From positions 1 to 64,000 of the forward strand of contig CAMEKM010000001.1 in the NCBI GenBank assembly GCA_945921355.1: a stretch of 64,000 bases of DNA, read 5' to 3'. Origin of the DNA: an uncultured Bacteroidales bacterium. Its GTDB lineage: Bacteria > Bacteroidota > Bacteroidia > Bacteroidales > Paludibacteraceae. Position 1 is the first letter of the stretch. Every line of letters starts with the position of its first letter. A model generated the notes under the pieces. That model had not been told where the DNA came from, did not search any database, and worked only from the letters and a program-made list of their open reading frames with translations. This document shows, piece by piece, positions 1 to 64,000 of this stretch. The translations under genes were made by a program, and so were the position numbers.

Positions 1-21
1 ACCCTATCTTTTCCTTGTCTA

Positions 22-64
22 TTACGTAGGATATACGTAACATATACGTAGGATATACGTAGGA
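22..64. repeat. 11-bp tandem repeat, about 4 units of tatacgtagga containing the palindrome TACGTA
   Basis: ttacgtagga/tatacgtaaca/tatacgtagga/tatacgtagga read directly. Confidence 0.8.
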
Positions 65-263
65 TAACGCTGTTAATAAGCAGAAAACACCGAGTCTCTC
101 ACAACGCGGTATCCATTATCCAATAGCCTATAGGGCGTCCTTTATCCATTATCCAATGGCGTCTTAACTGTGGCTCATCGCCCATAGGGTGTCCCTCGCT
201 CTATAGCGCAGCGTCCTAATAGTTGGCAAAAAAAAATAAAAAATAATTTTTTTTTCGAAAACG

Positions 264-295
264 TTTGCATAAATGAAAAAATAATAGTACCTTTG
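264..295 (+). promoter_or_regulatory. Bacteroidetes-type promoter: -33 TTTG (264-267), 20-nt spacer, -7 TACCTTTG (288-295)
   Basis: Matches TTTG-N19-21-TAnnTTTG; the LacI-operator-like half-palindrome aaaacgttt overlaps the -33 box. Confidence 0.75.
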
Positions 296-358
296 TCGCC
301 GATTTATGGATGTAAGTCAAGATACAATTTTTTATATTAACTCTAAAATCTAATAAAC

Positions 359-1801
359 ATGAAAAGAATTTTTATCTCTCTCCTCGCTGTTATAGCGATG
401 GTAGGTGTGGCAAATGCACAACGCACATGGGCGTACGATCTCAATTCAACACAAGTGGGAGATGCTTATACCTTCGAGTTTAAGGCAACCACTGCTGCTA
501 CAACTGCAAACTTGGTGCTTGTTGATGTAAATGGCAATGCGGTGGCAAAACTGCCTTTGGAAAATGTAGTGGCAGGTGCTAACTCAGTGACTCTTGAACT
601 AGCAAAGCTTCATAAAGATGCTGTAAATTGGGCTGTAGAACTTACAGGCGAAGCAATTGCTGAATTAACTGAGGTTACCGATGTTAATCGCGGTATCTAC
701 AATTTCTATCTGCCACAAGATGTTGCTGTAGATAATAATCCAGAGTCTGACTATTTTGGTCAAATCTACGTGGCTGAGGCTACTGATGGTGCTTCCGATG
801 GTGGTTCTGAACGTGCAGATACTCAAAAACGTGGTATCTTTGTTTATGACCAAGAGTTGAATGAACTTAATCCTACTACCAATGTAGGTATTCTGCCAAG
901 TAACGTTACTTTGACTGATCAGTCACGCCAAGCTTTACACCGTATGGCTGTTAATCCTGTGGATAATCACATTGCTTTTGCTTATAATGTATCTGGATCG
1001 TCTGCTGTGTGGTGTATGGATCCAGCTAATCTCGCAGGAGAGGCTACAGACTTGATTGCAGGTTTGAAAATTACGGCTGCAAATGCTATTTGTTTTGACG
1101 AAGAAGGTACTCTATATGTAATGGATAACTCTAATACAGCTACTGGAGGTACGATAGTAAAAGTGAAGGGTGGTAAAATGGATACTGTTGCACAAAATGC
1201 TATTTGGGGAGTGCCAGATATTTCGCTCGTTTCTGATGGCCGTGGTGGTCTTTGGCTGGCACAAAACCGTTGGCAGGTAGATGCTTACGCTGTTCTTTCT
1301 CATGTGAATGCTGCAGGTGACGTGGATTATAAGGTTACAACTTCTTCTGAAGATGCAACAATGTTCCCAAATGATTTTAATGCATCATACCGCGGTCAAT
1401 GTGCATACAATGCAGCAGAAGATGTATTGGCATTTGGTGGAAACAAGGTGGTAGCTCTCTTTAAGGTGACTTATGACGCTGAGACAGGTGTTCCTACATT
1501 GGAGAAACTGCACACCACTCCAGCATTGGGTAACAATATTGATGGTGTAGCATTTGACTATGCTGGTGACTTGTATGTTGTTTCTGCATCTGTTGAACGT
1601 TTTTATAAATTTGCTATGCCTACTGCAGAAAACACATGCACCACTCCTGCTAAGTCTTCTTTGGTAATCACTGGCGGTACAGCTACTTCTATCGACAATG
1701 TGGCTATCTCTGTAGATGCTCAAAAGATTATTCGCAATGGGCAAGTGCTTATCATTCGCGATGGTAAGACCTTCAATATGTTAGGACAAGAAGTGAAGTA
1801 A
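359..1801 (+). CDS. Secreted beta-propeller-like protein with short C-terminal motif (RNGQVLIIRDGKTFNMLGQEVK)
   Basis: Signal peptide; module DVAVDNNPESDYFGQIYVAE is homologous to modules in the 3881..9016 product. Confidence 0.75.
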   Translation: MKRIFISLLAVIAMVGVANAQRTWAYDLNSTQVGDAYTFEFKATTAATTANLVLVDVNGNAVAKLPLENVVAGANSVTLELAKLHKDAVNWAVELTGEAIAELTEVTDVNRGIYNFYLPQDVAVDNNPESDYFGQIYVAEATDGASDGGSERADTQKRGIFVYDQELNELNPTTNVGILPSNVTLTDQSRQALHRMAVNPVDNHIAFAYNVSGSSAVWCMDPANLAGEATDLIAGLKITAANAICFDEEGTLYVMDNSNTATGGTIVKVKGGKMDTVAQNAIWGVPDISLVSDGRGGLWLAQNRWQVDAYAVLSHVNAAGDVDYKVTTSSEDATMFPNDFNASYRGQCAYNAAEDVLAFGGNKVVALFKVTYDAETGVPTLEKLHTTPALGNNIDGVAFDYAGDLYVVSASVERFYKFAMPTAENTCTTPAKSSLVITGGTATSIDNVAISVDAQKIIRNGQVLIIRDGKTFNMLGQEVK

Positions 1802-1836
1802 TCGACTTGTAAATGTCGGCAATGACAAAATAATAC

Positions 1837-1879
1837 ATACCAACAAACTGCTTGAAATCCTCGGGTGGTTTGTTGGTAT
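1837..1879 (+). terminator. Hairpin after the first CDS
   Basis: 12-bp perfect stem ataccaacaaac / gtttgttggtat, 19-nt loop. Confidence 0.6.
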
Positions 1880-1925
1880 TCCTTCAAGGAAATATACACC
1901 TTAATAATATAACACGTTACAAACC

Positions 1926-3851
1926 ATGAAAAGATTATCTGTGTTATTCATTTTTGCTTTGTTTGCAATGTGGGCAATAGGGCAAGAACCCTATCCTAAA
2001 CGTGAAATGCGTGCTACGTGGCTGACTACGGTAGCAAATATCGACTGGCCTTTGTCATATACGGTCGGAGAAGAAGCACAGAAGAATGAACTGAATGCGC
2101 TCCTGGATGCTTGTGTGAAGTTCAATATGAATACTGTTTTGTTCCATATCCGTCCAGCGTGTGATGCTCTTTATAAATCTAACTATGAACCATGGTCAAG
2201 TTATCTTAATAATGGACGTGGAGTGGACCCTGGTTGGGATCCTCTGCAATATTGTATTGATGAATGTCATAAACGCGGATTGACCTGTCACGGATGGATT
2301 AATCCTTATCGTTATGGCAAGCGTGGTGGGTATGATTGGACGGGAAATGATGATACTACGCAATTAAATTACAAACATACGCATCCAGAGTGGTTGCTGT
2401 ATTACAAAAACGATATTTACCTTGACCCTGGACAACCTGAAGTGCTACAGCAAATTAAAAAGGTTGTGGGGGATATTATCAATAATTATGATGTTGATGG
2501 TATCTTGATGGATGACTACTTCTATCCATATGGAGGTACTTCGAATCAAGATGCAGCAAGTGTCGCAAAATACAAACCCGATGATATGAACGTCGGTGAT
2601 TGGCGTCGCCAAAACGTCAATAAGATGGTTAAAGCAGTCTATGATACGATTCAGGCAGTAAAGCCGTGGGTAACTTTTGGTGTGTCGCCCTTTGGCATTT
2701 GGACTACTGATAGTAGTGTGGCATCCAAACGTGGCATCACGCTGCCATATAATATCACAGGCGGTAATATGTATGCCGAAATTTACTGTGACCCTGTAGC
2801 GTGGCTGGAGGAAGGTACTGTCGATTACCTATCTCCGCAATTATACTGGAAGATTGGAGGTGGACAAGACTATAAGAAACTTAGCAAATGGTGGGGAGAT
2901 ATCTGCAACCGATTTGGAAAACATTTCTACTCTAGTATGGCGTTGTATAGATACGAGAGTGGGGAATTTAGTGCTACAGAAATCCGCAATCAATTAGTGT
3001 ACAACCGCACCGTGAAAGATGGCGCACCAGGTGCTGTGTTTTACAACACCCGCGCATGGAGCAATAGTTCAAAGCTGCGCGTAAATCTCACGAAGGAAAC
3101 AGCAGAATTCTACAAGTTGGCACTGCCTCCTGCTATCAACTGGAAACCTACTCAAGAGCGAGTAATGGTCGAGAATCTTGCAATCAACGCAAATACGCTA
3201 ACATGGACGCATGCGGATAGTGACGTGCATTTTGCTGTTTATGCTATACCGAACGATTCAATCAACCTACCACATATCTATTCGCGTGGAGATATGTTAG
3301 TAGGTGTCTCTTATATAAATACATTTACTTTACCCTCTGAAATAACTCCAACCACGCATCAAATAGCAGTTAGTGTATTAGATAAATACAACAACGAATA
3401 CGCTCTGCGCATTTTAGATAAAGCACTAAGCACACCCAAAGCCACTTCTGCATTAACACCTACCAACGGAGGCATAAAAAAACTACCATTCACTTTCCGT
3501 TGGAATGCCGTAGAAGGTGCTGATAGCTACATCATCCAGTTTGCTAAAGATGAGGCAATGACCCAAATCGTATTCGCACAGGAATTGACAGAAACTTCTT
3601 TTGAAACAAAACTGCGCAAGAATTTAGAATATCTTCCTTTGGGTAACTACTATTGGCGAGTGAAAACGCGTATCCCCAATGCGGGTGATACTTGGAGTGC
3701 GATACAAAAGGTAACGATTTCGCTAGAAGATGCTGTAGAAGATATAAATGCTGAAACTCCGAAAGCAGAAAAATGGATTGAAAATGGACAAGTCTATATC
3801 ATGCGTCAAGGCACTACCTACGATATGTTGGGTAATACAATAAGCAAATAA
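1926..3851 (+). CDS. Glycoside hydrolase-like GHL10/DUF187 family protein (DigH/YddW-like), secreted
   Basis: PKREMRATWLTTVANIDWP, GWINPYR, DGILMDDYFYPY and GVSPFGIW are typical GHL10 motifs; C-terminal IENGQVYIMRQGTTYDMLGNTISK. Confidence 0.8.
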   Translation: MKRLSVLFIFALFAMWAIGQEPYPKREMRATWLTTVANIDWPLSYTVGEEAQKNELNALLDACVKFNMNTVLFHIRPACDALYKSNYEPWSSYLNNGRGVDPGWDPLQYCIDECHKRGLTCHGWINPYRYGKRGGYDWTGNDDTTQLNYKHTHPEWLLYYKNDIYLDPGQPEVLQQIKKVVGDIINNYDVDGILMDDYFYPYGGTSNQDAASVAKYKPDDMNVGDWRRQNVNKMVKAVYDTIQAVKPWVTFGVSPFGIWTTDSSVASKRGITLPYNITGGNMYAEIYCDPVAWLEEGTVDYLSPQLYWKIGGGQDYKKLSKWWGDICNRFGKHFYSSMALYRYESGEFSATEIRNQLVYNRTVKDGAPGAVFYNTRAWSNSSKLRVNLTKETAEFYKLALPPAINWKPTQERVMVENLAINANTLTWTHADSDVHFAVYAIPNDSINLPHIYSRGDMLVGVSYINTFTLPSEITPTTHQIAVSVLDKYNNEYALRILDKALSTPKATSALTPTNGGIKKLPFTFRWNAVEGADSYIIQFAKDEAMTQIVFAQELTETSFETKLRKNLEYLPLGNYYWRVKTRIPNAGDTWSAIQKVTISLEDAVEDINAETPKAEKWIENGQVYIMRQGTTYDMLGNTISK

Positions 3852-3880
3852 GAAACACAAATCATCAAATACTAAATAAT

Positions 3881-6800
3881 ATGCGTAAACTTACTTTATT
3901 TCTAAGCTTGCTGCTGGCTACTATGCTTGTAGCGCAGCCTACCGTTAGTATCCAAGATCAAAAGATGTTGGTAACCAATGGAGAACACAATTATGTATTA
4001 GCTCCCAACGGGGATGATGCCAGTTATTTCTGGGCAAGTGTTTCGCCTGATGGCAAACACCTTGTTTATGTTACCGCCAAATATGGCACATTCGTGTGCG
4101 GAATCAACGGCGAAAACGTCCGCTCTATGGGACGTATGAATGCACCTAAATGGTTGGATAACAATCATGTGGCAGGTATGCAAGAGTTTTACAAAGATCA
4201 TGACGAGATTGACTATATTCGTTATATATCTCGCTCTATTGATGGCAAAGTAACTCGCGACCTAACGCAAAAAGAGCAAACCAACTTCATCAAGGCTGAA
4301 GAGGCGCGTCTTGCTAAGGAAAAACAACGTCAAGCAGCGCGATTGGCAGCGCGCAAATATGCTGCTGAAGCACGCACTGATTTGAGTGGCTTGAAGATTT
4401 ATGTCAATGCAGGACATGGGGGCTACGATGCAAACGACCGTAGTTGTTGGACGATCCCTGTTCCAGAGACATGGAGCAATCCTGAAGGTTATTGGGAGAG
4501 TAAATCCAACCTTGTAAAGGCTCTGGCACTTGAAGAAATGCTCAAGAAAGCAGGTGCTACTGTCATCATGTCACGTCATACCAACAACTCTGGTATTCGT
4601 GACCTCGAATATTATCCAGGGGCTACTGAAGCAGAAAAAGCTGAGTTGCGCAATGGTGATGACCGCGATCTAAGTGCAATTGCAGAAGAGGCAAATGCCA
4701 ATAATGTGGATCATTTCATATCTATCCATTCTAATGCTTTGAATGGTCGAACCAACTATCTTTTGATGCTTTATCATGGATACAATGACCAACCTACAGT
4801 TGCTCAAAGTGATAAGATGGCAGAGAGTAGTGGTAACATCCAAATCCAAAACCCTCTGACCGTTTGGACCAGCCCAAAACCATTGTTGCGTGGTGATTTT
4901 ACGTTCTATGGTGACGATATGGGACTTGGTGTCCTTCGCCCTCTTACTGTTCCTGGTTTCCTTAGCGAAGGTAGTTTCCACGACTATGCACCAGAAACAC
5001 ACCGCCTAATGAATGATGACTACTGCAAACTCGAGGCTTTACGTATGTTCCAACACTTCCACAAATGGTTCAATGCTCCCCTTCCACAAACAGCTACCAT
5101 TAGTGGTTGGGTGAAATCAAGCAATGAGTTGGTGGATGTATTGGGTGAACCTAAATTTGTATATGTTAAGAACAGTGATGACCAATGGTTGCCAATCAAT
5201 GGTGCTAAAGTAGAGTTGTATAAAGGAACCACTAAGGTTGCTGAAAAAACAACGGATAATTGGTACAATGGAGTGTTTGCATTCTACGATTTGACACCGG
5301 GTACATATAAACTAGTTGTTACCAAAGATAAATATGCTACTGTTACCACAGAGGTTACTGTAAAAGCAGAAGAGATTGCTGGTGTAAAAGTGCGTATGAA
5401 GAATATTCGCATGCATGTGGAGGATTATCCTCAAGTGGATAATGATGCTGTAGCATTGAATAAATACGAATTTGAATTAGTAAACGAAGTAAAGACCACA
5501 CCTAATAATATCACGCGCGCGTTGCATCGCAATGGCAAGTGCTATTTGTTAGTAGATGGCAAGATTACAGAGTACTCACTCGATTTCGCAACCAGCAATG
5601 CATTGCCAATGCCTGCGGGAGTGGAAATTTGTGATATGAACTTTACTGCGGATGGTTATCTTATTGCAAAAGTAAAAGACCAAGGTACTTTCTACACATG
5701 GGATGATAACTTGCAAAATCCTACCCAACTCTTCAGTGTTAGTGATGTGAAAGGTAATTCATTTGCAGTCAGTGGTGCACGCTGGGAAAGCAAGTATTAT
5801 CTTGGTGAGGGTACCACCCTTTATACTGTATCATACGATGAAGATGCCAAGAAAGCAACTGTTGCCACTTCTACCGCTAAGGAAGACCTTACGGGTAAAC
5901 AACTCACCATCTCTCCACTCGGTACTGTTTATGCTGCATCAGGTGTTTCATTCTTCCGCTATGCAGACCACGCGTATATGGTAGATCCTACCCATCATGC
6001 AAATCAATTCCAACTCTTTGATGTTACTAACGGTCTTGATAACGCAAAAGTGGCAAGCGATCTCTATCCTGCTACAGTGCCTACCGATGCGCCTAATACA
6101 CATACAATGGCATGGGTGGATGGTTATACTATCCATATCATGACAATTGCTGAAGGTTATGGCATGCAACGCTACCAAACTCTCTCTTCTGCAGTAGCTA
6201 ACATCTATGCAGGCGAGGTGGATTATGATGGCAAGAATTTCATCTTCCGCCTCAATGAAGATGCTACTGATGTGACTATCTCTATTGAGAAAAACAACGA
6301 GATTGTTGCTACACAATCTATTGGTGCTCTCAAGAAAGGTCCTAATAAAGTGGCAAACCCATTCGTCAAAACTGCTTTTGACCATTATAGCATTACTGCT
6401 ACAGCACGTCCTATTGCTTTCCCTGTGAAGATTAGTAACGATGATGAGATATTCCAATTCTATGCACCACGTGGTGTAGCGGTAGATAAAACTCCTGCCA
6501 GCCCATACTTCGGTCGCGTTTATGTAACCAACTCAGTGGCTGGACAATGTACCGAAGGTACTGCTGATTCGTTCCGTAATTCTACAATGGGCGTCTTCGT
6601 GCTCAGTAGCGACTTCCAAGATATCACTAAGCAAGGGGCTAATGCTTGGCATGGTAATATCGAGTGGGGAGAAAATAATACAGGTACCAACTATCAATGG
6701 GCACTTACTCGTCCTGCAGTAGCACCTAATGGTGACGTATTTGTACCTAGTTCATCTTATACTTCAGCAGGTATTTATATCATGGAAGCTGCTAAGCCAG

Positions 6801-9016
6801 ATGGTACATTCATCACGCTGTTTGGAGGTAAACGTAGCAAATCTACAGGACAATTGAAATCTGGAAAAACAGTAGTCACCAATCCTATTATGCACTGCTA
6901 TGTGACTGGCTTGGGCAAAGACGAAGTACTTTATACCTACGACCGTGATAACTCAATGGGTACTGTATATACCAATATCATGCAATACAATATCGGACAA
7001 GTAGATAGCTTACCTTGGAAACAAGCACCTACAGCTACTATCTACAAGGATATGACAAATGTCTTTATGGAGAATGGTAGTGGACAATTGGCTTACGACC
7101 AACACGGAGGCTTCTTCATGAGCCAATATCGCTACAACTCAAGCTATGCAAAACCAGGACTACTGCACGTTAATGCAAAAGGCGAAGTGGATTTCAATAT
7201 CTCCAACAATGGTGTAGATGCTGTACAACAAGGTGGTATGGCTGTCAATGCTGATGGCTCTTTGGTGGCTTTAGGTACAGAATATGGTACTGTAAAGATT
7301 TGGGAGGTTGAATATGATGCTGCTGGAGCTCCAACTCTTACCGAGAAATATATCATCAAATGGAGCGATGCTGATGTAGTGACCATGGGTATGGACTTCG
7401 ATGCTGCTGGCAACTTATACATTGTGTCAAATACCAATGAACGATTGATGGTATATGCATTGCCTAATACAAATAATACATACACTACCCGCGTGCCTCT
7501 CAATCGTGAGAAATATCCACGTGTAACGGGAACTGAAGAAGAAAAACCAGATCCTGGAGTAGATACTGGTGTTCGTACTGAGGGATTAAATGCATATACT
7601 TCCAATATGTCTTCTGCTGCATTGGAAACAGATAATAAAGTGATTATTACATACACACTCAATGCACCAGCTGCAGGCTTATCATTGCAAGTATTGGACG
7701 AAAATAAGAATGTGATAGCTACCGTTCCTATGAATCTCGCTGAAAACCGAACCAAAGGTTCACATCGTGTTGAGGTTAGTTTGAATGGTATAACACCAGG
7801 TACCTATAATTGGGCACTGCAGGCCATCAGCTTGCCGTTGCCAGAAGAGGGTGAAGCATTCTGCGCAATAGATAACTTACCTGATAAGATGATGGCATCT
7901 AAAGGTCTTGCTATTGACAATGATTACAACTCTCCATACTTCGGACAACTCTATGTGGCAGAGTCAAGTGGCGACAAAGTACTTGAAAATAAAGCAATTT
8001 ATATCTACGATGCTACAATGGATATGGTTGAGAAAGTCACTTCCGACAAGTGGGCTGCTGCTGTTAGTGCTCCATGTCGTGTTACAGTAGGTCCTGACCA
8101 TCAACTTTATATTTGCGAGTGGGCAGACGTATATCCTAATAATGCCTACATCATGGATCCTGCTAACCCATCTGAACTTACGCCAATCTTCGGTGGTACA
8201 CCAGCAGAAAATGGTATTTATACCGCTGCGAATGGTAAAGACATTCACGGCTCTATCAGCCATATTTGGGTAGAGGGAACAGGTGCTGATCGCGTACTCT
8301 ATACTTTCGATGAGGATATCAATATGGAGGGATTGATTCACCCTATGGGCTTGTATCAATACAATATTGGCGAACTCGCTACACCATGGGAACAAGCACC
8401 TAGCAAACTAGTATTTGATAATGCAGACTTCCTCCAACAAAATGGTAATAGCTTTATCCAACCTGACCAATATGGTTGGTGGATTAGCCAAGACCGTGCA
8501 ACAGATAATGCAGAAATTCCTGCCCTCATTCACATCAACAAAGAGGGCAAAGTGGACTTCAATTCTGCAGGTACTCTTGGTGGTCGTACACGTGGTGCAC
8601 TCGGATTTAATAAAGATATGACTATGATGGCTACTGCTATTACAGGTGGTATCCTCCTTTGGAATGTGAAATACGATGCGCAGGGCGTGCCTTCTTTAGA
8701 GTCTGCAGGACGTATTGAAACCAGTTTCGCACAATCATGTTGGAATGTAGTATTCGATGTGGCAGGTAATATCTATGCTTCTGGAGCAGGTAGTGTAAGT
8801 GCTTGGGCATTGCCTTCTACCGACTACACATGCGCAGTATCTGCACCTGATGAAGACAAACTAACAATCGTTTCTACAGGGATTGAAAACGTAGAAGTTG
8901 ATGCTTCTATTTTTAGAAGTGGTGTGTACACTGTTACTGGTCAATATCTCGGTACAGACGATAGCAACCTACCTCAAGGATTGTATATTATTAACGGAAA
9001 GAAAGTTATAAAATGA
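3881..9016 (+). CDS. Large secreted N-acetylmuramoyl-L-alanine amidase (amidase_3) with carboxypeptidase-regulatory-like domain and two beta-propeller-like modules
   Basis: LKIYVNAGHGGYDAND, E in the NPEGYWESKSNL segment and FISIHSNALN (amidase_3 zinc site); C-terminus LPQGLYIINGKKVIK is T9SS-like. Confidence 0.8.
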   Translation: MRKLTLFLSLLLATMLVAQPTVSIQDQKMLVTNGEHNYVLAPNGDDASYFWASVSPDGKHLVYVTAKYGTFVCGINGENVRSMGRMNAPKWLDNNHVAGMQEFYKDHDEIDYIRYISRSIDGKVTRDLTQKEQTNFIKAEEARLAKEKQRQAARLAARKYAAEARTDLSGLKIYVNAGHGGYDANDRSCWTIPVPETWSNPEGYWESKSNLVKALALEEMLKKAGATVIMSRHTNNSGIRDLEYYPGATEAEKAELRNGDDRDLSAIAEEANANNVDHFISIHSNALNGRTNYLLMLYHGYNDQPTVAQSDKMAESSGNIQIQNPLTVWTSPKPLLRGDFTFYGDDMGLGVLRPLTVPGFLSEGSFHDYAPETHRLMNDDYCKLEALRMFQHFHKWFNAPLPQTATISGWVKSSNELVDVLGEPKFVYVKNSDDQWLPINGAKVELYKGTTKVAEKTTDNWYNGVFAFYDLTPGTYKLVVTKDKYATVTTEVTVKAEEIAGVKVRMKNIRMHVEDYPQVDNDAVALNKYEFELVNEVKTTPNNITRALHRNGKCYLLVDGKITEYSLDFATSNALPMPAGVEICDMNFTADGYLIAKVKDQGTFYTWDDNLQNPTQLFSVSDVKGNSFAVSGARWESKYYLGEGTTLYTVSYDEDAKKATVATSTAKEDLTGKQLTISPLGTVYAASGVSFFRYADHAYMVDPTHHANQFQLFDVTNGLDNAKVASDLYPATVPTDAPNTHTMAWVDGYTIHIMTIAEGYGMQRYQTLSSAVANIYAGEVDYDGKNFIFRLNEDATDVTISIEKNNEIVATQSIGALKKGPNKVANPFVKTAFDHYSITATARPIAFPVKISNDDEIFQFYAPRGVAVDKTPASPYFGRVYVTNSVAGQCTEGTADSFRNSTMGVFVLSSDFQDITKQGANAWHGNIEWGENNTGTNYQWALTRPAVAPNGDVFVPSSSYTSAGIYIMEAAKPDGTFITLFGGKRSKSTGQLKSGKTVVTNPIMHCYVTGLGKDEVLYTYDRDNSMGTVYTNIMQYNIGQVDSLPWKQAPTATIYKDMTNVFMENGSGQLAYDQHGGFFMSQYRYNSSYAKPGLLHVNAKGEVDFNISNNGVDAVQQGGMAVNADGSLVALGTEYGTVKIWEVEYDAAGAPTLTEKYIIKWSDADVVTMGMDFDAAGNLYIVSNTNERLMVYALPNTNNTYTTRVPLNREKYPRVTGTEEEKPDPGVDTGVRTEGLNAYTSNMSSAALETDNKVIITYTLNAPAAGLSLQVLDENKNVIATVPMNLAENRTKGSHRVEVSLNGITPGTYNWALQAISLPLPEEGEAFCAIDNLPDKMMASKGLAIDNDYNSPYFGQLYVAESSGDKVLENKAIYIYDATMDMVEKVTSDKWAAAVSAPCRVTVGPDHQLYICEWADVYPNNAYIMDPANPSELTPIFGGTPAENGIYTAANGKDIHGSISHIWVEGTGADRVLYTFDEDINMEGLIHPMGLYQYNIGELATPWEQAPSKLVFDNADFLQQNGNSFIQPDQYGWWISQDRATDNAEIPALIHINKEGKVDFNSAGTLGGRTRGALGFNKDMTMMATAITGGILLWNVKYDAQGVPSLESAGRIETSFAQSCWNVVFDVAGNIYASGAGSVSAWALPSTDYTCAVSAPDEDKLTIVSTGIENVEVDASIFRSGVYTVTGQYLGTDDSNLPQGLYIINGKKVIK

Positions 9017-12000
9017 AACGATTAGCATTTTTATTCATTGCATTGGCTACTGTATTAGTAGCCAATGCTGCTGTCGTTACAGGTCAAGTAACGGACGCTC
9101 AAGGTGAACCTTTGATAGGTGTGAGTGTAGTTGTAATAGGTACATCTAATGGTACTATCACTGACATTGATGGCTTCTATACCATTGATGTGGCACCTAA
9201 TGCACAATTACAATTCTCCTATATGGGTTATACTACTATCAATGAAATAGTCAATAATCGTGCTACAATTAACGTGGTCCTCAAAGAGGATACCCGTTTG
9301 TTAGACGAAGTGGTTGTTGTAGGTTATGATACGCAACGTAAAGCTAACCTGACCGGTGCAGTAGGTTCAATCAGCGTAGAAGATCAATTAGAAGGTCGTC
9401 CTATTGCCAATGTGGGTACGGGTATGCAAGGTGCTGTAGCAGGTCTTACTGTCACCAACTCTTCTGGTCGCTTGGGCGATACACCTAAGTTTCGTATTCG
9501 TGGTGCAGTAGGTACATTGCTCAACGAGGGCGGTAGCCAACCACTCATCCTTGTGGACGGTGTGGAAATCAGCGACATCTCTATGATTAACGCAGATGAT
9601 ATCAAAGAAATTTCTGTTTTGAAAGATGCTGCTTCATCTAGTATTTATGGTACACGTGCTGCCTTTGGTGTAATCCTTATTACCACCAAGTCGGGAAGCG
9701 GCGTAGAATCCAAATTTTCTGTCAACTATTCCAACAACTTCTCATGGGCTACACCTACAGCTCTGCCTGAAATAGCCAAATCGTATATCGGTGCAGAGAT
9801 GGCATTAGAAGCTCGTAATCGTCGTACTCCTGGTACAAGCGTATTTACCAATGCATGCGGATTGATTTGGGATGCAGATGATATTGAAGCTATGTACGAA
9901 TGGGACAGAATGTTCGGTTCACAAGATCTCGGACCTGAAATGGTAGAAGGTCGTGACTTCGTACTTAAATCGGGTATACCTCACTTCTATCGCAGTTGGA
10001 ATGCGGCTGATGAATATGTAAAAGACTTTTCTTTTAGCCAACAACATAACATGAGTTTCTCTGGTACAGCGGGCAAAACCAATTACTATATGGGACTCAG
10101 CTATATGGGACAAGGGGGTGTAGTAAAAGTAAATCCTGATTCATATAATCGTTTCTCGGTTAACTATTCTACCGATACCGAAATCAAACCTTGGCTCAAA
10201 GTACGCAGCAAGGCACTCTATACACGCACCAACTTGGAGACATCATTCAATTTTGGTACTTCATCTTATGATGCCTTGTATTATCTCTATCGTTGGCCAT
10301 CAATCATGCCATATGGTACTTACGAGGGTATTCCTTTCCGCAACTCTGTTACCGAAACAGCAGCGGCTAGCATGGATAGTGATGTCAAAGACTATATGCG
10401 TTTCTCTGTAGGTGCTACATTCGTGTTGGGTATTCCTGACTTGACATTGGATATCGACTATACCTACAATCTTGACAACCAACACATCACCCAACGTGGT
10501 GGTACAGTAGGTGGTTGGGATTTCTGGAGTGGCAGTATGGCACTTGTGGACAACTGGGCGGCTTCTTCACGCAACAAAATTGACAAATATCAATACAACC
10601 GCAACTACCATGCTGGCAATGCCGTTCTCCGTTATAAGCACACATGGAACGATGCACATAGTCTCAATGTCTTTGCTGGTATGAATATCGAATACAAAGA
10701 GGTAGATTACATGAATGCTGAAGTTCGCGATTTGCTTGATCAAAGCAAACCAGAAATTCCATTGGCTATTGGCGACAAATTCGTATATGGTAGTCATACC
10801 TCTTGGGCTATCATGGGCTTCTTTGCTCGTGCTAACTATGCATACAAAAACCGCTACTTGATTGAGTTGAACGGTCGCTTTGATGGTTCGTCTCGTTTCC
10901 CAACCGACCAACAATGGGGATTCTTCCCTTCAGGTTCGCTCGGATGGGTAGCTAGCGAAGAAAACTTCTGGGAGGTTCTTAATCCATATTGGAGCTTCCT
11001 CAAAATCCGTGCTTCTTATGGTTCTATTGGTAACCAAGATATTGGTGACAACCGTTTCCGTGCTATCATGGCTTCGTCTAATAGCGGCTGGATTATAGGT
11101 GAAACCAACAAACTCACATTCGGTCTTCCTACTGCATTGGCTGAAGGATTTACTTGGGAAACTATCAAGACTATCAATGGAGGTATTGATACACGCTTCT
11201 TCAACGACGAATTAGGGGTAAGCTTTGATATCTATCGTCGTATCAACGACGGCATGGTAGTAGGTGGTAGCGAAGTGCCTAGCACATTCGGTGCTACTGC
11301 TCCTTACGAGAATGCGGCACAATTGACCACCAACGGATGGGAACTCGGCATTGATTACCACCACCGTTTTGCCAATGGACTTCGCCTCAATGTATCTGCT
11401 AATGTATCTGATGCGTTAACTATAGTCACCAAGCACCCTCGCAAAACTTCATCTGTCATCGATGGTAGCAACTATGAGGGTAAGATCTATGGTGAGATCT
11501 GGGGCTTTACTACCGACCGCCTCTTCCAAGAGAGTGATTTCAATGCTGATGGAACATTGGTAGATGGTATTGCTTCACAAGCATATTTTGAAAACAGCAG
11601 TGGCTATGGATATAAATATGGTCCTGGTGATGTGAAGTACAAAGACTTGGACGGTAATGGTGAGATCACATGGGGTGATAAAACCGTAGATAATCATGGC
11701 GACTGGAGCCGTATTGGTAATACAACACCACGCTATGAATACAACTTCAAGATTGGAGCCGATTGGTATGGAGTTGATCTCAATATCTTCTTCCAAGGCG
11801 TAGGTTCACGCCAATATTGGGCTACTGGTACGATGATGATTCCTGGTTGGAACTTCTCAGAGGGTACTTACTATGCACACCAAACGGATTATTGGACTCC
11901 TGAAAACACCGACGCATATTATCCTCGCTTGACAGAGACCAACCAACCTGGACAGTATTCTGCTGCTGGTTTCAATTTCCTTTGCCAATCACGCTACCTT

Positions 12001-12255
12001 CTGGATATGAGTTATCTTCGCTTGAAGAATATCACCGTAGGTTATAGTTTGCCTGACAAAGTACTCAAGAAAATGCACTTCAACAAGTTCCGTGTATATT
12101 TCAGTGCTGAAAATGTATGCGAAATAGATCATCTTGGTGATTTGCCAATTGATCCTGAAACAGCTACTTCTGCTGGTGATGGTGGTGCAATGGGATTCGG
12201 TCGTATCTATCCATTCACTCGCCAACTCAGTTGCGGTTTGCAAATATCATTGTAA
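9013..12255 (+). CDS. SusC/RagA family TonB-dependent outer-membrane receptor
   Basis: CarboxypepD_reg-like N-terminus, LDEVVVVGYDTQRKANLTGAV, plug and barrel; 4-nt ATGA overlap with the upstream CDS. Confidence 0.95.
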   Translation: MKRLAFLFIALATVLVANAAVVTGQVTDAQGEPLIGVSVVVIGTSNGTITDIDGFYTIDVAPNAQLQFSYMGYTTINEIVNNRATINVVLKEDTRLLDEVVVVGYDTQRKANLTGAVGSISVEDQLEGRPIANVGTGMQGAVAGLTVTNSSGRLGDTPKFRIRGAVGTLLNEGGSQPLILVDGVEISDISMINADDIKEISVLKDAASSSIYGTRAAFGVILITTKSGSGVESKFSVNYSNNFSWATPTALPEIAKSYIGAEMALEARNRRTPGTSVFTNACGLIWDADDIEAMYEWDRMFGSQDLGPEMVEGRDFVLKSGIPHFYRSWNAADEYVKDFSFSQQHNMSFSGTAGKTNYYMGLSYMGQGGVVKVNPDSYNRFSVNYSTDTEIKPWLKVRSKALYTRTNLETSFNFGTSSYDALYYLYRWPSIMPYGTYEGIPFRNSVTETAAASMDSDVKDYMRFSVGATFVLGIPDLTLDIDYTYNLDNQHITQRGGTVGGWDFWSGSMALVDNWAASSRNKIDKYQYNRNYHAGNAVLRYKHTWNDAHSLNVFAGMNIEYKEVDYMNAEVRDLLDQSKPEIPLAIGDKFVYGSHTSWAIMGFFARANYAYKNRYLIELNGRFDGSSRFPTDQQWGFFPSGSLGWVASEENFWEVLNPYWSFLKIRASYGSIGNQDIGDNRFRAIMASSNSGWIIGETNKLTFGLPTALAEGFTWETIKTINGGIDTRFFNDELGVSFDIYRRINDGMVVGGSEVPSTFGATAPYENAAQLTTNGWELGIDYHHRFANGLRLNVSANVSDALTIVTKHPRKTSSVIDGSNYEGKIYGEIWGFTTDRLFQESDFNADGTLVDGIASQAYFENSSGYGYKYGPGDVKYKDLDGNGEITWGDKTVDNHGDWSRIGNTTPRYEYNFKIGADWYGVDLNIFFQGVGSRQYWATGTMMIPGWNFSEGTYYAHQTDYWTPENTDAYYPRLTETNQPGQYSAAGFNFLCQSRYLLDMSYLRLKNITVGYSLPDKVLKKMHFNKFRVYFSAENVCEIDHLGDLPIDPETATSAGDGGAMGFGRIYPFTRQLSCGLQISL

Positions 12256-12288
12256 TGAAACTCTGAAATATTGAAACTTTGTAATAGT

Positions 12289-14064
12289 ATGAATATGAAA
12301 ACAAAATATATTTTTCTATCCGTTTGGGCTATTGTATTAGCCTTTACGATGACTAGTTGCGATAGTTTCCTCAATCAACCTCCTTATGATGATTTCACCG
12401 ATGAGGAGTATTGGCAAAACGAGGACCAAGCACGTACCTATATGTATGGTTTCTATACTTCCATTTTCTCTGGATATGGTACAGGCACTTCGCATGGTCC
12501 ATTCCTAATGGGACAAACATTAAATGATGATTTCGCTTCTGATGTGGAGCAAAAAGATTTGACACCGTTGGTAGTACCTGAGTCCGATGGTTCTTGGAGT
12601 TTTAGCAATATTCGCAAGACTAACTATGCATTAGCGAGCATTGATCGCATTGATGCTACTCCTGCTGTCAAAAACCATTGGCGCGGCGTAGCACGATTCT
12701 TCCGTGCTTGTTATTATAGTAACCTCGTATTCCGTTATGGCGATGTGCCTTGGTATGACCGAGTACCTAAACTCAGTAACAACAAAGAGGACATGGACTA
12801 TCTCTATAAGGACCGTGATCCACGTGCGTTTGTGGACTCATGCATCATGGCTGACTTTCAATACGCTATGGATAGTGTACGTGAAAACGATGGACCTCTA
12901 CAGATCAACCGTTATGTGGTAGCAGCTATGGCATCACGATTCATGCTTCGCGAGGGTACATTCCTTAAATACCACAATATTGATACGGAACTGGCTACAC
13001 AATGCCTTACTATGGCAAAATCTGCGGCAGAAGTGGTGATGAATTCCAATAAATATGCTATTGCGCCTTCCTATAACGCGCTCTTTACCAGCGATGACCT
13101 TGGCAGTAATCCAGAAATTATCATGCATCGCCACTATGTAGATGGCGTCCTAGCTCACTCTACACTCACCTACTCGTTCACCGAGGCACAAGCTGGATTG
13201 AGTCGCTCACTGGCGGAGGCGTTTGTGACAAGCGATGGATTACCTCTCTATAGCAAAGATGCTAATTTCGTAGCTCCAACGGCGGACGACTTTTTTGCTA
13301 ACCGTGATGCACGTTTGACCATGTGTATTCGCCCAAAGTATTATGTAAAAGGGTGCGATACCAAACCGTTCAACTACGCACTATCTGGCTATTCTTGGAA
13401 CAAGTTTATGGATGATAGCAAAGCTGACAAACCAGATCCTACTTGGACAGGTCAAAAGAACGTTACCGACGCTCCATGCTTACGTTATGCAGAGGTCTTG
13501 CTCAACTATGCAGAAGCAACATACGAGTTGCATTTGCTCACAGGCGCTGCGTTCACTCAAGCTGATTTGGACAAATCAATCAATAAGATTCGCGCACGCG
13601 AAGATGTCAATCTGCCTGCCCTTCAGATAGTAGGTGACCAACCTGCTATCAATGGGGTAGCATTTGATGATCCTAAGCGACTTGAAATCGAGAAAAATGC
13701 AGATGGTGGTATCACTCCTGCATTGCTTTGGGAAATCCGTCGTGAACGCCGTGTTGAGCTCTGTATGGAAGGCTTCCGCCTCAACGACCTCAAGCGCTGG
13801 TGCAAACTCGATTATCTATGGAATGGTTGCAACCCTGATATCCGCTATGGCGCATATATCCGCTTAAGCGACTATCCTACCAGAGGAACTGAGGTGGTTT
13901 TAGAAGACCCTAATGCTACTGAGGGCTATATCCTGCGCAATACACTCGGTCAACGCAACCGTCCAATCAAGCGCAACTATATCAATCCTATCCCTTCTGG
14001 ACAAATTACATTGTATAAGACAAAAGGCTATACATTGTCTCAAAATACAGAATGGGGATGGTAA
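12289..14064 (+). CDS. SusD/RagB family nutrient-binding outer-membrane lipoprotein
   Basis: Lipobox MTSC; SFLNQPPYDDFTDEEYW; RRERRVELCMEGFRLNDLKRW; ORF opens at 12271, ATGAATATGAAA at 12289 more likely. Confidence 0.93.
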   Translation: MNMKTKYIFLSVWAIVLAFTMTSCDSFLNQPPYDDFTDEEYWQNEDQARTYMYGFYTSIFSGYGTGTSHGPFLMGQTLNDDFASDVEQKDLTPLVVPESDGSWSFSNIRKTNYALASIDRIDATPAVKNHWRGVARFFRACYYSNLVFRYGDVPWYDRVPKLSNNKEDMDYLYKDRDPRAFVDSCIMADFQYAMDSVRENDGPLQINRYVVAAMASRFMLREGTFLKYHNIDTELATQCLTMAKSAAEVVMNSNKYAIAPSYNALFTSDDLGSNPEIIMHRHYVDGVLAHSTLTYSFTEAQAGLSRSLAEAFVTSDGLPLYSKDANFVAPTADDFFANRDARLTMCIRPKYYVKGCDTKPFNYALSGYSWNKFMDDSKADKPDPTWTGQKNVTDAPCLRYAEVLLNYAEATYELHLLTGAAFTQADLDKSINKIRAREDVNLPALQIVGDQPAINGVAFDDPKRLEIEKNADGGITPALLWEIRRERRVELCMEGFRLNDLKRWCKLDYLWNGCNPDIRYGAYIRLSDYPTRGTEVVLEDPNATEGYILRNTLGQRNRPIKRNYINPIPSGQITLYKTKGYTLSQNTEWGW

Positions 14065-14112
14065 TTTTATACGATAGTTAATTATTCAAATAACATAAAT
14101 TAATAATCAATT

Positions 14113-15855
14113 ATGAAAAAGAATCTTTTTTTTCTTAGTATCGCCATGTTGAGCGTACTATTAGTAGGTTGTAAACCAGAACCTCAACCTCAAGACACAA
14201 TTGAGGCTCTCATCAAATCTATCTCTATCAAAAACACCACGTACAATGGTGAGGTGGATAACACTACTTACACTGTGACATTCAATGATGTAGCGGCTGA
14301 AACCAATATTGAAGCCATTCAATTTACCACCAAACTCTCTTTGGGTGCCAAATTAGAGCAAGACACTTATGATTTTACCCAAGGTGCTTCTGAAGATGGC
14401 AAACAATTGGTTCAAACCATCAAGGTTATCAATGGTACCAAAGAGCAGGCATACACCGTAATTATCAATCTTTCAGATCCTACATCGGACCCAATGCTTG
14501 ATAAGTTGGAAATGAAGAAGGCAAGCAATGGCGACAAAGTAACTGCACAAATCATTGATGGTGTGCTCGCTTTGGGTATGCCAGAAGAGAGTGAAGCAAC
14601 TTTTGTTAGCATCTCCGTCATCCCAGCACGTGCTACCTATAAGTTTACAACGATGCAAGATGACAAATTGACTGCTGCTAATCCTGGTCAGCTCGAACTT
14701 GAGTTTATGGGACGTAAAACAGTGATGGATATTACCTTCAAAGCAGCACCTACTCCTGGTGTAGAAATCGCTGCTGCTGTGGTTCACGATTTCTCTGTAG
14801 CTACTGGCAAAGCTCCTGCTGAGTTCGCTGCTGAAAATACTCGTGGTACTGACTTTGATGGTGAGCATGTACTCGTGGTATCACGCAATGACGATGGTTC
14901 TGCATTCCCACATCTCTACAAAGTATCTGACCTTTTGGCTGACAACGCAGGCAACAAGATTGCTCTCAATACTACCGGTATTGAAGGCGGTACACACGTA
15001 GTAAGCTCTGGTAGCTTGAACCACGGTCACATCTATATCTGTAACTTGACCACACAACTCAGCAAGGATATGCCTCTCAAGGTATATCACTATGCGGATG
15101 CTAATGCTGCTCCTGAGGTTTGGTCATGGGATGGCGTACTTGGCGTAACCGAAGAGGGTGACACTATTGGTGCTCCTGCTCGTTTGGGTGATAATATCTC
15201 TGTTAATATCGATGAGTCTGGTAACGGTTATGCATTCTTCTGCGGCCAAGAGGGTTCTGCTGAGAAAGTTTACCGCGTACAAATCACCAACTTCAATCAG
15301 TTCTCTACTCCTACTGAGATTATTCTCGATGTTCCATTCCCATACTATGGCTACATCAACGAGGTTCCAGAGGCTGGTCAATATATCTTCAAGAGCCACT
15401 ATATGGCTGTTCTCCGCTTGATGGATGCTAATGGTGTATCCCTCATGGAGGATATCGAGTTGGATGCTACAGAGAGCGGTTTGAATCCACGTGGCGGTGT
15501 AGATCCTCATGTGATTATGTTCAACCGTGCTCGCTACCTCGTACTCGCTGCTCCTTACAACAATGGTAAGCGTATCGGTAAAGAGCCAAGTGTGTTCATC
15601 CAAGACATCACCGATGGTGTGGACACCAAGGCTGCACTCATCAAGTGGTCTGAGCTCTTGTATGACGAGGAATATCTCTGGGAGCCTACATACTTCTATT
15701 CACTTGATACAGATGCTGGTATTGATGCTGGCAACAAGACTGTTGCTGCTTGCGCTGCTCAATGTAATGCTGCAGAGGTAGATGGCAAACTCGTTGTCTT
15801 TGTTGCTGCTACCAAAGCTGGTTTCGCACTCATCGAATTCCCTAAAGCAAAGTAA
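14113..15855 (+). CDS. Surface lipoprotein with DUF5018-like N-terminal repeats and DUF4623-like C-terminus; SusE-position glycan-binding candidate
   Basis: Lipobox LVGC; position directly after susD. Confidence 0.65.
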   Translation: MKKNLFFLSIAMLSVLLVGCKPEPQPQDTIEALIKSISIKNTTYNGEVDNTTYTVTFNDVAAETNIEAIQFTTKLSLGAKLEQDTYDFTQGASEDGKQLVQTIKVINGTKEQAYTVIINLSDPTSDPMLDKLEMKKASNGDKVTAQIIDGVLALGMPEESEATFVSISVIPARATYKFTTMQDDKLTAANPGQLELEFMGRKTVMDITFKAAPTPGVEIAAAVVHDFSVATGKAPAEFAAENTRGTDFDGEHVLVVSRNDDGSAFPHLYKVSDLLADNAGNKIALNTTGIEGGTHVVSSGSLNHGHIYICNLTTQLSKDMPLKVYHYADANAAPEVWSWDGVLGVTEEGDTIGAPARLGDNISVNIDESGNGYAFFCGQEGSAEKVYRVQITNFNQFSTPTEIILDVPFPYYGYINEVPEAGQYIFKSHYMAVLRLMDANGVSLMEDIELDATESGLNPRGGVDPHVIMFNRARYLVLAAPYNNGKRIGKEPSVFIQDITDGVDTKAALIKWSELLYDEEYLWEPTYFYSLDTDAGIDAGNKTVAACAAQCNAAEVDGKLVVFVAATKAGFALIEFPKAK

Positions 15856-15873
15856 ATCATATGAATAAATAAG

Positions 15874-15903
15874 TATAGAGGCTGCCATGCGACAGCCTCT
15901 ATA
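15874..15903 (+). terminator. Intrinsic terminator-like hairpin
   Basis: 11-bp perfect stem tatagaggctg / cagcctctata, loop ccatgcga. Confidence 0.75.
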
Positions 15904-15926
15904 TTACAATATACAGATAGGCTCTA

Positions 15927-16814
15927 ATGAAGAAAATATCACTTATTTTGTCTCTTTTATTGGCAGGTTTGTGGGCTTCACTTGCTGCACAAGATATTCT
16001 TACTATTTGGCGCAACAATGAGGCTATAGAGTTCCCTATATCAGAGATTGATAGTATCACTTTCAAAACGGATGTACCCCAATACATTGGTGAGTTTTCA
16101 GTAAAGCATGACAAGAAAGTCGCTTTTGCACCTGGTAACTTGCAGTATATCACAACTACTGGCACATGGCTTTTTGCTGCACAGCAATACGAATATATTG
16201 GTACTCGTAATATGGTTGATAATGCTTTTGCTGATACGATTGATCTTTTCGCATGGAGCACGGATACGGATCCCTCCACAGCATGGGGTGTCACTTTATC
16301 CGAAGACAATAGCCTCTTCAATGGCAATTTTGTGGATTGGGGAACTGCCATTGATGATGGCAATACATGGCGCACGCTGACATCTAGTGAGTGGGAATAC
16401 CTTAGGGCATTGCGCAAAAATGCCAAGAATCTTATCGGTATAGGCAGTATAGAAGGATCACATGGGTTACTCTTATTGCCAGACAATTGGGTATGTCCAG
16501 ATGGTATTACTTTTAAAAGTGGATACAGCGACAAGGAGTACAGTTCTATAGCTTTCGAGGAGTACCAATCCTTTACCATCGAACAGTGGAATACGATGCA
16601 AGCTGCGGGTGCAGTCTTCTTGCCTTGTGCTGGTTTCCGCTTAGGCACCTCGTTGGGATATATGCAGATGGCTGGTCTGTACTGGACAGCATCCCCAGAT
16701 GCAGCCTATGGTCCTCGTTTTGCTAGCTATTTCCTATTTATGTGCGATGGTGCGGGTATTGGCTATGACAACCGAACTGGCGGCAATGCAGTGCGTCTAG
16801 TGCGAGACTTATAA
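15927..16814 (+). CDS. Secreted protein of the Bacteroidales VAFAPGNLQY/FISUMP-like type
   Basis: Signal peptide; KKVAFAPGNLQYITTTGTWLFAAQQYEYIG. Confidence 0.6.
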   Translation: MKKISLILSLLLAGLWASLAAQDILTIWRNNEAIEFPISEIDSITFKTDVPQYIGEFSVKHDKKVAFAPGNLQYITTTGTWLFAAQQYEYIGTRNMVDNAFADTIDLFAWSTDTDPSTAWGVTLSEDNSLFNGNFVDWGTAIDDGNTWRTLTSSEWEYLRALRKNAKNLIGIGSIEGSHGLLLLPDNWVCPDGITFKSGYSDKEYSSIAFEEYQSFTIEQWNTMQAAGAVFLPCAGFRLGTSLGYMQMAGLYWTASPDAAYGPRFASYFLFMCDGAGIGYDNRTGGNAVRLVRDL

Positions 16815-16860
16815 TCACACCATACCCTTTGCCAATAAAATCAGACCAAATAACATACAT

Positions 16861-18045
16861 ATGAAAAAAATCATCACTATCATTGTTTTTCTCTGCGCAG
16901 CATTGATTCACATTGAGGCTAAAGATGTGATTCTAGGTGCAGAGCAAACCAAACAATACCTACCTTTGCTCAAGGGCAAGCGCGTTGCTCTACTGAGCAA
17001 CCATACAGGTGTCGTGATCCAAGGCAAGGACACGATTCACACCCTCGACCTTTTGCTCAAGCATGGCGTAGAGGTTACTGCCATCTTCTCCCCAGAACAT
17101 GGTTTCCGCGGCACCGCTCGTGAAGGCGAGCATGTGGCTAGCAGCGTAGATGAGAAGACAGGCATACCTATTCTCTCTCTCTACGATGGAAAGAGCTATC
17201 GTCCCTCTAAGGAGGCCATGGCCACTTTCGACATCCTTATCACCGACATTCAAGATGTAGGACTCCGCTTCTACACTTACTATATCACGATGTTCCGCCT
17301 GATGGACGCTTGCGCACATGATGGCAAGCAGTTCATCGTCTTTGACCGTCCTAACCCTAACGGATGGTATGTGGATGGTCCTATACTAGATATGAAGCAC
17401 AAATCTGGCGTGGGTGCATTGCCAATACCCGTAGTACATGGTATGACCTTGGGTGAACTGGCATTGATGATCAATGGTGAGAACTGGCTATACGATTCGC
17501 TCCAAGTGGACCTGACTGTCATTCCTTGCAAAAATTATACTCACCAAACGTTATATCGTCTGCCTGTAGCGCCTTCGCCTAACCTACGCAACATGCTTTC
17601 TATCTACCTTTATCCTGCCGTGTGCTTGTTTGAGGCAACCCCTGTGTCTTTAGGTCGAGGTACGGATAAACCATTCTTGTGCTATGGTCACCCTAACTTC
17701 AATGCACCTCGCACCGAGGCGAGTGTGTATGGTCCTGCGATTACCTTTACCCCTAATCAATCCACTCAGAAAGGTCGCATCTGCGATGGTGTGGACCTCA
17801 GCGGCATGAGCGAAGAGGAAGCACGCCAAGTGGGATTCTCACTGCGCTATCTATTGGACGCGTATGAGCATCTCCATATGGACAACTATTTCTTCCGTCC
17901 TTTCTTTGAGTATTTAGTAGGTGTAGATTATGTTCGCAAGATGATCAATCAGGGCAAGAGCGAGGAAGAAATCGCAGCTCGTTGGCAAGAGGATGTGGCG
18001 AAGTTCAAAGAGCAACGCCGTCCTTATCTCCTCTACGAAGAGTAG
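16861..18045 (+). CDS. namZ: Exo-beta-N-acetylmuramidase NamZ / DUF1343 (YbbC) family protein, secreted
   Basis: VILGAEQTKQYLPLLKGKRVALLSNHTGV, FSPEHGFRG, DIQDVGLRFYTYYITM, FDRPNPNG. Confidence 0.88.
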   Translation: MKKIITIIVFLCAALIHIEAKDVILGAEQTKQYLPLLKGKRVALLSNHTGVVIQGKDTIHTLDLLLKHGVEVTAIFSPEHGFRGTAREGEHVASSVDEKTGIPILSLYDGKSYRPSKEAMATFDILITDIQDVGLRFYTYYITMFRLMDACAHDGKQFIVFDRPNPNGWYVDGPILDMKHKSGVGALPIPVVHGMTLGELALMINGENWLYDSLQVDLTVIPCKNYTHQTLYRLPVAPSPNLRNMLSIYLYPAVCLFEATPVSLGRGTDKPFLCYGHPNFNAPRTEASVYGPAITFTPNQSTQKGRICDGVDLSGMSEEEARQVGFSLRYLLDAYEHLHMDNYFFRPFFEYLVGVDYVRKMINQGKSEEEIAARWQEDVAKFKEQRRPYLLYEE

Positions 18046-18083
18046 TTTATAGTTTATAGTTTATAGTTTAAAGGCTCAGATAT

Positions 18084-19538
18084 ATGAATCCATTAACAAT
18101 CTTATTAGTCATCGCATGCTATTTTGCATTGCTGTTTTTCATTTCCTACCTGGCTGGTCGTAAGGCCGACAATGCAGGTTTCTTCTCGGGCAACCGCAGT
18201 AGTAATTGGTTACTCGTAGCCATGTCCACTATCGGTGCTGCTATCTCCGGTGTTACCTTTGTCAGCGTACCAGGTATGGTAGCCACTTCGGGTTGGGCAT
18301 ATATGCAGATGGTGCTTGGTTTCACCGTAGGTCAATTCTTGATTGCCTATGTACTTATCCCATTGTACTACAAACTCAACCTTACATCCATCTACCAATA
18401 CCTCCAACAGCGTTTTGGCATGAACACCTACAAGTCGGGTGCTTGGCTCTTCTTTGTGAGCAAGATGCTTGGTGCTAGTGTGCGCTTGTTCGTAGTGAGC
18501 GAAGTGCTACAGTTGCTAGTATTCGACAAATTGGCAGTTCCAGTACCATTCTGGGTAAATGCCATCATCACCGTGCTCATCGTATATCTATGCACCTTCA
18601 AGGGTGGTGTGAAATCACTCATCTGGACTGATCTGCTGAAGACCTGCTGCCTTATTCTATCCGTGGCACTCTGTATCTACTTCGTGCTTCGCGCAGGCGT
18701 GAATATCGAAGGTTGGGGTAATAGTGATATGACTCGTACTTTCTTCTTTGATAATCCTAAAGAGGGCACCTATTTCTGGAAGCAGTTCCTCGCGGGTGTC
18801 TTCCTCGTGATTGCTACCACAGGTCTTGACCAAGACCTCATGCAGCGTACCCTATCATGCAAGAACCCACGCGAGAGTCAGAAGAACCTCATCGTAGGTG
18901 CACTGATGCAAATCGTAGTAATTGCTCTCTTCCTCTTCTTGGGTTATCTGCTCTATACCTATGCCGCACAAACGGGTGTAACGGAAGTGGCCAACCTCAA
19001 GGGCGACGATGTTTTCCCGTTCTTGGCGACAGGCAACTACTTCCCTGTGATTGTAGGCGTATTATTTATCATCGGTTTTATCGCAGCAGCATATTCCGCA
19101 GCGGGCGGAGCATTGACGGCCTTGACCACCTCATTCACGGTGGATATTCTCAACAAGGAGAAGGCCGACAACCTTACCAAAGTACGCACCATAGTGCACA
19201 TAGGCATGGCTATACTGATGGCCGCTTGTATCTATGTCATCCACCTATTGAATGATGATTCGGTGATTCAAACCGTATATAAAGTTGCTAGTTACACCTA
19301 TGGTCCATTATTGGGTATGTTCTGTTTTGGTATCTTTACCAAGCAGCAAGTACGCGACCGTTGGATTCCTCTAGTAGTGATATTGGCTCCAGTCATCACA
19401 TGGATTATTGACGTCAATTCTGCCGTATGGTTCAACGGCTACGTCTTCTCCCACGAGCGTTTAATCTTGAATGCTTTGCTCACGTTTATGGGTATGGTTT
19501 GCTTATTGAAGGGTAGTGTGAAGACCAAGCAAGGGTAA
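18084..19538 (+). CDS. Sodium:solute symporter (SSS) family transporter
   Basis: About 13 hydrophobic segments; DQDLMQRTLSCKNPRESQKN; follows namZ. Confidence 0.9.
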   Translation: MNPLTILLVIACYFALLFFISYLAGRKADNAGFFSGNRSSNWLLVAMSTIGAAISGVTFVSVPGMVATSGWAYMQMVLGFTVGQFLIAYVLIPLYYKLNLTSIYQYLQQRFGMNTYKSGAWLFFVSKMLGASVRLFVVSEVLQLLVFDKLAVPVPFWVNAIITVLIVYLCTFKGGVKSLIWTDLLKTCCLILSVALCIYFVLRAGVNIEGWGNSDMTRTFFFDNPKEGTYFWKQFLAGVFLVIATTGLDQDLMQRTLSCKNPRESQKNLIVGALMQIVVIALFLFLGYLLYTYAAQTGVTEVANLKGDDVFPFLATGNYFPVIVGVLFIIGFIAAAYSAAGGALTALTTSFTVDILNKEKADNLTKVRTIVHIGMAILMAACIYVIHLLNDDSVIQTVYKVASYTYGPLLGMFCFGIFTKQQVRDRWIPLVVILAPVITWIIDVNSAVWFNGYVFSHERLILNALLTFMGMVCLLKGSVKTKQG

Positions 19539-19562
19539 GAAATAAGCATTAAGTATAAAGCA

Positions 19563-19590
19563 ATAGGGTGTACCAAGCGGTACACCCTAT
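19563..19590. terminator. Bidirectional terminator between convergent genes
   Basis: 12-bp perfect stem atagggtgtacc / ggtacaccctat, loop aagc. Confidence 0.85.
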
Positions 19591-19608
19591 CTTATTCATT
19601 TTTAGTCC

Positions 19609-20469
19609 TTATCCGAGATACGTGCGGAGGATTTTGCTTCTTGAACTTACCTTGAGTTTGCGTATCGCTTTTTCTTTAATTTGTCTAACGCGCTCTCGTG
19701 TGAGGTCCAATTCGATGCCAATTTCTTCTAACGTTTTCTCTGGGACTCCAATTCCGAAGAAACTGCGTAAGATATCCGCTTCACGTGGAGTAAGTTGTTC
19801 TAGTGCGCGATCAATCTCTCTTGAAAGCGATTCGTTGATGAGTTTGTAATCGGCATTAGGAGAATCTTCGTTAACCATTACATCAATAAGGCTATTGTCC
19901 TCACCCTCTACGAATGGTGCATCCACACTGACTTGACGTCCTGACATCTTGAGTGTGTCAGCAATCTTGTCCACAGGAATGTCTAAGATTTCAGCCAACT
20001 CCTCAGCGCTTGGCTTACGCTCGTATTCTTGCTCAAAGCGTTGGTAAGCCTTGTTGATTTTGTTGAGCGAACCTACTTGGTTCAATGGCAGGCGCACGAT
20101 ACGTGCTTGCTCTGCAAGAGCTTGTAAGATGGATTGACGAATCCACCATACGGCGTATGAGATGAACTTGAAGCCACGTGTCTCATCGAATTTTTCTGCT
20201 GCTTTGATAAGCCCAAGGTTGCCTTCGTCAATTAGGTCAGGAAGGCTCAATCCTTGATTTTGGTACTGTTTTGCTACAGAGACAACGAAGCGTAGATTAG
20301 CGCGGGTCAATTCCTCAAGGGCAGCTCTATCGCCATTGCGGATACGACCAGCCAATTCCACCTCACGATCAACCGAAATCAGTGGCTCGCGACCAATTTC
20401 TTGGAGGTACTTGTCAAGCGATGCTGACTCGCGGTTGGTAATGGATTTTGTGATTTTTAACTGACGCAT
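19609..20469 (-). CDS. rpoD: RNA polymerase primary sigma factor (Bacteroidetes RpoD/SigA type)
   Basis: [40 protein letters not shown]; sigma-70 regions 2-4. Confidence 0.95.
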
Positions 20470-20558
20470 GTAGTACAGTTAACAATTAATAATTAATAGT
20501 TAATATTCTAAAAACAATCATAATTCTTAATTCAAAATTAATAATTATCCTTGCTTTG

Positions 20559-20632
20559 TGATCCGGTCGGGATTCGAACCCGAGACCCACAGCTTAGAAG
20601 GCTGTTGCTCTATCCAGCTGAGCTACCAGACC
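20559..20632 (-). tRNA. tRNA-Arg (anticodon TCT)
   Basis: Cloverleaf GGTCTGG...ACAGC CTTCTAA GCTGT...GGTTCGAATCC...CCGGATC-A; CCA not encoded. Confidence 0.95.
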
Positions 20633-20724
20633 CTCGCGCGTTAGCGCGAAAATAAACTGTGCTTACGCACAAAATCACCTATGTAGGCACACAAAGAAGT
20701 GCCTACAAAGGCAATTTGGGTGCA

Positions 20725-20732
20725 AAAGTACT
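20725..20732 (-). promoter_or_regulatory. -7 element TACTTTTG of the tRNA-Arg promoter
   Basis: Reverse complement AAAAAGCAGTACTTTTGCACCC, same string as upstream of tRNA-Lys. Confidence 0.65.
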
Positions 20733-20770
20733 GCTTTTTTTTGAATTATGCAAATAATTTTGCAAATTTC

Positions 20771-21085
20771 TTACAAAAGTTCTTCAAAAAGCTTCTGCAA
20801 ATCTGGCTTGCGCATTGCACCTACACTACGATTTACCAATTCTCCATTCTTGAAAAATAAGATAGTTGGGATGTTCATAATGCCATATGCAGAGCAAGTC
20901 TCATCGTTGTCATCTACATTGAGTTTACCTACGGTAATCTTACCTTCATACTCAGCTGCCAACTCTTCTACGATAGGCAACATCATCTTGCAAGGACCAC
21001 ACCAAGGTGCCCAAAAATCTACTACGAGGGGCTTGCCCTCTGCTAACAATTCTTGAAAGTTAGCATCTGTAATCTCTTTTGCCAT
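20771..21085 (-). CDS. trxA: Thioredoxin
   Basis: VDFWAPWCGPCKMM active site. Confidence 0.95.
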   Translation of the reverse strand: MAKEITDANFQELLAEGKPLVVDFWAPWCGPCKMMLPIVEELAAEYEGKITVGKLNVDDNDETCSAYGIMNIPTILFFKNGELVNRSVGAMRKPDLQKLFEELL

Positions 21086-21090
21086 AGTTG

Positions 21091-23355
21091 TTATATTTTT
21101 ATTGTTTTATTTTCTGTCATACCTGATAGCAAGATGTCTGTGATAGGATCTTCTACCAAAGTTTGAATAGCGCGTTTCAGAGGACGCGCACCATACTTGC
21201 GGTCGCGCGAACGCTCAAGCAACTGCTCTGTGGTCTTTTTTGTCAGTTGCAATTTGTAGCCCATTGCTTCCAAACGCAGTTTCAGTGGGTGTAATTCAAG
21301 CGTCAAAATCTGTGCCAAAGCTTCGTCGTTTAACGGGTGGAAAACGACTACATTGTCCAATCGGTTGACAAACTCGGGTGGGAAAGTGCGATTCAATGCT
21401 TTCGTGAGCATATATTCCGACTGTTTCTCGTCAATTTCATCGGCATTGAAGCCTATACCAGCGCCAAATTCATTCAGCTGACGTGTGCCCACATTGCTTG
21501 TCATAATAATGATGGTGTTGCGAAAATCTACCACACGCCCCTGACGATCTGTCAGTCTCCCTTCATCCATGACTTGTAGCAAGATGTTAAATATGTCAGC
21601 ATGCGCCTTCTCGATCTCATCGAATAGCACAATCGAATATGGTTTGCGGCGTACAGCTTCTGTCAGTTTACCTCCCTCTTCATGAGCAACATATCCAGGA
21701 GGAGCACCCACGAGCAAACTTACAGTGTGCTTCTCAATATATTCTGACATGTCAAAGCGCACGATTGCATCGCGATTGCCAAACATCTCTTCTGCTAAAC
21801 ATTGTGCCAAGTGTGTCTTACCTACGCCTGTAGGACCGAGCAAGAAGAAGGTGCCAATTGGTTTGTTTGGATTGCGCAATCCCATACGCGAACGTTGTAT
21901 GGCTTTCACAATGGTGTCAATGGCTTTATCTTGCCCAATTACGCGTTGCTTGATTACCTCACTCATTTGACGCAAGTGTTCGCTTTCAGCCTGCTCTACG
22001 CGCTGTACGGGTACACCTGACATTCTGCTCACCACGAATGCTACATCCGCTTCGGTCACTTTGACCATTGTTTCATCGCCTTCTTGCTTTTTCGCCTGAC
22101 TACCTTTCCACGCTCCAGCCTCATCCATGGCATCAATTGCCTTGTCTGGGAAGAAGCGGTCGGTGATATACCTATCGGTCAATTTGACACATGCGTGTAG
22201 TGCCTCTTCAGTATATTGCACATGATGGAAGGCACCATACACCTCGCTAATACGTGTCAGTACGGCATAGGTTTCTTCTGCTGAGGTAGGTTGTACCATC
22301 ACTTTTTGGAAACGACGTTCCAAAGCCCCATCTTTTTCTATTGATTTGCGGTATTCAGTGATAGTGGTAGCGCCAATGCATTGTACTTCGCCACGAGCCA
22401 AGGCGGGCTTGAGGATATTGGCTGCATCCAACGAACCTTGTGCATTTCCTGCTCCCATGATGGTGTGAATTTCATCCACAAAAAGGATGATTTCAGGATG
22501 TTTGTGCAGTTCGTTGATAACGGACTTCATGCGCTCTTCAAACTGTCCGCGATAGGTAGTGCCTGCCACCATAGATGCGATATCCAATGACACGATGCGT
22601 TTGCCTTCCAATGTAGCTGCTTCGCCACGCTCAATGCGCAATGCCAATCCCTCTACAATGGCCGATTTGCCTACACCTGGTTCGCCGATGAGGATAGGGT
22701 TATTCTTCTTCCTGCGCGAGAGAATCTGTATTACCCGCTCTATCTCTGCTTGTCGTCCGACGACGGGATCAAGCTCTCCATTGCGCGCTTGAGCGGTCAA
22801 GTCGCGACCATATTTATCCAAAGCGGGTGTGCCTGTTTTGCTAGTCTTGGTTCTTTGTTCTTGGCTCTTGGCTCCCCATTCAAGCGGTTGTTCTCCAGCA
22901 AAATCTGAATCAAGATTGCTGCCATCTTGAGGTAATGGTTGTGGCTTAGGATATAGCCCCTCTATGCGCTCATAATCAATACCAAACTGCTGCTCAATAA
23001 ACATTGCAGGGTAGTTCACGCGCTCGCGTAGTAAACCAAGTAGCAAGTGTACCGAACCGCATTCTTCTGCGTGATAGATTTTAGCTTCGATTTGCATTAA
23101 TCGCAATATGCGCAGGCTAGCGCGCGACATCTTTTGTGCTTCGTTGGTGCTTGCTTGCATCAATCGTTCATCAATCGCACGTTTGAGTTCTACAGGATTC
23201 AGTCCCGCTTGCATCAGCAGTTCGAATGCTTTGCCATTGGCCAATCGCAGAATACCCAACATCAAGTGATCAGGCAGTACCTCGCTATTGCCCAATCGCT
23301 GTGCCTCTTGCTGAGCATAAAGGAGAATAGTATTTAAATTATTTGTTTGTAGCAT
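21091..23355 (-). CDS. clpC: ATP-dependent Clp protease ATP-binding subunit (ClpC/ClpA-like AAA+)
   Basis: Clp_N repeats, two Walker A motifs ([24 protein letters not shown]). Confidence 0.9.
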
Positions 23356-23369
23356 GATTGTCTAACTTC

Positions 23370-25400
23370 TTATTTGTAAAAATGCCATGCCAATCCCGCT
23401 CTGAACATGTCTGGTGCCATCGGATAACCAGGCATCTCGAAGTATTGTTTGTTCATAAATGATGCGTTGAAGTGTTGGTATTGCGCAAACAACTTCAGTC
23501 GCAAACTCTTTACATAGAAATTGGCATATACATTCATCACGGGGTAATTGCCTACTTGTTCTTGGTCTTGCACGCAGAATTGTCCTAATGCGGGGTTGAG
23601 TATAGGGGCATAATATTTCGTAAAGAATCGCATATCTACACCAATCTGCGTGTCCAAAGCCTTAAACCAACATCCGTGGTAGTAGAGGTTGTGGTATAGG
23701 GTGATGGCTGGCAATGGTAGTTTGTCAGAGGATGAGTGTTGATATACTATATGATTATCTAGATTCACCCATGGAGTGGTGATGTTAAGTTGCAAATCTG
23801 CTGCTAGCACTTGTATATTACCATCCACTTGCTTAGGGGTGCCATCGGTGGAAAAATAAATATGATTGGTGATATTCTCAAACGACACATTGAGTTTCGG
23901 CTTTACCCATGTGGTGGGATAGGTAATCTCTCCACTTACTTGTAATCGTAGAGGTCGCTGAAAGTCATTATCCCAACGGTAGTGATTACTGCGGTAGTGC
24001 GTCAAATAGTAGTCAGGAGTTTCATTTCGGAAGAAAGCTTTAGCAGTGATTATCATGGAGTCCTTGCCTATGCGGAAACCTGCGTCCACATGTCCGTTTA
24101 CTTGAAATTCGCCCAACTTATGCCCTAACAAGCACACGTTACCGTCAAATCCATAGTGAATATATTGACCACGGTGTTTGTATAGTGCACCTCCCACATA
24201 GGTATTGTTGGTCCAGCGTGCTCCGAATAAGGTGTCTGGCGTAAGGTGCAATGTGTTTTGCATCACGTCGTTATAAGAGTTGGCTTGTGGAAAGGCGTTG
24301 AGGTTTACAATGTTTTCTGTCTGTCCGATAGCAGTGGTGTGACGCTGACATTCGTTCATAGCATATACCATCGCTCCAAAGTGCAGCCACGTATTGAATT
24401 CCTCTTCAAAGGTGACAGCCAAGGTGTTCTTGATGGTAAGACATGCTGCGGAGTCGTTTGTTGCGATGGGGTTGCGATATTGATTAGGAAGAATACTTTG
24501 TGTGGCAGATTTCTCTACGTACCTTTTTGTGCCGTCGGTTACTTCAAATATATGACGGAAGGTAGTAACAGGTACATACTCAATCTTGATAGAGTCTTTC
24601 TTTACCCATTTGCCTTCTTCATCGCGTTCCTTATAGTTTACTTTGCGTTCCCGCTCTACGCAGATACTATAGTAGTGATTTAGATACCCTGACAAATAGC
24701 GCAATGCCGACATACCCTGCATTCTTACTGGCATATCCTCAGGTTTGAGTACTCCTTGTAGGTCAGCAGGATTGTGCAGTCCGCCATTCTCGAAGTTGCT
24801 CAACGTGTTCCACGTGAAGGATGATTGTAGCGAATAGTGATCGCCGTTGTATGAGCCAAACACCGAACCAAACACCGTCTTGCCTTCTTGATTGGCAAAT
24901 CGTCCGTACGAGTTGAGGTAGTCAATAGTCATACCCAGATTGGTGCGTCGAGTAACATTGCCAGTGAAGGAGAAACTGATATCATTTTGGTCAAGGTTGG
25001 TAACAAAACCTTTCTTATATGCAATGGTGGAGTAGGGAGTGGTGGTGTGGTAGTATTTGACTTGTTGCGGTGTGATAATGTATGGGGTGTAGGCATCAGC
25101 AAACAAAAAGTCGGTTGTCTTTTTGCGTGCGAAGTAGATGCGTGACTGACTGGGTGATATGAGATTGGAGTTGCTAACGTTGGAAATAGAATAATCGTTC
25201 AATCGATCACGCATAGGGAAATGCATATATGAGGAGTCAATCCCTGCCAACGTATCAGCCACGCCTGTCCATTGGTCAAGTTGCCATGCGCGAATGATGG
25301 TAGGCACCGATTTATTATCTTGGGCATACACATCTATCATACTGCATAAAATCAATATGCAGATGCAAATACAATATGATATGTTTCGCGTCCTTTTCAC
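23370..25400 (-). CDS. Putative porin (Bacteroidetes outer-membrane beta-barrel)
   Basis: Signal peptide, barrel-like alternation, C-terminal RAGLAWHFYK. Confidence 0.7.
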   Translation of the reverse strand: MKRTRNISYCICICILILCSMIDVYAQDNKSVPTIIRAWQLDQWTGVADTLAGIDSSYMHFPMRDRLNDYSISNVSNSNLISPSQSRIYFARKKTTDFLFADAYTPYIITPQQVKYYHTTTPYSTIAYKKGFVTNLDQNDISFSFTGNVTRRTNLGMTIDYLNSYGRFANQEGKTVFGSVFGSYNGDHYSLQSSFTWNTLSNFENGGLHNPADLQGVLKPEDMPVRMQGMSALRYLSGYLNHYYSICVERERKVNYKERDEEGKWVKKDSIKIEYVPVTTFRHIFEVTDGTKRYVEKSATQSILPNQYRNPIATNDSAACLTIKNTLAVTFEEEFNTWLHFGAMVYAMNECQRHTTAIGQTENIVNLNAFPQANSYNDVMQNTLHLTPDTLFGARWTNNTYVGGALYKHRGQYIHYGFDGNVCLLGHKLGEFQVNGHVDAGFRIGKDSMIITAKAFFRNETPDYYLTHYRSNHYRWDNDFQRPLRLQVSGEITYPTTWVKPKLNVSFENITNHIYFSTDGTPKQVDGNIQVLAADLQLNITTPWVNLDNHIVYQHSSSDKLPLPAITLYHNLYYHGCWFKALDTQIGVDMRFFTKYYAPILNPALGQFCVQDQEQVGNYPVMNVYANFYVKSLRLKLFAQYQHFNASFMNKQYFEMPGYPMAPDMFRAGLAWHFYK

Positions 25401-25426
25401 GTGTTAGTTTTTCTCTTACCGAAACT

Positions 25427-25474
25427 ACCCCAATATAAATTGGGGTGCAAAGGTACAACAAAAAATGGATATTT
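25427..25474 (-). promoter_or_regulatory. Promoter (TACCTTTG, reverse complement of 25448-25455) plus ccccaatataaattgggg hairpin in the predicted 5' UTR
   Basis: TTG-N20-TACCTTTG on the - strand; inverted repeat read directly. Confidence 0.6.
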
Positions 25475-25615
25475 GCAATAAAATTGCGCGAAAGTTTACT
25501 TTCAAGTGCGATTTTGTTGCAACTGGGCTGCAAAGTGCAACAATAGTTTGGACGAAACAAAAACTCGCCACTTGCGGGGTGGAAGTGACGAGTGTGGAAA
25601 TCTCTTAATTATGAA

Positions 25616-26935
25616 TTATGCTTCTAAGGAAGTCTCTTTACGTTTAGCGCAAGACTTTTTTTTAGCGGATTTTTTTGCCTCTTTCAGTTGTTTCTCGAGC
25701 TTTTCAATCTCTTTCTCTTGATTTTGAATGGTTTTGAGCAATTCATTCAGCTCCTCGTTCTCAATAGTAGTTGGGTATTGCTCGTCCACACGTTGGAGGA
25801 AGTCAGAAAGCACATTCATATAATTAATGAACGCATCGTATGCCGACTCATAGTGGCTTGCGCCAGCGTCGATGTGATTCATATAGTGCAAGTAGTTGAC
25901 ATCTTGCAATAGTAGCCAGTCGTGCTTCAATTGTTTGTCTTTGCACAAGTGCACACGCTCAGCCACAGCAAATAGTTTTTGTGTGGCTTCATTTTGCAGG
26001 TCGTTACCGGTATAGACGCTCAAATCTTTAGCCTCACCAGCCCATGTGATAGGATATGGAGCAACTACCACATCCTTAGCAGCGAACTTCTTTGCCGCCT
26101 CCGATGGAGTCATGAAGCCAATTCCATATTCCAATGCGAAGTAAGGCAATGCCTTGAGGAAATCAAAGATACCAGTCATCGCATGTTGGCGAATACCAAA
26201 AGTGTCAGCGCCTACCCAAATGTTTACCACCTGCTCTTCCTCAGGCAAAGCAGCTAATTGTTGGGTATATTTTTCTGCGTCCATAGGATAGTTGTGCCAA
26301 TTAGGATCAGCAAAATGGAAGGACAACTCATCGCTTAGGTTGCCATTGCGGAGCAACATCTTCATCTTTGGTGCGGAAGCACTACTATAGACGTAGTTTG
26401 GACTCTTCCAACTCAGCACATGCTTAGCACCTTCGGTCATCACGGTCTTGTAGCCTTGTTGGTACAAAAAAATCGCGATTTCATCGCTATAAATGAGCTC
26501 TGTGTTGCAGATGGTAGTAGATACCTGTCCAAAGAGTTCCTTCACCATCGCTTGTTGCAATTGCAATTGTTCGGCTGCCTCGGTTTCGCTATAGACAGTC
26601 GCCAATGATTGGCTATAAGGAGTAGCCACAAACTCCACACAACCAGTATCCGCCAACTCTTTGAGCAAGTCTATCATCTCTGGAGCAAACTGCTGGAACA
26701 TCTCCAGCATCACACCACTCACACTCAATGCGCAACGGAAATTCTTCTTCGACAGACGAATCATCTCTTTTATCGTCTGACATAGTGGCATGTAAGAAGT
26801 ATTGACAAGCCAATTAACATGCTCTTCGGTTTGCATGTCATCATAGTAATAATGATCTTGACCAATCTCAAAAAAACGATAACGCTTCATTCTGTAAGGA
26901 GCGTGCATTTGAAAGCAAAAACAAATATTTTTCAT
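25616..26935 (-). CDS. Glycoside hydrolase family 57-like protein of the glycogen operon
   Basis: MKNICFCFQMHAPYRMKRYRFFEIG; NTELIYSDE; operon context with GT4 and debranching enzyme. Confidence 0.85.
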   Translation of the reverse strand: MKNICFCFQMHAPYRMKRYRFFEIGQDHYYYDDMQTEEHVNWLVNTSYMPLCQTIKEMIRLSKKNFRCALSVSGVMLEMFQQFAPEMIDLLKELADTGCVEFVATPYSQSLATVYSETEAAEQLQLQQAMVKELFGQVSTTICNTELIYSDEIAIFLYQQGYKTVMTEGAKHVLSWKSPNYVYSSASAPKMKMLLRNGNLSDELSFHFADPNWHNYPMDAEKYTQQLAALPEEEQVVNIWVGADTFGIRQHAMTGIFDFLKALPYFALEYGIGFMTPSEAAKKFAAKDVVVAPYPITWAGEAKDLSVYTGNDLQNEATQKLFAVAERVHLCKDKQLKHDWLLLQDVNYLHYMNHIDAGASHYESAYDAFINYMNVLSDFLQRVDEQYPTTIENEELNELLKTIQNQEKEIEKLEKQLKEAKKSAKKKSCAKRKETSLEA

Positions 26936-26972
26936 GACTTATAGTATTTTCAAATTTATAATTCTTGTTTCT

Positions 26973-28232
26973 TTATCCCCAACCTAACACCTTATTGTAG
27001 ATGCGACGCACTTTCAGTCCAGCGTCATACCACTTGATGTTGTTTACTTCGTCGCGACCTAATTCGCGCAGCGACTTATACATAGCAGGATATTTCACAA
27101 TCGCATAGATGGCATCTGCCATGGCGTCGATATCCCAATAATCGGTTTTGATTGCATGTGACAAGATCTCTGCGCAACCAGATTGGTGAGAAATGATGGA
27201 TGGACAACCTACTTGCATCGCTTCCAATGGCGATATACCAAATGGCTCACTCACACTAGGCATGATATATACATCGGAGTCTGCCAGCACCTCTTGTACT
27301 TGACGACCGCGCATGAATCCAGGGAAGTGGAATTTGTCTGCGATGCCGCGCTGTGCTACGAGGTCAATCATCTTATTCATCATATCACCGCTACCTGCCA
27401 TAACGAAGCGGACTCCGTCTGTCTTCGCCAATACTCGAGCTGCAGCCTCCACAAAGTATTCAGGACCTTTCTGCATCGTGATACGACCAAGAAAAGTCAC
27501 TAACTTGTCTTTGCGGTCATGTTTCACGAATTCATCGGGGTTAGCTAATGGCTCTACTGCATTATGTACAGTGCTCACTTTGCTTGGATCTTGCCCATAT
27601 TTCTCAATCACCGTGCGACGAGTGAGTTCGCTTACGCACATGATATGATCTGCCTCGTCCATACCTCTGCGCTCAATGGCATATACCGTAGGGTTGACAT
27701 TACCACGACTGCGATCAAAGTCAGTAGCGTGCACGTGAATTACAAGAGGTTTGCCTGATATTTGCTTAGCAAACACACCTGCAGGGTAGGTTAGCCAGTC
27801 ATGACTGTGGATTATATCAAACTGCAATGCGGAAGCCAGCACACTCGCTACCGCTTCATAGTTGCCTATTTCTTCAAGCAGATTGTCAGGATAACGACCA
27901 GAAAAACCTACACAACCCAAATCATCGGTGCCGATCCGTGAATAATCATAGTGAATATTATTGCGCAGATGGTAGTATTCCTCAGGCGACATTTTGCCTT
28001 CCATGCGTTGGCGTACATAATCGTAGTTATTTTCTTTCCACACGATAGGTACACTGTTTGCGCCAATGATACGCAAGAATGATTGATCCTCATCGCCCCA
28101 TGGTTTGGGAATTACAAAAGTGATTTCCATATCCTCTTGTTGCGCCATTCCGCGCGTGAGACCAAAACTTGCAGTTCCCAATCCACCTAAAATATGAGGC
28201 GGGAACTCCCAACCGAACATCAATGCTTTCAT
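26973..28232 (-). CDS. Glycosyltransferase family 4, glycogen-synthase-like
   Basis: MFGWEFPPHILGGLGTASFGLTRG; EPFGISPLEAMQVGCP. Confidence 0.9.
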   Translation of the reverse strand: MKALMFGWEFPPHILGGLGTASFGLTRGMAQQEDMEITFVIPKPWGDEDQSFLRIIGANSVPIVWKENNYDYVRQRMEGKMSPEEYYHLRNNIHYDYSRIGTDDLGCVGFSGRYPDNLLEEIGNYEAVASVLASALQFDIIHSHDWLTYPAGVFAKQISGKPLVIHVHATDFDRSRGNVNPTVYAIERRGMDEADHIMCVSELTRRTVIEKYGQDPSKVSTVHNAVEPLANPDEFVKHDRKDKLVTFLGRITMQKGPEYFVEAAARVLAKTDGVRFVMAGSGDMMNKMIDLVAQRGIADKFHFPGFMRGRQVQEVLADSDVYIMPSVSEPFGISPLEAMQVGCPSIISHQSGCAEILSHAIKTDYWDIDAMADAIYAIVKYPAMYKSLRELGRDEVNNIKWYDAGLKVRRIYNKVLGWG

Positions 28233-30169
28233 TTTGCTTCGTATTGTTTTAAGGTGTTACATACTTCTATTACCGACGCCACACTTGGAGCGTAACTCAT
28301 GCCTCCATGCCCCTTGAATGGTGGATTGCCATCGTACAATTCATTAAGTGTGCCGATACATAGTTCGCTCATCTCAGCTTCGTAACCCATCAACAAACGG
28401 CGGATGAAGTTCTCGCCCGAATGTTGATATACTTTAAGATACGCAATCGCGTATGATGCTATCGTCCATGGCCATACTGGACCATTGTGGAAGTTTCTGT
28501 CACGCTCCAACTGTCCGCCAATATACTCTGGACGATAACTTCCGCTCTTTGGGGAGATAGTACGTAATCCCTTTGGTGTGTATAGCTCCTTCGTACATAT
28601 ATCTACTACCGCTTTGCATTGGCGCTTGTCTAATGGCGAGTATGGCAACGATGCAGCGATAATCTGATTAGGACGCACCTCGTTGTTGTGATAGTCGCCA
28701 TCAACATAGTCATCTAGATACATTCCATTCCAGAAGGTCTTGATAAAACTATCCTTTGTAATCTCTGCTTGGTACTCCATCAGGTCTGCAATCTGCTCTT
28801 TGCCAAGCTGGCGTTGAATGGTGGCAGTAAAGAGTCGTGCGTTGTACCATAGCGCATTGATTTCCACTACATAACCTGTGCGAGGAGTGATAGGACGACC
28901 ATCTTCCACCGCATTCATCCATGTAGCAGGACGCTCTTTGCCATTAACCCACAATAGGCCATTGTTGTGCAAGAACAAACGTGGGTGTTGTTGCCTGCGA
29001 ATGAACAACATAATATCTATGACAAGTTGACCGTATAAGCGAGTTGTTTCTTCCATGGAAGTGTATGCAGCATATTCTTGTATAGCATGAATAAACCACA
29101 ATAATACATCAGGTTCGTCCATGCCGACTAATTTGTGCGGTCTGCCTTCCATGAAGGCACGTACTTCTTCCACAGCAGTTTTATTCACAATTGCATCCCA
29201 ATATTCTGGACGACCGATACCCATTGTGCATCCTGGCATAGCCAAGAACTCCTCACGAGCCGAAGCGCTGAACCAAGGGTATCCAGCCAATAGGTAGCAC
29301 TTGTCGCCCTCTCGCTTGTAGAACTGTGAAGCTGCGTTTTTCAAACAGCCAAACATGGTATCACGCGCGTTGCGTCTTTTCAATTCTTTTTCCCATAATG
29401 CTTTCAATGTTCTTGGGTTTGCTTCGCTGATACCTGCGGCAAAAATCACGCTCTCACCTTTCTTCATTGGCATCTCGAACCAACCAGGCACCAGTTGATC
29501 TTCCTTGTAAGAGAAACCGCGCTCTTGCTCCTTCAAATACTCAATACCTTTATACCATGTGGGCGCGTGCGTGTATTCTACTTTTTTTGAACATTGCATA
29601 TAGAGTTCAGGGAACAATTCATACATTCTTGCTGCACGACCATTTTCCACTTCACGCATGTCTGAATTGGCAATGTTATTCTCGTGAGTCAATTCATTCG
29701 TATTGCGGTATGCTAAGAATGGCTTGAGTCGCAGTGTTGTGGGCGAATGTGCTTCTACAAGCGTATAGCGAATCAATACGCGCGGCTCAAAACTTACCAG
29801 CATACGTTCCTTGGTCAAAATGACGCCGCCTACACGATAAGTCGTCTTGCTAATTATCTCACAATCAAATTCACGGATGTACTTATGCCCATTCGGCATA
29901 TAGATATGCTCACCATATTGATGAATACCTAAGTTAAACTCCGCTCCATGTTGGATAACAGTTTCATCTAAGCTGCCGAGCAGTACATAATTGCCTTCTG
30001 GCAATGGATCACCCAAAGGCAATACAAGTTGCCCATGGTATTTGCGTGTGTTGCAATCAACCAGCGTAGTAGAGTTATAGGCTCCCGCACGGTTGGTGCG
30101 AAGCATCTCTTTGCTCAGACTGCGTTCAAGATTGATTAGCAATGTCTTGTCAAAATTTAGATAACTCAT
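28229..30169 (-). CDS. Amylo-alpha-1,6-glucosidase / glycogen debranching enzyme
   Basis: N-terminal GDE domain and C-terminal (alpha/alpha)6 motifs RNFHNGPVWPWTIASYA; 4-nt overlap with GT4. Confidence 0.92.
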   Translation of the reverse strand: MSYLNFDKTLLINLERSLSKEMLRTNRAGAYNSTTLVDCNTRKYHGQLVLPLGDPLPEGNYVLLGSLDETVIQHGAEFNLGIHQYGEHIYMPNGHKYIREFDCEIISKTTYRVGGVILTKERMLVSFEPRVLIRYTLVEAHSPTTLRLKPFLAYRNTNELTHENNIANSDMREVENGRAARMYELFPELYMQCSKKVEYTHAPTWYKGIEYLKEQERGFSYKEDQLVPGWFEMPMKKGESVIFAAGISEANPRTLKALWEKELKRRNARDTMFGCLKNAASQFYKREGDKCYLLAGYPWFSASAREEFLAMPGCTMGIGRPEYWDAIVNKTAVEEVRAFMEGRPHKLVGMDEPDVLLWFIHAIQEYAAYTSMEETTRLYGQLVIDIMLFIRRQQHPRLFLHNNGLLWVNGKERPATWMNAVEDGRPITPRTGYVVEINALWYNARLFTATIQRQLGKEQIADLMEYQAEITKDSFIKTFWNGMYLDDYVDGDYHNNEVRPNQIIAASLPYSPLDKRQCKAVVDICTKELYTPKGLRTISPKSGSYRPEYIGGQLERDRNFHNGPVWPWTIASYAIAYLKVYQHSGENFIRRLLMGYEAEMSELCIGTLNELYDGNPPFKGHGGMSYAPSVASVIEVCNTLKQYEAK

Positions 30170-30207
30170 AGTATAGTCTATTTTAACAGCAGAAGTATTA
30201 GCACTTC

Positions 30208-31305
30208 TTAATTGAATTTTCCGTTAAATTTCAATTCTGCATCCATATAGAATTGGCGTATTTGTTGTTCGTCTGCGCGTTTGCAAATAAGCAATACACC
30301 ATTCGCTTCAGATACGATGCAATCTTCCAATCCCTGAATAACAGCTAAATGTCCTTTAGGCAAGGTAATAATATTGCCGTGACTATCGTAGTAAATAGCA
30401 TCTGAATGTAGGGTTACGTTTTGGTTCTCATCTTTCTCGCTGAGTTCGTATAGTGAACCCCATGTTCCGAGGTCGCTCCAACCAAAGTCGCTAGGCATAA
30501 CGCATACGTTCGTTGCGTGTTCCATCACGCCGTAGTCAATGGATATGCTTGGGCAAGTAGGGAACATCTCTTGAATGAATGCGTCTTCTTGTTCGGTACC
30601 CATCACATCCGCTCCTTGGATGAATTTTTGTGCTACCTCTGGCATGTGCAGTTGCAGGGCACTCTCAATGGAGTGTAGATTCCAAATGAAGATACCTGAA
30701 TTCCAAAGGAAATCGCCACTTTCTACGAAGATTTTCGCTACTTCCAGATTAGGTTTTTCGGTAAATGCATGTACTTTGTACATTCCATTTTCATCCACTT
30801 GCTCACCCATTTGGATATAGCCATATCCTGTTTCAGGGCGGGTGGGCTTCATACCGAGGGTAACTAATGCGTCGTGTTGCTCAATAAACGAGAAGCAGCT
30901 GCAAATAACTGCTCTAAATTTCTCTTCCTGCAAAATTAAGTGATCGCTTGCTGCAACAACGATGTTGGCATTGTTTTGTCCTTTTTTAACCGTCATAGCT
31001 TTGATTCTTGCCATTGCGTATGCAATGCATGGAGCCGTATTTCGTCTTGCAGGTTCGCAAAGCACTTGACTTGACTGTAAGTCGGGAATTTGCTCCAACA
31101 CCTGGTCGCGGTAGATGATGTTGGTTACGATCAAAATGTTTTCAATAGGTACGATTGGACGGAAGCGATCAATAGTCATTTGTAGCAAGCTTCGACCAAT
31201 GCCAAAGAAATCAAGAAACTGCTTTGGTTTTTCGTTTCTGCTGAATGGCCAAAAGCGACTTCCGACACCTCCTGCCATAATTACACAATAATTGTTTTCT
31301 TTCAT
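30208..31305 (-). CDS. manC: Mannose-1-phosphate guanylyltransferase
   Basis: CVIMAGGVGSRFWPFSRNEKPKQFLD; FTEKPN; start placed at ATG 31305. Confidence 0.9.
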   Translation of the reverse strand: MKENNYCVIMAGGVGSRFWPFSRNEKPKQFLDFFGIGRSLLQMTIDRFRPIVPIENILIVTNIIYRDQVLEQIPDLQSSQVLCEPARRNTAPCIAYAMARIKAMTVKKGQNNANIVVAASDHLILQEEKFRAVICSCFSFIEQHDALVTLGMKPTRPETGYGYIQMGEQVDENGMYKVHAFTEKPNLEVAKIFVESGDFLWNSGIFIWNLHSIESALQLHMPEVAQKFIQGADVMGTEQEDAFIQEMFPTCPSISIDYGVMEHATNVCVMPSDFGWSDLGTWGSLYELSEKDENQNVTLHSDAIYYDSHGNIITLPKGHLAVIQGLEDCIVSEANGVLLICKRADEQQIRQFYMDAELKFNGKFN

Positions 31306-31440
31306 GATATGTGTTCTAATGATTAGTCTATCTATGTTTCTTTTAGCCTGCAAAGATACAACTTTTTTTTGATAATTGCAAGCGTAAAATTACTTTTATG
31401 TCGTACAACATATAAAAGGAGGTGTTAGTTTACTATAAAA

Positions 31441-31468
31441 TAGGCACTTCTTGGTAGTAAAGTGCCTA
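31441..31468 (-). terminator. Hairpin downstream of ispG
   Basis: taggcactt / aagtgccta perfect stem. Confidence 0.6.
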
Positions 31469-31497
31469 ATAGAAGGTGATATATGTATAGAACATGA

Positions 31498-32898
31498 TTA
31501 TTTGTCAGCCTCAATCAGGGCGAGTAGTTGTTGTACTGCGTCTTCTTGAGGGATGTTTTTGAGGATACATTCTTTGCCGCGATAGAGGCTGACCTTGCCT
31601 CGGCCTGCGCCTACGTAGCCATAATCGGCATCCGCCATCTCGCCTGGACCATTAACAATACAGCCCATGATGCCGATTTTAAGCCCTTGCAGATGGGATG
31701 TGGCAGCTTTCACTTGAGCGATGGTTTGCTCCAAATCGAAGAGCGTACGACCGCAACCAGGGCAGGAGATATACTCCGTTTTATACATACGCACGCGCGC
31801 GGCTTGCAGAATGTCTTTGCTGAGCCGTGCTAAATCTTCTGCAGCGAAGTGGTCATTGTTGAGCACTAAATCTGTGCAGTTGTGATCCCAGAGCAAGCGA
31901 CCACATTCGGCAGCAGCATGGAGTTGGAAGAGTTGCCAATCGGTGTCAGCGTTGGAGAAAAAGACGGTCGTGTCTTCTATCTTAACTTGTGTAGTTGCTG
32001 CATAGCGAATGCTTTGCTCATCATCGAAGTAATCTACCAACGCTTTGGCTACGGGTAGTTCTTTTTCGGGGGCTTCGCTTAGACTCACGCGAATGGTGTC
32101 GCCTATGCCGTCTGCGAGCAGTGCACCTATACCGACAGCGGACTTCACGCGGCCATCTTCACCTTCGCCTGCTTCCGTTACGCCCAAGTGCAAAGGGAAA
32201 GCCATGCCCTCTTTCTGCATTTGCCATACCAACAGACGGACGGTAGTAACCATCACGCGGGTATTGCTGGCTTTAATGGAAAGGACTATATCTTTGAAAT
32301 CTTCTGCCACTGCCACGCGCAAGAACTCCATGCAACTCTCTACCATGCCTTCGGGTGTATCGCCATAGCGCGACATGATACGGTCACTCAGACTGCCGTG
32401 ATTAACACCAATACGCAGGGCAGTCTTGTGCTCCTTGCAGATATTGAGTAGTTGGATGAAACGATTGCGCAGTCGCTGCAATTCTGCTTGATATTCTTCT
32501 TCCGTATAGTCTATTTGCTTGAATTTGCGGGCAGGGTCAATGTAATTACCTGGGTTGATACGTACTTTCTCTACCACTTTTGCTGCGGCATCTGCCACGT
32601 CCGATTGGAAGTGGACGTCTGCTACAATAGGACAATTTTGAATTTTGAATTTTGAATTATGAATTATCTCATGTACCTGCGAAAGGGATTCCACTTCGCG
32701 CATGCCTTGGGTGGTAAAACGCAGAAGTTCCGTGCCTGCGGCAATGCAACGTTCAGCTTGTGCCACGCTACCTTCGATATCATTGGTAGAGGTGTTCGCC
32801 ATTGTTTGAATACGAACAGGGTGTTCGCTGCCTATGGATAGACTGCCTACATGGGTGGTCGTAGTTTGACGACGATGGTATGTCAATTGTATGTTCAT
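31498..32898 (-). CDS. ispG: 4-hydroxy-3-methylbut-2-en-1-yl diphosphate synthase (IspG/GcpE)
   Basis: VRIQTMANTSTNDIEGSVAQ, EKVRINPGNY, SCPGCGRTLFDLE, GIMGCIVNGPGEMADADYGYVG. Confidence 0.95.
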   Translation of the reverse strand: MNIQLTYHRRQTTTTHVGSLSIGSEHPVRIQTMANTSTNDIEGSVAQAERCIAAGTELLRFTTQGMREVESLSQVHEIIHNSKFKIQNCPIVADVHFQSDVADAAAKVVEKVRINPGNYIDPARKFKQIDYTEEEYQAELQRLRNRFIQLLNICKEHKTALRIGVNHGSLSDRIMSRYGDTPEGMVESCMEFLRVAVAEDFKDIVLSIKASNTRVMVTTVRLLVWQMQKEGMAFPLHLGVTEAGEGEDGRVKSAVGIGALLADGIGDTIRVSLSEAPEKELPVAKALVDYFDDEQSIRYAATTQVKIEDTTVFFSNADTDWQLFQLHAAAECGRLLWDHNCTDLVLNNDHFAAEDLARLSKDILQAARVRMYKTEYISCPGCGRTLFDLEQTIAQVKAATSHLQGLKIGIMGCIVNGPGEMADADYGYVGAGRGKVSLYRGKECILKNIPQEDAVQQLLALIEADK

Positions 32899-33008
32899 AA
32901 AAGCCTGAATTTGGTGCAAAGTTACTCAAATATTTTGGATTAAGCAATAAAAATGGCACATTTTCACACTTTTTTTGCAAAATATTTGGTCATATCAAAA
33001 AAAAGCAG

Positions 33009-33016
33009 TACTTTTG
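33009..33016 (+). promoter_or_regulatory. -7 element TACTTTTG of the tRNA-Lys transcript
   Basis: TTGG-N19-TACTTTTG; identical AAAAAGCAGTACTTTTGCACCC string at tRNA-Arg. Confidence 0.65.
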
Positions 33017-33093
33017 CACCCGCTTTCGAATGGAAGCATGCGTTTTTGCGCAACAACCGAATAAGTGTTCTTTTAAAATAACCGCTTAAAAAA

Positions 33094-33188
33094 CATCCGA
33101 GAAGCTCGTGGCTTCGAGGATAGAGCGTAGGCATTGAGCACCTAACGATGCAGAGCATCGGTCATTGTGCGAAATTGCCAAACGCGAG
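33094..33188 (+). repeat. Structured repeat B, copy 1, abutting the 5' end of tRNA-Lys
   Basis: Shared segments AGAGCG.AGGCATTGAGC...GATGC-NNN-GCATC...AATTGCC.AACGCGAG with 39219..39315. Confidence 0.7.
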
Positions 33189-33261
33189 GATTCAGTAGCT
33201 CAGCAGGTAGAGCACATCCCTTTTAAGGATGGGGTCCTGGGTTCGAGCCCCAGCTGAATCA
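33189..33261 (+). tRNA. tRNA-Lys (anticodon TTT)
   Basis: GATTCAG/CTGAATC acceptor, CATCC CTTTTAA GGATG anticodon arm, GGTTCGAGCC T arm. Confidence 0.95.
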
Positions 33262-33281
33262 CAAAGATCAAATGAATAGTG

Positions 33282-33319
33282 AAAATGATAGCCTAAGAGA
33301 TAACTTAGGTTATCATTTT
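33282..33319 (+). terminator. Terminator of tRNA-Lys
   Basis: aaaatgatagcctaag / cttaggttatcatttt followed by gctttttt. Confidence 0.75.
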
Positions 33320-33375
33320 GCTTTTTTAAGAACAGAATGCTATAGGTATCCTAATTCATTTCTTCAAAGGAGATA

Positions 33376-33591
33376 CTATTTTTTTTGTGCGTTGTAGGAC
33401 TCGATGGTCTTTGTCTGGATGATGATTGCTGTATCGCCTCTAGTGAGGGATTTGCTTTCGGTTGTGATAGTGCGGGTTACATTACATGAGGTAAGTCCCA
33501 ATGCCATCGCAATAGATGTAGCAATAGCCAATGCGAGGTACTTGATTGCCTTCAGAAGGCGTTGTTTTTGTGTGTCAGTTAAATGTCTCAT
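33376..33591 (-). CDS. Small lipoprotein of unknown function
   Basis: One TM/lipobox (GLTSC) and NVTRTITTESKSLTRGDTAIIIQTKT. Confidence 0.55.
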   Translation of the reverse strand: MRHLTDTQKQRLLKAIKYLALAIATSIAMALGLTSCNVTRTITTESKSLTRGDTAIIIQTKTIESYNAQKK

Positions 33592-33735
33592 TTTATTCGA
33601 AAAGTTTTAAGAGTTAGTTAGTCGATGGTAGCCGACCTTTAGAACAGCGGCATAGCTGAGGTGGTGTGCGCTTCGCACTAGTAATGTCGCCTCTGGCGAG
33701 GTGATGGCCTCGCCAGTAGGGATCATTAGCAGTTT

Positions 33736-34056
33736 TTATTTCCCGTTCAAGACTTCGTCTTTGCAGATGTTGAAGACAAATGCATGAATGGTTTTGAACT
33801 TCGATTGCTTGATGAACGCAGCTCGGTCGCTTGCCATGAAAGAAGGGTCTTCCAAACGTTCGCGAGTAGCAGCAGCTATCTGCGCGAACTGACTACGCCA
33901 TGTTTGTTCTTTCTGAGTAACAGGTGTTGAACGTTCACCATGGACGGAGGTGTACTTGCGGTTGGATTGCTTGCGGTAATTGTAGCAAGTGCGGTACTTT
34001 TTGGAGATTTTGCCCGAAAGGTGATGGATCGGGTCTTCGTAAACCACTTGTGCCAT
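33736..34056 (-). CDS. Small hypothetical protein, paralog of 34370..34681
   Basis: Shared pattern SGKI.K...Y..T...(R/Q)..FAQIAAATRERLEDP / LFRQAAAATKTALANP and K(F/Y)K(T/S)(I/L)(H/Y)(A/G)(F/Y)V; ORF opens at 34119, ATG at 34056. Confidence 0.6.
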   Translation of the reverse strand: MAQVVYEDPIHHLSGKISKKYRTCYNYRKQSNRKYTSVHGERSTPVTQKEQTWRSQFAQIAAATRERLEDPSFMASDRAAFIKQSKFKTIHAFVFNICKDEVLNGK

Positions 34057-34071
34057 ATGTGTTCGGCAATC

Positions 34072-34286
34072 GAACACCGAGTATAAATGAAAGACAATTG
34101 GCGTCAATTTGGAGGTCAATTAATGACAATTATTTTCGAGGAGTATATGTCGAAACAAAAATACGCTTCGTTCCACTCGCTACAAAAATAATTAGAAATC
34201 AATGATAATTTTTTGTTTCTGCCCAAATGAATGCAACGCGTTGCATTAGTGGGCAGAACAAAATAAGATATTTATACTCGGTGTTC
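34072..34286 (-). repeat. Element A, copy 1: 17-bp perfect terminal inverted repeats around iterons, promoter-like boxes and a nested hairpin
   Basis: gaacaccgagtataaat (34072-34088) / atttatactcggtgttc (34270-34286). Confidence 0.8.
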
Positions 34287-34369
34287 AGAATCCTCTATGC
34301 CGTGAGAGGGGTTTAGTTAGTTCATGTTTATCGTTTAACGAATTAAGGTTTAAGGATCAGAGGTAAAGG

Positions 34370-34681
34370 TTAGGATTTGAGTTTTGCATACTCTTTTGCC
34401 AAGACATAGCCGTAGAGGGATTTATACTTGGTTTGTGCCTCAAACTCTGCTTCGTAGGTAGCACGAGTGGTTGGGTTTGCTAAGGCAGTCTTGGTCGCAG
34501 CAGCTGCTTGACGGAACAAATCTTGGCGATTCAACTTTGCTTGCGAGTAAGGTTTGGTACGAGGGTTGCAGATTTGTGAGGTGAAGGTCTCGCCGTACAT
34601 TTCTTTGAAGATGATGTCAGAGTGTTTGCAGATTTTGCCACGGAATTGGCGGAAGGGTGCTTCTAATTTGATTTTAGACAT
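34370..34681 (-). CDS. Small hypothetical protein, paralog of 33736..34056
   Basis: See paralog; preceded by element A copy 2. Confidence 0.6.
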   Translation of the reverse strand: MSKIKLEAPFRQFRGKICKHSDIIFKEMYGETFTSQICNPRTKPYSQAKLNRQDLFRQAAAATKTALANPTTRATYEAEFEAQTKYKSLYGYVLAKEYAKLKS

Positions 34682-34695
34682 TTTAGTTCGGCAAT

Positions 34696-34881
34696 GAACG
34701 GGAGTATAAATTTAAGACAATTGATGACAATTCAAAGATGTTTTTTGTAACAAAAATACGCAGCGCTACGCTTGCTACAAAAATAAAGAAAAATCAATGA
34801 TCATCTTTTGTTTCTGCCCAAATGAATGCAACGCGTTGCATGGGTGGGCAAAACAAAATAAGATATTTATACTCGGTATTC
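34696..34881 (-). repeat. Element A, copy 2
   Basis: gaacgggagtataaat / atttatactcggtattc ends; same internal hairpins. Confidence 0.75.
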
Positions 34882-34932
34882 GTAATCCTCTATGCCGTGA
34901 GAGGGGTTAAAGGGTTAATTAAGAATTTTGAA

Positions 34933-35199
34933 TTAAGAATTGATAGTATGGAGTGTACAGGTCCAGCAGTGGTTGAAGGTAAGGGACTGGGCGAGGGTTT
35001 GGCGGATGATGTCGCATGCTTCGTCGGGAAGGAAGAGTTGAGGGTCGAGAGGGACGACCTTGACTGTGAGGGTGGTGCCCTCGGCAGAGAACTCGGGATT
35101 AAGGGTTTCTAAATGAAAGAGGACTGCCTCTTTGGCTTGGAGCATCTCGGCTGCGCTTTGGCAGGGGATGGTAATGATAATGATGTGTTTGGGTTTCAT
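34933..35199 (-). CDS. Small hypothetical protein (88 aa)
   Basis: Intact ORF preceded by a divergent element A copy. Confidence 0.5.
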   Translation of the reverse strand: MKPKHIIIITIPCQSAAEMLQAKEAVLFHLETLNPEFSAEGTTLTVKVVPLDPQLFLPDEACDIIRQTLAQSLTFNHCWTCTLHTINS

Positions 35200-35215
35200 A
35201 TTGATAGGATTTGTT

Positions 35216-35400
35216 ATTTAAAGACAATTTTGGTCAATTGGGTCGTCAATTAGTGTCACTTTGAGGATGATTTTTTTGTAACAAAAATACGCTTCACTTT
35301 GTTCGCTACAAAAATAAATAAAAATCTAGAACTATCTTTTGTTTTTGTCCAAATGAATGCAGCACACTGCATTGGTGGACAAAACAAAAATTATAATAAT
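35216..35400 (-). repeat. Element A, copy 3 (divergent ends, conserved iterons and hairpins)
   Basis: aaagacaattttggtcaattgggtcgtcaatta...acaaaaatacgc...gctacaaaaata...tttgtcca/tggacaaa. Confidence 0.7.
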
Positions 35401-35496
35401 GTTTGTCATTCTTTCAAGTAGTTTAAGTGATTTAACTTTGTCAAGTTGGGTGGTGTCCTTTCTGTGGGACGCGTTTCTATAATAATGCTGCACAGA

Positions 35497-35638
35497 ATGT
35501 ATGCGTAGCAAGGATTTTGTGCATACATTTTGGATAAAAGGGTATAAACAAAGACTTTTATATTTGTATGAATGGTTGATAATCTTCATATTATACAGAA
35601 AATGATTTTTCTTGCATATTTTGTTGCTACGCATACAT
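35497..35638. repeat. 15-bp perfect inverted repeat with 112-bp spacer
   Basis: atgtatgcgtagcaa (35497-35511) / ttgctacgcatacat (35624-35638). Confidence 0.75.
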
Positions 35639-35650
35639 TTATGCAGTCAT

Positions 35651-36190
35651 TTAGTGATTTCCAGTATTCAATAGTTCAGCTAAATGGTCAATAGCACGTT
35701 GTGCTTTGACGGGGACTCGCTGACAATTGAGGAAAGTGAATTGCCGGCTATGTGCATCAATGAAATGACTGCCAACAATCATCCACCTGCCTATGCCTTT
35801 GGGTGTAGAGATATACTGGCAATCTGTTAAAAGACGGAAGAGATATACAAGATATGTTTTTTTGCCAGTCCAACGAATCTGGCAATTGGTAGCGTTCCCA
35901 GAAAAGATTGCAAGGAAGTCATCGGGGGTGGTGTCCGTAGCTATCCATTTGGCGCGGAGAAGATACTGATAGAGCGTTGTGATGCGATGGGGAGCAGTAG
36001 CAAGCCAACGATAGGTGAAGGTGGCATTGGTTACGCGCGATGTGGTGCGCTTTGTTTTTGTTGTTCGAGGTAATGTTGGAGAGATTGTTGGCGAATAATG
36101 TTTGCGAAAATGGATAGCGAGTGCATCATTGCTAGTAGAAAAATAAGAGGCAAGGAGTTTGCCAAGTTGGGCGTTTGTTGGTGTTGCCAT
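35651..36190 (-). CDS. Hypothetical protein (179 aa), accessory-region type
   Basis: Intact ORF; RWTGKKTYLVYLFRLLTD segment. Confidence 0.5.
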   Translation of the reverse strand: MATPTNAQLGKLLASYFSTSNDALAIHFRKHYSPTISPTLPRTTKTKRTTSRVTNATFTYRWLATAPHRITTLYQYLLRAKWIATDTTPDDFLAIFSGNATNCQIRWTGKKTYLVYLFRLLTDCQYISTPKGIGRWMIVGSHFIDAHSRQFTFLNCQRVPVKAQRAIDHLAELLNTGNH

Positions 36191-36442
36191 AACAATTAAG
36201 TATTAAAGGGTTAAACTTGAGTTGATTTTTGTGGCAAGTCTTGATGAGCCACACAATACGCCAATAATACTATTTTAGGTTTACTTTTAAAAGTTATGGT
36301 TGGCTTTTGGCTGAGGAATAGGTATATAAAAAAACAGCACCGTATTGGGGTACTGCTGGGGAAGATGTATAAATACAGAAGAAAGGACGATAATTATGCT
36401 CGTGGGGAAATTCGTGAGGGCGGAACAAGCGCGCGAGTTTGA

Positions 36443-37492
36443 CTATACAGGTAATTTTTGTAATAGTTCGGTGGTGGGCATCTCCATGCGGTTGAAGGCG
36501 AACCATTTCTTGCCGAGGTCTTTGATGCTGGCACCAAGGTGATAGACAGTATCGTCGATGCAGAGGAAGCGGTCGTGAGAGCGGTCGAACTCTACGACAC
36601 TAATCGGCGGATACTGAGCATTGTGCTTCTGAATATCCAGTTGCAATTGTGCGGATGGTTTCTTGGTATAGACGATAGCAGTCACCTTGTCTGCTCGTTT
36701 GGCAAGCATAGTGAGCACACTATCGTCAATATAGTTGTCAATGAGGATGATGCGTGTGGTAGCTTCGCGTATGCGGTCGTTGATAAAGGTGTAGGCATCG
36801 AAGATTTGACCGTCGTAGAAGATGCCTTGGTGGGGTTGCACATTACCGCTATCCAAACGACGGAAGACCTCTTCGAGTTTGTGGTCAGTTTCTGTTTGGT
36901 GCGCTACGATTGCTAATTGATTTTGTTCCATCACATCCAAGCGTTGGAATATTTGTGCATTGGAAGCTATGAACTGGCGCATGGCGGTAAAGGCGCGCAT
37001 GATACGGATGTTGACTTGAATAGCTATTGGCGAACGCAGAACACTACTGAGCATAGCAATACCGTTTTCGGTGAAGGCATAAGGAAGATAGCGCACGCCA
37101 CCATGACTTGATGTCACAATTTGTGATTGCAAGTTAACATCCTCATTTAAGGTCGCATTTTGCGACCTTAAAGAATGGTTCTTAGTGTTTAAGGTCACAA
37201 TTTGTGATCTTGGAGAATTCTCTATTGCACTTGAGGTCGCAATTTGCGACTTCAAGTTAATGAGTTCCACTTTAGTTAGTTGAAACATAAAATCATCTGG
37301 GAAACGCTCAATATTGCGTTTAACTTGCTCGTTCAAACGCTTAGTTTCAACACCATATAGAATAGCAAGGTCGCTATCTAACAGTACTTGTTGCCCCCGA
37401 ATGATTCGAATGAGTGGTTCAATTTGCAGTAATTGATTGTTCGTTGTTTGTTCTGTAGTTAGAATCAATTCCTTTTGTGTTTGCTTTGCCAT
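36443..37492 (-). CDS. ORF6N domain protein with PLD-like C-terminal segment
   Basis: IRIIRGQQVLLDSDLAILYGVETKRLNEQVKRNIERFPDDFMFQLT; YLPYAFTENGIAMLSSVL; HDRFLCIDDTVYHLGASIKDLGKK. Confidence 0.85.
   Translation of the reverse strand: MAKQTQKELILTTEQTTNNQLLQIEPLIRIIRGQQVLLDSDLAILYGVETKRLNEQVKRNIERFPDDFMFQLTKVELINLKSQIATSSAIENSPRSQIVTLNTKNHSLRSQNATLNEDVNLQSQIVTSSHGGVRYLPYAFTENGIAMLSSVLRSPIAIQVNIRIMRAFTAMRQFIASNAQIFQRLDVMEQNQLAIVAHQTETDHKLEEVFRRLDSGNVQPHQGIFYDGQIFDAYTFINDRIREATTRIILIDNYIDDSVLTMLAKRADKVTAIVYTKKPSAQLQLDIQKHNAQYPPISVVEFDRSHDRFLCIDDTVYHLGASIKDLGKKWFAFNRMEMPTTELLQKLPV
37111..37253 (-). repeat. Four palindromic units (about 42-bp spacing) inside the ORF6N gene
   Basis: Centred units at 37111-37127, 37149-37169, 37191-37211, 37233-37253. 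Confidence 0.85.
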
Positions 37493-37648
37493 AATTTTGC
37501 ATTTATTTTGAATTACGCTGCAAAGGTACTACATCAAACTGCTAAAACTTGTCAGTATGTAAAGGAAAAATGCAGAAAAGTGATTTTTTCTGCATTTTTA
37601 TATGATTTATGGGGGGATGGATTCGGTTTTTACGATGATTTTATGGGG

Positions 37649-37705
37649 ACTTGCTCCTTTTTTTGTTTGGTTTACTGCTTTTTCGTGAGAAAAAAGGAGC
37701 AAGCT
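37649..37705. repeat. Hairpin repeat C, copy 1
   Basis: acttgctccttttttt ... aaaaaaggagcaagct. Confidence 0.85.
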
Positions 37706-37787
37706 ATGTGTGTGAGCAATTGGTGAGGATTGGAGTGTGAAATAGAAGAGGGTGGCAGAGAAGAGGACGGATGCAATGTGCATGTGG

Positions 37788-38405
37788 TTATTGCGTGTTA
37801 GTAGTAGTTAACTGAGCCCAGCGTGCTAAACCGTTGGCGGAAAGGCGGTATGCTTGTTCGGGTTTGTTTGGAGAGTCTGGATAAGCCAAAACAACATAAC
37901 CCCGGGCAATAGCAGGACGAAGATAGTTATCCATGAAGTTACGGCGACTTCTTTGTTTCAGACCCAAATATGCGATGATCTGTCGTCGTGGCATGGTTTG
38001 ATCGCCAATAGCCAGTATAAGTTTTTGTATACGTCCTTCAGCTTTGTCGGTGGACAGGGTGGGAGGGATTGGTTGTGATGGTTGTTCTACCGTTTGAGTT
38101 GACTCTTCTATCGCTTCAATATAGAAACTGAATGGTCTGAATCCATCGTTGCAGCTAATCATGGCGCTCATAGGGTTTTGCATCCATCCGTCGTAGAAAT
38201 TGCCTTTTCCTTGAGATAGTTGCTCCACAAACTGATGCATAGATTCCCATGCAGCTAAGCATAACCCTTCAGGGCATTTGCCATCTATGGATATCCATTG
38301 TTGTCCTTCTTGCACGCTACATGCGTGTTCAATGGGATTTTCATACTTCGCCATTAGATCAGTATATACCGTTTGGCGAATAGCGGTGATGCGAACTTTT
38401 GCCAT
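37788..38405 (-). CDS. TIGR04076-like domain fused to a Fic-type winged-helix DNA-binding domain
   Basis: VRITAIRQTVYTDLMAKYENPIEHACSVQEGQQW...GKCPEGLCLAAW; LILAIGDQTMPRRQIIAYLGLKQRSRRNFMDNYLRPAIARGYV. Confidence 0.6.
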   Translation of the reverse strand: MAKVRITAIRQTVYTDLMAKYENPIEHACSVQEGQQWISIDGKCPEGLCLAAWESMHQFVEQLSQGKGNFYDGWMQNPMSAMISCNDGFRPFSFYIEAIEESTQTVEQPSQPIPPTLSTDKAEGRIQKLILAIGDQTMPRRQIIAYLGLKQRSRRNFMDNYLRPAIARGYVVLAYPDSPNKPEQAYRLSANGLARWAQLTTTNTQ

Positions 38406-38459
38406 AATCTGTGTGATATTTGCTGCAAAGGTACACAAAATTATTGAAACACACAACAT

Positions 38460-38516
38460 ACTTGCTCCTTTTTTTGTCGCAGAGGCTTCATTCTTTTAAG
38501 GAAAAAGGAGCAAGCT
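38460..38516. repeat. Hairpin repeat C, copy 2
   Basis: cttgctccttttttt ... aaaaaggagcaag. Confidence 0.85.
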
Positions 38517-38609
38517 ATATATGAACTTTATGGGGAGGGGAGAGGGAAGTGGGTGTGGAACCACTAAGTCTTACATACTTGTTTGGAAATTCCGAACTAC
38601 CACTTTTTG

Positions 38610-38666
38610 ACTTGCTCCTTTTTTTGTTGAGTTTGCTGCTTTTTAGTAAGAAAAAAGGAGCAAGCT
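38610..38666. repeat. Hairpin repeat C, copy 3
   Basis: cttgctccttttttt ... aaaaaaggagcaag. Confidence 0.85.
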
Positions 38667-38849
38667 ATATATGAGATGGATGTTTGTCATCCGCAGTGTA
38701 GAATTTGAGAAAGGATGTACTATTTTGCAGACTATAGGCTTCACCTCGCGTGACACTTGTAGAGTACCCTCGGTTTGAACTATCCGGAAATTCCGGATGG
38801 TTGCCTCCTCTTCTAATTCACCTCTAAACTACTGCTCTGCGATTTGTTA

Positions 38850-39190
38850 TTCTTTTTTTGCTTCTCCATCTTCGATGGGCAGGATTGCGTCCGATACTCG
38901 CATGCAAGCCTTTGTGCCGCTTATATGCGCCCACGCATTTTGCCATCTGCAGCACGCAATTTGAACTGGTAACAAATTGTTACCGGTTGACCAGCTTCGG
39001 CTAAAATACGTCCTTTTAGGACTTTCCAATACTTACGTGCAGTTTGGTAGTCGTTTTCGGTAAGTACTTGAATCACATCTACGACTGAGAAGTACCACTT
39101 CTCTTGTGTGTCATCCCAAATGGTGTGGACGTTTCGCTCTTCAAAAAGTTTTAATGATTGTTTTGGGTCATAATGCGTTAATTTTTCATT
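38850..39190 (-). pseudogene. Degenerate Bro-N/phage-antirepressor-like gene
   Basis: LTHYDPKQSLKLFEERNVHTIWDDTQEKWYFSVVDVIQVLTE..YQTARKYWKVLK; no in-frame ATG (aaATGAAAAATTAA) and frame lost after LRAADGKMRG. Confidence 0.65.
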
Positions 39191-39218
39191 TCCGCGGCAA
39201 AGGTAGTTCTTTGCGGTG

Positions 39219-39315
39219 TCCCCACGAACTTCGCGAGTGAGTGGGGAGAGCGGAGGCATTGAGCGCTTTAATGATGCCAAGCATCAGTCTGTGCGCTTCA
39301 ATTGCCGAACGCGAG
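39219..39315 (+). repeat. Structured repeat B, copy 2
   Basis: See 33094..33188. Confidence 0.65.
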
Positions 39316-39410
39316 CTAAATATTGTCAGTGGCTAAAGAAACATGCAAATAAATTGGTTTTTCTGGTGATTTTATATGTGGTGGATGCGGTTTTTATGAT
39401 TTCATCTTTG

Positions 39411-39468
39411 ACTTGCTCCTTTTTTTGTTGAGTTTTGCTGCTTTTTGTGAGAAAAAAGGAGCAAGCTA
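39411..39468. repeat. Hairpin repeat C, copy 4
   Basis: acttgctccttttttt ... aaaaaaggagcaag. Confidence 0.85.
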
Positions 39469-39710
39469 TATGTGAGTATATTAAGTATGTGTGAGTATGT
39501 GTATAAATGTATGGGTATGTATGATTTGTTTCTTTGTTTGGAGATGGAGGGATTATATCATATCTATCAGCAGTTATCTGAGTTGTTGGCTTGTAACTTG
39601 CTGGATGATGAGGTGATGTTTCTTGTCATATTGGAGAGAAAAGTGCAAATTAGTTTTATTGTCTGTGGCTTTATATGTGGTGGATGTGGTTTTTTATGAT
39701 TTCAGCTTTA

Positions 39711-39769
39711 ACTTGCTCCTTTTTTTGTTGAGTTTGCTGCTTTCCCGTAAGAAAAAAAAGGAGCAAGCT
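39711..39769. repeat. Hairpin repeat C, copy 5
   Basis: acttgctccttttttt ... aaaaaaaaggagcaag. Confidence 0.85.
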
Positions 39770-40136
39770 ATGTGTGAGTGTGTATAAATATGTATAAGTG
39801 TGTGTGGGGGGGGATAGATATGTATGGGTATGTGAGGGTATGTATAGGTGTGTGAGAATATGTGAGGGTCTGTGTAGGTGTGTGAGGATATGTGTGGGTA
39901 TGTGAGGAGGGGATAGGTAATTATAAATTTGCTTCTCGGTGTGGAGAGTGGGGATTAGATCATATCTATCAGCAGTTGTCGGAGTTGTTGTCTTGTATCT
40001 TGTTGGATGATGAGGTGATGTTTCTTGTCATATTGGAGAGAAACGTTTATTTTTTTTGCGATTTTTCCTTGTTTTGGTTATTTCTCTTGTTATCTCTATC
40101 ACACTACCATATGTATTTGTGTGGGGAATGTGGGGA

Positions 40137-41129
40137 TTAATGTTGTGTCTTGGTGTCTGCTGCTATTGCTTTGATTGTGCGCATATACTCCTGTTCTACG
40201 GGCGAGAGCGTGTTGGTCTGCCACTTGCGATATTCGGCAGTCGCCTTCTCAATGGCTTGCGCATGGCTCACAGATCCAGCCCCTTTGAGCAGCGGACGAT
40301 TGCCAACACTCAGCACCGAATCCAACTGCTGAACATAGTCGCTCATATACATTGGTTTGTGCTCCATGGCATTAATCTCTGCCAAATCGAAGTATCCTGA
40401 TACCAAGTTATTCAGAATCTTCAATTCACTTTCGCTAAGGTAGTTCTTCGCCACAGAAATATCTTTCAACGCTGGCAGTTCACCTGCAAAAGTAGTCAAG
40501 CCCATAAATGGTTTATCTGCATCAGCACGCTCATAAATAACCTCCGCAGCCGTATGACCATGGGCGGCATAGTGGAGCTTGTTCTGCACAATCTTGAAGA
40601 AACGAACCGACTCTTCGCTCTTAGGGTCATAGTCCACACTCGTAGCATACAAGTCTAACACCTGACGATATAGCACCTTTTCTGATGAACGAATATCGCG
40701 AATACGGCTGAGTAGTTCTTTCCAATAGTTGCCTCCTGCATTACCCTTCAGTCGATCATCATCCATCGTAAAGCCCTTGATAATATACTCCTTCAGTCGT
40801 TGCGTTGCCCAGATGCGGAACTGCGTACCACGCAAAGACTTAACTCGATAACCCACGGAAATGATGACATCAAGATTATAATAGGTCACCTCATATGCCC
40901 TATCGCGGGTTTCTGGTACAAATGCAATTTTTGCACTTGTACTTTCGCGCAGCAATTCACCTTCGCTATAGATATTGCCGATATGCCTTGTAATAACAGA
41001 CTTATCTCGCTGAAACAATTCAGCCATTTGCTCTTGCGAAAGCCATACCGTTTCATCATGAAGCTGAACATCTAATTTGGTCAGTCCATCTTCTGTCTGG
41101 TAGATGATAATATTTCCGTTTTCTTCCAT
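40137..41129 (-). CDS. RhuM family (virulence/antirepressor-like) protein
   Basis: TVWLSQEQMAELFQRDKSVITRHIGNIYSEGEL...YNLDVIISVGYRVKSLRGTQFRIWATQRLKEYIIKGF. Confidence 0.92.
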   Translation of the reverse strand: MEENGNIIIYQTEDGLTKLDVQLHDETVWLSQEQMAELFQRDKSVITRHIGNIYSEGELLRESTSAKIAFVPETRDRAYEVTYYNLDVIISVGYRVKSLRGTQFRIWATQRLKEYIIKGFTMDDDRLKGNAGGNYWKELLSRIRDIRSSEKVLYRQVLDLYATSVDYDPKSEESVRFFKIVQNKLHYAAHGHTAAEVIYERADADKPFMGLTTFAGELPALKDISVAKNYLSESELKILNNLVSGYFDLAEINAMEHKPMYMSDYVQQLDSVLSVGNRPLLKGAGSVSHAQAIEKATAEYRKWQTNTLSPVEQEYMRTIKAIAADTKTQH

Positions 41130-41215
41130 AAAGCGTTTTGTTTTTCGTTAGTAATTTCATTTTCGCTGCAAAGGTAGTATATTAAACTGCTAAAAGTTGT
41201 CAGGATGGAAAGAAA

Positions 41216-41555
41216 AATGCAAATAAGCTGGTTTTTATGGTGATTTTATATGTGGTGGATGCGGTTTTTTATGATTTCAGCTTTGACTTGCTCCTTTTTT
41301 TGTTGAGTTTGCTGCTTTTAGTGAGAAAAAAGGAGCAAGCTATATGTGAGTATATTATGTATGTGTGAGTATGTGTGAGTATGTGTATAAATGTATGGGT
41401 ATGTATGATTTGTTTCTTTGTTTGGAGATGGAGGGATTATATCATATCTATCAGCAGTTATCTGAGTTGTTGGCTTGTAACTTGCTGGATGATGAGGTGA
41501 TGTTTCTTGTCATATTGGAGAGAAAAGTGCAAATAAATTGGTTTTTATGGGGTGG
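41216..41555. repeat. Composite repeat D (contains hairpin C copy and a short-ORF segment); related copies at about 39341-39655 and 39640-40045
   Basis: Near-identical tgcaaata..tggtttttatggtgattttatatgtggtggatgcgg..hairpin..ggagatggagggattatatcatatctatcagcag..gagagaaaagtgcaaat. Confidence 0.8.
41286..41342. repeat. Hairpin repeat C, copy 6
   Basis: acttgctccttttttt ... aaaaaaggagcaag. Confidence 0.85.
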
Positions 41556-41574
41556 TAGGGGGAATTATGTTAGT

Positions 41575-41781
41575 TTATGCTCTGTTATCGTTGTAAAGTT
41601 CATCAAACATTTCGTCTTGTAATTTTCTGAGTTTTTTATTGTGTGGTTCGTCTTGGCAAGCAATATTGCGTGGTCCGTGATATGAAGTTCGTCTTTTCCA
41701 TACTCTGCATATGGTGTAAACCAGCGCAACGCAAAGGATGGTGCTTACAGCTGCTAGTAATATTTTGAACAAGATAGACAC
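41575..41781 (-). CDS. Small membrane protein (68 aa)
   Basis: One TM segment MSILFKILLAAVSTILCVALVYTICRVW. Confidence 0.4.
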   Translation of the reverse strand: MSILFKILLAAVSTILCVALVYTICRVWKRRTSYHGPRNIACQDEPHNKKLRKLQDEMFDELYNDNRA

Positions 41782-41815
41782 TTTAGCACATGAAATTATG
41801 TGTTGAATGAAGGGA

Positions 41816-42730
41816 TTACAATCTAGTTACCTTCTTAAATATTGGAGCTAGTTGAATATACCAATCAAATATTGTATTCCAATTGGTTTGATTGTTTGAA
41901 TCGATGCTCTTCATTATATATATGCGGCACGCTTTAGATGCTTCACGCCATACGATTTCGCCATCAAACATTTTTGCAATCTCCTCTGAATATGCACCTA
42001 ATTCTGCGTAATATTTCTTATCATCAGGGATATATATACCAATATCTACCGTTCCTTTTGTAGGTTGTACATTCAACGAAATATGACAATTACTTTTTCC
42101 TACAGCTAAATCAAACCAAGAATCTTTGTGAGCACGACGAAGTTTGAAGTCTTTTGTAAAAGTAGGATGAGTAGCAGCATAATTTCTAAATGCTTCCCAA
42201 AAACTGATACAGAATTTACCTCTTTCTGTAATCTCGGCAGATGTGTTTCTTTCTTCTTTGACCCAATCGTTAGGGCGTTCTACTATATTGAATTTTGGTG
42301 CTGGGAGCGAATCTCCAATACGCCATAACTCTATCTCTAGTAAGAAAAAGTTAATCTCGTTGTCTGTATGAGCATTCAGCCATTCAATAGCTTGTCTATG
42401 CTCATCACGAGCTTGTTTGACAATCCATATTATATATTTTGCATCTTTGCCACTAGCATAAGTTATAATCTTACCAAGATGGTCATGATTAGTAAACTCC
42501 AATTGATTCTCAATTATGATTTTCTTACCTGTTCCCTGTTCTTCGGCATATATATCCACGGAATAACCGCCTACAGAAGATTCTCTTTCTATTAAGCAAA
42601 TATCCAATCCAACGGTATCTCCTAAAAGATTCAAATTATCTTCTTGTGCTAGCCACGAAGAGAAGTCGTACTCCTCGTGCTTCCAAATCTCACGTAATTC
42701 AACGCGTTGTAATTTACCAATTGAAGCCAT
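41816..42730 (-). CDS. DUF4268-like, PD-(D/E)XK nuclease-like protein
   Basis: DFSSWLAQEDNLNLLGDTVGLDI...SVDIYAEEQGTGKKIIIENQLEFTNHDHLGKIITYASGKDAKYIIWIV. Confidence 0.8.
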   Translation of the reverse strand: MASIGKLQRVELREIWKHEEYDFSSWLAQEDNLNLLGDTVGLDICLIERESSVGGYSVDIYAEEQGTGKKIIIENQLEFTNHDHLGKIITYASGKDAKYIIWIVKQARDEHRQAIEWLNAHTDNEINFFLLEIELWRIGDSLPAPKFNIVERPNDWVKEERNTSAEITERGKFCISFWEAFRNYAATHPTFTKDFKLRRAHKDSWFDLAVGKSNCHISLNVQPTKGTVDIGIYIPDDKKYYAELGAYSEEIAKMFDGEIVWREASKACRIYIMKSIDSNNQTNWNTIFDWYIQLAPIFKKVTRL

Positions 42731-42818
42731 ATATTTTTTTATTTTAATGTTCTTTCCATCACCTTACTACACTTTCCCACCTTATAGTTTATTTTCATGA
42801 AAATATTACTTGGATTTC

Positions 42819-43250
42819 TTAAAAAAAGTGTTTCAAAATTCCTATTAAAAAAGTAAATGCAATTATCACAAAAGAGAGGAATTTGATCCATATCCATATA
42901 TAACTTAATCTACTATGTTTGATTAAACTTTGATTATATGTTGTAAGATATTTTTTATCGCCATATTTTTTTTCAAGCGATAGTAATTTATTATAATAAA
43001 AACAAGTATCAATAAAATAATGTAAAATATCTATGGCAAGATAAGCAAAACCTGTAAACAAAGAAGCAATCATCCAATTATTACTCAGCATAAAACTGCC
43101 ATCATTATACGAAACCACCCATATTGTAGTAATAATGCCCATTACCAAGGTTCTAGTATTTTGTGATACTTTGGTAGATTGGGTATTATAGAATCCATTA
43201 CCTTCTTCTATGGAATCTTCAAAATTCTTCTTTACTTGATCAATTGCCAT
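42819..43250 (-). CDS. Small multi-TM membrane protein, unknown function
   Basis: Hydrophobic segments LVMGIITTIWVVSY, MIASLFTGFAYLAIDILHYFI, YIWIWIKFLSFVIIAFTFLIGI; start overlaps the stop of the upstream micro-ORF (TAATG). Confidence 0.6.
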   Translation of the reverse strand: MAIDQVKKNFEDSIEEGNGFYNTQSTKVSQNTRTLVMGIITTIWVVSYNDGSFMLSNNWMIASLFTGFAYLAIDILHYFIDTCFYYNKLLSLEKKYGDKKYLTTYNQSLIKHSRLSYIWIWIKFLSFVIIAFTFLIGILKHFF

Positions 43251-43357
43251 TATTTCTTAGGAAATCCAGCAGGACCTATATGACGTCCTACACCATTATT
43301 ACCTTCTTGTGGAGGTTTTGTAGAAGGCACTTTTATTGCATTATTTTCTCTTTTCAT
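43250..43357 (-). CDS. Micro-ORF 1 (35 aa) MKRENNAIKVPSTKPPQEGNNGVGRHIGPAGFPKK
   Basis: Not in supplied ORF track (too short); shares GRHIGPAGF with micro-ORF 2, differences in the shared codons are synonymous; TAATG coupling to the next CDS. Confidence 0.6.
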   Translation of the reverse strand: MKRENNAIKVPSTKPPQEGNNGVGRHIGPAGFPKK

Positions 43358-43360
43358 ATT

Positions 43361-43441
43361 TTATTTTCTTTTTATGCCAAATCCAGCAGGACCTATGTGA
43401 CGCCCCTCGCCTCTCTCTTGTTTCTCTTCAGTATTATCCAT
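43361..43441 (-). CDS. Micro-ORF 2 (26 aa) MDNTEEKQERGEGRHIGPAGFGIKRK
   Basis: Same shared nonapeptide; lies 19 nt after the MTase stop and 3 nt before micro-ORF 1. Confidence 0.6.
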   Translation of the reverse strand: MDNTEEKQERGEGRHIGPAGFGIKRK

Positions 43442-43460
43442 AATTTATTTTATAATACAT

Positions 43461-45131
43461 TTAAATGACTTTATCTAATATTGTATCTTTAAACGTTTGC
43501 CAAATGTCTAGATGCACTTTTTTATAGTCTTCAAAGAGTTGTTTTACAAACTCTATTTCGAAAACTAATCTAAGATCGTTTGGGTCGTTGTCTGGTTGCC
43601 CTTCTTTACGAGTACCCACACGAGCAATCTTGATGAAATACAAATCTTTTATACCCTTGCCCTTGATGTATGGCATAAAGTAGTAAAGTTTGTTAAGAGC
43701 AACAGTAGAAGGGAATTTTTTGCCAGTATAGTAAATCTTAGCCGATTGGTCGAGGTATTGCTCCATGTTGTCAGCTTTGACGAGAGATACCAGCAGATTT
43801 TTGGTTAGATCCAAGTCTTCTGTATCTGGCAAATTTGCCTCAACGGTATTGTTTACAATCTCATCAGGATATTGCTCTTTTAACTGTAAGAAATCAACAG
43901 TTCCTGCTATACCAGGACCATCGGATGGTTTCGCATATTTCTTGATGGTCGCTTTATCGCCAAAGAGATATTTAGCAAACAGTTTAACGACTTCTACATT
44001 TACAGCATTGCCGAATTGCTTATATGCTTGGGCATCCACAACATCAGGTTGGAATGTGTCAGGAAAACTTTGCAGTCTTGCACATTCACGCAAAGTTAGT
44101 TCACGTTTACGACAGCCAACAATGGATGTTTGTGTAATAGCTACTAAAGCAGGGAAATATGTGCCAATTTTGACACGAATGCCAGATGGACGGAATTGCA
44201 AGATATGATCCCAAATATTAGGGTGCTTGTATTGTCCTGCTTGCCATTCCAATTTTGCCTTTGCTCCAAAGAAAAGTGGATTTTGTTTTGCTCTATTCAG
44301 CCATTCATCTATAAACTCTCGATTGTCTAAATACAATTGGTTGTTTTTATTGATAAAATTAATCTTCCAAGCAGGATAGCCCGTAGTATCTTCATTTAAT
44401 GATGGTTCATGCAAATACTCTGACCAAATAGGAAAGCCTGGTAGTTTCTTGCATTTGATATTTTGGATAAACTCATTCCACAAGTCCACCAACTGAATTT
44501 TATCTTCGCTCAAACGATATTTTTGCAAGTCATTTATTTCAGTATCATCCTGCAAAATATTTTCTACACTACATTTCGGCAATTTGCCTTTTGCATTGAA
44601 CTGAAAGACTGGCAATGTACCAATATCTTTACGCACGCACATGATGAACACACGCTCACGATGTTGTGGTATGCCAAGATAATGAGGACTAAAAATTACA
44701 GGCTCTTCCAATACATTGTAGCCGATGTTCGTCAAATGTTCGTGAATGGTTCGCCAAGTATTTCCACCATCATGTGAAGCCAAATTGCGTACATTTTCAA
44801 GCAAAGCATATTTGGGCTGACAATGTGCCATAATGCGCTCTACATCAAAAAACAGTGTTCCCTTTGTTTCATCTGCAAAGCCCAATCTTTTGCCTGCTTT
44901 TGAGAAGGCTTGACATGGAAATCCTCCGCACAAGACATCAAATGCTGGCAATTTGGAAGGGTCTATTTTAGTAACATCCACATCTGGTTTAAGACCATAA
45001 TTTGCTTCATATGTTTTTCTGCAATCTGCATCAATATCGCAGGCAAAAACGCACTCTCCCCCAAGCGATTCCATTGCTTGATGAAAACCGCCAATACCGC
45101 AAAATAAATCTATGAACTTAAATTTTTTCAT
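43461..45131 (-). CDS. DNA (cytosine-5-)-methyltransferase
   Basis: FIDLFCGIGGFHQAM, LCGGFPCQAFSKAGKR, ENVRNL, QHRERVF, ECARLQSFPDTF..QFGNAVNV. Confidence 0.95.
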   Translation of the reverse strand: MKKFKFIDLFCGIGGFHQAMESLGGECVFACDIDADCRKTYEANYGLKPDVDVTKIDPSKLPAFDVLCGGFPCQAFSKAGKRLGFADETKGTLFFDVERIMAHCQPKYALLENVRNLASHDGGNTWRTIHEHLTNIGYNVLEEPVIFSPHYLGIPQHRERVFIMCVRKDIGTLPVFQFNAKGKLPKCSVENILQDDTEINDLQKYRLSEDKIQLVDLWNEFIQNIKCKKLPGFPIWSEYLHEPSLNEDTTGYPAWKINFINKNNQLYLDNREFIDEWLNRAKQNPLFFGAKAKLEWQAGQYKHPNIWDHILQFRPSGIRVKIGTYFPALVAITQTSIVGCRKRELTLRECARLQSFPDTFQPDVVDAQAYKQFGNAVNVEVVKLFAKYLFGDKATIKKYAKPSDGPGIAGTVDFLQLKEQYPDEIVNNTVEANLPDTEDLDLTKNLLVSLVKADNMEQYLDQSAKIYYTGKKFPSTVALNKLYYFMPYIKGKGIKDLYFIKIARVGTRKEGQPDNDPNDLRLVFEIEFVKQLFEDYKKVHLDIWQTFKDTILDKVI

Positions 45132-46411
45132 GCTTGCTTATAAGTGTAGCGATATACCACATACTTATCCATTTCTTTTTTCTTAATAAGGAATTTCTTT
45201 TGTCGGCTTTTACCGTCTGGTTGTTTACCTTGGTTGAAATCAGTCAGAACATCTCTGAATGTTACACTATTCAACTCAAGAATTGTCATCTTCATAAACC
45301 GCACACTATTCTTCATGCGCTCATGATACGACATATCGTCCTTTTCGTAATTAGGAAGAACCGAACGAATATACTGATTGCGCTCTATAGTCGCTCTGTA
45401 TGCAGTTTCTTCGGAATCTTTTATAGTTTCGTGTTCATAAATAACATACCAAAAACGGTCGTGTTTATTGATACACTCTACAAAAGTTTCTTGGTCATTA
45501 CCAGGAGTAGAAGTTTTCTTAATATCACTTGCTTTCAGATCACCATAGAATTGTTCACGCCCAAACCATATGTCAAAATCGAAAGCACCTTCTTTATGCC
45601 CCTTATTGTCTGTTCCCACATATTTCATCAAATCAAGAGTATTATTATCAATGGTAAACTTATTGAATCTATACTCTAGAAACCAACCAGCCCACTCTGC
45701 TTGTTGCCAATGTCGCCAACTATCTCCGTGCATTTCTTTGATTTTATCAACAGCATACAGCCATTGACCAAAAGAGAAACCATTATTGAATTTAGCAAAC
45801 AAGTCAAAGAGTTCATTATCTCCAGTTTTTGTACCAGCCAAATAATCCGCAAAGTCTTTTGCTCGTACAGAATAAATATGATTGCCATACTGATCCTCAC
45901 GATGGAAAACGCCATTTCTTACTGCTTGGTATAGGTCGTTAGTGTAAACATGAGCAGAAGAATTATGCAAGCCATGTTGCAAATAAGTATCTTTTGCAAA
46001 ATCTACGAAAATAACATTATCTTGATAGTGATAAACTCCTACAAAACGAATATCATAATCAATCTTTGCAGCAATGGCTTCATTACAGAACTCTTGCCAA
46101 CTGCTTGGCATTTGAATGCGCTTTTTGAATATTGGATGAGGATTACCTAAATAGGATATGGCTTTATGCAGAAGGATAAATTTCTTTCCGTTAGTCCTAT
46201 ATACGAATAATTTGCGCCCTAAAATCTCTTCTACGAAACAGTTTTTCTCTCCTAAATAATGAGTTAGCGCAGCGCGTTGTCGCTTATTAGAACGCAGCAC
46301 TTGATCATGCGCCACTTCCAACCCAAAGTCCGAACGGATTTGTTCGCTCGGTCTATTGTGCGACTTATCATCGCTTAATTTGCTTTTGTCAAAAAAGAAG
46401 AAAAACATCAC
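45128..46411 (-). CDS. Candidate type II restriction endonuclease partner
   Basis: 4-nt overlap with 5mC MTase; FDFDIWFGREQFYGDLKASD resembles a PD-(D/E)XK-type core. Confidence 0.6.
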   Translation of the reverse strand: MMFFFFFDKSKLSDDKSHNRPSEQIRSDFGLEVAHDQVLRSNKRQRAALTHYLGEKNCFVEEILGRKLFVYRTNGKKFILLHKAISYLGNPHPIFKKRIQMPSSWQEFCNEAIAAKIDYDIRFVGVYHYQDNVIFVDFAKDTYLQHGLHNSSAHVYTNDLYQAVRNGVFHREDQYGNHIYSVRAKDFADYLAGTKTGDNELFDLFAKFNNGFSFGQWLYAVDKIKEMHGDSWRHWQQAEWAGWFLEYRFNKFTIDNNTLDLMKYVGTDNKGHKEGAFDFDIWFGREQFYGDLKASDIKKTSTPGNDQETFVECINKHDRFWYVIYEHETIKDSEETAYRATIERNQYIRSVLPNYEKDDMSYHERMKNSVRFMKMTILELNSVTFRDVLTDFNQGKQPDGKSRQKKFLIKKKEMDKYVVYRYTYKQA

Positions 46412-46471
46412 TTTAATTTTTTGTATTTAACTTATGACATAACTAAAAAATCACATCTCTTAAATTCTGGA

Positions 46472-48088
46472 TTAGTTTTCAAATGTGGTTATACCGATGC
46501 GAGAATGATGACTTGCATACGCATGACCAATCATATCCATCATTTCTTTTTGAAAACAAAATAGAGGATTACCTATTAAGTTTCTCATTATTGATTTTGG
46601 CAAAGTAAATGAAAAATTCAAGTTAAATAATATTATTTTCTCTTGATCTTGTATATCATATATGCCACGAATACGCAGAATAGACTCTTTTAACTTTGAT
46701 CTTCCTCTATTGGTTTTAGCATTGAATAAATCAGAGGATATAGCCATGCCCAATAAGTATTTACATGTTCTTTCTTTACTTTGACAAAAGTCACATGCTG
46801 CACTATATTCAACACATATTAATTGTACATTTTCTAAATCTTCCTGTATAATTTTAGGAAGTATTAAATCACAAAATTCTAAAACAGAATAACCAAATTT
46901 ATCTATGAAGAAGTCTTCATTAGGTTCTAGTATAATGGGACATAGTGCCCCTCTTGTTTCTGCAGTTATATTCCCCTTGCTTTGAATGTTGAAAATATTA
47001 TTTAATTGTGATACTTTAAAATTATCAGGAAAACAAATATCATTTGATGTAGTTGAGTTTTCAAGGACATCAATATTCGTATTCCATAAAGTATGTTCAG
47101 AATTTCTAAAAGCATCTGATAATAATGGAATTAATGATTCTTTTATTGCATAGTCAGGATTTTGTTTCGCAAGTGCATATCCAACAGTCTGAACCGCAAT
47201 TGCAGATAGAACTTGTTGGCAATTATTGTTAAATGTATCATTATTTTCTAATTGTTTTTGAATTTCAGCAAACTCTTCTGTGGTATCAATATCTAATATG
47301 GTAAGTTCACTATTAGGATAAATTTCTTGTAAACATTCATTGATTCTTCTAAAATCAGTGTAATTATTTACACTTTTAGCACTCATTGTGCACTTAAGAA
47401 TGAAGTCTCTATATTTTTTAAATCGAATATCTTCTACCATGTGATTATCAGGTGATTTAGGGTATCCCTCATAGAGAAAATGACTAAAACACTGTAATGA
47501 CCAGTCCTTCATCACAGGATGGTTGTTTTTGAACTTTGTAAGCAGTACACGCTTTTCCTCAACAGAATCTGCAGGATCGGTTATATCCAAACTCTTCAAA
47601 AAATAATCTAAATGCTCTGCAGTGAAAATATTAAGGTATTTTTCTGGATAATATGTAGAAAGTATCTTACCTTTAAAAACTAAAGCAAGTGGGATCTGTA
47701 TAATAGCCTTGATATCATCTGCTTCACCTGCTACTAATAAATCTAGAATATTCTTACGAATTTGTTCATAGGCATTTTGAGCACTGCCATATTTTTTTGC
47801 ATGTGAATATGAGTTCTCTTTTGCAGAATACCAGACTCCAAATTTTTTAGAGGAACCGCCACGAATACTGCCTAATCCACGCAGAGTATGCTCTAAATCG
47901 TAACAAAAATTATGTTTTCCGTTATTCCCATAACCAATCGTATATTCTTCGATAGGCATTCCTTCTATATGCTCAGGAGTGAAATAAGTAACAAATGCTT
48001 CTCGTTTAGCATTTAATGCTGCCAATTGATCTGTAACCAGCACAGGATTGAAATTCTCAAGGGCTATTTGGAATTTTTCGTTATCCAT
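46472..48088 (-). CDS. Operon protein of unknown function with VEYSAACDFCQSKERTCKYLLG Cys motif
   Basis: Intact 538-aa frame from ATG 48088 (listed start is TTG); IRGGSSKKFGVWYSAKENSYSHAKKYG N-terminal segment. Confidence 0.65.
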   Translation of the reverse strand: MDNEKFQIALENFNPVLVTDQLAALNAKREAFVTYFTPEHIEGMPIEEYTIGYGNNGKHNFCYDLEHTLRGLGSIRGGSSKKFGVWYSAKENSYSHAKKYGSAQNAYEQIRKNILDLLVAGEADDIKAIIQIPLALVFKGKILSTYYPEKYLNIFTAEHLDYFLKSLDITDPADSVEEKRVLLTKFKNNHPVMKDWSLQCFSHFLYEGYPKSPDNHMVEDIRFKKYRDFILKCTMSAKSVNNYTDFRRINECLQEIYPNSELTILDIDTTEEFAEIQKQLENNDTFNNNCQQVLSAIAVQTVGYALAKQNPDYAIKESLIPLLSDAFRNSEHTLWNTNIDVLENSTTSNDICFPDNFKVSQLNNIFNIQSKGNITAETRGALCPIILEPNEDFFIDKFGYSVLEFCDLILPKIIQEDLENVQLICVEYSAACDFCQSKERTCKYLLGMAISSDLFNAKTNRGRSKLKESILRIRGIYDIQDQEKIILFNLNFSFTLPKSIMRNLIGNPLFCFQKEMMDMIGHAYASHHSRIGITTFEN

Positions 48089-48130
48089 AGTTTCTTTCAA
48101 TAATATTCAAGTTTGCATCAAGTGATGCTG

Positions 48131-48769
48131 TTATTTTATAACCATATCCTTTTGGAGATAGAATAGTATATCTGCTATTTTACGATAGTGTTCTTGATCT
48201 TTATGTTGGATTAAACAGTTGACAATTTCTCTACTGACTTGAAATTTAAATCTTTCTCGGAATAAAGAATAGTCATTAATTGTTTCCACTGAAATACTAT
48301 TACATAAAGCATCAACGAGAGCTTTATTGTAAATATCTATATCGCTTTGGGAGAAATCTGTAATATCAATACCATGTATATGTTTTCTTTTTTGTGCATC
48401 GTATAAACTAGTAGGTAAGTCTTGGAACCCAATTGTACTAGTTAAATGATATCTATGTATAAAATCAGCAGAATTGCATGCTAATAGAAAAAGCTTTTTT
48501 CCCTGCAAAAGATCAATATTGTATTTATCAAACATATTGCAATCATCTAATAAATCAGCATACAAAGCATCACTCCTGCCATGTCCCAAAAAGAAAATTA
48601 TATCAGCATCTTTGGCTATATTATATATCTCAGAAAGAGTATCATCATCATTATCTTTGTCATAACCTACTCTGGTCGCAGATAATGTGTCACAAATATA
48701 ATTACACAACGGAGATAAAAACTCTATCGCATAATCTTTCTCTGAATATATACATACTATTTTACTCAT
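48131..48769 (-). CDS. CHAT/caspase-like protein (candidate protease effector)
   Basis: DADIIFFLGHGRSD (His) and KKLFLLACNSADF (Cys) as in CHAT/caspase-fold dyads; overlaps receiver gene by 8 nt. Confidence 0.6.
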   Translation of the reverse strand: MSKIVCIYSEKDYAIEFLSPLCNYICDTLSATRVGYDKDNDDDTLSEIYNIAKDADIIFFLGHGRSDALYADLLDDCNMFDKYNIDLLQGKKLFLLACNSADFIHRYHLTSTIGFQDLPTSLYDAQKRKHIHGIDITDFSQSDIDIYNKALVDALCNSISVETINDYSLFRERFKFQVSREIVNCLIQHKDQEHYRKIADILFYLQKDMVIK

Positions 48770-49457
48770 GGTTTACAGTGGTAAGGTAAGCGATTGTTTG
48801 AGATAGTATTGCATCAATCCACTCTTCTGACCTCGCATCAGAATTATTCTCTATAATATCTGCAATTTCTCCAAATGATTTTTCTTGAAATTCAGGATAG
48901 CAAGATTGGAAAATAAAATCTTTATTTGAACGCAACAATTTAATTAGACGTTGTTCTACAGAATCATTTTGCTCTTTTTGTAAATATTCAATAAGTCTTT
49001 CTTGATAGTCTGTTCTATCTATACAGTCAATGATTTGGGCTTTAATAAGTTTGTTTATTCCTTCCACTAGCTCATCAATAGTTGCTTCATTATGTTCTTT
49101 GCCAACTACATTCGCTATCACCTTATTCCAGTTACCAGAATAAATAAAGAATTTCAATTTGGGGCGTATTTCACGCACCATATGAATGACATTCAATCCT
49201 GTAAAATCATCACCACATTCCAAATCGAAATCAGTCAGTGCAATATCAACACGTTTTAGTTGAATACGTTCCTTTATTTGGTTCTTTAGTTTATCTATAT
49301 CCAATTCTTCTGAATTGTCTTTCTTTAATTTTGCATCTGCAGTACGAATTGGTATAAAATCTAAATCAAAATCATTAGACAATCTAGTTGTTATGCTCTT
49401 GATTACTGCAGTCTGTGGCTTATCATCAACCACTAATATACATTTCTTTTGTTTCAT
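48762..49457 (-). CDS. Receiver-domain (REC) response regulator-like protein without recognisable HTH
   Basis: CILVVDDKPQ acidic pair; IALTDFDLECGDDFTGL phospho-acceptor Asp; KFFIYSGN. Confidence 0.7.
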   Translation of the reverse strand: MKQKKCILVVDDKPQTAVIKSITTRLSNDFDLDFIPIRTADAKLKKDNSEELDIDKLKNQIKERIQLKRVDIALTDFDLECGDDFTGLNVIHMVREIRPKLKFFIYSGNWNKVIANVVGKEHNEATIDELVEGINKLIKAQIIDCIDRTDYQERLIEYLQKEQNDSVEQRLIKLLRSNKDFIFQSCYPEFQEKSFGEIADIIENNSDARSEEWIDAILSQTIAYLTTVNHE

Positions 49458-49462
49458 AATTC

Positions 49463-51838
49463 TTATTCAAATGTTAAACGGAAAGTTGCACCAGTAGTAA
49501 AGTGCAGACCATTTCCTATGAACTGAATATCCCCATTGAGACTATCTCTCATACGTTCACGAATTGTACTTAATCCTATGCCAGATCCTCCTCTACGATT
49601 AGTGATCCCTTCCTCAAAAATACTCTCAGAAGTGAAAGTGTTCAAATCTACTCCTTTACCATTGTCAGTAAAGTCAACAATGTACGTTCTCCCATTTCTT
49701 GAAAAGTCCACTCGTATTTCTGTTGCACCTGCTTTATTTGAATTGCTCTTAAGATTATCCAAAACTATAGACAAATCCAAAACAGGAATTTTTTTCTCAA
49801 GAGGCTCTACTATGGTTGAATAATATTGTATCTTTAGATCTTTGTAATTTGCAAAATACTCCTCAATAAATGTTTGAATATCTACCAAATTAGACTGAGC
49901 TAATAAAGTTAAGTCTGCTTTTGTGATTAATTTTGAAAGTTTATTTATTTTTCCTGTATGATATTCCAATTCATCTAAAGATGTTCTTAAATCATGTATA
50001 TTATTATTCTCCCATTGATTTTTAGCTGTTTTAATCACACTTATAGCATCATTTGACGAAATTAATATAACATGCATTAAGTCGCGAACTTCTTTTGATG
50101 TATTTTGGGTAGCCTGAAGATATTTATTTTTTTGAATTTGAGCATCTAAGTTCTTTTCAGCCTCTTTACGTTTTTCTTCTTCCTTTTCTCTCTTTTGTTG
50201 CTCTTCTTGTGCTTTTTTCTGTGCTGTTTGCGCTTTAATTCGTTCTTCCTCTGCTTTTTTATCGGCTTCTTCTTTTTGACGACGCAATTCATCCATGTGA
50301 TTCTCAAATTGAGTAATCTTGTCCATCAAGTATGCATCGCCAGTTTGATATGCTACTTTGCGAGCATCTTCTATCATCTGCATTTGAATCAATTCTGTTT
50401 CAGATACATTAGATACAATATCAGCCAATTGAGCATTGTAATAAAGAATATTAATATCTGTATCGTTAGCAAGACTTTTGATTAATTGCATAAAATCAAT
50501 CTTGCTACCAATATTTTTATACAAATGTAGTGACGAGTCTTTATCTTTATCTGTTTGTTGAAGATTGGATCGTTCTTGTAAAGCTGTTTGTTGGTTTTTA
50601 AAGTACTCTTTTTTCAAGAACCCTTCTCCCCATAACACGCCTACTACATATCGCTCCAATCGATGATGTATTAATGTAAAATACTCCATCAACTGCTTAG
50701 AAGCATTTGTTTGAATTAATCCTCCATCTCGACTTGATACTTCTTTAATTGCATTAATATCATCGGTTTCCACATCTACACGTCCGAATAAATCACGCGT
50801 GCCCAAAAAGCGGTTATATCCTTGTTGTGCTCGTTGATTTATACCCCAGCTATCGTCATTATAATTACCAAATGGAAGAATACGAAAGCCATTGCGAAAC
50901 AAAAATATATTTCCATAATTAACAGGCTGAATGCCCATTTTAGATGAAAAACTATATTTTGCAGCTCTATTTAAGAAAAAGATGCTTATTTGGGCTGATG
51001 TGAGTTCTTGAAATTTATTAGGTTCCTTTATTTCATACATCTTAGCATCACGATCCCATAATGTAGTACGAATAAAGCCATCCTTTATAGTACTTTCTAT
51101 TTTTGTGGTTTTGAGTTTAAGAATATCTGCTATAGAGTTTTCAATAATTCCGTTCACTTTATCATACGAAAACTTGGCATCTTTATCATCCTCCGCATAT
51201 TTTGGAGCTATAATCTCTATTTGAAAATCGTCATCAGTACTAGAAAATGGATTGATCATTTTTTCTAGTGATTTTCTTATAGCAAGAATTTCTTTTCTAC
51301 CCCAAAGATTGTGCAATCCTCTAAATTCTAAAATAGTTCCTGTTTGATCATTATTAGGAAATTGAGGGATATCATCTAAAGTTTCATGAGGGATATTAAT
51401 CGTATCAAATTCTTGTTTTTTATTTTGTTCGAAAATTTTCCAATCTACATACAAGACCTCTGTTTTATTAGTCCCTAAACTTCGAGTGGTTAATGTTAAG
51501 CAGCGAGCCAACCTATCACACGATATACGTCCAATACCCTTGGCCCCTGCATAATGACGCTTAAACTTACTGCGGTATGAAGAATCTTCCGTGCCATCAC
51601 TTTTTGCAGAATAGGCAACAAATAACCACTTGTTGATCAAATCATCCTTTGACATTCCTTTGCCATTATCTGCTATGCGCAAATAATCTTCATCAAAAGT
51701 GATCTCTACTTTGGTAGCATGTGCATCATAAGAATTCTTGACTAATTCCAGAATGGCCACACCGGGACTTGTAATCAAGTCTCGACCAAGAATGTTTTTT
51801 AATTCTGCACTAACCCTAAATTGTAAATTATCTTGCAT
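49463..51838 (-). CDS. Double-GHKL protein: N-terminal MORC/Hsp90-like ATPase and C-terminal histidine-kinase-type ATPase, coiled coil between
   Basis: ILELVKNSYDA, RIADNGKGMS, YAGAKGIGRIS; LDNLKSNSNKAGATEI, DFTDNGKGVD, RRGGSGIGLSTI; EEADKKAEEERIKAQTAQKKAQEEQQKREKEEEKRKEAEK. Confidence 0.85.
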   Translation of the reverse strand: MQDNLQFRVSAELKNILGRDLITSPGVAILELVKNSYDAHATKVEITFDEDYLRIADNGKGMSKDDLINKWLFVAYSAKSDGTEDSSYRSKFKRHYAGAKGIGRISCDRLARCLTLTTRSLGTNKTEVLYVDWKIFEQNKKQEFDTINIPHETLDDIPQFPNNDQTGTILEFRGLHNLWGRKEILAIRKSLEKMINPFSSTDDDFQIEIIAPKYAEDDKDAKFSYDKVNGIIENSIADILKLKTTKIESTIKDGFIRTTLWDRDAKMYEIKEPNKFQELTSAQISIFFLNRAAKYSFSSKMGIQPVNYGNIFLFRNGFRILPFGNYNDDSWGINQRAQQGYNRFLGTRDLFGRVDVETDDINAIKEVSSRDGGLIQTNASKQLMEYFTLIHHRLERYVVGVLWGEGFLKKEYFKNQQTALQERSNLQQTDKDKDSSLHLYKNIGSKIDFMQLIKSLANDTDINILYYNAQLADIVSNVSETELIQMQMIEDARKVAYQTGDAYLMDKITQFENHMDELRRQKEEADKKAEEERIKAQTAQKKAQEEQQKREKEEEKRKEAEKNLDAQIQKNKYLQATQNTSKEVRDLMHVILISSNDAISVIKTAKNQWENNNIHDLRTSLDELEYHTGKINKLSKLITKADLTLLAQSNLVDIQTFIEEYFANYKDLKIQYYSTIVEPLEKKIPVLDLSIVLDNLKSNSNKAGATEIRVDFSRNGRTYIVDFTDNGKGVDLNTFTSESIFEEGITNRRGGSGIGLSTIRERMRDSLNGDIQFIGNGLHFTTGATFRLTFE

Positions 51839-53054
51839 TCGTCAACATATGTTTTAACACAATACCAGCTAACTCCGCAAAAAGAGGTGGGATGGCATTG
51901 CCGACTTGTGTATATCGTGGTACTTCTAATTTGCGCATTTGTCCGCCTGTGGTATATTTCTTACGGAATTGATACCAGTCTGGAAATGATTGTATGCGAG
52001 CACACTCGCGCACTGTCATGATGCGAGGCTCACAATAGTGTAAATAATCATCTGGCTGTCCAGTGATAGTAGGAGATACAGTATGAGAATCAAGGACAGT
52101 GATACCACGCTGAAGAATACCCCATGGTTCACGCGCCTTGCCGTCAATACGTTTGCCTCGGGTTGGATATTCTGCTAACAAGCGATTATAGCATGCTAAT
52201 TTTCCTGCAGTATGTTTAGCAAAAGCATGACTATCTGCAGCATCGCCCTCTACAAATTGTTCGCCTCGTAGATATTGCTGGTAAGCAGATAAAACAGGGC
52301 CATATTTTCCTGCCATAAATCCCTTGCGATCACACGAAGGAGTTTCCCCGTAACTGCGTAATAAGTCAGAAATAGCCTCTTCTAATGTTGTGGTGGTTGA
52401 TAGATTTTTCTTCTTTAAGAAAGATTCTCTCTTATCTTTAAGAAGACTCTCAAACTCAGAGGCGCTGCGGTTTAATTCTTTTTGAATTCCAACTAGAATG
52501 AAACGTTTACGACGTTGTGGAACTCCATATTCTGAAAAGTCTATCACATGAGGGCGCACATCATAACCCAAACTTTGTAGTCGCTCCACTACAATTTGAG
52601 AATAAGGACGCGTGTTGTCATTCTTATTTTTCTTGAAAGCATATGTAAAGCCTTTTACATTCTCAAAAAGAATCATTTTGGGTTTGACAAGCTCAATGAA
52701 CTTAATATACGAAAAAACAAGCTGATTGCGTATATCATCTGCTACACGTTTGCCTGCCATAGAGAAACCTTGACAAGGTGGACCACCTGCGACGAGATCA
52801 ACTGTACCTTGTAAAGCCTCTAATTGCGTTGAATAGTTTTTGAGAACCTCATTGATGTCATGTGCCGTTTTAGGTAACCAATCTGGCCAATCAAAGTGCT
52901 TTTTGCTTTCTATAAGGTTGTGGCGTAATGTTTCAAATGCGAATTCATTCTTCTCTATGGCAAACAAACCGTGCCAGCCTGCCTGATACAAGCCTAAACT
53001 AAGTCCTCCGCATCCTGCGAAAAGATCAATAACGGTATGTTTATTTTTCTTCAT
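51828..53054 (-). CDS. DNA (cytosine-5-)-methyltransferase (second, divergent)
   Basis: VIDLFAGCGGLSLGL, VAGGPPCQGFSMAGKR, ENVKGF, PQRRKRFILVG, ARIQSFPDWYQF..QVGNAIPP; ORF opens at 53081 but ATG at 53054 fits the promoter. Confidence 0.95.
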   Translation of the reverse strand: MKKNKHTVIDLFAGCGGLSLGLYQAGWHGLFAIEKNEFAFETLRHNLIESKKHFDWPDWLPKTAHDINEVLKNYSTQLEALQGTVDLVAGGPPCQGFSMAGKRVADDIRNQLVFSYIKFIELVKPKMILFENVKGFTYAFKKNKNDNTRPYSQIVVERLQSLGYDVRPHVIDFSEYGVPQRRKRFILVGIQKELNRSASEFESLLKDKRESFLKKKNLSTTTTLEEAISDLLRSYGETPSCDRKGFMAGKYGPVLSAYQQYLRGEQFVEGDAADSHAFAKHTAGKLACYNRLLAEYPTRGKRIDGKAREPWGILQRGITVLDSHTVSPTITGQPDDYLHYCEPRIMTVRECARIQSFPDWYQFRKKYTTGGQMRKLEVPRYTQVGNAIPPLFAELAGIVLKHMLTNAR

Positions 53055-53092
53055 ATTCAGATTCCCAATTAAAAAAGACATATTTTAGCGCG

Positions 53093-53124
53093 CAAAGATA
53101 CAACTTTTTTTGCATATATGCAAA
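53093..53124 (-). promoter_or_regulatory. Promoter of the defence-like operon
   Basis: Minus-strand TTTG-N20-TATCTTTG (caaagata at 53093-53100, caaa at 53121-53124). Confidence 0.75.
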
Positions 53125-53389
53125 TAAAATTGGTTATTTTTCTTGTAGTTTTTGGATCTCTTTATCGAAGTCTGAAAATCATTCGCCCTGCTGAAGCATA
53201 TATATGGCTTTTTGTTGCTCAATCTCTTTGATAGTAATTTGGATTGTCCCGACAGTGTTGGGAAAATGTTTGGAAAGAATTTGAAGAACTGAACATTAGG
53301 GTGTAGAGTGTGGCGGCGAAGCCGCAGTTGTTTAATGTCTAATATCTAAAGTTTAATGTTTAAAGTGTAGGGTGTCTAATGTTTAAGGT

Positions 53390-54673
53390 TTAAAGTACAC
53401 TAACCAACCATTCTGCTGCACTCACAATATGAACCTTCTTGCCTTCGTGCTCAATTATGCCAGTTTCTCCATACATTACAATTAGTGTTAAGTTGTCGCA
53501 ATGTGTCTTGTTTGACGCTTTTATCAGTCCGCCTACTTCTCGATTGAAGAGTTTGGTAGAAGGGTTACTAAAGTCGTATGTCACTTGTATCAATTCCTGT
53601 ACCTTGGAAGCTTGTGTACGCACAAAGTCAACAGCAAAGCGATTACTTTCTCGTAGAAAATATAGTTGTTCATCCGCATATTTCTGACGGCGCAGCAACT
53701 CAATTGCAATGATATTCTCAAGACGCCAGCCTAGATTATCGGTCTGCAAAGAATTGTCTCTATTGCTTAGAAAAGCATTATCAATAATGTAGGATTTAAG
53801 ATTGCTTTGTCGCTCTACGCTCTTAAAAGAATACTTGTGAAGAATACGTGCAAGGTAGGCAGTATTGAGGTATGACACATAATTCTTGACCGTTTGTACC
53901 GAACGAATAGCATATGTCTCGCGGATATTCTCAAAGTTGATTTCTTGGCAAAAATTATCGATTACAGTATCTGCCACTTGTCGTAATGATGCAGGATAAC
54001 GTACTTTATAGCGTTTGCATATATCCTTCTTAATAACCGTATCAAGCAACGCTTTTGTATATGCAGTTTTATCAATTGCACCATCCATAGTTTCCGGGAA
54101 ACCACCCTCCATGAGATACTTATTGAGTGCATGACCACGCAAACCAACAGCCTTAGTGTGTTGCCCTACTATATCAATATTGTTGATACGACAATATTCT
54201 TCAAACGAGAAAGGAAATAGGCGTATCTCGTTGTATCTTCCAGTAAGGTGCGTAATCAGTTCATCGCTCAAGAGGTTGGCATTACTTCCAGTTAAAATCA
54301 GGTGTATTCCCTGGCGCAAAAGTCTATTGACAAACAATGGCCAACGAGGCGCATTCTGAACTTCGTCAATAAATAAATGAGTGTAGTCGCCATAAATGTG
54401 ATACAACATCTCTACTATATCATTCAATTCGGCTACTTGTATATCAGCTAAGTTTTCATCGTCAAAATTAACATAAGCAAATCGAACACCGCTCTCCATT
54501 AATACTTTTTGACAGAGCATGGATTTACCACTACGACGCACACCTATTACGACTTGCGCTAATTTGCTATCTAAGTCTATTTTCTTCTCCTCTTGTCGAT
54601 TTAGCAAAGCATTGCAATCGGTATTAAGGATTTCCTGTCGCTGATCCTCTAGAATAGTCTTTAAATTTCTCAT
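53390..54673 (-). CDS. AAA_14/DUF4143 ATP-binding protein
   Basis: VVIGVRRSGKSMLCQKVL Walker A; HLFIDEVQNAPRWPLFVNRL; LTGSNANLLSDELITHLTGRY. Confidence 0.92.
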   Translation of the reverse strand: MRNLKTILEDQRQEILNTDCNALLNRQEEKKIDLDSKLAQVVIGVRRSGKSMLCQKVLMESGVRFAYVNFDDENLADIQVAELNDIVEMLYHIYGDYTHLFIDEVQNAPRWPLFVNRLLRQGIHLILTGSNANLLSDELITHLTGRYNEIRLFPFSFEEYCRINNIDIVGQHTKAVGLRGHALNKYLMEGGFPETMDGAIDKTAYTKALLDTVIKKDICKRYKVRYPASLRQVADTVIDNFCQEINFENIRETYAIRSVQTVKNYVSYLNTAYLARILHKYSFKSVERQSNLKSYIIDNAFLSNRDNSLQTDNLGWRLENIIAIELLRRQKYADEQLYFLRESNRFAVDFVRTQASKVQELIQVTYDFSNPSTKLFNREVGGLIKASNKTHCDNLTLIVMYGETGIIEHEGKKVHIVSAAEWLVSVL

Positions 54674-54736
54674 AATAGAATGGTGTTAAAAATCGCGACA
54701 AAGTTACAAAAAACAAATGAAACATACAAATAAAAT

Positions 54737-54818
54737 GTCTTATTTTGCAAATTTTCGCATGTTAAACCGTCTTATTTCGCAATTTTCTTTCGCCAAAACC
54801 GTCTTATTTTGCAATTTT
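54737..54818. repeat. Three direct repeats gtcttatt(t/c)(t/c)gcaa(a)tttt, period about 32 bp, upstream of the AAA gene
   Basis: Read directly at 54737, 54769, 54801. Confidence 0.75.
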
Positions 54819-54846
54819 GGTGATTATCGTCAAGTTTCCTAAGGTC

Positions 54847-54889
54847 CGCAGCACGCAATTTGAACTGGTGACAAATTGTCACCGGTTGA
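54847..54889. repeat. 43-bp fragment nearly identical to 38949..38991 in the antirepressor pseudogene
   Basis: gcagcacgcaatttgaactggtRacaaattgtYaccggttgac; both differences compensatory in a palindrome. Confidence 0.85.
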
Positions 54890-55225
54890 CGCTAAAACTT
54901 GTCAGCATCTCGAAAAAAGTTTATTTTTTGTGATTTTCTTAATTTTTCGCATTTGTTCCTCTTTAGCCTGCAAAGATACTGCTTTTTTTGCATAAATGCA
55001 AATAAATGGCGAAAAATCGCCATTATCTGTTTAGAGAACGCGCCAAAGGCGCTACAGTTTAGAGTTTAGAGTTTAGAGGTGGAGAGATATCCGAAAGGGA
55101 TTCGTCAAATACCCCATGACGCGAGCGTTATCGGGGACCCCGCGAGCACTAGACTGGTGGCGGGATTGTTGTAAATCTCCTTGCCCTTGTGGGCAGAAAT
55201 CTTCAGTAAATCTTATTTAATCTTA

Positions 55226-55330
55226 AACAAAAATACGCCATCTGTGATGGCTACAAAAATACAAAAAAATCAAGGAGATATTTTATTATGCTTGATGCGT
55301 GTCGCATCTATGATAGTGGGCTATTATTTG
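55226..55330. repeat. Distal, divergent copy of the hairpin part of element A
   Basis: acaaaaatacgccatctgtgatggctacaaaaata ... gatgcgtgtcgcatc. Confidence 0.55.
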
Positions 55331-55559
55331 TCTATTAAAGCAAGCTTTATAGCCATATACTATCCCACCATCTTTCGACTATAAATAGTCTCATAAGCAC
55401 AATAAAATAATACTCCGAAGATTATAGTGTGCGCGGAGCGCAGGTAGAGGGGATAGAGGTCGGCTGCGCCTGTAGATCGCTCGCTATGCTCGCTGGAGAG
55501 GGTAGATCGGGCTGACGCCATGGAGAGGGGTGGCGCAGTATGTGCAGCGGCACAAAAAT

Positions 55560-55590
55560 CCCCACTCAGCGTGCAAGATACTAAGTGGGG
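55560..55590 (-). terminator. Terminator downstream of the GH97 gene
   Basis: ccccact ... agtgggg, followed on - strand by atttttgtg. Confidence 0.6.
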
Positions 55591-55616
55591 AATAGATCGT
55601 GTGTTTTCGATAAATG

Positions 55617-57611
55617 CTATTGCTGCTTCTCTACGCGGATAGCAAATCCACCTCCTGTTGCCATAGGGATAGAAAGCGGTTGAGCATTGCGATCAACCAA
55701 GATGGTATCAATGATAGTGGCATAAGGATTGGTTTGCCAATCTGCGTCGGCAGCATCTTGGTAGATGATAGCCTGATAGTCACCTTTGCCTAGGAAGTCT
55801 GCCCATGTGATTGTGGCTGTGCGTGCCTGTTCGTCGGTAACAGCCCCGATATACCAATCGTCGGTATTACGCGCTTGGCGAGCCATCACGATATAGTCGC
55901 CTATACAACCCGAAAGCAAGATTGAACGTTCCCAATCGCATGGTACACGGCGGACAAACTCAAACTCTGCGGGGTGCAACATATAGTTCTCGGGCAAGTC
56001 GCACGCCATCTGCAATGGCGAATAGAGAATCACAAAGAGAGCCAATTGATTGGCCAGGGTAGCATGTACGCGTGTGTTAGGATGCACGGGGTTGTCGAAA
56101 TTGAATACACCTGGCGTATAGTCAGCAGGTCCCGCCAGCATGCGAGTGAACGGCAATACCGTGACATGCTCCGCTGGACTACCACCATCCACCGACCATG
56201 CATTCCACTCTTGGCCACGAATACCCTCTTGCGTCATGAGATTGGGGTAAGTGCGTTGCAATCCAGTAGGCATGACTGGCTCGTGGTTGTCAATGCTGAC
56301 TTGGTACTTGGCAGCCGTTTCAATCACCTTGCGATAGTGGCGTACGCCCGACTGTGAACGGTTGTATTGTACGCCATCAATAGTCTGAATGGTAGGTGCC
56401 ACATAGCCTGTCTTCACCGCATGCATACCATGTTGCTGCATATAAGCAAAAGCGGTATCCAACTGACGTTGATACGCCGCAGCATTGCCTTGCGTCTCAT
56501 GATGAAAAATAATCTGTACGCCACGTTGATGGGCATACTCAGTCAAATACTCTATGTCATAGTCCGAATAAGGGTCGGTAAACGAGAACTGTGCCACTAC
56601 ATTCTCTTTGCCCCAGTCTTCCCAACCCGTGTTCCAACCTTCCGCCAAGACACCACCAAAACCATTATCTGCAGCAAAATCAATATAGCGCTTCATATTC
56701 TCGGTCGTAGCGCCGTGTAGTGGTCCTTGATGCCACGTCATCGTCTTGAGGTGCATACCCCACCATATACCAATAAACTTCATCGGTTTGATCCATGAGG
56801 TGTCTTCAATCTTGCAAGGTTCGTTGAGGTTGAGCAGCATACGTGACTCCACTAGTCCACTAAGCTCCTCACTAAGCACCATCATTCGCCATGGAGATAC
56901 TGCTGGCGTGTGAATATACGCAGCATCACCTGACTGCCATGGTGTGAGATAGGTATGTAGCAGCCCATCTGCATAATAGTAGTTTTGCGCAGGATAATCA
57001 TACAATGCAGCCTCATGCATCCATGCATATAAACTATCGCCCCATTGCAGGGTAATAGGCGAACAAACGGTATCGAGTGTGCTCATAGGTGCAGGTTGCC
57101 ACAATGCCTCGTAGTACTCAGTCGCCCATGGGATGGACCAAACGGTAGGCTCTTGAGCAAACTGATAACTCGTGCACTCGCGCAGGAGCACCGTGTCGGT
57201 CATCTCTGGTAAGATGTAGCGCATAGCCCATCCATCGTTGAAGACACGAAAACATACCTGCATCTCCACACCCGATGTGTGCTGCAACATTAACAACAAT
57301 TCATTGTAATGATTCACTACATAATGATCTTCGCCCCATGTGGTTTCCCACGTATCGTTATGCTTCTCGCATCTCGTATCTTGCAGGGTAAAACCTTGTG
57401 TGAGGTCGGTCTGTGCAAACTGCAATCCCAACGCAGATGGAGAGATTACCATCTCTCCGTTGTGGCTTACTTGATACATGGGCTTTCCACTAGCATCCAC
57501 GGTACACGCTACCGATATTTTACCATCAGGCGAAGTGATGGTAGTCTTGGGATGGCATGCCACCAAGGCCATGCACATCACTATTCCGAATATAAATTGG
57601 CTCTTTTTCAT
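55617..57611 (-). CDS. Glycoside hydrolase family 97 (SusB-like)
   Basis: Lipobox VACHP; SPDGKISV, MKFIGIWWGMH, GVLAEGWNTGWEDW, DNHEPVMPTGLQRTYPNLMTQEGIRGQEWN. Confidence 0.93.
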   Translation of the reverse strand: MKKSQFIFGIVMCMALVACHPKTTITSPDGKISVACTVDASGKPMYQVSHNGEMVISPSALGLQFAQTDLTQGFTLQDTRCEKHNDTWETTWGEDHYVVNHYNELLLMLQHTSGVEMQVCFRVFNDGWAMRYILPEMTDTVLLRECTSYQFAQEPTVWSIPWATEYYEALWQPAPMSTLDTVCSPITLQWGDSLYAWMHEAALYDYPAQNYYYADGLLHTYLTPWQSGDAAYIHTPAVSPWRMMVLSEELSGLVESRMLLNLNEPCKIEDTSWIKPMKFIGIWWGMHLKTMTWHQGPLHGATTENMKRYIDFAADNGFGGVLAEGWNTGWEDWGKENVVAQFSFTDPYSDYDIEYLTEYAHQRGVQIIFHHETQGNAAAYQRQLDTAFAYMQQHGMHAVKTGYVAPTIQTIDGVQYNRSQSGVRHYRKVIETAAKYQVSIDNHEPVMPTGLQRTYPNLMTQEGIRGQEWNAWSVDGGSPAEHVTVLPFTRMLAGPADYTPGVFNFDNPVHPNTRVHATLANQLALFVILYSPLQMACDLPENYMLHPAEFEFVRRVPCDWERSILLSGCIGDYIVMARQARNTDDWYIGAVTDEQARTATITWADFLGKGDYQAIIYQDAADADWQTNPYATIIDTILVDRNAQPLSIPMATGGGFAIRVEKQQ

Positions 57612-57640
57612 ATACTTATCACTCATATCTCATCACTAAA

Positions 57641-59506
57641 CTAAATTCCCGGATATCCATCTGATTGCTTCATATTGCGGTTGCGCTCTAACTCCAATTG
57701 TGGAATAGGTTGTACATAACTAGGCTCTCCCTTCCAGGTAATAGGTCCGTGGGATGTCTTCTGATAGTATGCCGCTTCGCTATCACCATTGCGGTATCTA
57801 CGGATATCTAGCCACCATTGTCCCTCGGCAAAGAGCTCTGCCCAACGTTCGTAGCGTAACGGATCATTGGCTAGAGGATCATCACTATAATATGCTCGCG
57901 TACGATCACTCAGCGATGTATAATCATATGCCGATGCCGTTTCTGGATCCAATCCATATGCGCGACGATGCACCTTATTGATATACTCTAGTGCTGTTGT
58001 AGGATCGCTATCTGCCAGCAGTTCTGCATAGAGCAGATAGATATCTGCCAATCGAACGATATAGAAGTTGCAGTTACTCGACTCATTCTGTCCATAAGGA
58101 GGCGCACCCATCTCTATACCACGCGTGTTGGTGTACTTGCGATGTTGCCAACCGAGTACTTCTGGGCGACTATTGCACTCTGATGAGCGGTCATAGACGG
58201 TGATACGTCCTTTGCCATCAACATATTCATCAACATAAGGTTGTCCAGCACAGAGCATGAGACGTGGGTCCACCTTAGACTTGTCGCGCTTGAGAGCCAA
58301 TGCTTCGGCACGGTAGTTAGGTGTAGCTATCATGTATGGATAGTTGTCGAGTGAGCGAGTACCACTATAGTTATAGCTCGGGTTGAAAGTGAGACGTGGT
58401 ACGGTATCGCCATAGAAATTGGCAAATCCGAAACGTGCGATATTCTTATCGTGCACATAGTTGTTGCCCCATTGCGATGACTTCTTAGAGATAATCACAT
58501 CGTTCTCTTGCGTGAGAGGATCCACTTTGTCCTCTTTGCCTTTGCGGAAACGAATATCCAAATCCACATACCAAGGGGCATATACCATTGGCATACCAGA
58601 ACCCGTAGTGTAGTTTTCCCATGGACCATCTTGGTTAGGATTGGAAGTCATGGTGAGTTCATAGAGTGACTCCTCATTATGTTCGTTGGCTTCGTTGCCG
58701 TAGAACATATCCGCATATACATCATAACTTACCAACTTCTTTCCGCTATTGTGGATGATGTCTTCCATCAGCGCTTTTGCCTTGACCTTGTTCTCAGGGA
58801 AGATATATAGCGATTGCATATATACTTTGGCTAACAACCCTTTGGCTGCCCATTCGGTAGCGCGGAAAGTGTCGTCGTTGTAGCCCTCTAACAATGGTAT
58901 AGCCAGCTTGAGGTCGTTGATAACAAATTGCCACGTATCCTTGACGGTGGCGCGCTCCAGCTTCAGTGCTTCTACATCGGAGATAATACGATCAATAATA
59001 GGGAATCCCAATGCATCTGGTTGTAATTCAAAGAAAATCTGCGCATGCCAATATGCTAGAGCACGATTAAAGTAGCATTGTCCCAACGCATAGTCGAGTT
59101 GTTCTTGCTCGTTTTCTTTGCCATAGTTCTTTCGGTAGAACTCGATGCCCTCGATACCTGTAGAAGCCAGTTTCATCCACTTACACAAATCGGTATAGGT
59201 GGTAGTGATATAGCGCGAATCAATACTGGTATAGTTATCTTGAGAGGTGGCACGCTCGTCGTATGAGCCATATAAGTCTGTAGTATGATCGTAGAGCCAT
59301 ACGCCCATAGGGAACCAATAGAAGGCATACATACCGATGCTATGGCTTTGGGCGTATGCCGAAGTAACCAATTGGTCCACCTGTGCCATCGTTGCGGGGA
59401 AATTATCGGTAGATAGGGTCTGAGGGTTGGAAATGTCGAAAAAGTCGGAGCAACTGGTCAAGCCAATCAATGCTGCGAAGAATAGACTAACAAGATTCTT
59501 TTTCAT
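57641..59506 (-). CDS. SusD/RagB family lipoprotein
   Basis: Lipobox LTSC; C-terminal RYERWAELFAEGQWWLDIRRYRNGD. Confidence 0.93.
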   Translation of the reverse strand: MKKNLVSLFFAALIGLTSCSDFFDISNPQTLSTDNFPATMAQVDQLVTSAYAQSHSIGMYAFYWFPMGVWLYDHTTDLYGSYDERATSQDNYTSIDSRYITTTYTDLCKWMKLASTGIEGIEFYRKNYGKENEQEQLDYALGQCYFNRALAYWHAQIFFELQPDALGFPIIDRIISDVEALKLERATVKDTWQFVINDLKLAIPLLEGYNDDTFRATEWAAKGLLAKVYMQSLYIFPENKVKAKALMEDIIHNSGKKLVSYDVYADMFYGNEANEHNEESLYELTMTSNPNQDGPWENYTTGSGMPMVYAPWYVDLDIRFRKGKEDKVDPLTQENDVIISKKSSQWGNNYVHDKNIARFGFANFYGDTVPRLTFNPSYNYSGTRSLDNYPYMIATPNYRAEALALKRDKSKVDPRLMLCAGQPYVDEYVDGKGRITVYDRSSECNSRPEVLGWQHRKYTNTRGIEMGAPPYGQNESSNCNFYIVRLADIYLLYAELLADSDPTTALEYINKVHRRAYGLDPETASAYDYTSLSDRTRAYYSDDPLANDPLRYERWAELFAEGQWWLDIRRYRNGDSEAAYYQKTSHGPITWKGEPSYVQPIPQLELERNRNMKQSDGYPGI

Positions 59507-59530
59507 GACTGTAAGTATATTAGAAGTTTG

Positions 59531-62500
59531 TTAGAAAGATAAGTCAAGTCCAAATGAGTACAATCTAGAAGGCAAATAGCGGTTTTGGTGATCAACATTG
59601 TACATCAAACTATTACCACCTATTTCAGGATCTATACCTGAGTATTGTGTAATAGTAAACAGGTTTTGTGCTGAGAAGTAAACACGCAAGCGTTCCATCT
59701 TAGCTTTGCGGCTGTACTTCTGTGGCAAGGTATAACCGATGGACAGATTTTTGAGTTTGAGGTAGTCGCCTTTTTCTACCATATACCCCGATACGGTAGA
59801 GTAGTTGCGATTGGCCGCACCATCGCCTATGACTTTACCATCAGCATCCAGATAACCCACACGTGGATTCTCTGTGACGGTAGTATTGTCTTTGCCGAAG
59901 CAAGAAGTAGTGAAGATGGCTGCGGTAGTATTGTCGCTCATAAACATATGGGTGTATGGCTTTACGAGGTTCATGATATCGAAACCAAAAGCACCAGAGA
60001 ATACCATAGCAATATCGAATCCTTTGTATGCTACTGAGGCATTGATACCCATAGTCATAAGTGGCCATGGATTGCCAATATACTTGCGGCTTGCGGCATT
60101 GACCATACCCTGTCCGTTGTCATCGTAAATAAGGTCGCCAACACTCGTATTGGCTTTCTGATAATAAATACCAATCTCCTTGCCATCGGCATTAAGTGGT
60201 TGACCATTGTTGGCATAGCCATAAGGGTGATTAGGATTACGCTCTCTCCATTGGTCCAAAGCATACTGATTGTACTCATCCACTTGCTCTTGGTTCTGGA
60301 AGATACCAAGTACTTCATAACCATAGAACATAGACATAGGGTGGTTGTCCTCGGTGCGAGCAAGCAATGGCCATGACGCATCCAGTCCCTTGTCGATGAT
60401 GCTGGCACCAGGCTTATCCCCCACCTGCTTCACCATATTCTGGTTGAACGACATATTTACGCCTACGCTGTATTGTACTTCGTTGCGTTTGTCCTGCCAT
60501 TGCAGCGTGATTTCGTGTCCTTGGTTCTGTACCAATCCTGCGTTGAAATATACAGGAACCGTGTTGGCAGGATCATCCGAGCTGAAGTAATAGCTCATAC
60601 CACTAGTAAGACAGAGCGAACCCTGATAGAGCATATCGTGGGTTTGGCGGTTGTAGTAGTCATAGGTAAAGGTCAGACGATTCTTGAAGAAACCTAAATC
60701 AAGACCGATATCTGTTTGGTTGACTTCTTCCCACTTGAGGTCTTCGTTGCCCAAAATGGCAATCCACGATCCTGTCTGGCCAATGGCACTATTGTCGAAT
60801 GCATGGCTCACACCACTAAGCGAATAAATAGAAGAGTACATATATTGTGGTATATTATCGTTACCCAAAATACCCCACGATGCACGAAGTTTGGCATTGG
60901 ATAGCCAATCGGATGCATTGTCCTTAATCCAACTCTCTTCGCTCAAGCGCCAACCCACATTAACAGATGGAAAGAATCCCCAACGATGTTTCTTGACAAA
61001 TCGGTCGGACGCATCTGCACGGAAGTTAGCAGTAAGCAGGTATTTGCCTTGATAATCGTAGTTGATACGGGCGAAGGCTGAACCACGACGTTCCTGTGGA
61101 ATACCATCCGACGCATCCTTGGTAGCCCCAGCTGTAGCGAGAGCGATGGATTGAGCAATGGGAATAGAGAAACCATAACTATTGACAGAAAGGTCATAGC
61201 CGTCATATTTCCACCATTCGGTACCCACCATGGCTTTGAAGCTATGATCGCCCCACTGTGCATCATAGGTCAATACGGAGTTGAACATCAGTCGTAGATT
61301 GGTACCAGCGTAGGAATCCAGTTGTCCACCATCAATACCCACTTGTACGGGACCAAAATCTTTGTACTCGGTAAAGAAGCGTTTGGAGTATGCACCCAAC
61401 GTGGCAGAACCAGTGGTATGCCATGTCAGTCCAGGAATAAATTCTACATTAAGGTAGGCTTGTGCGTTGAGGTGGTAGTTCTTGTCCTGAATATCGTGGT
61501 AGGCAGCTTCAAGACCTGCGAAGTTAGGACCCGACCCCACGGACATAGGTGTCTGTGCATAATTACCGTTTTCATCCAGAACTTCTGCCACAGGTACGGT
61601 GCGGAAGGGTACCGTGTGATTGTAAATAGAAGAGTTGGTAGAAGGGTTGGACGAGGTCATGGCACCATAGATAGATTCGCCAAGGGTGACATGTTTGCCA
61701 ATCTTATGGTCGAGATTGGTACGAAAAGAATAGCGCTTTGCGCGCGTGTCTAGATATGTACCCTTCTCATCCAAATAGCCGATGGAGAGGAACATTTTAG
61801 TTTTTTCGCCACCGCCACTAACAGAAACGTTGTATTCTTGTTCAATACCTGTGCCGAACATCACGTCCATCCAATCGGTATTGGGAAGTTCTTCGATAGA
61901 AGTAGCTCCTAATACGTCTAACGTGCTACCTGTACCCCATATATCACGTGCACGTATCCAATCTTCGGTACCGAGGAGCTTGATGTTGGATGTGATATTG
62001 CGCCATCCAACGCGCGCATTTAAGTCCACTTGTGTGCGTTGGCTTTTGCCTTTCTTGGTGGTGATGAGAATCACACCGCCTGCGGCTTTCGAACCATAGA
62101 TGGCTGCAGAACCAGCATCCTTGAGCACCTCAATGCTTTCCACATCGCGCATATTGAAGTTGAATCCCGTAGATTGCGCCACACCATCTACGACGTACAA
62201 TGGCGCCATACCATTGAGCGAACCTGCACCACGTATAAGGATATCAGCTGATTCACCTGGCGAACCACTACCCTTGGTTACGGTCACACCTGCTGCCATA
62301 CCCTGCAACGACTCGGCTAAAGACTTGGACGAGAAATCGGCAATATCCTTGGCCGATACCGACGATATAGAACCCGTCACGTCACTACGACGCTGAGTAC
62401 CATAACCGATGACTACTACGTCATCCAATAACTCCGTATCTTCCACTAGCGTGATACTATACGAGGATTTACCAGACTCCACAGTTATCGTCTGTGTAGT

Positions 62501-62731
62501 ATAACCCACGTAGGATATTTGTAATTTCTTACCCTCTTGAACGTCTATCAAGAACAGTCCATCTATATCGGTCACAGTACCATTGGAGGTGGACACTTCG
62601 ACAACTGTGGCACCAATAATAGGATTACCCGCAGCGTCGGATACTGTACCTTCGATAGGTTTAGCATAGACATGCCAACCCAAAATGAGCAGTAACAGGG
62701 TGCAAAGTGCTCTGTGCAGTGTGTGATTCAT
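59531..62731 (-). CDS. SusC/RagA TonB-dependent receptor
   Basis: IEGTVSDAAGNPIIGATVVE; LLDDVVVIGYGTQRRSDVTGSISSV; barrel C-terminus LYSFGLDLSF. Confidence 0.95.
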   Translation of the reverse strand: MNHTLHRALCTLLLLILGWHVYAKPIEGTVSDAAGNPIIGATVVEVSTSNGTVTDIDGLFLIDVQEGKKLQISYVGYTTQTITVESGKSSYSITLVEDTELLDDVVVIGYGTQRRSDVTGSISSVSAKDIADFSSKSLAESLQGMAAGVTVTKGSGSPGESADILIRGAGSLNGMAPLYVVDGVAQSTGFNFNMRDVESIEVLKDAGSAAIYGSKAAGGVILITTKKGKSQRTQVDLNARVGWRNITSNIKLLGTEDWIRARDIWGTGSTLDVLGATSIEELPNTDWMDVMFGTGIEQEYNVSVSGGGEKTKMFLSIGYLDEKGTYLDTRAKRYSFRTNLDHKIGKHVTLGESIYGAMTSSNPSTNSSIYNHTVPFRTVPVAEVLDENGNYAQTPMSVGSGPNFAGLEAAYHDIQDKNYHLNAQAYLNVEFIPGLTWHTTGSATLGAYSKRFFTEYKDFGPVQVGIDGGQLDSYAGTNLRLMFNSVLTYDAQWGDHSFKAMVGTEWWKYDGYDLSVNSYGFSIPIAQSIALATAGATKDASDGIPQERRGSAFARINYDYQGKYLLTANFRADASDRFVKKHRWGFFPSVNVGWRLSEESWIKDNASDWLSNAKLRASWGILGNDNIPQYMYSSIYSLSGVSHAFDNSAIGQTGSWIAILGNEDLKWEEVNQTDIGLDLGFFKNRLTFTYDYYNRQTHDMLYQGSLCLTSGMSYYFSSDDPANTVPVYFNAGLVQNQGHEITLQWQDKRNEVQYSVGVNMSFNQNMVKQVGDKPGASIIDKGLDASWPLLARTEDNHPMSMFYGYEVLGIFQNQEQVDEYNQYALDQWRERNPNHPYGYANNGQPLNADGKEIGIYYQKANTSVGDLIYDDNGQGMVNAASRKYIGNPWPLMTMGINASVAYKGFDIAMVFSGAFGFDIMNLVKPYTHMFMSDNTTAAIFTTSCFGKDNTTVTENPRVGYLDADGKVIGDGAANRNYSTVSGYMVEKGDYLKLKNLSIGYTLPQKYSRKAKMERLRVYFSAQNLFTITQYSGIDPEIGGNSLMYNVDHQNRYLPSRLYSFGLDLSF

Positions 62732-62795
62732 GCGATCAGGGATATATGAGTTCGACAATACGCGCGGGCAGCCCGCACATAGAATAAATAGAAAT

Positions 62796-62822
62796 AATCG
62801 GGGCGGCGATACCGCCCCGATT
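62796..62822 (-). terminator. Strong GC-rich hairpin between 62842..63606 and susC
   Basis: aatcggggcgg / ccgccccgatt 11-bp perfect stem. Confidence 0.75.
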
Positions 62823-62841
62823 GATAGAATAAATAATTAGA

Positions 62842-63606
62842 TTACTTTACTTGTGCGCCCAATGCGTTGTATTTCACGCCATTGTGCAAGATGTACATTT
62901 GGCCGTTCTCAATGAACTTAGCACCTTGTTGCTTCACCTCTACATTCTCTACGGCTGTAGGAGCATCTACACAAGGAGCAGCAAAGCCCATCTGGTCACT
63001 ACCATAGATACCCTCTTCGAAATCATCCGCATAGAATTCAGGACAAGTCTTGGTACCTGTGTAAGGGAGGAAAGCAAACAAGCAGTCTGAACCAGGAGCT
63101 TGGGTTGTATTAATGTCTTGGTTCTCCCACATCCACCAGCCTGCACCTGGGTTATCTGCGGTATATTCGAAACCGAAGATTTGACCATAGATGTAGAGTA
63201 TAGAGTCTGCCTTCAATACGTCAGAAGCCAACACGTCTTTATTAGCGAAGATTTGTGCATAGTTGACAGTCATACCATAGATGTTGCCTTTGATTTGTTT
63301 CATACGGTTGGTTTCACCATTTACGTCACCTTTGCTAGTCCATTTGTTAATAGCAAGAGCACGGCTTGCACCTTCTGCTACTGGAGTACCTTTCAAGAAG
63401 TCTTCCAACCATGTGCCTGTAACGTCAACTGCGAAAGTGAAAGTCTCATCCACTTCCATGTCATTAGATGCTGCAAATTGATCTTTTGCGCAGTCGTACT
63501 TAACGATGTAGCGACCGTCTGCACCTACAGGGTTGTTCAATGTGTGTTGAGCCATTGCGCTAAAACTTACAAGCGCAGCAGCCAAAATAACAGTAAATTT
63601 TTTCAT
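62842..63606 (-). CDS. Secreted protein with short C-terminal motif (IENGQMYILHNGVKYNALGAQVK)
   Basis: Signal peptide ...SFSAMAQ; motif shared with 359..1801 and 1926..3851. Confidence 0.7.
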   Translation of the reverse strand: MKKFTVILAAALVSFSAMAQHTLNNPVGADGRYIVKYDCAKDQFAASNDMEVDETFTFAVDVTGTWLEDFLKGTPVAEGASRALAINKWTSKGDVNGETNRMKQIKGNIYGMTVNYAQIFANKDVLASDVLKADSILYIYGQIFGFEYTADNPGAGWWMWENQDINTTQAPGSDCLFAFLPYTGTKTCPEFYADDFEEGIYGSDQMGFAAPCVDAPTAVENVEVKQQGAKFIENGQMYILHNGVKYNALGAQVK

Positions 63607-63920
63607 TGTGTTGATAATTTAAAAGGTTAATAATTGTGTTTTAGACAAGCTAAATTTTGTCTTTTGACGATGCAAAGTTATAAGTATTTTGTCGGTTTGT
63701 CAAATAATATAATAAAAATATGGATAAATTTCCGATTTTTATACTATATATTATTCAAAGAATAATAACATAATTTTTCTATACAATAAAATATAGATAC
63801 TTTATAAATTATAAATATCTATTTTTTGTCTAAATGAGCCCCCTTTGCACCCTCGCATTTTTCTATTTCAAAAAAAATGATTACCTTTGCAGGTGTAAAC
63901 AAACCATTTAATATTTTTGT

Positions 63921-64000
63921 ATGATGAAACTCCAATGTTTTTTGCTTTTTTCCTTGCTTTTTGGAATAGCAAGTTGCACAATTGCTCAATCGGATGTGGA
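63921..64000 (+). CDS. Start of a secreted/lipoprotein gene, truncated by the window end
   Basis: MMKLQCFLLFSLLFGIASCTIAQSDV; TACCTTTG -7 box at 63882-63889. Confidence 0.6.
   Translation, partial: MMKLQCFLLFSLLFGIASCTIAQSDV

Follow-up and report, generated by a model that had tools for sequence, protein, structure and literature searches.

A conserved cassette of two motif-sharing micro-ORFs and a membrane-protein gene, possibly for defence, behind restriction-modification genes in Bacteroidales

We analyzed a 64,000-nucleotide stretch of the genome of an uncultured Bacteroidales bacterium (hereafter, the window) and found that two micro-ORFs, A and B, together with the gene of a 143-aa membrane protein (TM), recur with the same order and nearly identical geometry in a second genome of the same genus, G1146. 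Comparison of the two loci indicates that A, B and TM are genuine genes forming a conserved three-gene cassette, with a function that is possibly related to defence. We propose, at a probability of roughly 0.38, that A and B are cytosolic micropeptides that dock through their shared motif and control TM, which would be a membrane effector or sensor. Genes shorter than about 40 codons are usually omitted by automatic annotation, so that defence islands may contain micropeptides that are systematically overlooked; conservation across species, a fixed gene geometry and a changed restriction-modification (RM) partner make this cassette a concrete case of such micropeptides.

Two micro-ORFs and a membrane-protein gene in the window

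Micro-ORF A (MDNTEEKQERGEGRHIGPAGFGIKRK, 26 aa; 43361..43441, minus strand) and micro-ORF B (MKRENNAIKVPSTKPPQEGNNGVGRHIGPAGFPKK, 35 aa; 43250..43357, minus strand) were found exactly where the sequence-only reading had placed them, as its ORF 2 and ORF 1, respectively. As that reading had also stated, they lie between the gene of a C5-cytosine methyltransferase (MTase 2; 43461..45131, minus strand) and the TM gene (42819..43250, minus strand), and the stop codon of B overlaps the TM start by 1 nt (TAATG). The spacing is 19 nt from MTase 2 to A, 3 nt from A to B and −1 nt from B to TM; A and B share one reading frame, with a single TAA plus 3 nt between them. Each contains one copy of the motif GRHIGPAGF (43379..43405 in A and 43262..43288 in B, both on the minus strand). 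The 27-nt copies are identical at 25 positions, the two differences being GGG/GGA and CAC/CAT, and a whole-assembly search did not find the motif elsewhere in the 1.8-Mb assembly.

The two ATG-initiated ORFs tile 189 of the 210 nt that separate MTase 2 from the TM gene, a coverage equalled by 21 of 5000 dinucleotide shuffles. Both motif differences are silent in only one of the six frames, that of the minus-strand micro-ORFs. The sequence-only reading had argued from the two silent differences for selection on the peptide. This argument is weak, as a pair of random changes has a probability of 0.068 of being silent at both positions (0.080 if only transitions are considered); its conclusion stands through the conservation of the peptides in G1146 described below. 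Within the window, seven of the nine motif codons are identical between A and B, more than independent codon choice would give (P = 0.018–0.027), and twin short ORFs arising from intergenic DNA repeats are present elsewhere in the DNA that we fetched, so that from the window alone a recent short copying event or gene conversion would be possible. In the window, matching short ORFs produced by short intergenic repeats (for example, two copies of MIIFCFCPNECNALH) lie at ~34.2–35.3 kb and at 39.5–40.1 / 41.4–41.6 kb; these are possibly remnants of a mobile repeat.

Hydropathy predicts about three transmembrane segments in TM (approximately residues 33–49, 57–80 and 113–140). Structure models of TM were all-helical bundles of low confidence (pLDDT 66–68) that are too weak to interpret; fold searches with them gave no significant match, and no sequence relative of TM was found in the PDB. 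Neither A, B nor TM had a credible match beyond chance in Pfam, NCBIfam, PADLOC or PHROGs.

A relative cassette in a second genome

A motif scan allowing two mismatches across 79 genomes of the same genus yielded one further genuine locus, on contig C6 of G1146 (L115/L117). It encodes orthologues of A (MEDKEEKQERGEGRHIGPVGIGTEKR, 26 aa, 81 nt; L117:5134-5214), B (MGNNNSSRIPSPHSGRTDTNGVGRHVGPAGKPSK, 34 aa; L117:5026-5130) and TM (143 aa, 64% identical to the window TM; L115:944-1375). The order A-B-TM, the 81-nt length of A, the 3-nt spacer between A and B and the TAATG overlap are identical in the two genomes, and the distance from the upstream gene to A is 19 nt in the window and 22 nt in G1146. 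Homologous micro-ORFs thus stand beside a similar gene, bearing out the earlier proposal of conserved basic peptides tied to a membrane-protein gene. The G1146 cassette lies inside a 50.8-kb contig whose adjoining genes look like ordinary chromosomal ones; both genome assemblies are incomplete (82% and 76% complete). The other match of the genus scan (L116) was RRRIGPAGF within a 110-codon frame and was rejected as a micro-ORF.

Synonymous sites are saturated between the window and G1146 (pS 0.73, 0.71 and 0.71 for A, B and TM, respectively), with limited nonsynonymous change (pN 0.16, 0.36 and 0.19). All three genes are under purifying selection and dN/dS near 1 does not apply to any of them: Fisher tests on rounded counts, which treat sites as independent, gave P = 2 × 10−5 for A (11.5 of 15.7 synonymous vs 9.5 of 59.3 nonsynonymous sites, counted without the initial Met), 0.0016 for B, in which the N-terminal alignment is uncertain, and 5 × 10−19 for TM. 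Third codon positions hold an excess of the differences (13 of 21 in A and 23 of 45 in B). The residues kept between the two genomes are EEKQERGEGRHIGP in A and NGVGRH[IV]GPAGxPxK in B, and all four peptides share the core G-x-G-R-H-[IV]-G-P-[AV]-G. The N-terminal extensions, described in the sequence-only reading as completely different, do differ between A and B, yet the extension of A (EEKQERGEG) is conserved in G1146. In TM, the best-conserved parts include soluble stretches, and the last transmembrane segment is among the least conserved.

These comparisons also bear on the possibility that the motif is a short DNA or RNA element, such as a direct repeat or a hairpin, or a neutral duplication lying in open frames by accident. 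The exact identity of seven of nine codons in the window could reflect recent copying or conversion of a short segment, and other short intergenic repeats lie nearby. However, motif DNA differs at 8–11 of 27 nt in all comparisons between the genomes, and the peptide GRH[IV]GP[AV]G is retained through this divergence; the third-position excess in A and B and the lack of an Rfam match in the region also speak against such an element. Purifying selection on A and B refutes this explanation in its pure form, and we give it almost no weight. Searches of the region gave no terminator and no significant RNA structure (z = −1.46). Between A and B, the motif copies show 2 differences in 27 nt in the window and 8 in G1146; the window copies, being far more alike than any others compared, were probably homogenised or re-copied recently, which would account for the near identity that first drew attention to them.

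Wider searches gave no additional genuine cassette. An exact-motif scan of 85,462 species genomes returned seven matches, none of them a micro-ORF cassette; the frames in question were segments of other or longer open frames, and the scan used a single exact motif that would miss the G1146 alleles. Nothing genuine came from looser motif scans of viral contigs and of sampled genomes of the order, or from tblastn searches of plasmids and phages. The many G.HIGPGG matches in genomes of the order belonged to a recurring peptide of ~26 codons that probably stems from reading a widespread housekeeping gene on its opposite strand, and the Rhizobium tblastn matches that we checked were parts of long ORFs. 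Stretches around other methyltransferases (sets of 7 and 20) lacked the cassette. Relatives of TM were absent from 295 genomes of the class and 150 of the family, a sampling to which G1146 did not belong, and from plasmids, phages and viral contigs. The searches made found no family or structure for the cassette and, besides G1146, no relative.

Restriction-modification context of the two loci

In the window, the cassette lies near the end of a tightly packed run of minus-strand genes that extends from 53081 down to 41816. In order, the run encodes C5-methyltransferase 1, a GHKL (paraMORC-type) ATPase, a receiver-like protein, a CHAT-like protein (48131-48769; motifs FFLGHG and LLACNSAD), a 542-aa protein similar to PD-T4-1, an MTaX1-type II restriction enzyme (45128..46411; PF20296, 79 bits; PDLC03409, 293 bits), MTase 2, A, B, TM and, 88 nt downstream of the TM gene, a DUF4268/PDC-S11 defence candidate (41816..42730). 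The similarity of the 542-aa protein (46472-48100, minus strand), which had no Pfam match, is to PD-T4-1 over its first 265 residues (155 bits). The MTaX1-type enzyme appears to be very rare in Bacteroidota, with no other match in 396 and 248 sampled genomes.

The upstream genes (48762-53081) belong to the class of C5-MTase/paraMORC (HEF_HK)/Response_reg_2 RM systems: the methyltransferase/GHKL/receiver unit matches the type reported in PMC8011034 and has relatives in the paraMORC systems of PMC2292703. PMC8011034 describes the MTase, GHKL and receiver genes, and the word CHAT is absent from it; the portions of PMC8011034 and PMC2292703 that we consulted contain no micropeptide cassette. The order C5-MTase/GHKL ATPase/receiver-like/CHAT-like (48131-53081, minus strand) recurs in two further loci (L053 and L059), and a third (L058) contains its GHKL-receiver-CHAT part; the CHAT-like gene comes after the receiver gene in all three. 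The GRHIGPAGF motif is absent from the examined loci homologous to the 48762-53081 unit.

The neighbours of the G1146 cassette are different. Upstream are a T5orf172/PDC-S57 gene and then the modification and restriction genes of a type III system, the restriction gene taking the place of MTase 2, which itself lies outside the conserved cassette. Downstream is a CoiA_N-like gene of 376 aa (L117:3490-4620, minus strand) in the position of the DUF4268/PDC-S11 gene of the window; both may be defence nucleases. When 12 proteins of the window, among them the two methyltransferases, the GHKL ATPase and the CHAT-like protein, were compared by tblastn with 15 kb of G1146, TM gave the only match. Together with the unrelated neighbours, this identifies the cassette as a unit that depends on neither the CHAT protein nor the methyltransferase.

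The sequence-only reading had further suggested that A and B might be cleaved by the CHAT-like protein, whose gene is part of the same run. Co-occurrence of peptides and protease is not seen: the 15-kb G1146 locus has the cassette and encodes nothing similar to the CHAT-like protein, and the motif is missing from all three loci that have CHAT homologues. Cleavage of A and B by this protein is not supported, and we regard their being substrates of a CHAT-like protease as very improbable.

With a type II RM operon in the window and type III Mod-Res genes in G1146, the three genes look like a restriction-linked mobile cassette. Both known loci lie behind RM genes, at the 3' end of the operon, and a preference of the cassette for such positions may be taken as a lead, not a statistic. 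Its membership in a defence operon is likewise suggested through guilt by association.

Possible roles of the micropeptides

In leaderless two-peptide bacteriocin loci, a small multi-TM protein is encoded after two small basic peptides in tandem, and A, B and TM follow the same layout. An example of this class is the subject of PMC13262744. Under such an explanation, A and B would be secreted antimicrobials or signals and TM an immunity protein or exporter. However, the peptides of such loci are amphipathic or hydrophobic and membrane-active, and A and B are very hydrophilic (GRAVY −1.6 and −1.2; net charge +1 and +5), without a hydrophobic stretch. They have no leader, and no transporter, export or accessory gene was seen nearby, the adjacent genes being of RM and defence types. 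The motif they bear is a conserved one, not a diversified core, and the cassette lies inside an RM operon at both known loci. A bacteriocin-like role is therefore improbable. Being hydrophilic with a net positive charge, A and B fit better as cytosolic partners than as membrane-active peptides.

We infer that A and B are translated, that they are cytosolic, that their motif binds TM and that they act in defence. In the proposed mechanism, two conserved segments of TM predicted to face the cytosol, IEEGNxFYxxQSxKVSQN and the loop IDILHYFxDTxFYYNKL..YLTTYNQ, would bind the motif shared by A and B. The two micropeptides, translationally coupled and made just before TM and in step with it, would hold or gate the membrane protein. 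Phage attack would lead to a loss or imbalance of the presumably short-lived A and B and so free TM to target the membrane, backing up restriction. If the peptides do control the membrane protein, a peptide-gated membrane layer would be added to restriction systems. A broader and more doubtful proposal is that the cassette represents a kind of restriction-linked accessory system not described before: two micropeptides of 26–35 aa with a common motif would gate a small membrane effector, and the three genes would move together from one RM operon to another, whether of type II or type III.

The main rival to control by docked micropeptides is control in cis. A and B could be leader peptides in which ribosome pausing at the C-terminal R-H-[IV]-G-P regulates initiation of TM, in the manner of SecM/RAPP-like attenuation. 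Both ORFs carry the motif close to their C-terminal end, and Arg and Gly-Pro are part of it; the stop of B overlaps the start of TM, and the stop/start geometry is kept to the nucleotide. Arrest peptides are short and have a patchy distribution; they often stand ahead of membrane-machinery genes, and Bacteroidota possess their own unusual types (PMC10987492). The cassette resembles the SecM/RAPP family (RQH) in its short upstream ORFs, conserved C-terminal motif and coupled downstream gene. However, its core is RHIGP or RHVGP, not the described R-A-P-P, R-G-P-P or R-A-G-P, and its downstream gene is not secA, secDF or yidC. The occurrence of two successive copies in separate ORFs is unusual, and RNA structure in the region is within chance, as noted above. 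The N-terminus of A is strictly kept, for which a C-terminal arrest motif has no obvious need. We consider leader control unlikely, though less so than the bacteriocin-like role.

Control of TM by docked micropeptides can also be set against the toxin-antitoxin modules of defence islands. The cassette differs from these in that its two micropeptides share one motif and in having no relative of a known toxin or antitoxin; it is like them in its small genes, tight translational coupling, apparent mobility and linkage to RM genes.
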